41,733 nt of DNA, from NCBI GenBank assembly GCA_913049815.1, contig CAJWYI010000007.1, positions 1 to 41,733 of the forward strand, given 5' to 3'. Made by a program: the position numbers and the translations under genes. Source of the DNA: an uncultured Gammaproteobacteria bacterium (lineage in GTDB: Bacteria > Pseudomonadota > Gammaproteobacteria > Pseudomonadales > Azotimanducaceae). Shown piece after piece: positions 1 through 41,733 of the stretch. How positions within the stretch are numbered: position 1 is the first letter of the stretch; each line of letters opens with the position of its first letter. The notes beneath the pieces are model-generated. The model did not search any database and had not been told where the DNA came from. It was given only the letters and a program-made list of their open reading frames with translations.

Positions 1-1422
1 TTCGCTCAGATGGAGTGTCAACGGCAGCAGCAGGGGCTGCACCTGGACCGTTTCATCGTCGAGGGTCTGTTTCATACGCTCGTATACAATGCGTTCGTGG
101 GCGGCATGCATGTCAACAATGACAAGTCCGTCTCGATTCTGAGCAAGCACATAGACCCCGTGCAACTGGGCTAGGGCGTAGCCAAGTGGCGGTATATCAG
201 CGTCATCCGGCACCGACGCCAAAAGTTGTCCATAGCGTGCTAACGTCTCAGACACCGAATGGCTCGAGGCAGAGCTGCGAGCACTCAATAGCAACCCGCT
301 CTGATGTTGCAAACCGGCATAGGGCGATGATGACTCGGACGCGAGCACTGGCCCACCGACCAATGTTGCTGGATCTGACACAAACGTCTGGTCCTCGGGC
401 CGAAGCGACGCCAGCTGACCATGGATCGATCGAAAAAGGAAGTCGTGCACCATGCGCGACTCACGGAATCGAACTTCGTGCTTCGCAGGATGGACGTTTA
501 CGTCAACCAATTTCGGCGGAAGTGAAAGGAATAGCACGTACGCAGGGTGTCGGCCATGGAACAGCACGTCGTGGTACGCAGACCTCACCGCATGGGTGAT
601 CAGTTTGTCTTTGACCATACGCCCGTTGATGAAAAAGTACTGCTGATCCGGTTGGCTACGTGAGTACGTTGGCCAGGCAACCCAGCCATGAACACTCATG
701 CCCTCAGACTGCGAAGACTCGGCTGCACTGACTTCGATAGCCGTCGATTGTTTCGCAAAATCCTCACCAAACGCCGCCGCCACCCGACGCAGAGCATCAT
801 CCTCAGCACGAGTGGGCAGGTAGTGACGAGAGGCTTTGCCGTTGTGGGTAACCCGAAGATCTATAAATGGATGACTAAGACTGATCTTCCTAATCACCTC
901 GTCAATCCGCCCCCATTCCGTTCTCGCAGTCCGCAGAAACTTGCGTCTTGCAGGTGTGTTAAAGAAAAGGTCGCTGACTTCGACGGTCGTACCCCGAGGA
1001 TGCGGTGCTGGTGAAAGGACCGGTCGTTGATCAGGACCCGACACCACAACACTGGCACCCTCTGCTACATCATGCGTCGTACAACTGGTCAGAGTCATCC
1101 GCGACACAGACGCAATGCTGGCAAGTGCCTCGCCGCGAAAACCCAACGTCGCGACCCCTTCCAAATCATCCAGTGTCTGAATTTTGCTGGTGGCGTGTCG
1201 GCATACTGCCAATGGCAGATCGTCATGACTGATACCTATGCCGTTGTCTCTGATCCGAATCAGGCGTATCCCACCCTCTTCAAGTACAACATCGATTCGA
1301 TCTGCCCCTGCATCAAGCGCGTTTTCGAGCAGTTCCTTGACCACGGCAGCGGGCCGTTCAACCACCTCTCCAGCTGCAATCTGGTTGATCAGCCGTTCAT
1401 CCAGTTGTTGTATAAACGCCAT
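1..1422 (-). CDS. mutL: DNA mismatch repair protein MutL (partial, C-terminus beyond window start)
   Basis: Manual reverse-strand translation from ATG at 1422: MAFIQQLDERLINQIAAGEVVERPAAVVKELLENALDAGADRIDVVLEEGGIRLIRIRDNGIGI...TLGFRGEALAS, and near the edge ALAQLHGVYVLAQNRDGLVIVDMHAAHERIVYERMK. Frame checked open to base 1. Missing from the ORF track because it has no stop in the window. Confidence 0.96.
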   Translation of the reverse strand, partial: MAFIQQLDERLINQIAAGEVVERPAAVVKELLENALDAGADRIDVVLEEGGIRLIRIRDNGIGISHDDLPLAVCRHATSKIQTLDDLEGVATLGFRGEALASIASVSRMTLTSCTTHDVAEGASVVVSGPDQRPVLSPAPHPRGTTVEVSDLFFNTPARRKFLRTARTEWGRIDEVIRKISLSHPFIDLRVTHNGKASRHYLPTRAEDDALRRVAAAFGEDFAKQSTAIEVSAAESSQSEGMSVHGWVAWPTYSRSQPDQQYFFINGRMVKDKLITHAVRSAYHDVLFHGRHPAYVLFLSLPPKLVDVNVHPAKHEVRFRESRMVHDFLFRSIHGQLASLRPEDQTFVSDPATLVGGPVLASESSSPYAGLQHQSGLLLSARSSASSHSVSETLARYGQLLASVPDDADIPPLGYALAQLHGVYVLAQNRDGLVIVDMHAAHERIVYERMKQTLDDETVQVQPLLLPLTLHLSE

Positions 1423-1427
1423 AACTT

Positions 1428-2816
1428 TCAGCTTGCCGGAATCTTCAGCACCTGGCCAATGCGTATCAGGTCCCCTGACAGACCGTTGACCTCCCTCAGT
1501 CTTGAGGCAGAAATGCGATGTCGGTCCGCAATACCCGATAGCGTATCCCCGCTGACGATTCGATAGCTCAGCGCCTCCACGTGCATATCACTCTTTTTCC
1601 ACGCAAGCCATGTACCCTCAGGTGGATTGTCCGAGAGATAGTCCCGAACTCCTGAAAAAATGGCGTGCGCCATTCTGTGCTGGTGTTGTTCAGTCGCAAG
1701 CCGTCGCGCCTCTCTCGGGTTCGAAATGTACCCTGTCTCCACAAGCAGCGAGGGGATATCAGGAGATTTCAGAACAGCAAAACTGGCTTGCTCTACCTGC
1801 TTCTTGTGGAGTCGGTTGATCGGTTCGATCGCCGACAGTACTTTGCCACCCATCTCAAGGCTTTGTGAGAGACTTGCCGTGATCGATAGATCAAGAAGCA
1901 CACCCACCAGAAGATCATCCTTATCGTCCAGCGTGACTTCACCGGCACCGCCAATCAGATCAGCGCGGTTCTCCTTCTCTGCCAGCCATCGCGCGGTCTC
2001 ACTGGTCGCACCCTTTTCTGAAATGGCATACACCGAGGCGCCATGTGCATCTGCTGTCTTGAAGGCATCAGCATGAATGGACAGAAAAATGTCGGCGCGT
2101 CCCTTTCTCGCTTTCGCGGTTCGTTCCCGCAGTGCAAGATAGTAATCGCCTTCTCGAATCATCAACGCCCTAAAGCCCGGTGCATCGTCAAACATCTGTG
2201 CCATCTTCTGGGCGATTTCAAACACCACCACCTTTTCGTACAACTTATCCGGACCGATGGCACCCGGGTCGTCTCCACCATGACCAGCGTCAATCGCCAC
2301 AATGACGTCGCGCATCTGGTTAGTCAGGCGCTCGACACGTTGCACTGGTGATTGCTGTTCCTTTGTATAGAGGTCCACGACCAGTCGATCACTGAGGTTG
2401 AGGTTGAGAATCGGCGACAAAACAAAAGATCGTGGTCTGACTGGCGCATCAAGATCCAGCACAATCCGAACACTCTGACTTTTTTGAGAAGTGCGCAGTC
2501 CAAGGATAGGCCCATCACCAACATCCACTGCCTGAGTGTCGAAGCTCAGTTTGGCTTCCGGGACATCAATGACCAGACGGTCTGGTTTTTGATCTGTCGA
2601 AGGCAGCGTAAAGACCTTATGCTCCAGAGGCGCGCTGGCATCGAGAACGACCCGTGTACGTTCTGGTGTATTACGGACACGGATGTTCTCAATGACAGCA
2701 GCTGCTATCGCGTCGGCCACCAAGAGCATCATCAGGATCCCACAGAGGATCCGTTTTATCACAGATCTGTGAATTTCAGACTGCAACCCGAAAGTACCGT
2801 CGTCGCTCTCTTTCAA
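1428..2816 (-). CDS. amiB: N-acetylmuramoyl-L-alanine amidase (AMIN + Amidase_3 + C-terminal LysM)
   Basis: IAIDAGHGGDDPGAIGP...SIHADAF...LVETGYISNPREARRL plus LysM tail YRIVSGDTLSGIADRHRISASRLREVNGL; tsaE-ami-mutL gene order. Confidence 0.93.
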   Translation of the reverse strand: MKESDDGTFGLQSEIHRSVIKRILCGILMMLLVADAIAAAVIENIRVRNTPERTRVVLDASAPLEHKVFTLPSTDQKPDRLVIDVPEAKLSFDTQAVDVGDGPILGLRTSQKSQSVRIVLDLDAPVRPRSFVLSPILNLNLSDRLVVDLYTKEQQSPVQRVERLTNQMRDVIVAIDAGHGGDDPGAIGPDKLYEKVVVFEIAQKMAQMFDDAPGFRALMIREGDYYLALRERTAKARKGRADIFLSIHADAFKTADAHGASVYAISEKGATSETARWLAEKENRADLIGGAGEVTLDDKDDLLVGVLLDLSITASLSQSLEMGGKVLSAIEPINRLHKKQVEQASFAVLKSPDIPSLLVETGYISNPREARRLATEQHQHRMAHAIFSGVRDYLSDNPPEGTWLAWKKSDMHVEALSYRIVSGDTLSGIADRHRISASRLREVNGLSGDLIRIGQVLKIPAS

Positions 2817-2871
2817 TGCCTGACCCTAACAAGGAGTCGTCCCTTGGTAAAACCCTTTATCGCCCCCGGAA

Positions 2872-3441
2872 TCAGGATCGTTCAGCACCCTGCCCCTCGA
2901 TATCTGCCCACTGACCCGATATTGACGTGACGGCCTCGCGCCCGCGAGACGATGTCCCCGTCAGTCGAGCCCAACGTCCGCGACCCGCAATCCCGATATC
3001 AATATCGAGATCAGCTTCTGGTAACGCAGTTCCGCCGCGCTCTGGCCACTCAATGAGGACGATGGATCTCGAGGACATCTCGCCACCGAGGTAGTCATCC
3101 AGTCCGACAAATTCCAATTCCTCGGGTTCCACAAGGCGATAGAGGTCGAAGTGATATACCTGGTAGTCATCTGACTCGTAGGGCTCGACAAGCGTGAACG
3201 TCGGCGACTTGACGGCTCCCATGTAACCGAACCCGCGCATCAGACCACGGACCAACGTCGTTTTTCCTACCCCCAACTGACCGCGAAGGAACACAACCCA
3301 GCGTCCATGTTTTCGTTCGCCATCAGGGGCTCCCGAACACTGGCTTCGCACCATCATCTGATGGAGCACAAGCCCTAACCTTTCCGTCGCGGTTTCGTCC
3401 GACAGTGTCAGACGGAACTCCTTGGTGGAATTAACTGACAT
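2872..3441 (-). CDS. tsaE: tRNA threonylcarbamoyladenosine biosynthesis ATPase TsaE
   Basis: Walker A GQLGVGKTTLVRGLMRGFGY, KSPTFTLVEPYE, HFDLYRL; upstream of amidase gene. Confidence 0.95.
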   Translation of the reverse strand: MSVNSTKEFRLTLSDETATERLGLVLHQMMVRSQCSGAPDGERKHGRWVVFLRGQLGVGKTTLVRGLMRGFGYMGAVKSPTFTLVEPYESDDYQVYHFDLYRLVEPEELEFVGLDDYLGGEMSSRSIVLIEWPERGGTALPEADLDIDIGIAGRGRWARLTGTSSRGREAVTSISGQWADIEGQGAERS

Positions 3442-5020
3442 CGATGTGATTGACGAGCCGCCTTAGTACCGGCAGCAGATCAGTCGCAAACATTCCTCTA
3501 GGGCCCTCATGATCTGCGACCACATCTCCGGCCCTAGCATGCAGACAGACCCCAAGTCGGATCGCGGTTGCCGGACCCAGACCCTGTGCACACATTGAAG
3601 CGATAACCCCCGTCAACACATCACCCATCCCGGCGACGGACATGCCAGGATTCCCATATGGACATAGCGCGAGACCATCGTCGTCAAAGATCGTAGTCCC
3701 TGCGCCCTTCAACAGGACGTGACCACCGAATTGTTCCTGAATCTGTCGCACACTATCAAAACGATCTCCTTGACGACTCCCGGGTCGCAATCGCTCAGCT
3801 TCGCCCGGGTGGGGAGTCAGGATCCAACTTTGTTCGACACGCTCGTTAAGGGCCAGAAGATTCAATCCATCCGCATCGATCACCATCGGTTTGCCAGTTG
3901 ATCTGCAATGGTCCAGAGCGCTTGCATGAAGCTGCACAGCCCATTCATTTTTACCCAGTCCAGGACCTATTGCGACTACCGAGGCCGCATCAAGCATTGG
4001 CTCAAGATCGGCATCGGTCTCAATACCGCGACACATCAGTTCCGGCCGACGTGTTACCAGGGCAGACGCATGAGATGGATGTGTCGCGACACTGACGATT
4101 CCTGCACCCGAACGGAGAGCCGCCTCTGCGGTCATCAAAACGGCACCTGACATCCCCTTATTGCCACCAATCACTAAGACATGACCAAACTTATATTTAT
4201 GACTGTTGCGTGCTCTGTTGGGAAACATCCTCATCAAAAGCGATAGTGACAGGCGGCTGACCCGGTAGCCTGGATCACGCGTGATATTGTCATCCAGATA
4301 TTGATCAACATCGCCCGGGACCCCCAAATCGTCGCAGATGATCTCACCCGAGCAATCGGGACCATCTCCGGTGAAGAGTCCTCGCTTATGACCGATAAAC
4401 GTCACGGTCGCCGTTGCTTGCACCGCGCGTCCCAATTGTCTACCACTATCCGCACAAAGACCCGTAGGCAGGTCGACCGCGATAACCGGTCGTGATAGTG
4501 CATTGATGTGATCAACTGCCGCCTGGTAATCGTCGCGTAAGTCGCCGTTGAGACCAGTACCCAGCAACGCATCAACGACGAGATCAAACCTTTGGTGTTC
4601 TTTTGGCAAGCCATACCCTTCGGTCCTCAGACAATCAGTCTGGACACAAAACTCGTAGGCTGATGCCGCATCTCCGACGAGTTGATCATGTGGTGATACT
4701 TCGAACGCCGTGACGCTGTACCCTCTTTCTGCAAGGATGCCGGCAATGAGATAACCATCACCTGCGTTATTACCCTTGCCACAGAAAACTGCAATATTGT
4801 GTACCTCTGGCCAAAGGTCTGCGATCTTCTGCACGCAGGCTTGCGCCGCACGGCGCATCAGGCGTAGACCGGACACCCCCAGATTGGCAATTGCCCACGC
4901 ATCCATCGCCCGCACCGCTCCACCCGTATAGAGCCACTGAGGCGTGTCGTCTTCCGTTTCATTCTCGTTTGTTTGTGATTCGTCCATCGCTTGCGCGATT
5001 ATAGGCAATTGAGAACCCAA
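3431..5020 (-). CDS. nnr: Bifunctional NAD(P)H-hydrate epimerase / ADP-dependent NAD(P)H-hydrate dehydratase
   Basis: YjeF_N (VFCGKGNNAGDGYLIAG) fused to carbohydrate-kinase-like domain (GHVLVIGGNKGMSGAVLMTAEAALRSGAG; NPGMSVAGMGDVLTGVIA). Confidence 0.94.
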   Translation of the reverse strand: MGSQLPIIAQAMDESQTNENETEDDTPQWLYTGGAVRAMDAWAIANLGVSGLRLMRRAAQACVQKIADLWPEVHNIAVFCGKGNNAGDGYLIAGILAERGYSVTAFEVSPHDQLVGDAASAYEFCVQTDCLRTEGYGLPKEHQRFDLVVDALLGTGLNGDLRDDYQAAVDHINALSRPVIAVDLPTGLCADSGRQLGRAVQATATVTFIGHKRGLFTGDGPDCSGEIICDDLGVPGDVDQYLDDNITRDPGYRVSRLSLSLLMRMFPNRARNSHKYKFGHVLVIGGNKGMSGAVLMTAEAALRSGAGIVSVATHPSHASALVTRRPELMCRGIETDADLEPMLDAASVVAIGPGLGKNEWAVQLHASALDHCRSTGKPMVIDADGLNLLALNERVEQSWILTPHPGEAERLRPGSRQGDRFDSVRQIQEQFGGHVLLKGAGTTIFDDDGLALCPYGNPGMSVAGMGDVLTGVIASMCAQGLGPATAIRLGVCLHARAGDVVADHEGPRGMFATDLLPVLRRLVNHIDVS

Positions 5021-5050
5021 ACCCCCAACATCTGATCAAGTTTCATATCT

Positions 5051-6190
5051 TTGACACCCATGCCTGAAAACGTCACGAAAGCGTCCCCGCCACAGATCCC
5101 CAGCCAACTGGCCAGCGCGCTGGTTGCCCATCTTGCGCAAAGGTCACGTGAACTAGGGTTCGATGAGATGGGTATTTGCGATACTCAACTGGGCGAGCAC
5201 GAACGCCATCTCGCGGCCTGGCTGGACAATCATCATCACGGAGAGATGAGCTACATGGCTCGTCATGGGACCCGACGAAGCCGCCCCCACGAACTGATTC
5301 CGGGTACGGAAAGCGTGATTGTCGTGCGGATGGATCACAAGCCTCACGCAATCCCGTCGGATCGTATTCTTGCGACTGACACCGACGCCTACGTCGCACG
5401 CTACGCCCTGGGTCGTGACTATCACAAGATCATTCGAAAACGGCTCACACGGCTCTGGGAATCTGCAGAGGGATTTTTAGCCAGGCATGGTATCGAGCAC
5501 GGCGAAGCCAGGGCTTTCACCGACAGCGCACCGGTACTCGAAAAGGCGTTGGCCGAAAAAGCTGGCCTCGGATGGATTGGAAAAAATACACTCCTCATCA
5601 ATCGAAAAGCCGGGTCCTGGTTTTTCCTCGGCGAAATCTTTACGAATCTTGCACTGCCGCGTTCCACACCGCATACAAGCAACCACTGTGGGTCCTGCAG
5701 TGCCTGCATCGATATCTGCCCAACAGATGCCATTATCGGTCCCCAACAACTCGATGCGCGCCGATGCATCTCCTACCTGACGATCGAGCTCAGGGGAAGT
5801 ATAGACATGTCACTAAGACCCCTGATCGGTAACAGGATTTTCGGTTGCGACGACTGCCAACTCGTCTGTCCCTGGAACCGCTATGCACGCGTCACAGACG
5901 AGGTGGATTTCACACCTCGCCATCGTCTCGACGGATCGAGTTTACTCGAGTTGTTCAGTTGGTCTGAATCGGATTTCCTTCAGCGCACCGAGGGAAGCGC
6001 GATTCGTAGAACTGGATACCAGGGATGGCTGCGTAATATTGCCATTGCGCTTGGTAACGCCCGATACAACCCTGCGATCATTGCTGCGCTTGCCAAGAAA
6101 AAGGAGACGGTCGATGACCTTATCGCCGAACACATCAGCTGGGCACTAACACAACAGGCTCGAAAGGGTGAAGACAAAGCGCGGCGGTGA
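5051..6190 (+). CDS. queG: Epoxyqueuosine reductase QueG
   Basis: GWIGKNTLLINRKAGSWFFLGEIFTNL, two ferredoxin clusters CGSCSACIDICPTDAI and CDDCQLVCPWNRYA. Confidence 0.95.
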   Translation: MTPMPENVTKASPPQIPSQLASALVAHLAQRSRELGFDEMGICDTQLGEHERHLAAWLDNHHHGEMSYMARHGTRRSRPHELIPGTESVIVVRMDHKPHAIPSDRILATDTDAYVARYALGRDYHKIIRKRLTRLWESAEGFLARHGIEHGEARAFTDSAPVLEKALAEKAGLGWIGKNTLLINRKAGSWFFLGEIFTNLALPRSTPHTSNHCGSCSACIDICPTDAIIGPQQLDARRCISYLTIELRGSIDMSLRPLIGNRIFGCDDCQLVCPWNRYARVTDEVDFTPRHRLDGSSLLELFSWSESDFLQRTEGSAIRRTGYQGWLRNIAIALGNARYNPAIIAALAKKKETVDDLIAEHISWALTQQARKGEDKARR

Positions 6191-6222
6191 GACAGCGGCC
6201 ATGGTGCGGTCACAGAAATCCG

Positions 6223-6798
6223 TCAGTCTTTAATTCGCAGGAAGTGGTCCCGGTAATGGCGCAGCTCATCAATCGACTCACGAACATCATCCATAGCGCG
6301 GTGATGGTTCTGCTTTTTGAATTTATGAAAAATGTCAGGGCGCCAGCGGATCGCCAGCTCTTTGATCGTACTGACATCCAGGTTTCTATAGTGCAGATAA
6401 GATTCGAGCGTCGGCATATATTTGACCAGGAAACGGCGATCCTGGGCGATCGAATTTCCACAGAGTGGGGAACGGCCCGGCTCGACATAGTCCGAGATGA
6501 ACTTGAGCACAACCTGCTCCGCCTCGCTTTCCGCAATCCCTTCACTCCGCACACGATCAACTAGGCCAGATGCAGTGTGATGCGCGGTATTCCAATCATC
6601 CATTGCTTCAAGCAACGCGTCTGGCTGCTTCACGACGACCACAGGCCCTTCTGCCAGAACTTTGAGCGATGAGTCCGAAACGATCACGGCGATCTCAATA
6701 ATGCGTTCAACCTCCGGATCGAGGCCGGTCATTTCAAGATCTATCCACACAAGGTTTTCTGAATATGTCAGTTCTTCCAACCGATCTCTTCCAACCAC
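6223..6798 (-). CDS. orn: Oligoribonuclease (DEDDh 3'-5' exonuclease)
   Basis: [28 protein letters not shown]...[39 protein letters not shown]...[18 protein letters not shown]. Confidence 0.96.
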
Positions 6799-7015
6799 AA
6801 ACTATGAATGCCACTATTTTACTGAATGCGCAGCGGTCGCGCCATTTTGAGACTGTAAACACAGGTTTCGAATGCTACCGCTTGTCGTTATTATCCGCCG
6901 AAGCGGGCCGATGGCTGAACGGCACGCATTGGGTATCTCCCGTGGACTGCCGGACGGATCCACCAGTTCCATCAGCACCACTGTCGCAGCACCGCAACAG
7001 GAAGAGAGGTTCATA

Positions 7016-7831
7016 GTGCCATCCCAGTTACCGCCACCTGAGCTGATAGAGACCGAAAAGCTGGCATCATTGTTCTCGTCTGATGACGTCCTGTTGATCG
7101 ATGTCTGTTCCGATGACAACTACGATCGAGGCCACATCACTGGCGCAAGACATATTCAACCTGCGTCCCTCACTCTAGGGCAACCACCGGCACCGGGAAA
7201 ACTACCGCATCCCGATTCACTCGTCCGCATACTCGAGTCGATCGGTTACGATAAGGACAAGCTCGTCATCGCTTATGACGATGAAGGCGGCGGCTGGGCA
7301 GGTCGATTTCTATGGATTCTCGACGTCATAAACCATGAGAAAAAGGGGTTGGTCAACGGTGGACTGATCGCTTGGCTGACAGACGGTAGGGAAGTCACGA
7401 CCACGGTGCCAACGTTTGAGCAAACACAGGTACAGCTGACCGCCGACACCAAGTTCATCGCTAGTCTTGCGGAGGTCCATGACAGCCTCGGTGATCCCGA
7501 GATCGTCATTTGGGACGCTCGATCACGCGAAGAACACCAGGGACTGCGTTCGGGGTCCAGGCGGGCAGGGCGTATACCGGGAGCCATCAATCTGGACTGG
7601 CTCGCGACGATGGACCCGGAGAATGGTCACAGGACACGCAAAGACCTTCAAGACGTGCTCGAAGCCTTGGGTATCACCAGGGATAAACGCGTCATCACGC
7701 ATTGCCAGACGCATCATCGAAGCGGCTTGACGTACGTGCTGGGTCGCCAACTGGGTTATGACATCCGTGCGTACGATGGGTCCTGGTCCGAATGGGGAAA
7801 TCACCCGGACACCCCGTTAGAAGTGGGATAA
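7016..7831 (+). CDS. rhdA: Tandem rhodanese-domain sulfurtransferase (RhdA type); ORF extends to 6872 but a GTG start at 7016 gives a family-like length
   Basis: VLLIDVCSDDNYDRGHITGARHI; active-site loop HCQTHHRSGLTYVLG as in RhdA-type rhodaneses; EWGNHPDTPLE C-terminus; next to orn. Confidence 0.86.
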   Translation: MPSQLPPPELIETEKLASLFSSDDVLLIDVCSDDNYDRGHITGARHIQPASLTLGQPPAPGKLPHPDSLVRILESIGYDKDKLVIAYDDEGGGWAGRFLWILDVINHEKKGLVNGGLIAWLTDGREVTTTVPTFEQTQVQLTADTKFIASLAEVHDSLGDPEIVIWDARSREEHQGLRSGSRRAGRIPGAINLDWLATMDPENGHRTRKDLQDVLEALGITRDKRVITHCQTHHRSGLTYVLGRQLGYDIRAYDGSWSEWGNHPDTPLEVG

Positions 7832-7849
7832 GGAATAAGTTAACAGTTA

Positions 7850-8818
7850 CTACAAAGCGCTGGTCGAATCGATCTCATCAAGCCCATTGGCGTCCGCCAA
7901 TACCATGTGCAAACGATCAACACCCAGCGCGACACCCACGCAGTCCGGTAGCTGATCGATCACCGACAGCAACCCCCGATCAAGCGTCATCTCAGGAAGA
8001 CCGAGCCGCTTGCGTGAACGATTATTTTCCTCAAACCGCAACGTCAATGCGCGTCGATCGCCTAATTCTTCATAGCCGTTAGCCAGTTCAACACCTCGAC
8101 AGTAGAGTTCGAATCGCATCCCCACCCTGTCGCCTTCTCGTACTGATACTTTCGCCAATGCGGCCTGTTCGACCGGGAACTCCGTCACAAAAGTTGGCAC
8201 GACCAACTCGGGTTCGACCCGTTGGGAAAACAAGGCATCAAGGTAGCCGGATCGACCAGTGGCTACGTGAATGTGTTGAGCCAGCGATCCCAATTCTTGT
8301 CGGGATAGTTGAATGAGCGCTTCACGATCCAGGCGATGGGGATTCTCTCCGAATCGTTCCTCGAACAAAGCACGGTAGGTCGTGTGAACAACCGATGCCG
8401 ATAGCATTGAACCGACATCGTCAGCCACCGAGGATAGACAACTGGCTGATACATTCATCAGAGCGAGGACTTCTTCCATTAACTGCGACAACGACCAGCC
8501 GCAGCGATACCATTCAAGCATCGTGAACTCTGAACGATGACGTCGCCCTGATTCACCACCCCTGAACGCGGGACCCATTTGCCAGATGTCACCACTACCA
8601 AGACATAGCAGCTGCTTCATGGCGTATTCGGGCGACGTCTGCAAGAACCCCATTGCGTCGTTTCCGTGGAAAGCCGCAATGCTGGCAATGAACGGATCGG
8701 TCACACCAAAAGACCTCAATACGGGTGTCGTCACTTCCACGCATTGATGACCGCTCAGGTATTCGCGCATGACCGCAAGCAGCGACGCACGCTCATTGAG
8801 ACGGTCGGTCAGTTCCAT
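7850..8818 (-). CDS. epmA: EF-P lysine--lysyltransferase EpmA (PoxA/GenX/YjeA)
   Basis: Class II aaRS core without anticodon-binding domain: VEVTTPVLRSFGVTDPFI, LQTSPEYAMKQLLCLGSGDIWQMGPAFRGGESGRRHRSEFTMLEWYR, GVALGVDRLHMVLA; adjacent to efp. Confidence 0.95.
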   Translation of the reverse strand: MELTDRLNERASLLAVMREYLSGHQCVEVTTPVLRSFGVTDPFIASIAAFHGNDAMGFLQTSPEYAMKQLLCLGSGDIWQMGPAFRGGESGRRHRSEFTMLEWYRCGWSLSQLMEEVLALMNVSASCLSSVADDVGSMLSASVVHTTYRALFEERFGENPHRLDREALIQLSRQELGSLAQHIHVATGRSGYLDALFSQRVEPELVVPTFVTEFPVEQAALAKVSVREGDRVGMRFELYCRGVELANGYEELGDRRALTLRFEENNRSRKRLGLPEMTLDRGLLSVIDQLPDCVGVALGVDRLHMVLADANGLDEIDSTSAL

Positions 8819-8899
8819 TTCGGCTGTACCTGAAAACGTAGGTCCGTTCGACTGATGTCCACGTTCCGCTTAATGTCATCTCAATCGCGGATCCCCCGG

Positions 8900-9469
8900 T
8901 CACTTCACCCGGTTCTGATACTCACCCGTGCGGGTATCAACCCGGATCACTTCACCTTGATTGATGAATAACGGGACCTTGACGACAGCACCCGTCGACA
9001 AGGTCGCTGGCTTGGTGCCCCCCTGGGCAGTGTCACCTTTCAAGCCTGGATCGGTTTCCACTACTTCTAGTTCGACAAAATTTGGCGGCGTGACACTGAT
9101 TGGATCTCCATTCCAGAGCGTTACCGTATAAAGATCCTGCTCTTTGAGCCACTGCAGTGCATCGGCGACCGCATTCTTGCCAGCCGGCAACTGGTCGTAA
9201 CTGTCGTCTGTCTTCATGAAGTACCAGTATTCGCCATCCGCATAAAGGTACTCCATATCAAGGTCTATAACGTCAGCACCTTCGATGGACTCACCGGACT
9301 TAAACGTCCTTTCCCAGACCCGACCCGACAACAGGTTACGCAACCTGACACGATTAAACGCCTGTCCTTTGCCCGGTTTGACAAATTCATTCTCCAGAAT
9401 CGAACAGGGATCCCCTTCAAGAATCACCTTCAGCCCTGATCTGAATTCATTGGTAGAATAGGTCGGCAT
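8900..9469 (-). CDS. efp: Elongation factor P
   Basis: [60 protein letters not shown]; modifiable Lys in PGKGQA loop present. Confidence 0.98.
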
Positions 9470-9496
9470 TAATGTACCCGTTCAGGAAAAAGCGCC

Positions 9497-10498
9497 ATGA
9501 TACCGCTTCGAGAGCATGGTTGGCAGAGCCAGCCCTGGCAATGGCACTTGTCTCATGCCGTGCGTGATAGCGAAACATTGCTGACGGCACTTAGACTGCC
9601 ATCATCATCCGTAGACACCCCTTTCCCCGTACTCGTCCCATGGCCTTACCTTGCCGCCATGACCCCCGGGGATCCTGACGACCCTCTGTTGCGACAGGTC
9701 CTTCCTTTGCGCGACGAGCTCGATGTCGTCGGTGGGTACGTAACGGATCCTCTTGACGAGCAGACGAAGGCACCGATCAAGGGTGTGCTCCACAAGTATG
9801 AGGGCCGGGTTCTCGTCATCACCACGGCTGCCTGCGCTATTCACTGTCGGTATTGCTTCCGTCGACATTTCCCCTACGACACGTTCAGGATCAACAGAAG
9901 TGACTGGCAGGATATCGTCGGCTACATACGCTCAAAACCGGACATTCGAGAAGTCATTTTGAGTGGTGGTGACCCCCTGGTCGCGAACGACCAGCTACTC
10001 TCATGGATCGCACACCAATTGGCGTCAATTGATCATGTGGACACACTGCGGCTGCACACCCGGCTGCCGGTCGTGGTCCCACAAAGAGTCTGCCCGGAAC
10101 TGGTCGAGTGGATCAGCAAGACTTCATTAAAGGTGGTCGTGGTTATCCACGCCAACCATGCCAACGAGATGACCCAACAAGTCACTGATGCCGCACATCG
10201 GCTGACCAGGGCAGGAGCTACCTTGCTGAACCAATCTGTCCTGCTAAAGGACGTCAATGATGATGCCGATAATCTGAGTGATCTCTCACGACGATTGTTC
10301 CATGCCGGTGTCCTGCCATATTATCTGCATCTGCTCGACCCTGTGACTGGCACACACCACTTTGAAGTCCCCGCGGACGATGGACGAGATCTGTTGACTG
10401 AGATGAGCAGGCAACTCCCAGGGTACCTCGTGCCCAAACTGGTCCGTGAATTACCCGGCGCAGGCGCCAAGGAGTCCATTCCCCTGAATTCCAAATGA
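9497..10498 (+). CDS. epmB: EF-P beta-lysylation protein EpmB (radical SAM lysine 2,3-aminomutase family)
   Basis: CAIHCRYCFRRHFPY radical SAM CxxxCxxC, GVLHKYEGRVLVITT, VILSGGDPL; divergent from efp. Confidence 0.95.
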   Translation: MIPLREHGWQSQPWQWHLSHAVRDSETLLTALRLPSSSVDTPFPVLVPWPYLAAMTPGDPDDPLLRQVLPLRDELDVVGGYVTDPLDEQTKAPIKGVLHKYEGRVLVITTAACAIHCRYCFRRHFPYDTFRINRSDWQDIVGYIRSKPDIREVILSGGDPLVANDQLLSWIAHQLASIDHVDTLRLHTRLPVVVPQRVCPELVEWISKTSLKVVVVIHANHANEMTQQVTDAAHRLTRAGATLLNQSVLLKDVNDDADNLSDLSRRLFHAGVLPYYLHLLDPVTGTHHFEVPADDGRDLLTEMSRQLPGYLVPKLVRELPGAGAKESIPLNSK

Positions 10499-10559
10499 TC
10501 TAGATTATGGGAGCGGCCTAAAAGTGGCGTGCTAAACTGCGGACGGGGGAAACCGACAT

Positions 10560-10715
10560 ATGATCAAGAAAGACCCAGTCAGATTGCCGATTCTGGACAA
10601 ATCACTAACGGTCCTTCAGATGCTATGGATGTCTGGTGTCAACTTTATCTCGGGATTCTATGTCTCTCAGCTGCTCGAAGCGCTCGACTACGATTTCGCT
10701 GCTGAAGACATCTGA
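10560..10715 (+). CDS. Putative small protein (51 aa), unknown function
   Basis: Manual translation MIKKDPVRLPILDKSLTVLQMLWMSGVNFISGFYVSQLLEALDYDFAAEDI*; ATG preceded by purine-rich GGACGGGGGAAA. Below the ORF-track length cutoff. Confidence 0.45.
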   Translation: MIKKDPVRLPILDKSLTVLQMLWMSGVNFISGFYVSQLLEALDYDFAAEDI

Positions 10716-10782
10716 CTGATATTCTCGCCAACACGGCAGCAAGCGATACGTTGTCTCCGTGTGTCAGCCAAAGCACCCATTG

Positions 10783-11886
10783 ATGGCAATAGCGCAATCT
10801 CAAGCTCGCAACCGTTCCTGGCTCCTGATTCTTTGCCCGTTTATTCTCGTCGTTGTCGCAGGCAATCTGTTGCTCTGGTATCAGCTATCAAGCGCGGAGA
10901 CTGCCCGTACCGAACTCATGGGCGAAACAATTAGTGCACAACTCGCTCTTTCAATTCGTGAGCCGATGGTCCGTGGTGAACATCTGACCGTCGCCGTGAT
11001 GCTGAATGATCTCTTGACTGGCAGTAAGGACCTCGTGATCTATGCTGCGGTGTACAACAACAGCAACACGTTAATCACGCAGGCGGGTACACCGACCCCT
11101 AATCTGCCGCAATACAGCCAACGCATTTCATACCAGCATTCCGTTATCGGTCGACTTGAGATAGGGCTGGGTCATCAACCAGGAAACGCTGTTTTTGAAC
11201 CCTTGCTGACGTTGATCGCAACCCAGCTGATGATCGGCGCGATGATCATGTTAGTAGTGATAAAGCTAAGAGATACCAACATGTTCTGGTTGTACCCCGA
11301 TCTACCCCGACACCACGTGGCACCCTCCACCCCGCCCTTGGCATCCCCTGATGGGGTTGCCACAGCCTCTGATCCACCCTTTCTTCGCAAAGATGGCACG
11401 TTGATGGTCGTGCGGCCTATTCCCGTGAATTTGGATAGTGAAATCATCGAGCTTCTAGCCTCTGCGGTCTCCTCGTATCGCGGAGACCTCACGATGGCTG
11501 AGTCCGGTGACCTGGAACTACTCTTTCAAAGCGATCAGCACGAACAGGATGCGGTGTGCTGTGCAGCGCTATTGATGGAACTGGTTGCCGCAAGGCCCAG
11601 ACCCCACTCTGCAAACTTTGCACTTCACTACTGCAAGGATTGCCATGTCGCTGGCGGTCAGTTTACAGAGGCACGGAAATTCACCAATTATCTGACCGCC
11701 ATCGCACGGGGGGAAATTCTGATCAGTCACACATTGGCACCCCGTGTTCCTGATACGCTCGGCGTGCAACTCTCTTCCTTCTCTCACACAGCGTTGCCCA
11801 ACGGGCAAGCCATGATGATGGTTGGTTCGTCAAGCGCATTTCAAAATGCCATCCGTCAACGTCTTGTGTCGCTGACCGATCCTTGA
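10783..11886 (+). CDS. YtjB/AhpA-like membrane protein with N-terminal TM-flanked extracytoplasmic region and degenerate nucleotide-cyclase-like C-terminal domain (ORF can extend to GTG at 10759)
   Basis: TM1 SWLLILCPFILVVVAGNLLLWYQL, TM2 LLTLIATQLMIGAMIMLVVIKL; C-terminal RGDLTMAESGDLELLFQSDQHEQDAVCCAALLMELV...YLTAIARGEILISHTL resembles class III cyclase layout; location next to parC. Confidence 0.65.
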   Translation: MAIAQSQARNRSWLLILCPFILVVVAGNLLLWYQLSSAETARTELMGETISAQLALSIREPMVRGEHLTVAVMLNDLLTGSKDLVIYAAVYNNSNTLITQAGTPTPNLPQYSQRISYQHSVIGRLEIGLGHQPGNAVFEPLLTLIATQLMIGAMIMLVVIKLRDTNMFWLYPDLPRHHVAPSTPPLASPDGVATASDPPFLRKDGTLMVVRPIPVNLDSEIIELLASAVSSYRGDLTMAESGDLELLFQSDQHEQDAVCCAALLMELVAARPRPHSANFALHYCKDCHVAGGQFTEARKFTNYLTAIARGEILISHTLAPRVPDTLGVQLSSFSHTALPNGQAMMMVGSSSAFQNAIRQRLVSLTDP

Positions 11887-11893
11887 ACCGCTG

Positions 11894-14176
11894 TCAGACG
11901 ACACTCACGCCATCAACTTTTTGGAATCCACGCGGCAGCTTGAGCCCACGGCGGGCCCTTTCGCCGCGATAATGCTTCAGATCCGACGATTTCAGATTCA
12001 ACGTCCGCTTACCACTTAAAATGGCAATGGATTCATCCGGCGCCAGCACTACGACGTGCTGCATGATCTCAGATCGATCAACAACCCGCGCGGAGGGAAT
12101 ATTGATGATCTTGATACCTTTCCCTCGACCCAGTGTTGGCAGATCTGACAGCGGAAAGACCAACAGCCGACCTTCGCTGCTGAACGCAGCGACCAAAGCG
12201 TTTTCGATGTCAGTCACAGGGACCGGTGGTAATGAAAGCGCTCCCTTTGGCAAAGACAACAGGGTCTTGCCTGCTTTGTTTTTGGTCGCCATATCTCCCA
12301 GGGTGACAATAAATCCATAGCCAGCATCACTCGCAATCAATAGTTGCTGTGTAGACTCTCCGATCGCAACGCCAACAAACGAAGCGCCTTGAGGCGGATT
12401 TAATCGGCCGGTCAGTGGCTCACCTTGACCTCTGGCAGAGGGTAAACCGTGCGCGGGTTGTCGATAGGCGCGGCCAGTGGTGTCCAGGAATACCGCATCT
12501 TCGTTACTGCGACCACGGCCCGCCGACAAGAAACAATCGCCGCTCCGATAACTAAGCTCGGTCGGATCGATCTCGTGACCACGGGCAGAGCGAACCCAGC
12601 CCTTCTCCGACAACACCACGGTCACCGGTTCAGTCGAGATCAGATCTTTTTCACTGAATGCCCTTGCTTCCTCACGAAACACCAGAGGAGACCGACGTTC
12701 ATCGCCAAAGGTTTCGGCATCCGCAACAATTTCCTTCTTTATGAGCGTCTTCAGCCTGGCTTTGGAATTGATGGTCTTTTCGAGTTCACTGCGCTCGCCG
12801 TTAAGTTCCATCTGTTCTGCCGTGATCTTTTCTTCTTCGAGGCGCGCCAGTTGACGTAATCTGAGATCCAAAATTGCATTAGCCTGGATCTCACTCAGCT
12901 TAAACTTCTCCATTAGCTTTTCTTTGGGCGCATCTTCCGTACGGATAATGTGAATCACTTCGTCCAGATTCAGATACGCAATTAAAAGACCTTCGAGAAT
13001 ATGGTGCCGCTCATTGATCGCGTCCAATCTAAATTGTAGGCGCTTGAGGACCACATCGGTTCGAAAGGTCAGCCACTCTGACAGCATGTCTTTGAGCGAC
13101 TTGACCTCGGGCCGTCCGTTCAATCCGATGACGTTGAAATTGAGCCGGAAGCTTCGTTCAAGGTCCGTACTGGCAAAGAGATGGCTCATAAGGAGCTCGA
13201 CATCGACGCGATTCGACTTTGGCACAATCACCATACGTGTCGGATTTTCATGATCCGATTCATCCCGAAGATCCACGACCATTGGAAGTTTCTTCGCCTG
13301 CATCTGTGCTGCGATCTGCTCCAGAACACGGCTACCAGACACTTGATAAGGTAGAGCCGTGATCACGATCTCACCCTCCTCGATCTCATAGGTGGCGCGG
13401 GCTCGCACCATTCCGCGGCCCGCCTCGTACATGGTCAACAGATCGGATCGTTCTGAAATAATCTCAGCACCCGTCGGAAAGTCCGGCGCCTGAATGTGTT
13501 CCATCAGATCAGCGACGGTTGAACGAGGTTTGTCCAGTAAGCGTATACATGCGGTCGCAACTTCATTCAGATTATGGGGAGGAATGTCTGTTGCCATCCC
13601 CACCGCAATACCTGTACCGCCATTCAGTAACACGTTTGGCAAACGCGAAGACAACGTCACGGGTTCTTCAAGCGTACCGTCAAAATTCGGAGCCCAGTCC
13701 GTTGTTCCCTGACGAAGTTCCGACAGTAGGACTTGCGAGAACTTCGTAAGCTTTGCTTCTGTATACCGTTGAGCCGCATAGGACTTGGGATCATCAGGAG
13801 AGCCGAAGTTTCCCTGGCCATCCACCAGCGGGTAGCGATGGCTGAATGGCTGCGCCATTAGCACCATAGCGCCATAGCTCGCCTGCTCACCGTGAGGATG
13901 ATATTTGCCAATGACCTCACCCACTGTTCGCGCGGACTTCGCATGTTTGGCGCCATCATTCAGGCCCTGCGCCCACATTGCGTAGATGATGCGACGCTGC
14001 ACGGGTTTCAAACCATCGCCGATATGGGGCAATGCACGATCATTGATGACATACATTGCATAATTCAGAAACGCCTTCTCGGTGTAATCACCGAGTGACT
14101 GCGTTTCATGCTCAAACTCACTCATAGCAATTCTTTCCAAAAGACGAGATAGAGCCAACCATCCAGATGTCTGCAC
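11894..14176 (-). CDS. parC: DNA topoisomerase IV subunit A
   Basis: [77 protein letters not shown] (catalytic Tyr); start likely internal at [14 protein letters not shown]. Confidence 0.97.
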
Positions 14177-14195
14177 ACGCAGTGTGGCCTAGAAT

Positions 14196-16097
14196 CTAAA
14201 CCAGTTCTGCCTGATCGCCCTTCTTTTCCAGCCAGATCTTCCTGTCAGCAGCTCGCTTCTTCGACAACAACATGTCCAGGATTTTCAGCGCTTTCGGCTC
14301 AGACTCCATAGTCAGTTGCACCAGCCGCCGAGTGTCTGAGGCCATCGTCGATTCTCGTAACTGCGACGGATCCATCTCACCGAGACCCTTGAATCGACTG
14401 ACGACAACGCGACCTTTCTTACCTTCTGCTTCAATTCGCTTCAAGACACCCTGCCGTTCATCTTCATCGAGCGCATAGAACACGTCCTTTCCCACATCGA
14501 TCCGAAACAAAGGCGGCATTGCGACAAACACATGACCCGACTTGACCAGTGCCGAAAAATGCCGAACAAACAATCCAATCAGTAATGACGCAATGTGCAG
14601 CCCATCGGAATCCGCATCCGCGAGAATGCAAACTTTGCCGTAGCGCAATCCCTTAAGATTATCACTCCCAGGATCGACACCGACGGCCACAGCAATATCG
14701 TGGACCTCCTGGGAACTCAGGATCTGAGTAGACTCATCGTCCCAGGTGTTCAGGATCTTGCCTCGAAGAGGCAAGATCGCCTGGTTTTCGCGATCTCGAG
14801 CTTGCTTCGCAGACCCGCCGGCCGAATCTCCTTCTACAAGAAAAAGCTCACCTTCCATCGCGTCCGCGCATGTGCAGTCTGCGAGCTTCCCGGGCAGCGC
14901 AGGACCTGAAGTGATTTTTTTTCGTTCAACCTTTTTACCCGCGCGCAACCTTGTTTGAGCGGCTTCAATCGCCATCTCAGCAATGGCTTCACCATCCGCC
15001 ACATGCTCACTGAGCCACAGGCTGAATCGATCCTTCACAACACCCGATATGAAAGTGACCGCCTGCCTAGAGGTTAGCCTGACCTTTGTCTGGGATGAAA
15101 ACTGAGGGTCCAACAATTTGGCGGACAGCACATAGCTGCATCGATCCCAAACATCATCAGCACTGATCTTGACGCCACGCGGTAATAGATTATGGAATTC
15201 GCAGAATTCACGGAGCGCCTCCAGGAGGCCATTCCGCAAGCCATTCACATGTGTGCCACCTTGAACCGTGGGAATGAGATTGACATAGCTCTCTGTGATT
15301 AAATCGCCACCTTCGGGCAACCATTGGACCGCCCAGTCCGCCGCTTCTTCTATCGCCGCCAGTGATCCATCAAACGGCAACTCTGGTAGCACAATAAAGC
15401 CCTGCAATTCCGTGGAAAGGTAGTCGGTCAGTCCAGCCTCGTAGCACCACTCGTGTTTGTTTTCACCTTTCTTTGCTGTCTCATCAACAAACACCACCTT
15501 GAGACCCGGGCACAAGACAGCCTTGGCTCGCAGAAGATGCGTCAGTTCCCGGGTCGAGAATTTAGGGGAATCAAAGTAGGCAGGGTCAGGTTTGAACGTT
15601 ATCAACGTACCCGTCGAGCGCCTCCCTACTTTGTCTACGACCTTAAGCTTTTGGGTCTTCTTCCCGTTCTTAAACACCATGTGATGCAGATTGCCATCTC
15701 GTCTGATGAACACTTCAAACTCCGAGGACAACGCATTGACCACTGAGACTCCAACACCATGCAATCCACCTGAAAACTTGTAGTTTTCCGAATTGAATTT
15801 CGCACCCGAATGCAATTGCGTCAGGATCACCTCGACACCCGGAAGTTTTTCTCCCTTGTGGACGTCGACGGGCATACCACGCCCATCGTCACTGACGCTC
15901 ATCGCTCCGTCCTTTCTCAACGTGACCCTGATTTCCGTGGCGGCCCCTTCAAGGGCCTCATCAACACTGTTGTCGATCACTTCCTGCGCGAGATGATTCG
16001 GCCTTGAGGTATCCGTGTACATCCCCGGTCGTTTTCGTACAGGATCAAGTCCCTTCAATACCTCGATCGAATCGGCCTGGTAGAGCTTACTTGGCAT
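14196..16097 (-). CDS. parE: DNA topoisomerase IV subunit B
   Basis: LDPVRKRPGMYTDTSRPNHLAQEVIDNSVDEALEG, VEGDSAGGSAKQARDRENQAILPLRGKILNTW, FKGLGEMDPSQL. Confidence 0.98.
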   Translation of the reverse strand: MPSKLYQADSIEVLKGLDPVRKRPGMYTDTSRPNHLAQEVIDNSVDEALEGAATEIRVTLRKDGAMSVSDDGRGMPVDVHKGEKLPGVEVILTQLHSGAKFNSENYKFSGGLHGVGVSVVNALSSEFEVFIRRDGNLHHMVFKNGKKTQKLKVVDKVGRRSTGTLITFKPDPAYFDSPKFSTRELTHLLRAKAVLCPGLKVVFVDETAKKGENKHEWCYEAGLTDYLSTELQGFIVLPELPFDGSLAAIEEAADWAVQWLPEGGDLITESYVNLIPTVQGGTHVNGLRNGLLEALREFCEFHNLLPRGVKISADDVWDRCSYVLSAKLLDPQFSSQTKVRLTSRQAVTFISGVVKDRFSLWLSEHVADGEAIAEMAIEAAQTRLRAGKKVERKKITSGPALPGKLADCTCADAMEGELFLVEGDSAGGSAKQARDRENQAILPLRGKILNTWDDESTQILSSQEVHDIAVAVGVDPGSDNLKGLRYGKVCILADADSDGLHIASLLIGLFVRHFSALVKSGHVFVAMPPLFRIDVGKDVFYALDEDERQGVLKRIEAEGKKGRVVVSRFKGLGEMDPSQLRESTMASDTRRLVQLTMESEPKALKILDMLLSKKRAADRKIWLEKKGDQAELV

Positions 16098-16253
16098 GTT
16101 GGAACTCCAAGCGGATCAGCCACAATTGACAGTGCACGACGTCGGGAAAGGGGGCCACCATAAAATGGGGCACGGGTTTGCGGATGAACGTGTTTACAGA
16201 CCAATTCTGGCTCATATCAGGCAGCTGTTTGACTCCCGCTCACTCATCGCTCT

Positions 16254-16796
16254 TCATGAATCGAATTGCATCGACTCAACTGCCCGACCGTTCGCCAGAC
16301 AGAAGCTTAGCAACTCCCCGAGGAAGCGATTGATCTGAGACTTCTCGTCCGGCTGATACATCTGATCATTGGGGAGTTCATAACGATAACGAAAATGCCG
16401 TTGACGTTGAAAACTGATGACCTCCGCTGACGCGACATCGTGGTAGACACGCACCTCAAGTTCAGGCCAACGTACCCAGGAATGTTCATCACCATTGTTG
16501 ACCTGAACCGACAACATCGTGGTAAACGGACACCGTTCACGGATGTCGATACGAACCTCGTCACCGTCGTCTGTCACGCCTTCGATCGCAAAATGGCGGC
16601 TATCCTGTTCACGCATATCGGGAAACAGGCGCGACAACCGAACGTAATTGGCATCACATTCGGCCATGTCAGAAGCTAGATCCGGTATGTAGCGACGTCT
16701 TTTCACCAAGTGTTTCAAGAGGGCCTTAGGAGCGCCTGTAGTTCCTCCGAAAGGGGGTAGCGTATTTCTGATTTCAGCGAAGCTAGCGTACCACAA
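16254..16796 (-). CDS. yqiB: YqiB family protein (DUF1249); true start probably internal, near VKRRRYIPDLASDM
   Basis: RRRYIPDLASDMAECDANYVRLSRLFPDM...WPELEVRVYHDVASAEVISFQRQRHFRYRYELPNDQMYQPDEKSQINRFLGELLSFCLANGRA matches the YqiB pattern; near parE. Confidence 0.88.
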   Translation of the reverse strand: MWYASFAEIRNTLPPFGGTTGAPKALLKHLVKRRRYIPDLASDMAECDANYVRLSRLFPDMREQDSRHFAIEGVTDDGDEVRIDIRERCPFTTMLSVQVNNGDEHSWVRWPELEVRVYHDVASAEVISFQRQRHFRYRYELPNDQMYQPDEKSQINRFLGELLSFCLANGRAVESMQFDS

Positions 16797-16826
16797 AACG
16801 TGCGCATGAGATCATAAAACGAAAGC

Positions 16827-18107
16827 TCACTGCTCTGCTCGGACCTCCTCGAGTAACTCTACGGTTCTGTCGAGGGCGCCACGATTAGCATCCATAATTT
16901 GTTCCGCTCGAAGTATAACTTCATCGCGGCCGGAATTATCCGTTAGCATTCGGCGCGCAAATTCAGCGCATTGATTGGCATCTTTAACACCAAACATCGC
17001 TCCCGCTGACAACAACTGGTCCGCGATATCCTGAATATCCCACAGGTGGGGCCCCATCATAACCGGCACCTTGAGCAACAGCGCTTCAATTGGATTATGA
17101 CCGCCAACCCTTGCGAGACTGCCACCAACAAAAGCTACATTTGCGATGCCATAGCAAAACAACAGCTCTCCAATCGTATCGACGAGCAACACATCCGATG
17201 TCGTTATCTCCTGTGGGTGCTCTAATTCTGTTCTCCGAATACACGAAAAACCATGTTGAGCCGCCTCAGCGTGAACTGCATCGGCGCGCGCTGGATGGCG
17301 CGGCGCAAGTACGAGAAGAAGCGTAGGACAAGCTCTTCGTGCAGCAACGAAAGCCGTCAACAATGCAGTCTCTTCACCGTAATGGGTACTTGCGCCTAAC
17401 ATCACGGGCCGATCCTGCGAAAACCGTCGAAACAATCGAGTGCCCTCGCCCAGGTCTGGCGGTAATTCCACATCAAATTTAATACTGCCCGTAACATGCA
17501 CACATTCCTCTCGGGCACCAAGTGCAAGCATCCGTTCACGGTGGGCCGCAGACTGCACCGCGACCAAGGACAAAGCGCCCAGCATCGGCTTCACCAGTGC
17601 CTGAATACGGCGATATCGCAAATGTGATGCCTTTGATATCCGTCCATTAACCAATGCCACAGGAACCCCTCGACGTTCGGCGACATGGATCATATTGGGC
17701 CAAAGCTCTGTATCAATCAGGATCAGCAGGCTGGGCTGAACCCGATTAAAAAAGCGAGACAACGCATCCGGTAGATCGTAGGGGACGAAAGAATGCAGAC
17801 AGTGATCACCAAACAACGATCGCACGCGTTGCCGACCGGTTGCTGTTGTATTCGTCAACCAAACGCGATGGCCCTTGTCGGTTAGTCGACGCACAAGCGT
17901 TGCCGCCGCATTCGTTTCACCTGCCGATACAGCATGCACCCAGATGAGCGATCTGCTGTCACCTTGAAGTTCTGAATTCGAGACCCAACCGAAACGCTCT
18001 CGTATCCGGTAACGGTATAAGGGTTCTTTTCGTGACATCCAGAGGAGTCGCATCAGGATTAGCGGCATAAAAAAGTAAAAAAGTAACGTATAGAGAAGAC
18101 GGGACAT
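16827..18107 (-). CDS. waaA: 3-deoxy-D-manno-octulosonic acid transferase (Kdo transferase); ORF track extends to 18209 but MSRLLYTLLFYF at 18107 is the likelier start
   Basis: RERFGWVSNSEL, IWVHAVSAGETNAAATLVRRL, LILIDTELWPNMIHVAERRGVPVALVNGRIS, VAFVGGSLARVGGHNPIEALLLKVPVMMGPH. Confidence 0.95.
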   Translation of the reverse strand: MSRLLYTLLFYFFMPLILMRLLWMSRKEPLYRYRIRERFGWVSNSELQGDSRSLIWVHAVSAGETNAAATLVRRLTDKGHRVWLTNTTATGRQRVRSLFGDHCLHSFVPYDLPDALSRFFNRVQPSLLILIDTELWPNMIHVAERRGVPVALVNGRISKASHLRYRRIQALVKPMLGALSLVAVQSAAHRERMLALGAREECVHVTGSIKFDVELPPDLGEGTRLFRRFSQDRPVMLGASTHYGEETALLTAFVAARRACPTLLLVLAPRHPARADAVHAEAAQHGFSCIRRTELEHPQEITTSDVLLVDTIGELLFCYGIANVAFVGGSLARVGGHNPIEALLLKVPVMMGPHLWDIQDIADQLLSAGAMFGVKDANQCAEFARRMLTDNSGRDEVILRAEQIMDANRGALDRTVELLEEVRAEQ

Positions 18108-18175
18108 CTTCCTCAGCTTAACGTACCCGGTAGATCGGTACATCTGTTTCCAGGGGAACAGTCTATACTCCCGGT

Positions 18176-19336
18176 ATGTCTGGAGAGGCAAAACATGTGT
18201 CAGTCGCAATTGTCGGCGGCGGCATCGCTGGTGTCTGGTTGCTGCGAATTCTAAGCGACCTCGGTATTAATGCCTGGCTGTTTGAAGCAGAGGGCCTGGG
18301 GGCAGGACAGACGCTCGCCTCCCAAGGCATGATTCACGGTGGTCTCAAATACCAACTCCACGCGGGTCGCGATGGGTTGGGAGAATCGCTTGCCCACATG
18401 CCAGATTTCTGGCGTGCCTGTCTTAGAGGACAGGGAGCTGTCGATCTTCGCGGCGCCGAGACAAGTTCCGATCACTACTATCTATTCAGTCCGGGTGGTA
18501 TGGCCAATCGACTGACCGCATTTCTCGGCAGTCGCATGATCGTGGGCCGCGCCGAAAAATGCTCACGCGACTACTACCCCGAGGCTCTTCGCCACAACGA
18601 TTTTTCAGGTAGCGTTTACCAGCTTCAGGATGTCGTCCTGAATGTACCCTCAATACTCAATGCATTGACGTCGACCTGTGCCCATCGATGTTTTAGAGGT
18701 TCGGCCAAGGTTGATGGTGTTCACAATGGTCAGATCACTTCACTCTTTTGCAACGGCGAGCACATTACGGCTGATTGCTATGTGTTTTGTGCAGGCGCAG
18801 GTAACGATGCCCTGATTGCAGATTCCCCATTGGCTTACGTAAAAATGCAACGCAGGCCGTTAAAGCAAGCCATTGTGACCGGTGACCTGCCTGCACTGTA
18901 TGCACACGTAGCGAGTCCACTGTCCGGCACAAAACCGAGAGTGACGATCACGTCCCACGAATCGGATGCTGGTACAACCTGGTATCTGGGTGGCGCCCTG
19001 GCTGAGACAGGCACAACCAGGTCGGATCCCGAGCAGGTGTCGTTCACTCGCTCTGAGCTCGTCGAATTGTTCCCCTGGCTGTCGTTTGATGGATGTACGT
19101 TCGATACGCTGGACATCGACCGTGCCGAGCCGGATCAGTTATCGGGCGGATTACCAGACAGTCCATTCGTCGAAAAAGTAGGCAATGCGATAGTGTGCTG
19201 GCCGACAAAACTGACGCTGGCACCCCTCATGGCTGACTTCGCGCTGTCTCACATCAAGCCTCTAATCGCTGGTAATACGAGCAGCACGCTCCCAGAACTG
19301 GAAGTCGCAAAGATAGCGAGAATGCCCTTTGGTTAA
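18176..19336 (+). CDS. FAD-dependent oxidoreductase (DAO/glycine oxidase superfamily), function unknown
   Basis: HVSVAIVGGGIAGVWLLRILSDLGINAWLFEAEGLGAGQTLASQGMIHGGLKYQ (Rossmann GxGxxG); VFCAGAGNDALI; divergent from waaA. Confidence 0.85.
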   Translation: MSGEAKHVSVAIVGGGIAGVWLLRILSDLGINAWLFEAEGLGAGQTLASQGMIHGGLKYQLHAGRDGLGESLAHMPDFWRACLRGQGAVDLRGAETSSDHYYLFSPGGMANRLTAFLGSRMIVGRAEKCSRDYYPEALRHNDFSGSVYQLQDVVLNVPSILNALTSTCAHRCFRGSAKVDGVHNGQITSLFCNGEHITADCYVFCAGAGNDALIADSPLAYVKMQRRPLKQAIVTGDLPALYAHVASPLSGTKPRVTITSHESDAGTTWYLGGALAETGTTRSDPEQVSFTRSELVELFPWLSFDGCTFDTLDIDRAEPDQLSGGLPDSPFVEKVGNAIVCWPTKLTLAPLMADFALSHIKPLIAGNTSSTLPELEVAKIARMPFG

Positions 19337-20147
19337 CGTTAATCCGCCTGATATGTTGTGGTTAACTGACACCACCTACCGTCCGCTTTTTGACAACTGC
19401 CACGTATCTCCGATCGGGCTTGGGACGGTCAAGATGGGCCGGAACCGAGGCGTAAAATATCCACGCTCATTTAAAATTCCAAATGATCGGGACGTCGCCA
19501 ATCTGCTGGCTCTTGCTTACGACCTCGGCATCAATCTCATCGACACAGCGCCCGCCTACGGCAACTGTGAGTCCCGCCTAGGAGCAATCCTGTCCAACAG
19601 GCATCAATGGGTCATCTGTACAAAAGCGGGTGAGTACTTCGACGGTCAAAAATCATCATTCGATTTCTCGCCAGAGGGTCTGACCAATAGTGTCGAACAG
19701 AGCCTCCGGCGACTTGCAACAGATTACCTGGACGTTGTGCTTCTTCACCTTCCAGATGACGACCTCTCGACCCTATCCTCTGAAGCATTAACCGCGCTCA
19801 GCAAACTAAAGGAACGCGGACTAATTCGCGCGATCGGCGCATCAACTAAGTCGACCCCTGCAGGGCTGCTTGCAGTCGAAGATTACGATGTCGTGATGAT
19901 CGCCTATCACCAGCAGGATACAACACAGCAGGCCGTCCTGGATGCCGCGCACGCTTCAAGCCGGGGTGTGATGATCAAGAAAGGCTTGCAAAGCGGCCAC
20001 AGCGGTTCACCCGATGAGTACCTCCGCTTTCTGATGGCCACATCGATGTCGAGCGTCATCGTGGGCACGATCAACCCATCTCATCTTGCCGCCAATGTCG
20101 CGACCATTGCACAGGTCATTACAGCGAACGGATCTTCTCTGCGATAA
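19329..20147 (+). CDS. Aldo/keto reductase family protein
   Basis: LALAYDLGINLIDTAPAYGNCESRLGAIL, ICTKAGEYFDG, DYLDVVLLHLPDDD, IRAIGASTKS; overlaps the FAD oxidoreductase end by 8 nt. Confidence 0.88.
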   Translation: MVNVNPPDMLWLTDTTYRPLFDNCHVSPIGLGTVKMGRNRGVKYPRSFKIPNDRDVANLLALAYDLGINLIDTAPAYGNCESRLGAILSNRHQWVICTKAGEYFDGQKSSFDFSPEGLTNSVEQSLRRLATDYLDVVLLHLPDDDLSTLSSEALTALSKLKERGLIRAIGASTKSTPAGLLAVEDYDVVMIAYHQQDTTQQAVLDAAHASSRGVMIKKGLQSGHSGSPDEYLRFLMATSMSSVIVGTINPSHLAANVATIAQVITANGSSLR

Positions 20148-21570
20148 GAGTTGTCGAAGTTCCCTGCACCAGTTGCAGGACCTTTACATCTCCACCGTAG
20201 TTAAGAACGATGTCGGCGCCCACAACCTCGTGAGCCTGATAGTCACCGCCTTTGACGAGGACGTCTGGCTTGAGTTCAGCCAGAAGTGCTTCTGGCGTGT
20301 CTTCTGAGAACGACGTCACCCAGTCGACAGCTTCTAGGCCAGCCAACATCGTCATCCGTCGATCGACAGGATTGATTGGTCGTCCGAACCCCTTTAGACG
20401 AGTAACGCCATCATCATCATTGATCGCTACAATCAGCCGGTCACCGTGCTGCCTCGCTTCCTCAAGGTAAGAAACGTGGCCAGCATGGAGAATGTCAAAA
20501 CAACCATTCGTAAAGACGATTCTTTCTCCCTGTCGTCGCGCATCAGCCACGACATCCTTCAACTGATGCGCCGACATCATGCCTTTTCCGACACTCAGTG
20601 CGTTCGCCATCTCAAGACGTAGTTCCGCTTCGCTTACGCTAGTCGTTCCCGACTGAGTCACAACGATGCCTGCAGCATAAGTGGCCCAATCAATCGCCTC
20701 GAGCATCGTAGCACCAACACTCATCGCCGACGCCATGATTGCGATAACCGTGTCACCCGCTCCCGTGACGTCGTAGACCTCCCGTTTGCGTGCGGGCAGG
20801 TGGTGGCTTTCACCATCACAATAGAGCGTCATCCCATCACTATGACGCGTCACCAACAACGCCCCGAGCTCGAGTTGTTCAATCAATGAGAGCGCTTTAT
20901 TCCGCATATCTGATTCATCGCGGCATTCTCCGACGGCCGCCTCAAACTCTTTCAAGTTCGGCTTGAGCATTGTGACGCCTCTATAGCATTCAAAATTCTT
21001 GTACTTCGGATCCACCAGGACAAGTTTTCTATCGTCCAGGACCGCGCGAATTAACATCCGGGGATCAGACAGCGTGCCTTTATCATAGTCTGAGAGAACA
21101 ACAGCGTTATACCCGGCAGCAGCCGCGTGATATTTGGCGACGAGCTCAGCTTCAGTCGGGGGGAACGTTTCCTCATCATCTGCACGAATCAGTTGTTGTT
21201 GCCGACTCATGATCCGCAGTTTCGTGATGGTGGGGTAATCATGAAGACGAACCAGAGACGGGTTGATCCCTGCGGTTTTGCATTTAGCCTCCAAAATCGA
21301 CGCATTTTCGTCATCACCACATAGGCCAATAAGAGCTGACCGTCCACCCAGCGTGGCGACATTCAATGCCACGTTGGCTGCACCACCCAAGCGAGCCTCC
21401 CTTTCTTCAATCGTGACAATGGGTACTGGCGCCTCTGCGGAAATACGGCTCGCATCGCCAATCCAGTACTGATCGAGAATGACATCACCGATGGTCAAGA
21501 CGCTCGCCCCGTCAAACGAAGGCAAAACTGTTAAAAAATTAGGTGGGTTCATGCGTTTCTCGTACGGCAA
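20119..21570 (-). CDS. hldE: Bifunctional D-glycero-beta-D-manno-heptose-7-phosphate kinase / heptose-1-phosphate adenylyltransferase
   Basis: VLTIGDVILDQYWIGDASRISAEAPVPIV, REVYDVTGAGDTVIA, FTNGCFDILHAGHVSYLEEARQHGDRLIVAINDDDGVTRLKG. Confidence 0.97.
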   Translation of the reverse strand: MPYEKRMNPPNFLTVLPSFDGASVLTIGDVILDQYWIGDASRISAEAPVPIVTIEEREARLGGAANVALNVATLGGRSALIGLCGDDENASILEAKCKTAGINPSLVRLHDYPTITKLRIMSRQQQLIRADDEETFPPTEAELVAKYHAAAAGYNAVVLSDYDKGTLSDPRMLIRAVLDDRKLVLVDPKYKNFECYRGVTMLKPNLKEFEAAVGECRDESDMRNKALSLIEQLELGALLVTRHSDGMTLYCDGESHHLPARKREVYDVTGAGDTVIAIMASAMSVGATMLEAIDWATYAAGIVVTQSGTTSVSEAELRLEMANALSVGKGMMSAHQLKDVVADARRQGERIVFTNGCFDILHAGHVSYLEEARQHGDRLIVAINDDDGVTRLKGFGRPINPVDRRMTMLAGLEAVDWVTSFSEDTPEALLAELKPDVLVKGGDYQAHEVVGADIVLNYGGDVKVLQLVQGTSTTLIAEKIRSL

Positions 21571-21580
21571 ACCTGTGCGG

Positions 21581-22648
21581 CTATCCTATGATGACTGAGT
21601 TCATTACTTCAGACATTCTGCGGGCGAAAACATCCGGGGTAAAGTTCCGCAGTCTTTCGTCGGCAGATTGGGGTATCACATGCTTGAGCTTCATAATCTC
21701 AGCCGCCAGAGAATTTGCGTTGCCACTCTCAAACAGAAGATCGGCGATCCCCAGTTCAGAGGGTCCTCCTGCATTGCTGCAAAGGACAGGCAGTTCTGCT
21801 GCACTACCCTCCAGTAACACCATACCAAAAGCCTCTTCGTGCCCGGAGGCCAGGACCAGACCATCAAAAGCCTTTAGATATCGGGATGCGGACGGCTTAT
21901 GACCGTGAAATACGACGCGTTCGGACAAACCTAGCTGCTCAACCTGCGCCTCAAGTGACGACCGAAGTGGTCCGTCACCAATAATCGACAAATGGATATC
22001 GTCCGGGACTTGATGCAGCGCGTCGAGCAACAACCTATGGTTTTTTTTGTTCACCAGACGACCGATAGAGACAAGCGCGAGACCCGACACCGAGAGCTCT
22101 AGTGCTGTACGCGCTTCTTTGCGATGAAGTAGGGCATCCACAAGATCTTCACGGACGGCATGATGCATTGTGAACAATCTTTCCGGCAATGCACCGCAGA
22201 ATCGTTCAATATCTCGTGCAACAGAGTTAGACACGGCGACCAGCCGCAGATGACGACACCATAACCGGACAAACAATGACCGCGTTGGCCGTTGGAACAC
22301 CTTGTGTTCGTGTACAACGCCGAGTAATGCACGCGGTCGATAGAGATAGCTGAGCACACCCGCCAGATAGATACATTTGTAGCGATGCGCAATAACAACA
22401 TCGAATTTGCCTTCATGCATGACCGCTGCCAATCGAGTCAGCGCCGTCCACTTGATACCCCGCAGGGAAGAAGAATCAAGCTCGAAAAACAGGACCTTAT
22501 CACCGCCTGTCTCATGAGCCACTGTCTGATCATTGGCGCCACAGAGATATACTGTGGTTATTCGATCTCTAGGTAACGCTCCCGCATATTGCCGGCAGAT
22601 ATCGACAAATGGGCCTTTGGCGTCATGGCAAATCTGTAGGACATTCAT
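21581..22648 (-). CDS. GT4-type glycosyltransferase (WaaG/WapH-like LPS core)
   Basis: LALVSIGRLVNKKNHRLLLDALHQVPDDIHLSIIGDGPLRSSLEAQVEQLGLSERVVFHGHKPSASRYLKAFDGLVLASGHEEAFGMVLLEGSAAELPVL; LPS locus context. Confidence 0.87.
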   Translation of the reverse strand: MNVLQICHDAKGPFVDICRQYAGALPRDRITTVYLCGANDQTVAHETGGDKVLFFELDSSSLRGIKWTALTRLAAVMHEGKFDVVIAHRYKCIYLAGVLSYLYRPRALLGVVHEHKVFQRPTRSLFVRLWCRHLRLVAVSNSVARDIERFCGALPERLFTMHHAVREDLVDALLHRKEARTALELSVSGLALVSIGRLVNKKNHRLLLDALHQVPDDIHLSIIGDGPLRSSLEAQVEQLGLSERVVFHGHKPSASRYLKAFDGLVLASGHEEAFGMVLLEGSAAELPVLCSNAGGPSELGIADLLFESGNANSLAAEIMKLKHVIPQSADERLRNFTPDVFARRMSEVMNSVIIG

Positions 22649-22690
22649 GGTAGGTGCATCACATTGCCGTTGGACCGACGGCCAACCCGA

Positions 22691-24136
22691 TCATGCATCC
22701 AGATCAGCCAATAATCCACGAAACTGGTTCGCGAGCTCAGGTCGATCCCGCCAGTTTTTCATGAAACGTTTGAGGTCGCGTCTGAACGCACGCCTGAAAC
22801 TGATGACATCATGATGTTCCTTCATGGCATCGAGGTCCAAGAGCACCGGACCTCGTTCCGACATCATGAAGTTCGTCGCCTTCATGTCACCATGACTGAT
22901 CCGGCTGTCTGACAAATCCTGGAGAAGCGATGAGATCGCAGCCATCTGATCATTAGGTTCTCGGCTGGTTTTGATCGTTGCCAGTGCATCGGTACCCGCA
23001 ACGTACTCTGAAACAAAATAGGCCCGCCCTCGGAAGGGGCCCACCTTTTCCTCGATCATCGCAACGGGCTTGACCGACGGAATTCCCAGAAACTCCATAC
23101 GCCACGCATTCACCCACGATCGCCGTGCTCGACTCAGGCCAATCGCACGTTTCAACCGGTGTAGTGCTCCTTTTAGGTTATAGCGCTTCACGACGAGATC
23201 ATGCCTGCCGACCTGAACCCTGACTATCGTCGCAGAACCGCCACGCTTCAGATTCTGACCACGATCCATCCAGTAATCCGGTCTGGACAACAGCTTTCTC
23301 ATATCTTGGGTGAGCAGCCTGCGGTCACAAACGACAAATCTATTGAAGGTCGACTCGCAAGCGAATTGCGTACAGTCCCGCAACGTTTTCCTCAAGTAAC
23401 CACGCTTTCTAGCTTCTCGCTGTTTGGACAGTGCATTATCCAAACGAGCGAGTTCGGACTCCCGCTCCTGCCAGGCTCTCTCGCGCTGGTAATCACGAAA
23501 CACCAGCGGAATCAGTGGATCGTAACGCGGAAAAAATTGTGTGAAAAATTCAGCAAGATTAGCAATGCTGTCCGAGCTGGACAGTGGCCCGCTACCCTGC
23601 CTCTCGACATGTCCACCATCAATCATGTAGAGCCGCTTTCCCACGCGCAGAAAGTTCCCCAGATGAATATCTCGCTGAATGACGCCTTTGCTGTGCATTT
23701 GCGCCAACATACTCATCGCTTCATGCAGGATGTCCAGGTGATCCGAACGAGACAAGGTGGCCTGCCAGTCAGATTGAAGACTCACGGCATCTTCCAGAAA
23801 CTCAAATGCCAGCAAATTACCTGCACTGATATCCGTTTCTCCCTGCCAGAGCAGACGCGGGGTTGGGATTGATGATTCCTGAATCAATGTGCTTCCGCGC
23901 ACCTCACGACGAGCGTACCGTTTAGCTGAGCGCCCCAGATACAGCTTGATCAACAACGGGTGTCCGTCTCCGTCTCCCCTCGTTGCGCGTGCAACCAGCC
24001 GTTTACCCGGGAGGATGCGTAGTATCTCTTCTACAGTGATTCGGCACTGGTCTGATCCGAAACGCCCCTCAAATGCGAACGGAACCTGCAGTGACCGACC
24101 TGCCAAGCAGATATCTTGTGTCGTTAACTCGATCAT
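22691..24136 (-). CDS. Tandem LPS-kinase-family protein (two protein-kinase-like/InaA-type domains in one chain)
   Basis: Domain 1 VIQRDIHLGNFLRVGKRLYMIDGGH; domain 2 RISHGDMKATNFMMSERGPVLLDLDAM; each retains D...N and downstream D motifs. Confidence 0.85.
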   Translation of the reverse strand: MIELTTQDICLAGRSLQVPFAFEGRFGSDQCRITVEEILRILPGKRLVARATRGDGDGHPLLIKLYLGRSAKRYARREVRGSTLIQESSIPTPRLLWQGETDISAGNLLAFEFLEDAVSLQSDWQATLSRSDHLDILHEAMSMLAQMHSKGVIQRDIHLGNFLRVGKRLYMIDGGHVERQGSGPLSSSDSIANLAEFFTQFFPRYDPLIPLVFRDYQRERAWQERESELARLDNALSKQREARKRGYLRKTLRDCTQFACESTFNRFVVCDRRLLTQDMRKLLSRPDYWMDRGQNLKRGGSATIVRVQVGRHDLVVKRYNLKGALHRLKRAIGLSRARRSWVNAWRMEFLGIPSVKPVAMIEEKVGPFRGRAYFVSEYVAGTDALATIKTSREPNDQMAAISSLLQDLSDSRISHGDMKATNFMMSERGPVLLDLDAMKEHHDVISFRRAFRRDLKRFMKNWRDRPELANQFRGLLADLDA

Positions 24137-24261
24137 GGTGCTTCAGTCCGCCAATGGGCGCGATCGTCGCTGATCAGAATACCATGCACAGTAATCGCCC
24201 CAAAATCCATTGTGTACAGAGCCTAAAACGCCGTGACCCTGAAGAAGCCATAAAACCACGA

Positions 24262-25013
24262 TCACCGACGACCGCGTAAAAAGCGTAAAATGGCCCGGAG
24301 CAGCCGTTTGTCGTCACCTATGTACGTGCTGTGCTTTCTGTAGTGCAAGAAGAAACGGGGCCGACGGCTGCAATTAACATAGAAGCGGGCAACCCAATCC
24401 ATGCTGGCAAGATCCTTAATGACACCACTTCGATAAAGCGGTGCTGATTTCCTGAATATTCGCCCCAGAGGACAATTAACGATGCGTACATCCGGATCGA
24501 CTTTGGTGGCAAGAATGTTCCGCTACTCCAATCAAAGTGAGAGACCCCGCATCATGTAAGGAGCTTGTGCTATTCGCCAGCTCCCACATGACCTGAGCAC
24601 ACCATCTCCGGTCGTTGAACACATGCGATGACTATTGGGCCAGCGTCCATAAGTCAACACTGTCTGTGACTTCCTCTGTGACGATGCCGCCCCGTCTATA
24701 TTGTGTTTCAACAAATGCAACGAGTCTCGCGGTTGGTACGTTCAGCACCTCGAAGTAGCGTTGATTCTGCCATTCGTCGGCAAACCTAGAACGACCAAAG
24801 AAGCGGCGACAGTCTTATCCAGCAAGATGGTAAACTTCGAGTATTAGACCTTTCCGTCAAAGATGACGCGCTTCAGGTACGACATCCTCGTCGCGTTAAC
24901 AGCTTAGCCCTGCAAGTTTGCGATTCATTCAAATGAACTGAAGACACTGGATTCACTCGTAGTCACATCCGACGCCAGCCAATATTCTCCCCATTTCCCG
25001 CGATGCTCATCAT
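24262..25013 (-). pseudogene. Decayed LPS core kinase (WapP/InaA family-like) with several frameshifts and stops
   Basis: Manual three-frame translation of the minus strand gives collinear kinase fragments: 24632-24808 RRFFGRSRFADEWQNQRYFEVLNVPTARLVAFVETQYRRGGIVTEEVTDSVDLWTLAQ*; 24545-24592 VMWELANSTSSLHDAG; then SHFDWS in another frame; 24262-24522 RNILATKVDPDVRIVNCPLGRIFRKSAPLYRSGVIKDLASMDWVARFYVNCSRRPRFFLHYRKHSTYIGDDKRLLRAILRFLRGRR*. The 5' boundary is approximate. Confidence 0.82.
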
Positions 25014-25810
25014 CCCGTTAACCAGTCTGGCAAAGGAGCACCTTCACGGTGTCCCAGCCACTGTGCACGTTTGAGCACATCTCGCCAAAAAAGCTGGTCC
25101 ATTTTCAAGGCGTCTTTCAATGGTTTGCCGGAGTACCGTCGAATGAAGCAAAGAAGGTCCATCCGCGTATAACCAGCGCCGAATGACGAAAACAACAGTG
25201 AACCCAAATCCTTTACAAGCCAACGATACGGCACGTGATCTCTGCATTGCGCACGATGAAAATCGATGAGGTACAACGCCGCGTTAACGTCGCCATGATC
25301 AAGATGAAAGTGACAGATGTAGAGATCTCGATGGTTCACACCCAACGCGTGCATCGAACGAATGTAACTTGCCAGTCGAATGACCAACCGTCGACGGTCA
25401 CGCGGTGTGATCGGATCTTTCGCGAGGTCCTCCAGCGTCACTGTTTTGGTCAGCGCTTCCATCACGATGACAGAATGTTGTCTCGCAGGGTCCCAGCCAT
25501 CAACCTCGAGTGCAACTGGCGAAGGTACCAGCAACCCCGCATCCTGCATACGTCGCAGCGCATGCCATTCATTCCCAGCTCCTAGGACAGGCGCACGAAA
25601 TCTAATCCAGTTCTTGATCATCTCAAGCCATCCAACACCCGAATGCACCTTAGCGAAATAGTCGGCGTCTTCGTGCGTGAACTTGAAGGTTCTTCGCGCA
25701 GCGAGTTCCCGGTGCACCTCGCCTTCAACAGACTGGAGCTGCATAAACAGCGATCCCGGCGGAAAAGCATCGATGAATCGATGGTCGTCAGTCTGATAGT
25801 AGGTAATCAC
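25010..25810 (-). CDS. waaP: LPS core heptose(I) kinase
   Basis: VHSGVGWLEMIKNWIRFRAPVLGAGNEWHAL, GVNHRDLYICHFHLD, LYLIDFHRAQCR, RWLVKDLGSLLFSSF; downstream of waaC. Confidence 0.95.
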   Translation of the reverse strand: MITYYQTDDHRFIDAFPPGSLFMQLQSVEGEVHRELAARRTFKFTHEDADYFAKVHSGVGWLEMIKNWIRFRAPVLGAGNEWHALRRMQDAGLLVPSPVALEVDGWDPARQHSVIVMEALTKTVTLEDLAKDPITPRDRRRLVIRLASYIRSMHALGVNHRDLYICHFHLDHGDVNAALYLIDFHRAQCRDHVPYRWLVKDLGSLLFSSFGAGYTRMDLLCFIRRYSGKPLKDALKMDQLFWRDVLKRAQWLGHREGAPLPDWLTG

Positions 25811-25816
25811 CGTACG

Positions 25817-26848
25817 CTACCTTGACAGGACCCCAACCAATGTCGACGCAACTCGCTCAGGTGTAATCTGCTCGTAACAGGGCGGAAAGATAGCGTTTCG
25901 ATTAGGCAAAGGTAAAAACTGACAGTCTTTCCTAAGACAAGGAGCACAAGGCAAGTGCCGGGTTGCGAGAGTAGTCACTTGCCTTCCATACATCCCCGTC
26001 AACGTCGAGTTGGTAGCACCATAGATACCGATAACCGGCTTCTCCATCGCAACAGCTAGGTGCCCCAGACCACTGTCCACGGATACAACGCCGTGACACA
26101 ACGCCATTTCGCGCATCACGTCCGTGAGCGGCATCTGCGGCAATAACCGAGCGTTTGGCAGATCACGCACCACGAACTCTGCCCTCTCTTTTTCCTTTGC
26201 ACTTCCAGAGGTCAAGACAACTTCAATATCCGATTCACCCAAAGAACGAGCCAACTCCCGCCAACAATCTCGTGGCCAGTGTTTGGATTCCCAGGTAGTG
26301 CCATGTAGTAGCATTACCCGAGTCGGCCAAGTTGGCTCGAGCGGAACACGCTGATCAAGTCCATAATTCGGTTCTCCAATTGGTACCTCATATCCGAGTG
26401 TGCGGGCAAACAGCTGGCGAACACGCGTTACCGCATGTTGAGAACGAGGCACACTGACAGTTTCGTGATAGAAACGACGACTCAATGGTTCTCGCGCTGA
26501 TTGACCATCAAGCCCCGCGACCGTTCCTCTAGCAAGTCCTGCAACAACGGCACTCTTCAGCAAACCCTGAGCGTCGATGATCAGGTCATATCGAACATCT
26601 CTCAGCCGCCTCACAAACCGGGATGCATCCCGAAGCCCTCCGGACCGTGGCAGCTGCCGAGTCCAGCGTCGCAAGCCGATCGGGATGACTTGGTCAACGG
26701 CCGGATGTTGATCAGGAATGGCGGTAAAGGCCTCCTCAACAACCCAGTCAAAACGGATGTCGTCTCGAAGGCTCACGGCGTCTGAAATCGCAGGGAGCGT
26801 GTGGATGACATCACCGAGCGATGACATCTTGACCACCAGAACTCTCAA
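25817..26848 (-). CDS. waaC: ADP-heptose:LPS heptosyltransferase I
   Basis: MRVLVVKMSSLGDVIHTLPAISDA, DLIIDAQGLLKSAVVAGLARG, VSVDSGLGHLAVAMEKPVIGIYGATN; GT9 family. Confidence 0.95.
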   Translation of the reverse strand: MRVLVVKMSSLGDVIHTLPAISDAVSLRDDIRFDWVVEEAFTAIPDQHPAVDQVIPIGLRRWTRQLPRSGGLRDASRFVRRLRDVRYDLIIDAQGLLKSAVVAGLARGTVAGLDGQSAREPLSRRFYHETVSVPRSQHAVTRVRQLFARTLGYEVPIGEPNYGLDQRVPLEPTWPTRVMLLHGTTWESKHWPRDCWRELARSLGESDIEVVLTSGSAKEKERAEFVVRDLPNARLLPQMPLTDVMREMALCHGVVSVDSGLGHLAVAMEKPVIGIYGATNSTLTGMYGRQVTTLATRHLPCAPCLRKDCQFLPLPNRNAIFPPCYEQITPERVASTLVGVLSR

Positions 26849-27915
26849 CGCTGACCGACCTGAAGACGACGATCTACCTCAGGCCAAACCTGTTCAGGTT
26901 TGAGACCACGCAGGCACTCCATGTGCTCAAGTGGACACGTTCGTTTGAAGCAAGGTCGACACGGCATCTCTTTCGCAATGACGGTCGCGTTGGCGTCGAG
27001 AGGAGGAGTGAAGCTCGGTGTCGTAGACCCGTAAACGGCAACCAGAGGTGTCCCAACGGCGGCGGCAATATGCATGAGGCCCGAGTCGTTGCAGACCGCG
27101 CTGGAACAAAATGCAAGTATATCGACAACGTCCAACAACGTTGTCTCACCTGTCAGATTGATCACGCGAGGATCAGCGCCGCACTTCTCGACGACCGTTT
27201 CTGCAATTTTGACATCACCGGGTCCGCCAAGAATCAAAACGCTATTGCCTGCCAAGACGGCTCGCTTCGCAATATTTGCAAAATGGTCCGCCGGCCAACG
27301 TTTAGCTTCACCAAACTCAGCGCCAGGACACAACGCAAGCAAGGATTTGTCTGTCGGGATGGAAAAACGTACTGCCAACTCAGCCTGATGGTCAGCATCC
27401 GTCATTAATTGGGGCAGATAATCATCAACCGCGCACACAGGATCTGCCGTCGGAGGGTCTGCAAGAACCAGAAATCGGTCAATCATCCGTGGTAGCAGTT
27501 TCTCATTTAGAAAACGAACATCATTCAACAAAAAGTATCGATATTCGCCAAGGAAGCCAGTCCGGCGAGGAATTCCGGCAAAAGCCGGCAATAGCGCAGA
27601 TTTGAGAGACCCAGGCAACACGATAGCATCCTGGTATCCATTTTCAGACAGACGCCTTCCAAGTCCATAACGATACGACAAACGCAGTTCACCATGCGCT
27701 GCGTCCATCATTACACCCCTAGAGACTTCAGCCATTCGGCTCACAAGAGGCAAGGTCGCCCTTGGTAACAATACGTCGATCGGTCTATCAGGGAAACGAT
27801 GCCGCAATCGCTTGTAGAGGACCTGAGACATCACCATATCGCCAACCCAAGCGGGTCCGACGACAAGAATACCCGCGGCTTCGTCGTCTTGATTGGTCTC
27901 CGGTGAAAACATCAC
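26845..27915 (-). CDS. waaF: ADP-heptose:LPS heptosyltransferase II
   Basis: ILVVGPAWVGDMVMSQVLYKRL, CPGAEFGEAKRWPADHFANIA, VCNDSGLMHIAAAVGTPLVAVYGSTTPSFTPPL; overlaps waaC by 4 nt. Confidence 0.96.
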   Translation of the reverse strand: MMFSPETNQDDEAAGILVVGPAWVGDMVMSQVLYKRLRHRFPDRPIDVLLPRATLPLVSRMAEVSRGVMMDAAHGELRLSYRYGLGRRLSENGYQDAIVLPGSLKSALLPAFAGIPRRTGFLGEYRYFLLNDVRFLNEKLLPRMIDRFLVLADPPTADPVCAVDDYLPQLMTDADHQAELAVRFSIPTDKSLLALCPGAEFGEAKRWPADHFANIAKRAVLAGNSVLILGGPGDVKIAETVVEKCGADPRVINLTGETTLLDVVDILAFCSSAVCNDSGLMHIAAAVGTPLVAVYGSTTPSFTPPLDANATVIAKEMPCRPCFKRTCPLEHMECLRGLKPEQVWPEVDRRLQVGQR

Positions 27916-27925
27916 CCAAGTATGA

Positions 27926-28855
27926 TCAGTCGACCTGCGTATTCCAATCAGGGTAGGTCGTTCGCTTACCCATCACCTGGTCGAAATAGGTTGTTTGTAG
28001 TTGTTCGGTCACTGGCCCTCGTCCGCCAGAGCCAATCGTACGCCTGTCCACTTCAGAAATCGGCAATACCTCAGCGGCAGTGCCAGTGAAAAAGGCCTCG
28101 TCGGCAACATATACCTCGTCTCTCGTTATACGCCGTTCTGTGATCTTATAACCAAGATCACGCGCTAACGTGATCACTGAGTCGCGAGTGATACCTTCGA
28201 GGCAGGAGGTCAGCTCAGGGGTCACGAGCTCTCCATTTTCCACCAAGAAGATGTTTTCTCCTGAGCCTTCAGCAACATAGCCCTCGTTATCGAGCAGCAT
28301 CGCCTCATCGGCCCCAGCTTCCTGTGCCTCTCGAAGCGCCAGGATCGAATTGATGTAGTTCCCATTTGCCTTGGCCTTGCACATCGTAATGTTGACGTGG
28401 TGGCGGGTATAGGAAGACGTCTTGACCTTGATACCTTGAATGCGAGCCTCTGGCGTCAGGTAGTTGGGCCATTCCCAGGCGGCAATCATGCAATGAGGCT
28501 TCAGGTTCTCTGCCCGCAATCCCATTTCCTCCGAACCGTAGAAACACATCGGGCGAATGTAGGCTTCCCTCAGACCATTTTCGCGCACGACTGTCCGTTG
28601 GGCTTCGTTCAGCGCCTCTTTCTCAAACGGCATCGGAAATCCGAGGATATGCGCAGAGCGAAACAAACGATCGGTATGCTCATACAACCGAAAAATCAGC
28701 GGCCCCCGAACTGTTGCGTACGCACGCACACCTTCGAATACGCCAAGACCATAGTGGAACGTGTGGGTCAGTACGTGGACGCGCGCGTCACGCCATGGCA
28801 CCAGTTCACCATCAAGCCAGATGACACCATCCTTATCAGCCAGTGACATATCCAA
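27926..28855 (-). CDS. ilvE: Branched-chain amino acid aminotransferase (PLP fold IV)
   Basis: VIWLDGELVPWRDARVHVLTHTFHYGLGVFEGVRAY, KANGNYINSILALREAQEAGADEAMLLDNEGYVAEGSGENIF. Confidence 0.96.
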   Translation of the reverse strand: MDMSLADKDGVIWLDGELVPWRDARVHVLTHTFHYGLGVFEGVRAYATVRGPLIFRLYEHTDRLFRSAHILGFPMPFEKEALNEAQRTVVRENGLREAYIRPMCFYGSEEMGLRAENLKPHCMIAAWEWPNYLTPEARIQGIKVKTSSYTRHHVNITMCKAKANGNYINSILALREAQEAGADEAMLLDNEGYVAEGSGENIFLVENGELVTPELTSCLEGITRDSVITLARDLGYKITERRITRDEVYVADEAFFTGTAAEVLPISEVDRRTIGSGGRGPVTEQLQTTYFDQVMGKRTTYPDWNTQVD

Positions 28856-29174
28856 ACACCGAAATCTACGAAACCGCCTATTCTACATCGTTGTCGCACG
28901 ACCGCGAGGATGTTTGAACTATTGCCCCGTGATGGGCGCAACCCTGGCAGCCTCGTCTATCGTCGTTTAACCCTAGGCAATCTTCAATGCTCGTGACAAT
29001 CGAAGCGTTTTCATCCCTTCCTACATAGCCTTCAGACACAATTTCTCAATCTCAGCGTGGGGGGATCAATAAACCAGGCTCACCAACCCAATGAGTATGT
29101 TGAACCCAAGCAGGTGCCACGGGCAATTGATATCATTCGCACACTTGTCCAGTTTCACTGCCTGTAGAGCGCAC

Positions 29175-30470
29175 ATGTCAGACAAAGAACACGCACGGCG
29201 CCACGTCAAATGGTTCAGGGATTCGTCACCCTACATCAACGCCCATCGAGGGCGAACCTTCGTCATCTATGTGGATGGTGCAGGGTTGAGCCACGACAAT
29301 TTTCCACTCATCATCCAGGATATTGTCCTGCTACATTCGCTGGGCGTTCGCATTGTGCTTGTGTACGGTGCGACGCCTCAGATTAACCGTAACCTGGCCC
29401 GGCGAGGTATCGTCAGCGAATCTGCAGAGGGTATTCGAATTACGACGGCAGAAATGCTTCCACACGTACAGGAGGTTGTCGGCAGATTACGCTCTGATAT
29501 TGAATCGATGTTATCTATGGGCGCTACCAACTCACCACAGCATGGCGCCGATATCGCGGTTGTCAGTGGTAACGTCATTCGTGCCAGACCGTTGGGTGTT
29601 CGCGACGGCATCGATTTCCACAACACCGGCGAAATTCGGCGCGTCAATGCTGACCTCATCGCAAGATTGCTTTCGATGCGAACCCTGCTCCTAGTTTCCC
29701 CGCTCGGCTACTCACTCTCTGGTCAGATGTTCAACCTGCATGGATCAGCACTGGCAGCTGATGTCGCAGTGGCGCTCGGAGCCGACAAACTCATCTATCT
29801 TGCTAGCGAAAATGGCGTGAAAGACAGTCAAGGCGATGTGATCACGGAGTTACAGGCAGACGCGATCAAACCAGATGAGTACCCGCCTTACAGCCCGGTC
29901 GCCCAGGCCAGAGAAGCGTGCTTAAGGGGAGTCCCCAGATGCCACCTCATCAGTTTCAGGGATGACGGGTCGCTGTTGGAGGAGCTATTTACAAGAGATG
30001 GAATTGGTACCCAGATCACAGAAACCAGCTACGAGCAGATTCGTGCAGCGGCAGCCGATGATATCTCTGGCATTATGGAGTTGCTCGCGCCACTTGAAGC
30101 GTCCGGTACGCTACTGAAGCGCCCTCGGGAAACGCTGGAAACCGAAATCAGTCGATTTCTGATCATTGAGCGAGACGGCATGGTCGTTGGCTGCGCTGCC
30201 CTCTATCCTTATGACACACGCGCTGAACTTGCTTGTCTCGCAACTCACCCAGACTACCGCAATGACAATCGGGGAGAGATGCTCTTAGATGCCATTGAAG
30301 CCAACGCAAGGACGCTGGGTGTGAAGACAATTTTTGCGCTAACCACGCACACGGCCCAGTGGTTCTCAGACCACGGGTTCATCCCGGGCAGCACTAAGGA
30401 CCTACCTAGCGAGAAACGCGCACTTTACAACTATCAACGAAATTCAAAGGTCCTGGTTAAAACACTGTAG
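29175..30470 (+). CDS. argA: Amino-acid N-acetyltransferase (N-acetylglutamate synthase; AAK + GNAT); ORF track start 29091, likelier ATG at 29175
   Basis: WFRDSSPYINAHRGRTFVIYVDGAGL, LVYGATPQINRNL, C-terminal GNAT LACLATHPDYRNDNRGEMLLDAIEANARTLGVKTIFALTTHTAQWFSDHGF. Confidence 0.95.
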   Translation: MSDKEHARRHVKWFRDSSPYINAHRGRTFVIYVDGAGLSHDNFPLIIQDIVLLHSLGVRIVLVYGATPQINRNLARRGIVSESAEGIRITTAEMLPHVQEVVGRLRSDIESMLSMGATNSPQHGADIAVVSGNVIRARPLGVRDGIDFHNTGEIRRVNADLIARLLSMRTLLLVSPLGYSLSGQMFNLHGSALAADVAVALGADKLIYLASENGVKDSQGDVITELQADAIKPDEYPPYSPVAQAREACLRGVPRCHLISFRDDGSLLEELFTRDGIGTQITETSYEQIRAAAADDISGIMELLAPLEASGTLLKRPRETLETEISRFLIIERDGMVVGCAALYPYDTRAELACLATHPDYRNDNRGEMLLDAIEANARTLGVKTIFALTTHTAQWFSDHGFIPGSTKDLPSEKRALYNYQRNSKVLVKTL

Positions 30471-30482
30471 TCCGGAATCCAA

Positions 30483-31538
30483 TCAACGCCGGTCAGTACA
30501 CTCGTGAACAAACTCAACCAGGCGACGGACATGATCGACTGGCGTTTCCGGGACAATGCCATGACCGAGATTAAAAATGTGCCCCGGTTTGCCGTCAACA
30601 TCCGAGAGGATCTGCCTGGTCGCAGACTCGATCGCAGACACCGAAGAACACAAAATGATCGGATCCAGATTACCCTGGACGGCGTTGACCCCGGTCTGTT
30701 CCCATACTGCCATCAGATTCGTGCGCCAATCGACACCAAGCACATCACCTCCTGCCTCGGCCATGAGTGGCAGCAATGCTGGGTTGCCCGTACCAAAATG
30801 AATCAGCGGTACCTCGCCGCCACCAGCATGTGATAACTCAGTGAAGGCGCGTTTCGTATGTGGGAAAACAAACTCACGATAGTCCGTCAATGACAAGGTA
30901 CCAATCCAACTGTCGAACAGCTGTAGCGCTGCCACGCCGGACTCAATCTGGAACCGTCCGTAGTCGATGACGCAGTCCGTAATCTTCTCAAGCAAGGTGT
31001 GCCACGCGCTGCTGTCCGCATGCATCATACGTTTGGCGTGAACATAGTTTTTCGATCCCTGACCTTCAATCGCATACGACGCGAGTGTAAACGGTGCGCC
31101 CGTGAACCCGATCAATGGTACGTCTTCAGGGAGCTCCTGATTAATTAGAGTGATTGCTTCTGCGATGTAAGGCATCTGTTCCCTTGCGGGAAGGACAGAA
31201 ACCGAATCAATGTCATCGTAGGTCCTGACTGGATTGTGGATCTTCGGACCGATGCCAGGCAGGTAGTCGAGTCGCAGCCCCATCGGTTCGAGTATCGGTA
31301 GCAGGTCCGCAAACAGAATAGCGGCATCAACACCCAAAATGCGCTGTGCATCGCAGGTCGCCTGTGCGGCCATGTGAGGCGTTTTGAAAAAGTCGAGTGA
31401 GGGCGTGTCACCCTTAAGTGCATGGTACTCGGGCATGTAACGCCCGGCCTGACGATAGAGCCATACAGGCGTGTAGTCGGTCGACTCACCACGACACGCA
31501 CGTAAAAAGGTTGTTTCGTTCAGATCAGGCATGGTCAT
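30483..31538 (-). CDS. hemE: Uroporphyrinogen decarboxylase
   Basis: TPVWLYRQAGRYMPEYHALKG, ILFADLLPILEPMGL, FTGAPFTLASYAIEGQGSKNY, GHIFNLGHGIVPETP. Confidence 0.98.
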   Translation of the reverse strand: MTMPDLNETTFLRACRGESTDYTPVWLYRQAGRYMPEYHALKGDTPSLDFFKTPHMAAQATCDAQRILGVDAAILFADLLPILEPMGLRLDYLPGIGPKIHNPVRTYDDIDSVSVLPAREQMPYIAEAITLINQELPEDVPLIGFTGAPFTLASYAIEGQGSKNYVHAKRMMHADSSAWHTLLEKITDCVIDYGRFQIESGVAALQLFDSWIGTLSLTDYREFVFPHTKRAFTELSHAGGGEVPLIHFGTGNPALLPLMAEAGGDVLGVDWRTNLMAVWEQTGVNAVQGNLDPIILCSSVSAIESATRQILSDVDGKPGHIFNLGHGIVPETPVDHVRRLVEFVHECTDRR

Positions 31539-32734
31539 TCAGACAACGAAATAACGTTCATGGACACATTCGCATCCACGTCTGCGCTGTAATCAACCCC
31601 CGCCACATCGAATCCATGCATCGATAAAAACGCTTGCCTGTACCCGGCAAAGTCCGTCAGTGTCTCCAGATTGTCGTTGCTGATCTCGTGCCAGTGTTGA
31701 CGAACATAATCCTGGACCTCATCCGTCAGCTCCCAATCGTCCAGTCGCACGCGACCGGATTCATCTACGGGTACATCACCTCCTGCAAACAGCCGCGATT
31801 TGAACAACCGTGCCGTCTGGTCAATACAGTCTTCATGAGTGCCCTGTTCTTTCATAATCTTAAAAAGGAGAGAGAGGTAAAGACTCATTCCTGGGATCGC
31901 AGAAGCCGCCTGAGTCATAAGCCCTTTCATCACGCAGACATAGGCAGCGCCACCAATCTTTGCCATTGAACCCGCCAGTGCACCCGCCGCTCTGTCCAGA
32001 TCCTCTTTTGCCTTACCGATGGTGCCATGGTGATAGATGGGCCAGGTCACTTCACTACCAAGATACGTGTAGTTTGTCGTCACACATCCTCGCGCCAGCA
32101 CATCCGCTTCAAGCAAGGCCGCGATCCAAAGTTCCCAGTCTTCACCGCCCATAACCTTCACCGTATCGGCGACCTCTTCAGGCGCCGCCGGTTCAAGACT
32201 GAGCTCTCGCATTTCGCCAGTATTCAAATCGATCGTCATCCCCGAGAATGGTTCTCCCAGGGGCTTTAGCGCACTTCGAGCAAGGGACCCATCGGGTAGG
32301 GCACGGGCACCGGCAGCCAACGAGTAGACCACCATATCAACCTGTCCGACATGCGATCGGATTTCCTCGATGACCCGCTCTTTAGTCGCAGCAGAAAATG
32401 CGTCGCCAGCAAAATTGGCAGCATAAAGACCTGCTGCCTCTGCTCGTTCCGTGAAGGCAGCTGACTTATACCATCCTGGCGACGCGGTTCGGTTACCTTC
32501 GGCAGGTCGTTCAAAGAAAACGCCCAGCGTATCTGCACCACAGCCGAACGCAGCGGTGACCCGAGTTGCGAGGCCGTAGCCACCCGATGCACCAATAATC
32601 AGGACGCGTCGCGGCCCTCCCTGAATTCGGCCAGCCGACTGCACGATCCTGATCTGTTCGTCGACCTCAGCCGCACAGCCCGCTGGGTGTGCCGTCGTAC
32701 ATAAAAATCCACGGATACGTGGTTTGATAATCAT
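31535..32734 (-). CDS. fabV: Trans-2-enoyl-CoA / enoyl-ACP reductase (NADH), FabV type
   Basis: MIIKPRIRGFLCTTAHPAGC, VLIIGASGGYGLATRV, long SDR-type Y-x8-K (YHHGTIGKAK), 399 aa length. Confidence 0.95.
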   Translation of the reverse strand: MIIKPRIRGFLCTTAHPAGCAAEVDEQIRIVQSAGRIQGGPRRVLIIGASGGYGLATRVTAAFGCGADTLGVFFERPAEGNRTASPGWYKSAAFTERAEAAGLYAANFAGDAFSAATKERVIEEIRSHVGQVDMVVYSLAAGARALPDGSLARSALKPLGEPFSGMTIDLNTGEMRELSLEPAAPEEVADTVKVMGGEDWELWIAALLEADVLARGCVTTNYTYLGSEVTWPIYHHGTIGKAKEDLDRAAGALAGSMAKIGGAAYVCVMKGLMTQAASAIPGMSLYLSLLFKIMKEQGTHEDCIDQTARLFKSRLFAGGDVPVDESGRVRLDDWELTDEVQDYVRQHWHEISNDNLETLTDFAGYRQAFLSMHGFDVAGVDYSADVDANVSMNVISLSE

Positions 32735-32789
32735 AATGATCTCGTCTTCATTTTTTATTTACCCTGGTAGCCGCCGCGGCCCCATGATT

Positions 32790-33668
32790 CTAACGCGTTT
32801 GTTTCTTTCTCTTCCGATGCTTACCTTTCCCTGGTCCTCCACCTGGCAGCTTCGATGTATCAATTAACAGATCACCTTGAGGTGTGACCGCTGTCCTGGT
32901 GTAGCCCCAATAAATGAGACCGACGCCCATAAGGACCATCGGCACCGATAACGCTTGCCCCATCGTGACCCACCCTAGCGCCACGAACTGAAGGTGCGCA
33001 TCCGGCTCCCTAAAGAACTCTGTCAGAAAACGAAAACTGCCATAGCACGAGAGAAACAACCCTGAAACCACCATCGGTGGTCTTGGCTGCCGGCTGAAGA
33101 TCCACAGTATCGTGAACAGTACCGGTCCTTCGAGCGCAAACTGGTACAGACTCGAGGGGTGCCGCGCAACGATGTCACCGGGGTAGATCACCGCCCAAGA
33201 CACCTCTGTTACCCGACCCGGCAGTTCTGCGTTGATAAAGTTCCCTAATCGTCCACTTCCCAACGCCAGTGGTATTGCAGGGGCCACAAGTTCGATGACG
33301 CTGAAGAAGGTACGCTGATGACGCCGACCATATATCCAAGCAGCCGCTACAACCCCAATAAGCCCGCCGTGAAACGACATACCCCCCTTCCAGGGTTGAA
33401 AGATCAATAAAGGATTAACGAGCAATTGCTCGGCGTTGTAGAAAAGCATATACCCCGCACGACCGCCGATGATGACGCCCAGGACACCATAAATGAACAG
33501 CAGGTCGGAAAGCTCGTCTCCCTTCCAGTTCATGCGCGATGACGAGGCTCGACGCTTCAGCACCCACCAGACCAACGCAAAACCGACGAGATAGCTGAGC
33601 GCGTACCATCGTATCGCGAGCGGTCCAAAGCTGAGGAGCACGGGATCAATTTCCGGGTAGGTCCACAT
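32790..33668 (-). CDS. lgt: Prolipoprotein diacylglyceryl transferase; ORF track extends to 33752, likelier start MWTYPEIDPV at 33668
   Basis: FGPLAIRWYALSYLVGF, GGRAGYMLFY, WKGGMSFHGGLIGV, GSGRLGNFINAELPGRVT, RFLTEFFREPD. Confidence 0.95.
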   Translation of the reverse strand: MWTYPEIDPVLLSFGPLAIRWYALSYLVGFALVWWVLKRRASSSRMNWKGDELSDLLFIYGVLGVIIGGRAGYMLFYNAEQLLVNPLLIFQPWKGGMSFHGGLIGVVAAAWIYGRRHQRTFFSVIELVAPAIPLALGSGRLGNFINAELPGRVTEVSWAVIYPGDIVARHPSSLYQFALEGPVLFTILWIFSRQPRPPMVVSGLFLSCYGSFRFLTEFFREPDAHLQFVALGWVTMGQALSVPMVLMGVGLIYWGYTRTAVTPQGDLLIDTSKLPGGGPGKGKHRKRKKQTR

Positions 33669-33865
33669 ACCAAGGCTGCTCAGGAAAACGCCATTATCTG
33701 TGAACTCTGGTAAACTTCCAATCATGCGTACAGGCAGATTCCCATGGAACACATTTTGACCAGTCCGCCCGCAACCGGTTCACCCGACAACCCGATCAAT
33801 TAGACCAACGACGTCACCGAACGCTACCTGGCGAACATAGTGACCCAAAAAGCGCCGCACCTTCG

Positions 33866-34591
33866 ATGTGTCTCATTCTTTTTTCCCTCAATCCGAACGA
33901 CCAGTTCAACCTGGTCCTAGCAGCGAACCGCGATGAACAGTACGGCCGACCATCAAGTGCGGCTGACTTCTGGGACGATCATCCAAACGTTCTCGCGGGT
34001 CGAGACCTGTCGGCTGGCGGAACCTGGCTAGGTGTGACCCGTAACGGTCGTTTTGCCGCGGTGACAAACTTCAGGGAGGATCCACCATACCCGATTCCGC
34101 CAAAGTCACGCGGCGAGTTGACTGCAAATTTTCTCATCGGCAATGATTCTCCCCATCACTATCTAAATCAGATCACCCAGTTCGGCGACAAGTATCGGGG
34201 ATTCAATCTGGTTGTTGGAGACGGCAACGAATACTGTTATCTCAGCAATCGAGAAGGCATCGTCCGTCACCTCACCTCAGGATGCTACGGTCTATCCAAC
34301 CAATTGCTTGATTGTGACTGGCCAAAGGTCACCCAGGGGAGAAACAGACTCAGTACTCTGGCGGCGGAACAGATGGACAGTAAAAATCTATATCCGCTGA
34401 TCTTGGATGACGGCGATGAGCGCGCGTTCTCTCAGAGCTTTATCCGAAGCGAACGCTACGGCACAACAGCATCGACCGTTCTTAGTTTCAGTCAGTCGGG
34501 TAACGTGACCTTCGAAGAGCGAACGTTTGGGATGCTGGGCAAACCAAAAGGAGCCAAGACCTTTACCTTCAAGATTAACTCATACCACTAA
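33866..34591 (+). CDS. NRDE family protein (TANGO2-like)
   Basis: MCLILFSLNPNDQFNLVLAANRDEQYGRPSSAADFWDDHPNVLAGRDLSAGGTWLGVTRNGRFAAVTNFRE. Confidence 0.93.
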   Translation: MCLILFSLNPNDQFNLVLAANRDEQYGRPSSAADFWDDHPNVLAGRDLSAGGTWLGVTRNGRFAAVTNFREDPPYPIPPKSRGELTANFLIGNDSPHHYLNQITQFGDKYRGFNLVVGDGNEYCYLSNREGIVRHLTSGCYGLSNQLLDCDWPKVTQGRNRLSTLAAEQMDSKNLYPLILDDGDERAFSQSFIRSERYGTTASTVLSFSQSGNVTFEERTFGMLGKPKGAKTFTFKINSYH

Positions 34592-36855
34592 CCGGCGAAC
34601 CCATCGCCCTGCCGACGCAACACTCGCGCAAGCCCAAGGTCCCGAAGACGTTCGTCCACATGGTTTCTGATCAGGTAGGCGTTGTCCATCCGGAGCACTT
34701 CATCGAGGATCTCCATGGCCTGAGGGATAGCGATCTGCCTGATCGCGGCTTTGACTTGCAGTAGATTAGGCGAATTCATCGACAACTCGTCATACCCCAT
34801 TGCCATTAAAAGTACGGCCGATGCGGGATTACCAGCCATCTCCCCGCAGAGGGAGACCGGTTTTCCTTCTGCGTGCGCTGCATCGACCACCTGCTTCAGA
34901 GCATGCAGTACCGCCGGATGATATTCCTGATACAACGGCGCCACCTGGGCATTGTTTCGATCGACCGCGAGCATGTATTGCGTCAGGTCATTGCTACCAA
35001 CCGACAGGAAGTCGACTCGTGAAACAATCGCTCGTGCCTGGTAAACAGCTGCGGGAACTTCGATCATTACACCGATGTCCGGCATTTCCACTTCAATACC
35101 TTCTTCAATGAGCTCTTGATAACACTGGCTGATCAGCCTTTGCGCCTCATCGACTTCCGCAACACTACTTACCATGGGAAGCATGATCCGGAGGCAGGCA
35201 TCAGTATTTTCACACGCACGAATCATTGCGCGGACCTGAGACAGGAAAAGCTCCGGATGATCTAACGACACTCTAATGCCGCGCCATCCCAGGAACGGAT
35301 TTGTCTCTTCGATCGGGAAGTAGGTCAACGACTTGTCACCACCAATGTCCAGTGTACGCATGGTAACGGGATTCGGCGCGAATGCAGACAGGTGTTCTCT
35401 ATAGATCCCGTACTGTTCCTCTTCGGTCGGAAACCTATCTTTCATCATGAACTGGAACTCAGTTCGGTAAAGACCGACGCCTTCCGCTCCCCGATCCAAT
35501 GATGTCGTGACATCAGTAGTCAGACCGGTGTTTACGGACAATCTGATCAGATGGCCATCGAGTGTCTCAGGCGGTTCGGATTTCAGCTCAGACAACCCTT
35601 CAGCGAGTTGCTCCTCTTCTTTCTGAATCCTTTCATAGACCCGTCGCTGATCTTCTGTGGGGTCTGTGATGACAATGCCGTTAAAGCCATCGACTACAAC
35701 AGCTTTACCCTCCAATACTTCGAGTGGCAGATTCTCTGTACCCATCACCGATGGGACACCCATCGCTTCTGTCAGTATTGCCACATGTGAATTGGAAGAA
35801 CCGCGCAACGAGACAATCCCCGCCAGTAGATGACGAGGAACTTCTCCCAGCATATCGGGGGTAATTTCGTCGGCGACCAGCACGGCATTTTCCGGGTACT
35901 CCCTTTCGCCACCTGTTTCGTTGCGCAACTGGGCCAACACTCTTTGTCCTAGCGCTTTCACGTCATCAGCTCGTTCTCGAATAATCCGATCACTCATCGC
36001 GGCGAATGTCGCTACGTGATTGCCGATGACTGTACGAAGCGCTCCCTGCGCCCACTGCCCTTCACGAATCAGGGCTATCACTTCTCCTGCCAGCGCCTGC
36101 TCGTCCAACATGTGCAGGTAGACGTCAAACAAGCCCTGTTCTTCAGGTCCAAGATGGTCTCGAAGCTGATCAGCCAGCGTTCTAATTTCAATCTGCGCGG
36201 CCTGAACGGCTCGACGGAACTCAGCGACTTCACCTTCGACGTTCTTGACATGTCGGTCTGGAACGGTATCCAACAATGAAAGACTCTCTCGCACGACCGC
36301 AGTACCTATCGCTATACCTGGTGCTCCAGCAGTACCTGAGAACTGTTGTGCACTCGCTTCGACCTCAAGCACAGACGTGACATGAGCATGCACCATGACG
36401 CCTGCCAGTTGTGCTGACAAGGTGATCAAAAGCGCCTCTTCACTTTCATCAAAGCGTCTCGCCTCAATCTGCTGGACAACCAGGACGCCAAGTACCCGGC
36501 GGTTCTGAATGATGGGTACTCCAAGAAAAGACTTGAAGGCTTCTTCACCAATCTCGGGAATAAAGTGATACCGCGGATGTGCTGGCGCATTGTCGAGGTT
36601 GATCGGTTCCGCGCGTTCCCGAACATAACCCACAAGCCCTTCATTCGGAGCCAGTCTCACCTGGCCCACTGACTCTGGGTTGAGACCCCGTGTCGCCATG
36701 AAGACAAACTCATTACGCGTATCATCGAACACATAGACGCTACAGACATCGGCGCTGATCTCAGAAATAACGCCTTCAACAATGATCTCCAGCGCAGCAC
36801 TCAGATTCCGCGCTGAGTTAACCGACTGAATAATTCGTTTAAGCACATCAAGCAT
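34588..36855 (-). CDS. ptsP: Phosphoenolpyruvate-protein phosphotransferase PtsP (GAF + enzyme I-Ntr)
   Basis: N-terminal GAF; GTAGAPGIAIGTAV; SSNSHVAILTEAMGVPSVMG (phospho-His); LYRTEFQFMMKDRFPTEEEQ; GSNDLTQYMLAVDRNN; LCGEMAGNP. Confidence 0.97.
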   Translation of the reverse strand: MLDVLKRIIQSVNSARNLSAALEIIVEGVISEISADVCSVYVFDDTRNEFVFMATRGLNPESVGQVRLAPNEGLVGYVRERAEPINLDNAPAHPRYHFIPEIGEEAFKSFLGVPIIQNRRVLGVLVVQQIEARRFDESEEALLITLSAQLAGVMVHAHVTSVLEVEASAQQFSGTAGAPGIAIGTAVVRESLSLLDTVPDRHVKNVEGEVAEFRRAVQAAQIEIRTLADQLRDHLGPEEQGLFDVYLHMLDEQALAGEVIALIREGQWAQGALRTVIGNHVATFAAMSDRIIRERADDVKALGQRVLAQLRNETGGEREYPENAVLVADEITPDMLGEVPRHLLAGIVSLRGSSNSHVAILTEAMGVPSVMGTENLPLEVLEGKAVVVDGFNGIVITDPTEDQRRVYERIQKEEEQLAEGLSELKSEPPETLDGHLIRLSVNTGLTTDVTTSLDRGAEGVGLYRTEFQFMMKDRFPTEEEQYGIYREHLSAFAPNPVTMRTLDIGGDKSLTYFPIEETNPFLGWRGIRVSLDHPELFLSQVRAMIRACENTDACLRIMLPMVSSVAEVDEAQRLISQCYQELIEEGIEVEMPDIGVMIEVPAAVYQARAIVSRVDFLSVGSNDLTQYMLAVDRNNAQVAPLYQEYHPAVLHALKQVVDAAHAEGKPVSLCGEMAGNPASAVLLMAMGYDELSMNSPNLLQVKAAIRQIAIPQAMEILDEVLRMDNAYLIRNHVDERLRDLGLARVLRRQGDGFAG

Positions 36856-36908
36856 AAGCGCTTCGCATCATCATGTTCTTGCCCGTACCGACGTGTTCAA
36901 GAAAAACG

Positions 36909-37400
36909 TCATAAAGATCGTGCGCCAACCTGCTGATCCACGGACGACACCAGTTCTCGAAGGGCACGCCGATAGACTTCACGCTTGAAGTCCACAACCT
37001 GCCCCAATGGGTACCAGTAACTGACCCACGACCAGTGGTCAAACTCAGGGTCATCAGTCGTATCAAACGTGACCGCATCATCGGCTGCAAGCATGCGCAA
37101 TAAAAACCACTTCTGTTTCTGTCCAACGAAATTCGATCGACCGAAGCGTCGCAATCGTCGAGGAAGACGATATCGCAGCCAGCCTTTTGTACATGCTAGT
37201 ATTTCCACGTCCCCTGAAGAGAGTCCTACTTCTTCATTCAATTCGCGAAACAAAGCTTGCTCAGCTGACTCTCCCTTCTGGATACCTCCTTGAGGAAACT
37301 GCCAGGCATCCTGCCGAATTCTTTTGGCCCACAAAACCTGCCTGCGGTTATTGGCAATAATAATACCAACATTCGGCCGAAATCCTTCCGAATCAATCAT
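36909..37400 (-). CDS. rppH: RNA pyrophosphohydrolase (Nudix)
   Basis: [68 protein letters not shown] (Nudix box). Confidence 0.97.
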
Positions 37401-37608
37401 TTACGTCATTTTTCCCTATCGCTCAACCGCTAGCTGCTATCAAAACACGGACCACGTTAACAGTCATGTCGCTTACAGACACCCTGAGTGCAGATTGAGT
37501 GCTGATCGCACGCGCCCCATTTCGCCACGTGACGACGATTAAGGGAAGCCCCTTTCAACAGGGCAAAGATTCTGAAATCATGCGACCCCTACCAGCCAAG
37601 CGATTGTC

Positions 37609-38277
37609 ATGCCACAGACTGCCTTTTTTGACCTCGACGATACCCTGCTGGTGGGCGACAGCGATGTTGCATGGGGTCGATACCTGGTCACAAAAGGACT
37701 GGTATCTCCTGAGCCCTACACATCACAACAGCAGCAGTTTGATGTGGCATATCGGCAAGGTATTCTCGATATGGAAACCTATCTGACATTTGTGTGCAGC
37801 CATCTGGCTGAGATCCCATCGGATATCCGAGACTCGGCGCTCCACGACTTCACGCAGGTAGTTGCACGAGACATGATCAAACCAGCAGGCCAGCAACAAC
37901 TAAAGGTGCACCGCGAGCAGGGTGACACCATCGTACTAATCACCGCGACGCTACTCGAACTGGCTGCACCCATAGCCAAACTGATGGGTATTCAATCAGT
38001 GATCGCCTCTCAATGTGCATGGGAAGACAACACGCTGACCGGTCGTCCTAAAGGGTTGCCCTGCTACCAGGCAGGAAAAGTCGCCAGAGCCACTCAGTAT
38101 TTTTCGGATTGCGGAGTGTTAGCGGAAGAAGGGTTTGCGACCAGTATATTCTATAGTGATTCTGTCAACGACGTGCCTTTGCTGGAACACGTTGCGATGC
38201 CGAAAGTCGTAGATCCCGATCCAGCGCTCGCATCAATTGCAGCCGATCGGGGCTGGCCTGTAATCCACTGGACCTGA
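37609..38277 (+). CDS. HAD-superfamily IB hydrolase (SerB/histidinol-phosphatase-like)
   Basis: FFDLDDTLLVGDSDVAWGRYL, VLITATLLELAAPIAKLMGIQSVIAS, FYSDSVNDVPLLEHV. Confidence 0.9.
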   Translation: MPQTAFFDLDDTLLVGDSDVAWGRYLVTKGLVSPEPYTSQQQQFDVAYRQGILDMETYLTFVCSHLAEIPSDIRDSALHDFTQVVARDMIKPAGQQQLKVHREQGDTIVLITATLLELAAPIAKLMGIQSVIASQCAWEDNTLTGRPKGLPCYQAGKVARATQYFSDCGVLAEEGFATSIFYSDSVNDVPLLEHVAMPKVVDPDPALASIAADRGWPVIHWT

Positions 38278-38297
38278 GGACAGCCGTCGACCAGAAT

Positions 38298-39755
38298 TCA
38301 GTGACGCTTTCGCACAAGATCCAGATTGCGCGCTGCGCGGACATCATCGAGGCGCCTAACAGGCATGGTATGGGGCGCACCGGTGACCGTCCCAGGGTTC
38401 GTTTTTGCCTCTTCTAGAATACTGGCCATGGCTTCAATAAATCCGTCCAGTTCCTCAGGACTTTCTGTCTCCGTAGGTTCTATCAGCAAACACTCGGGAA
38501 TCAGTAACGGGAAGTACGTCGTTGGCGCGTGATACCCATAATCCAGTAGCCGCTTTGCCACATCCATCGCGGTCACCCCCATCGATTTGGCTTCAACCGC
38601 CAAAGTAAGAATAAACTCATGCGTCGCACGTCGATTCGGATATGCCAGCGTAAAGCCGATATCTGCGAGCTTCCGCGCCATATAGTTCGCGTTCAGCGTT
38701 GCAAATTCGCCGACCCGGTGCATCCCGTCATGACCCAGCAACCGAGCGTACGCGTAAGCACGCAACAATATCCCAGCGTTACCCATGAAGGCGGATAGGT
38801 TGCCGATGGTTAGAGGGATCTCACGTTCATCCATCCAATAGTAACCGTTGTCCACATCGTGACCCACAATCGGTGTCGGCACAAAGGGTGCAAGACGCTC
38901 AGATACACCAACAGGACCCGAGCCCGGCCCGCCACCACCGTGCGGTGTGGCAAACGTCTTGTGCAGATTCATATGCATGACATCGAATCCCATATCACCC
39001 GGCTTCACCTTACCGAGGATGGCATTCAGATTGGCGCCATCGTAGTAGAGCAGTCCACCAGCATCGTGGACCACCTGTTGAATCTCGGTAATCCGCCGTT
39101 CAAACACACCGCACGTTGAAGGATTGGTCATCATCAGACCCGCAGTTGATGGTCCAACCACTTCTTTTAAAGCCTCGAGGTCAACATCGCCATCAGTGGT
39201 AATCGGAATTTCGCGGACCGTGTATCCACACATAACGGCTGTCGCTGGATTCGTTCCATGGGCTGCTGTGGGAACCAGTATCTCGGTTCGTCCCTCGTCT
39301 CCGCGGTTGTCGTGGTATGCACGGATCATCGCAACGCCTGCAAATTCACCCTGGGCACCGGCCATTGGCGTAAGCGAAACTCTAGCCATCCCAGTCACGT
39401 CCATTAGATAAGTCTGCAGCTCATAGAGACACTGTAAGAAACCCTGGCTGACTGACAATGGCGCCAGTGGATGCCGATTGAGGAACCCAGGCTGCATTGC
39501 CGCTCTCGCAGCTCCCCGTGGGTTGTATTTCATGGTGCATGAGCCCAACGGATAGAACTGCCCATCAATCGAGAAATTGCGCCGAGACAAAGACGTAAAG
39601 TGACGCACGACCTGAAGCTCAGACACAGCAGGTAAACCAGGAGGCGAACTTCGCCTAATTGACTCAGGAATATCGTCCGGCGTTTTCTCTAACGCTGGCT
39701 CAAACTGGGCTGCCGCGTTCCTGCCGGGACTCTCAATATCGTAGATGAGTTTCAT
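38298..39755 (-). CDS. gcvPB: Glycine dehydrogenase (decarboxylating) subunit 2
   Basis: [62 protein letters not shown] (PLP Lys). Confidence 0.97.
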
Positions 39756-41131
39756 ATAGCTGCATCCCGACAGCTCTGAATAACTTCGGACAGCTCCACG
39801 ACAAATCGATCAATGTCTTCATCAGTTTTAGTTTCAGTCACACAAATCAGAAGGCACTTTGATAGCGATGATTCGACCTCCCCAAGGTCGTACCCGGGGA
39901 TTATGCGACGTTTCGCCATCGCCGCAACCACATCACACGCACTGCAGGGAAGCTCGATTGTCGCCTCGTGGAAGACCGGTGATGTAAAGCGCTGCGATAC
40001 ACCATCGAGCTCGACAAGTTGGCGTTGCAACCTGCGAATACCCTGTGCACATCGTTCTGCGACAGCCCGCAGGCCATTGTCACCCAACAAGCTCATGTAG
40101 ATTGTGGCTGCAGTAACAAGTAGGCCCTGATTTGTACATATGTTCGACGTGGCCTTCGCGCGGCGGATATGCTGTTCCCTCGCCTGCAGCGTCAGCGCAA
40201 ACCCATCCCTCCCCTCAAGATCAACCGTGCGACCGACAATACGTCCCGGCATTTGTCGAACGACAGCCTGGCTGCAGCACATGAAACCGAGATATGGTCC
40301 GCCCGAGGCCAGTGGAATCCCCAGTGGTTGACCTTCACCAACAACGATGTCCGCACCATCAACACCCCACTCACCAGGAGGCTTCAATAACGCGAGCGCC
40401 GTCGGATTGACAACGGCAATCACCAGCATGCCGCGTTCATGCGCCAGATTCGTCAAGCGATCGACATCGTCAAGACAACCGTAGAATCCAGGCATAGGAA
40501 TGACCATTGCTGCCGCCGCTTCTTGAGAAAGCACAGAAATCATCGCCTCATCGGTCGCACCGGAGCGACTATCCTGCTGCGCGCTTTCAATCTCAATGTT
40601 CTGATTACAGACAATGGTACGACAGGCGGAAAGATATTTCGGATGGACACCTGAAGCTGTGATAATGCGGCGCGAACGTGCCTTCTTGTTGGCGCGGACC
40701 GCCATCAACATCGCCTCAGCAAGAGCGGAACCACCGTCGTAGACGGAGGCGTTTGCGACATCCATCGCCGTGAGTCTGGCAATCATCGTCTGAAACTCAT
40801 AGATCAGCTGCAACGTACCTTGACTCGCCTCAGCCTGGTAAGGCGTATAGGCCGTCATAAACTCACCTCGGGTTGTGATATCCCACACTGCACTTGGGAT
40901 GTGGTGTTCATACGCACCCGCTCCCAGAAACGACAGTTTCGTACTGTCAATTTGCGCTCGCTTTGACATCAGGCGCAGAAGCGCCATTTCAGAAATCCCT
41001 CCCGGGACATCGGTCAAGAGACCAGCGCGCAGATTGCTTGGGATTTCATCAAAAAGGTGCTCGGTGGTAGGAACGCCAATCACATCCAGCATACGCTGGG
41101 TGTCCGAATCGGTGTGGGGGATAAATGGCAT
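39752..41131 (-). CDS. gcvPA: Glycine dehydrogenase (decarboxylating) subunit 1
   Basis: [93 protein letters not shown]. Confidence 0.97.
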
Positions 41132-41184
41132 AGCGATCCAGATCAGTTAGGTCAGAAATGTCGTTACGAGGTGTCGACTTGAGA

Positions 41185-41574
41185 TCACTCGATTTCGCAA
41201 TGGTTCCGATAGTCATCGGCAGACAGAAGCGTCTCCAGCTCAGTCGCGTCGTTCGGCGACAACTTGAAAAACCAACCGTCGTCATAGGGTGAGTCATTGA
41301 CCGTTTCCGGTGCGTCCTCGAGTACCTCATTGACGGCGATGATAGTTCCGCTGACAGGTGCGTAAATGTCGGACGCTGCCTTCACCGATTCAACCACCCC
41401 GGCTTCTTCCTTTGCGTTCACTTCTGCATCAATTTCGGGGAGTTCGACATAAACCACGTCCCCCAATTCCTCCTGTGCGTGATCAGAGATACCTACGGTG
41501 ACCGTGCCATCTTCTTCCAGCCTTGCCCATTCATGGGTGTCTACATATTTAATTTCCTGTAGATACTCAGCCAT
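41185..41574 (-). CDS. gcvH: Glycine cleavage system H protein
   Basis: [40 protein letters not shown], lipoyl Lys motif [20 protein letters not shown]. Confidence 0.98.
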
Positions 41575-41654
41575 TAATGCATTCCCTCCTGTTCAGCCTT
41601 ACGGTTTTTGGCCACCGGCACACATCCACGATCATTTTTACCAACCTGCAACAG

Positions 41655-41733
41655 TTATACGATCTCGGTGTAGACCTGTCCGCCGTTGCGAACAAACGGC
41701 AAGTGTACCGGTTTCAAAGAGATTTCTCTGTTT
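41655..41733 (-). CDS. gcvT: Aminomethyltransferase GcvT (only the C-terminal 25 codons plus stop in window)
   Basis: Manual reverse translation NREISLKPVHLPFVRNGGQVYTEIV*; immediately upstream of gcvH. Confidence 0.75.
   Translation of the reverse strand, partial: NREISLKPVHLPFVRNGGQVYTEIV

Follow-up and report, generated by a model that had tools for sequence, protein, structure and literature searches.

Contents of the Slot That Separates waaP from the Tandem Kinase Gene

In the lipopolysaccharide (LPS) inner-core gene cluster of an uncultured gammaproteobacterium of the family Azotimanducaceae, about 0.75 kb of DNA between waaP and the gene for a tandem two-domain kinase appears nearly empty of open reading frames. 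Which gene once occupied this slot, and could it still supply an enzyme? The slot was analyzed in the window, the entire 41,733-nucleotide stretch of DNA under study, which is contig C7 of a draft genome (2.78 Mb, 218 contigs, 85.8% complete). The slot almost certainly holds a wapP pseudogene; in LPS inner-core clusters of the Pseudomonas type, wapP is the second of the kinase genes. The features of the locus are collected in Table 1.

Table 1. Coordinates of the wapP relic, its lesions, and the neighboring core genes in the window
Feature	Position	Strand	Remarks
wapP pseudogene slot	24262..25013	-	PF06293 match through stops; frameshift-aware alignment; tree with intact WapP
alignable wapP relic	24262-24990	-	start codon lost
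frameshift 1	24840	-	just before the catalytic-lysine position; EVYH in the window, KVYH in the sister genome
frameshifts 2 and 3	24544, 24524	-	flank the catalytic-loop remnant SHFDWS (24524..24544)
five internal stops	starting at 24927, 24906, 24846, 24817, 24634	-	the last of these five is 24632..24634
waaP, heptose I kinase	25010..25810	-	intact, 266 aa; PF06293 144.9 bits; 74% identical to sister
tandem two-domain core kinase	22691..24136	-	intact, 481 aa; PA5006 position; 81% identical to sister
waaC-like heptosyltransferase	25817..26848	-	intact; PF01075
waaF-like heptosyltransferase	26845..27915	-	intact; 77% identical to sister; named by synteny
GT4 glycosyltransferase	21581..22648	-	intact; wapH-like position
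hldE	20119..21570	-	intact; end of core cluster; 83% identical to sister; named by synteny and sequence

The upstream edge of the slot is set by the stop codon of waaP (25012-25010), and the final in-frame stop of the relic is found at 24264-24262 on the minus strand. No in-frame start codon was found upstream of 24990 in the reading of the relic on this strand. The kinase-like peptides that the first-pass annotation had assembled across the slot were all recovered on the minus strand in the same places and frames, with LHDAG, SHFDWS, and RNIL lying in three different frames at approximately 24560-24510.

That annotation had proposed a frameshift-aware search as a check of the kinase similarity, and the search supports it. 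Alignment of the slot with the syntenic frame of the sister genome (OM182 bacterium MED-G24) gave 59% identity over 239 residues and a score of 663, with three frameshifts and five stops. The scores obtained by chance against the same frame were at most 47 for 40 base shuffles and at most 44 for 48 comparisons with other stretches or strands of the window. A score of 261 was obtained with the intact WapP of another genus, for which the maxima were 41 (shuffles) and 54 (other stretches). The DNA of the sister slot is 64% identical to that of the window slot (E 5.7e-21). The slot is a member of the Kdo/WaaP kinase family: it matches PF06293 at 24545-24877 with 24.8 bits (E 1.7e-5; curated cut-off, 21.3 bits), with three stops inside the match. 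A WapP profile matches the relic in two halves of 88 and 63 bits. Chance similarity as the source of the kinase signal is ruled out by the shuffles and by the other stretches of the window.

Loss of the Catalytic Residues

A functional WapP would require one open reading frame, and the slot is interrupted by three frameshifts and five stops. A functional kinase would also require a catalytic lysine, a catalytic-loop aspartate, and a metal-binding aspartate, and this set is incomplete in the relic. The position of the catalytic lysine is occupied by glutamate, and the metal-binding aspartate has been replaced by asparagine (IDCP to VNCP), the latter change having been noted in the earlier reading of the letters. 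The aspartate of the catalytic loop (HFD) is retained but separated by frameshifts. Of 42 positions that are invariant among eight intact WapP proteins, 29 are kept in the window and 39 in the sister genome. The equivalents of the two lost residues in Pseudomonas aeruginosa WaaP are K51 and D188, which together with the HRD motif are the catalytic residues of that enzyme, and the K51A variant fails to support growth (PMC6147952). Among solved structures, that of WaaP (RfaP; PDB 6DFL) is nearest to the WapP profile (E 2.7e-16). With its frameshifts and stops, and with neither the ATP-lysine nor the metal-binding aspartate at its position, the gene cannot yield a working kinase, and the wapP copy of this genome is useless as a kinase.

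Identity of the Broken Gene and Origin of Its Lesions

In eight related genomes, waaP is followed by a gene for a kinase of 244-274 residues. The small kinase genes of these relatives are usually followed by the tandem kinase gene and then by that of a carbamoyltransferase. The order in Pseudomonas is waaP, wapP, wapQ, PA5006, and wapO (gene names from PMC8005017 and PMC9866376). The slot was named wapP because the order in the relatives is that of Pseudomonas and the slot groups with the first small kinase; intact genes of order-level relatives stand in the tree in place of a named Pseudomonas WapP such as that of PAO1, so the basis of the name is gene position together with these relatives. 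WapP of P. aeruginosa (PA5008) belongs to the same kinase family, and its gene likewise follows waaP directly and precedes that of the tandem kinase.

Position by itself is ambiguous, since a second small kinase follows the first in two of the eight relatives (the order-level relatives L050 and L048), and the relic could instead derive from wapQ/inaA or from a duplicated waaP. In a maximum-likelihood tree, however, the slots of both genus members and the intact first small kinases (k2) fall into one group with support of 96/98. The waaP genes form a separate clade (100/100), and waaP itself is intact next door to the relic. The second small kinases (k3, InaA/WapQ type) are also separate (98/91); these kinases share the superfamily and occupy the adjacent slot in Pseudomonas, and the InaA model is the best match of the L050 copy. 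The WapP profile gives the sister frame 277 bits. An origin from wapQ/inaA or waaP is thus very unlikely, and the relic has both marks of a WapP orthologue: it groups with the kinases that follow waaP, and it is flanked by waaP and the gene for the tandem kinase. The first-pass annotation had seen a decayed kinase of the LPS core at the wapP/wapQ position, and this assignment is confirmed and can now be narrowed to wapP. The lesions of the wapP relic might also be errors of sequencing or assembly in a gene that is intact in the living cell; the draft is fragmented, and all three frameshifts are single-base. Against this stand eight separate lesions in one gene, the catalytic substitutions, and an excess of amino acid change. 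Eight of eight neighbors (waaP, the tandem kinase, waaC, waaF, GT4, hldE, waaA, and ilvE), all of them long genes, are uninterrupted and of similar length in both genomes, which makes a sloppy assembly unlikely. Random indel errors would neither spare the neighbors nor change catalytic residues in a single gene. Assembly noise as the cause was rejected in view of the intact neighbors, an intact wapP in the cell is extremely unlikely, and the earlier view that a single sequencing error would not explain the locus holds.

The wapP relic is a real, ordinary pseudogene of a known kind. Bacterial LPS-core pseudogenes generally carry small indels and stops in a single gene of an otherwise intact cluster, as found here. 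In a pathovar of Pseudomonas syringae, the orthologue of PSPTO_5001, a core gene, is likely frameshifted (PMC8005017). The decay of wapP in the window is deeper than in such ordinary pseudogenes, with eight lesions and the catalytic positions lost. The new points are the differently placed stop of the sister gene, a wapO gene found in neither genome, and the patchy occurrence of wapP across the family.

The waaP product scores 253.8 bits against the NCBIfam RfaP equivalog (cut-off 170), and the tandem kinase gives 45.7 bits with PF06293. A PF06293 search of the assembled, 85.8% complete draft genome yielded only three matches, each of them inside the window (waaP, the tandem kinase, and the relic); an intact second copy of wapP could lie in the missing part.

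Expected Consequences for the LPS Core

Intact wapP would encode a eukaryotic-kinase-like enzyme of approximately 250 residues with the inner core as its substrate and heptose II as the probable site of phosphorylation. In P. aeruginosa, heptose I is the target of WaaP, and both this kinase and WapP are described as essential (PMC6147952), in contrast to the broken gene in the window. The carbamoylation by WapO has been placed on heptose II (PMC8005017), and wapQ can be deleted (PMC8982409). Since the waaF-like gene is intact, heptose II should still be added. From gene content, a core that lacks the WapP phosphate is the likely consequence, in line with the lost phosphorylation step suggested by the first-pass annotation; in principle, another enzyme might take over this step, the retained tandem kinase being one candidate. 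The relic records, at a midway stage, how a core kinase that is reported to be essential in P. aeruginosa is lost, and WapP appears to be dispensable in this OM182-clade relative.

The Sister Genome and the Tempo of Decay

The nearest sequenced relative, MED-G24 (G001), is a gammaproteobacterium of the OM182 clade in the same genus; a close tandem kinase (81% identity) was found on a genome contig of this bacterium only. Its gene order matches that of the window: ilvE, waaF, waaC, waaP, slot, tandem kinase, GT4, hldE, and waaA. A comparison with sister genomes for an intact copy had been suggested as a check. The sister slot (L035:5448-6203) holds one continuous frame of 251 residues in which all of the kinase motifs are present (YYVKVYH, HYDLKWRN, and IIDCPLGR), and the frame is interrupted by a single TAA. 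This TAA falls where the window has no stop, and no stop or frameshift is common to the two genomes. The TAA may mean that the sister gene became a pseudogene very recently, that the stop is a variant of this strain, or that the sequence contains an error.

The branch lengths are 0.52 changes per site for the window slot and 0.14 for the sister slot; those for waaP are 0.20 (window) and 0.18 (sister). The pN/pS of the slot (0.31) is the highest among nine genes compared (waaP, 0.20; tandem kinase, 0.17). Its interval (0.25-0.38) overlaps that of the GT4 gene (0.21-0.33), and pN/pS alone is therefore no proof of relaxed selection. Third codon positions account for 56% of the slot differences between the two genomes, and this dominance indicates that most of the divergence arose under constraint. 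In simulations of neutral change starting from the sister frame, five stops fit approximately 0.1-0.5 changes per site. Synonymous changes between the two genomes are near saturation, so dS provides no numerical date and the decay was probably confined to a later stage of the lineage. The recent loss proposed earlier is supported in these relative terms, by the third positions, the full length of the relic, and the number of stops. Following the split from the sister species, the gene would have kept its function until a relatively late stage, and purifying selection on it would then have been relaxed. The WapP phosphate would subsequently have been missing from the core or supplied by another enzyme.

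Distribution of wapP, wapO, and waaG in the Family

Full-length WapP was detected in about two dozen of 151 sampled family genomes (25 intact frames with E < 1e-50, of which those of G024 and G104 score low and possibly represent another subtype). Within this sample, WapP with stops was found only in the two members of the window's genus. Several genera (e.g., g15, g25, g26, and g34) contain members with and without wapP, subject to the incompleteness of genomes, and wapP loss seems to be recurrent in the family. The family members with and without wapP would provide a natural comparison for the changes that make WapP dispensable.

The gene may already have been dispensable in the ancestor of the genus and lost separately in both known members together with wapO, which would leave heptose II less decorated. 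The sister frame has its own TAA and none of the window's lesions, and the carbamoyltransferase family of wapO (PF02543) is present in eight of eight family relatives tested and was found in neither genome of the genus, both of which are approximately 85% complete. This incompleteness weighs against the proposal. The sister frame, with its 39 invariant positions and a functional evolutionary rate, points to a stop that is very young, strain-level, or an error. In addition, several relatives without wapP keep wapO, so loss of one gene does not generally go with loss of the other. An ancestral dispensability of wapP is accordingly possible and somewhat doubtful. That this marine genus has abandoned the decoration of heptose II, with wapP broken separately in both species and wapO gone, is unlikely; if true, some other change of the outer membrane would have made WapP dispensable in the genus.

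The gene waaG is missing from the core cluster in both genomes of the genus. A waaG homologue was located in the window genome on contig C62 (84-1178), with 53% identity to its counterpart in an order-level relative. The remainder of C62 is syntenic with the sister, so contamination is probably not the source. A truncated core through loss of waaG was dropped for the window genome, in which waaG appears to be relocated, not lost. The relocated gene lies beside ilvD, outside the core cluster (L064:3-1181), and the sister has no waaG at that place. Contigs C211 and C62 share a 60-base overlap (97%) at their ends; C211 carries genes for an lpxL-like acyltransferase and a GT2-like glycosyltransferase (L066:1968-3826), a hint of a second LPS locus.

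Other arrangements of the core genes were observed among the relatives. In G012, the position of waaP has shifted: it follows hldE at the far end of the cluster (L045:10071-10907). The tandem kinase of G043 is apparently split into two genes of approximately 320 residues each (L049:2176-4115), of which the first alone matches by BLAST. A single open frame of 690 residues in G025 (L042:7255-9327) matches both WaaP and a GT4 glycosyltransferase and thus resembles a waaG-waaP fusion, and several other genomes of the family have WaaP-like matches within open frames of 750-840 residues. A protein of approximately 750-780 residues is encoded between waaC and waaP at L036:7397-9658, L037:7215-9488, L038:7726-10062, L039:7009-9354, and L052:770-3103; the L036 copy, the one that was scanned, contains two glycosyltransferase stretches.
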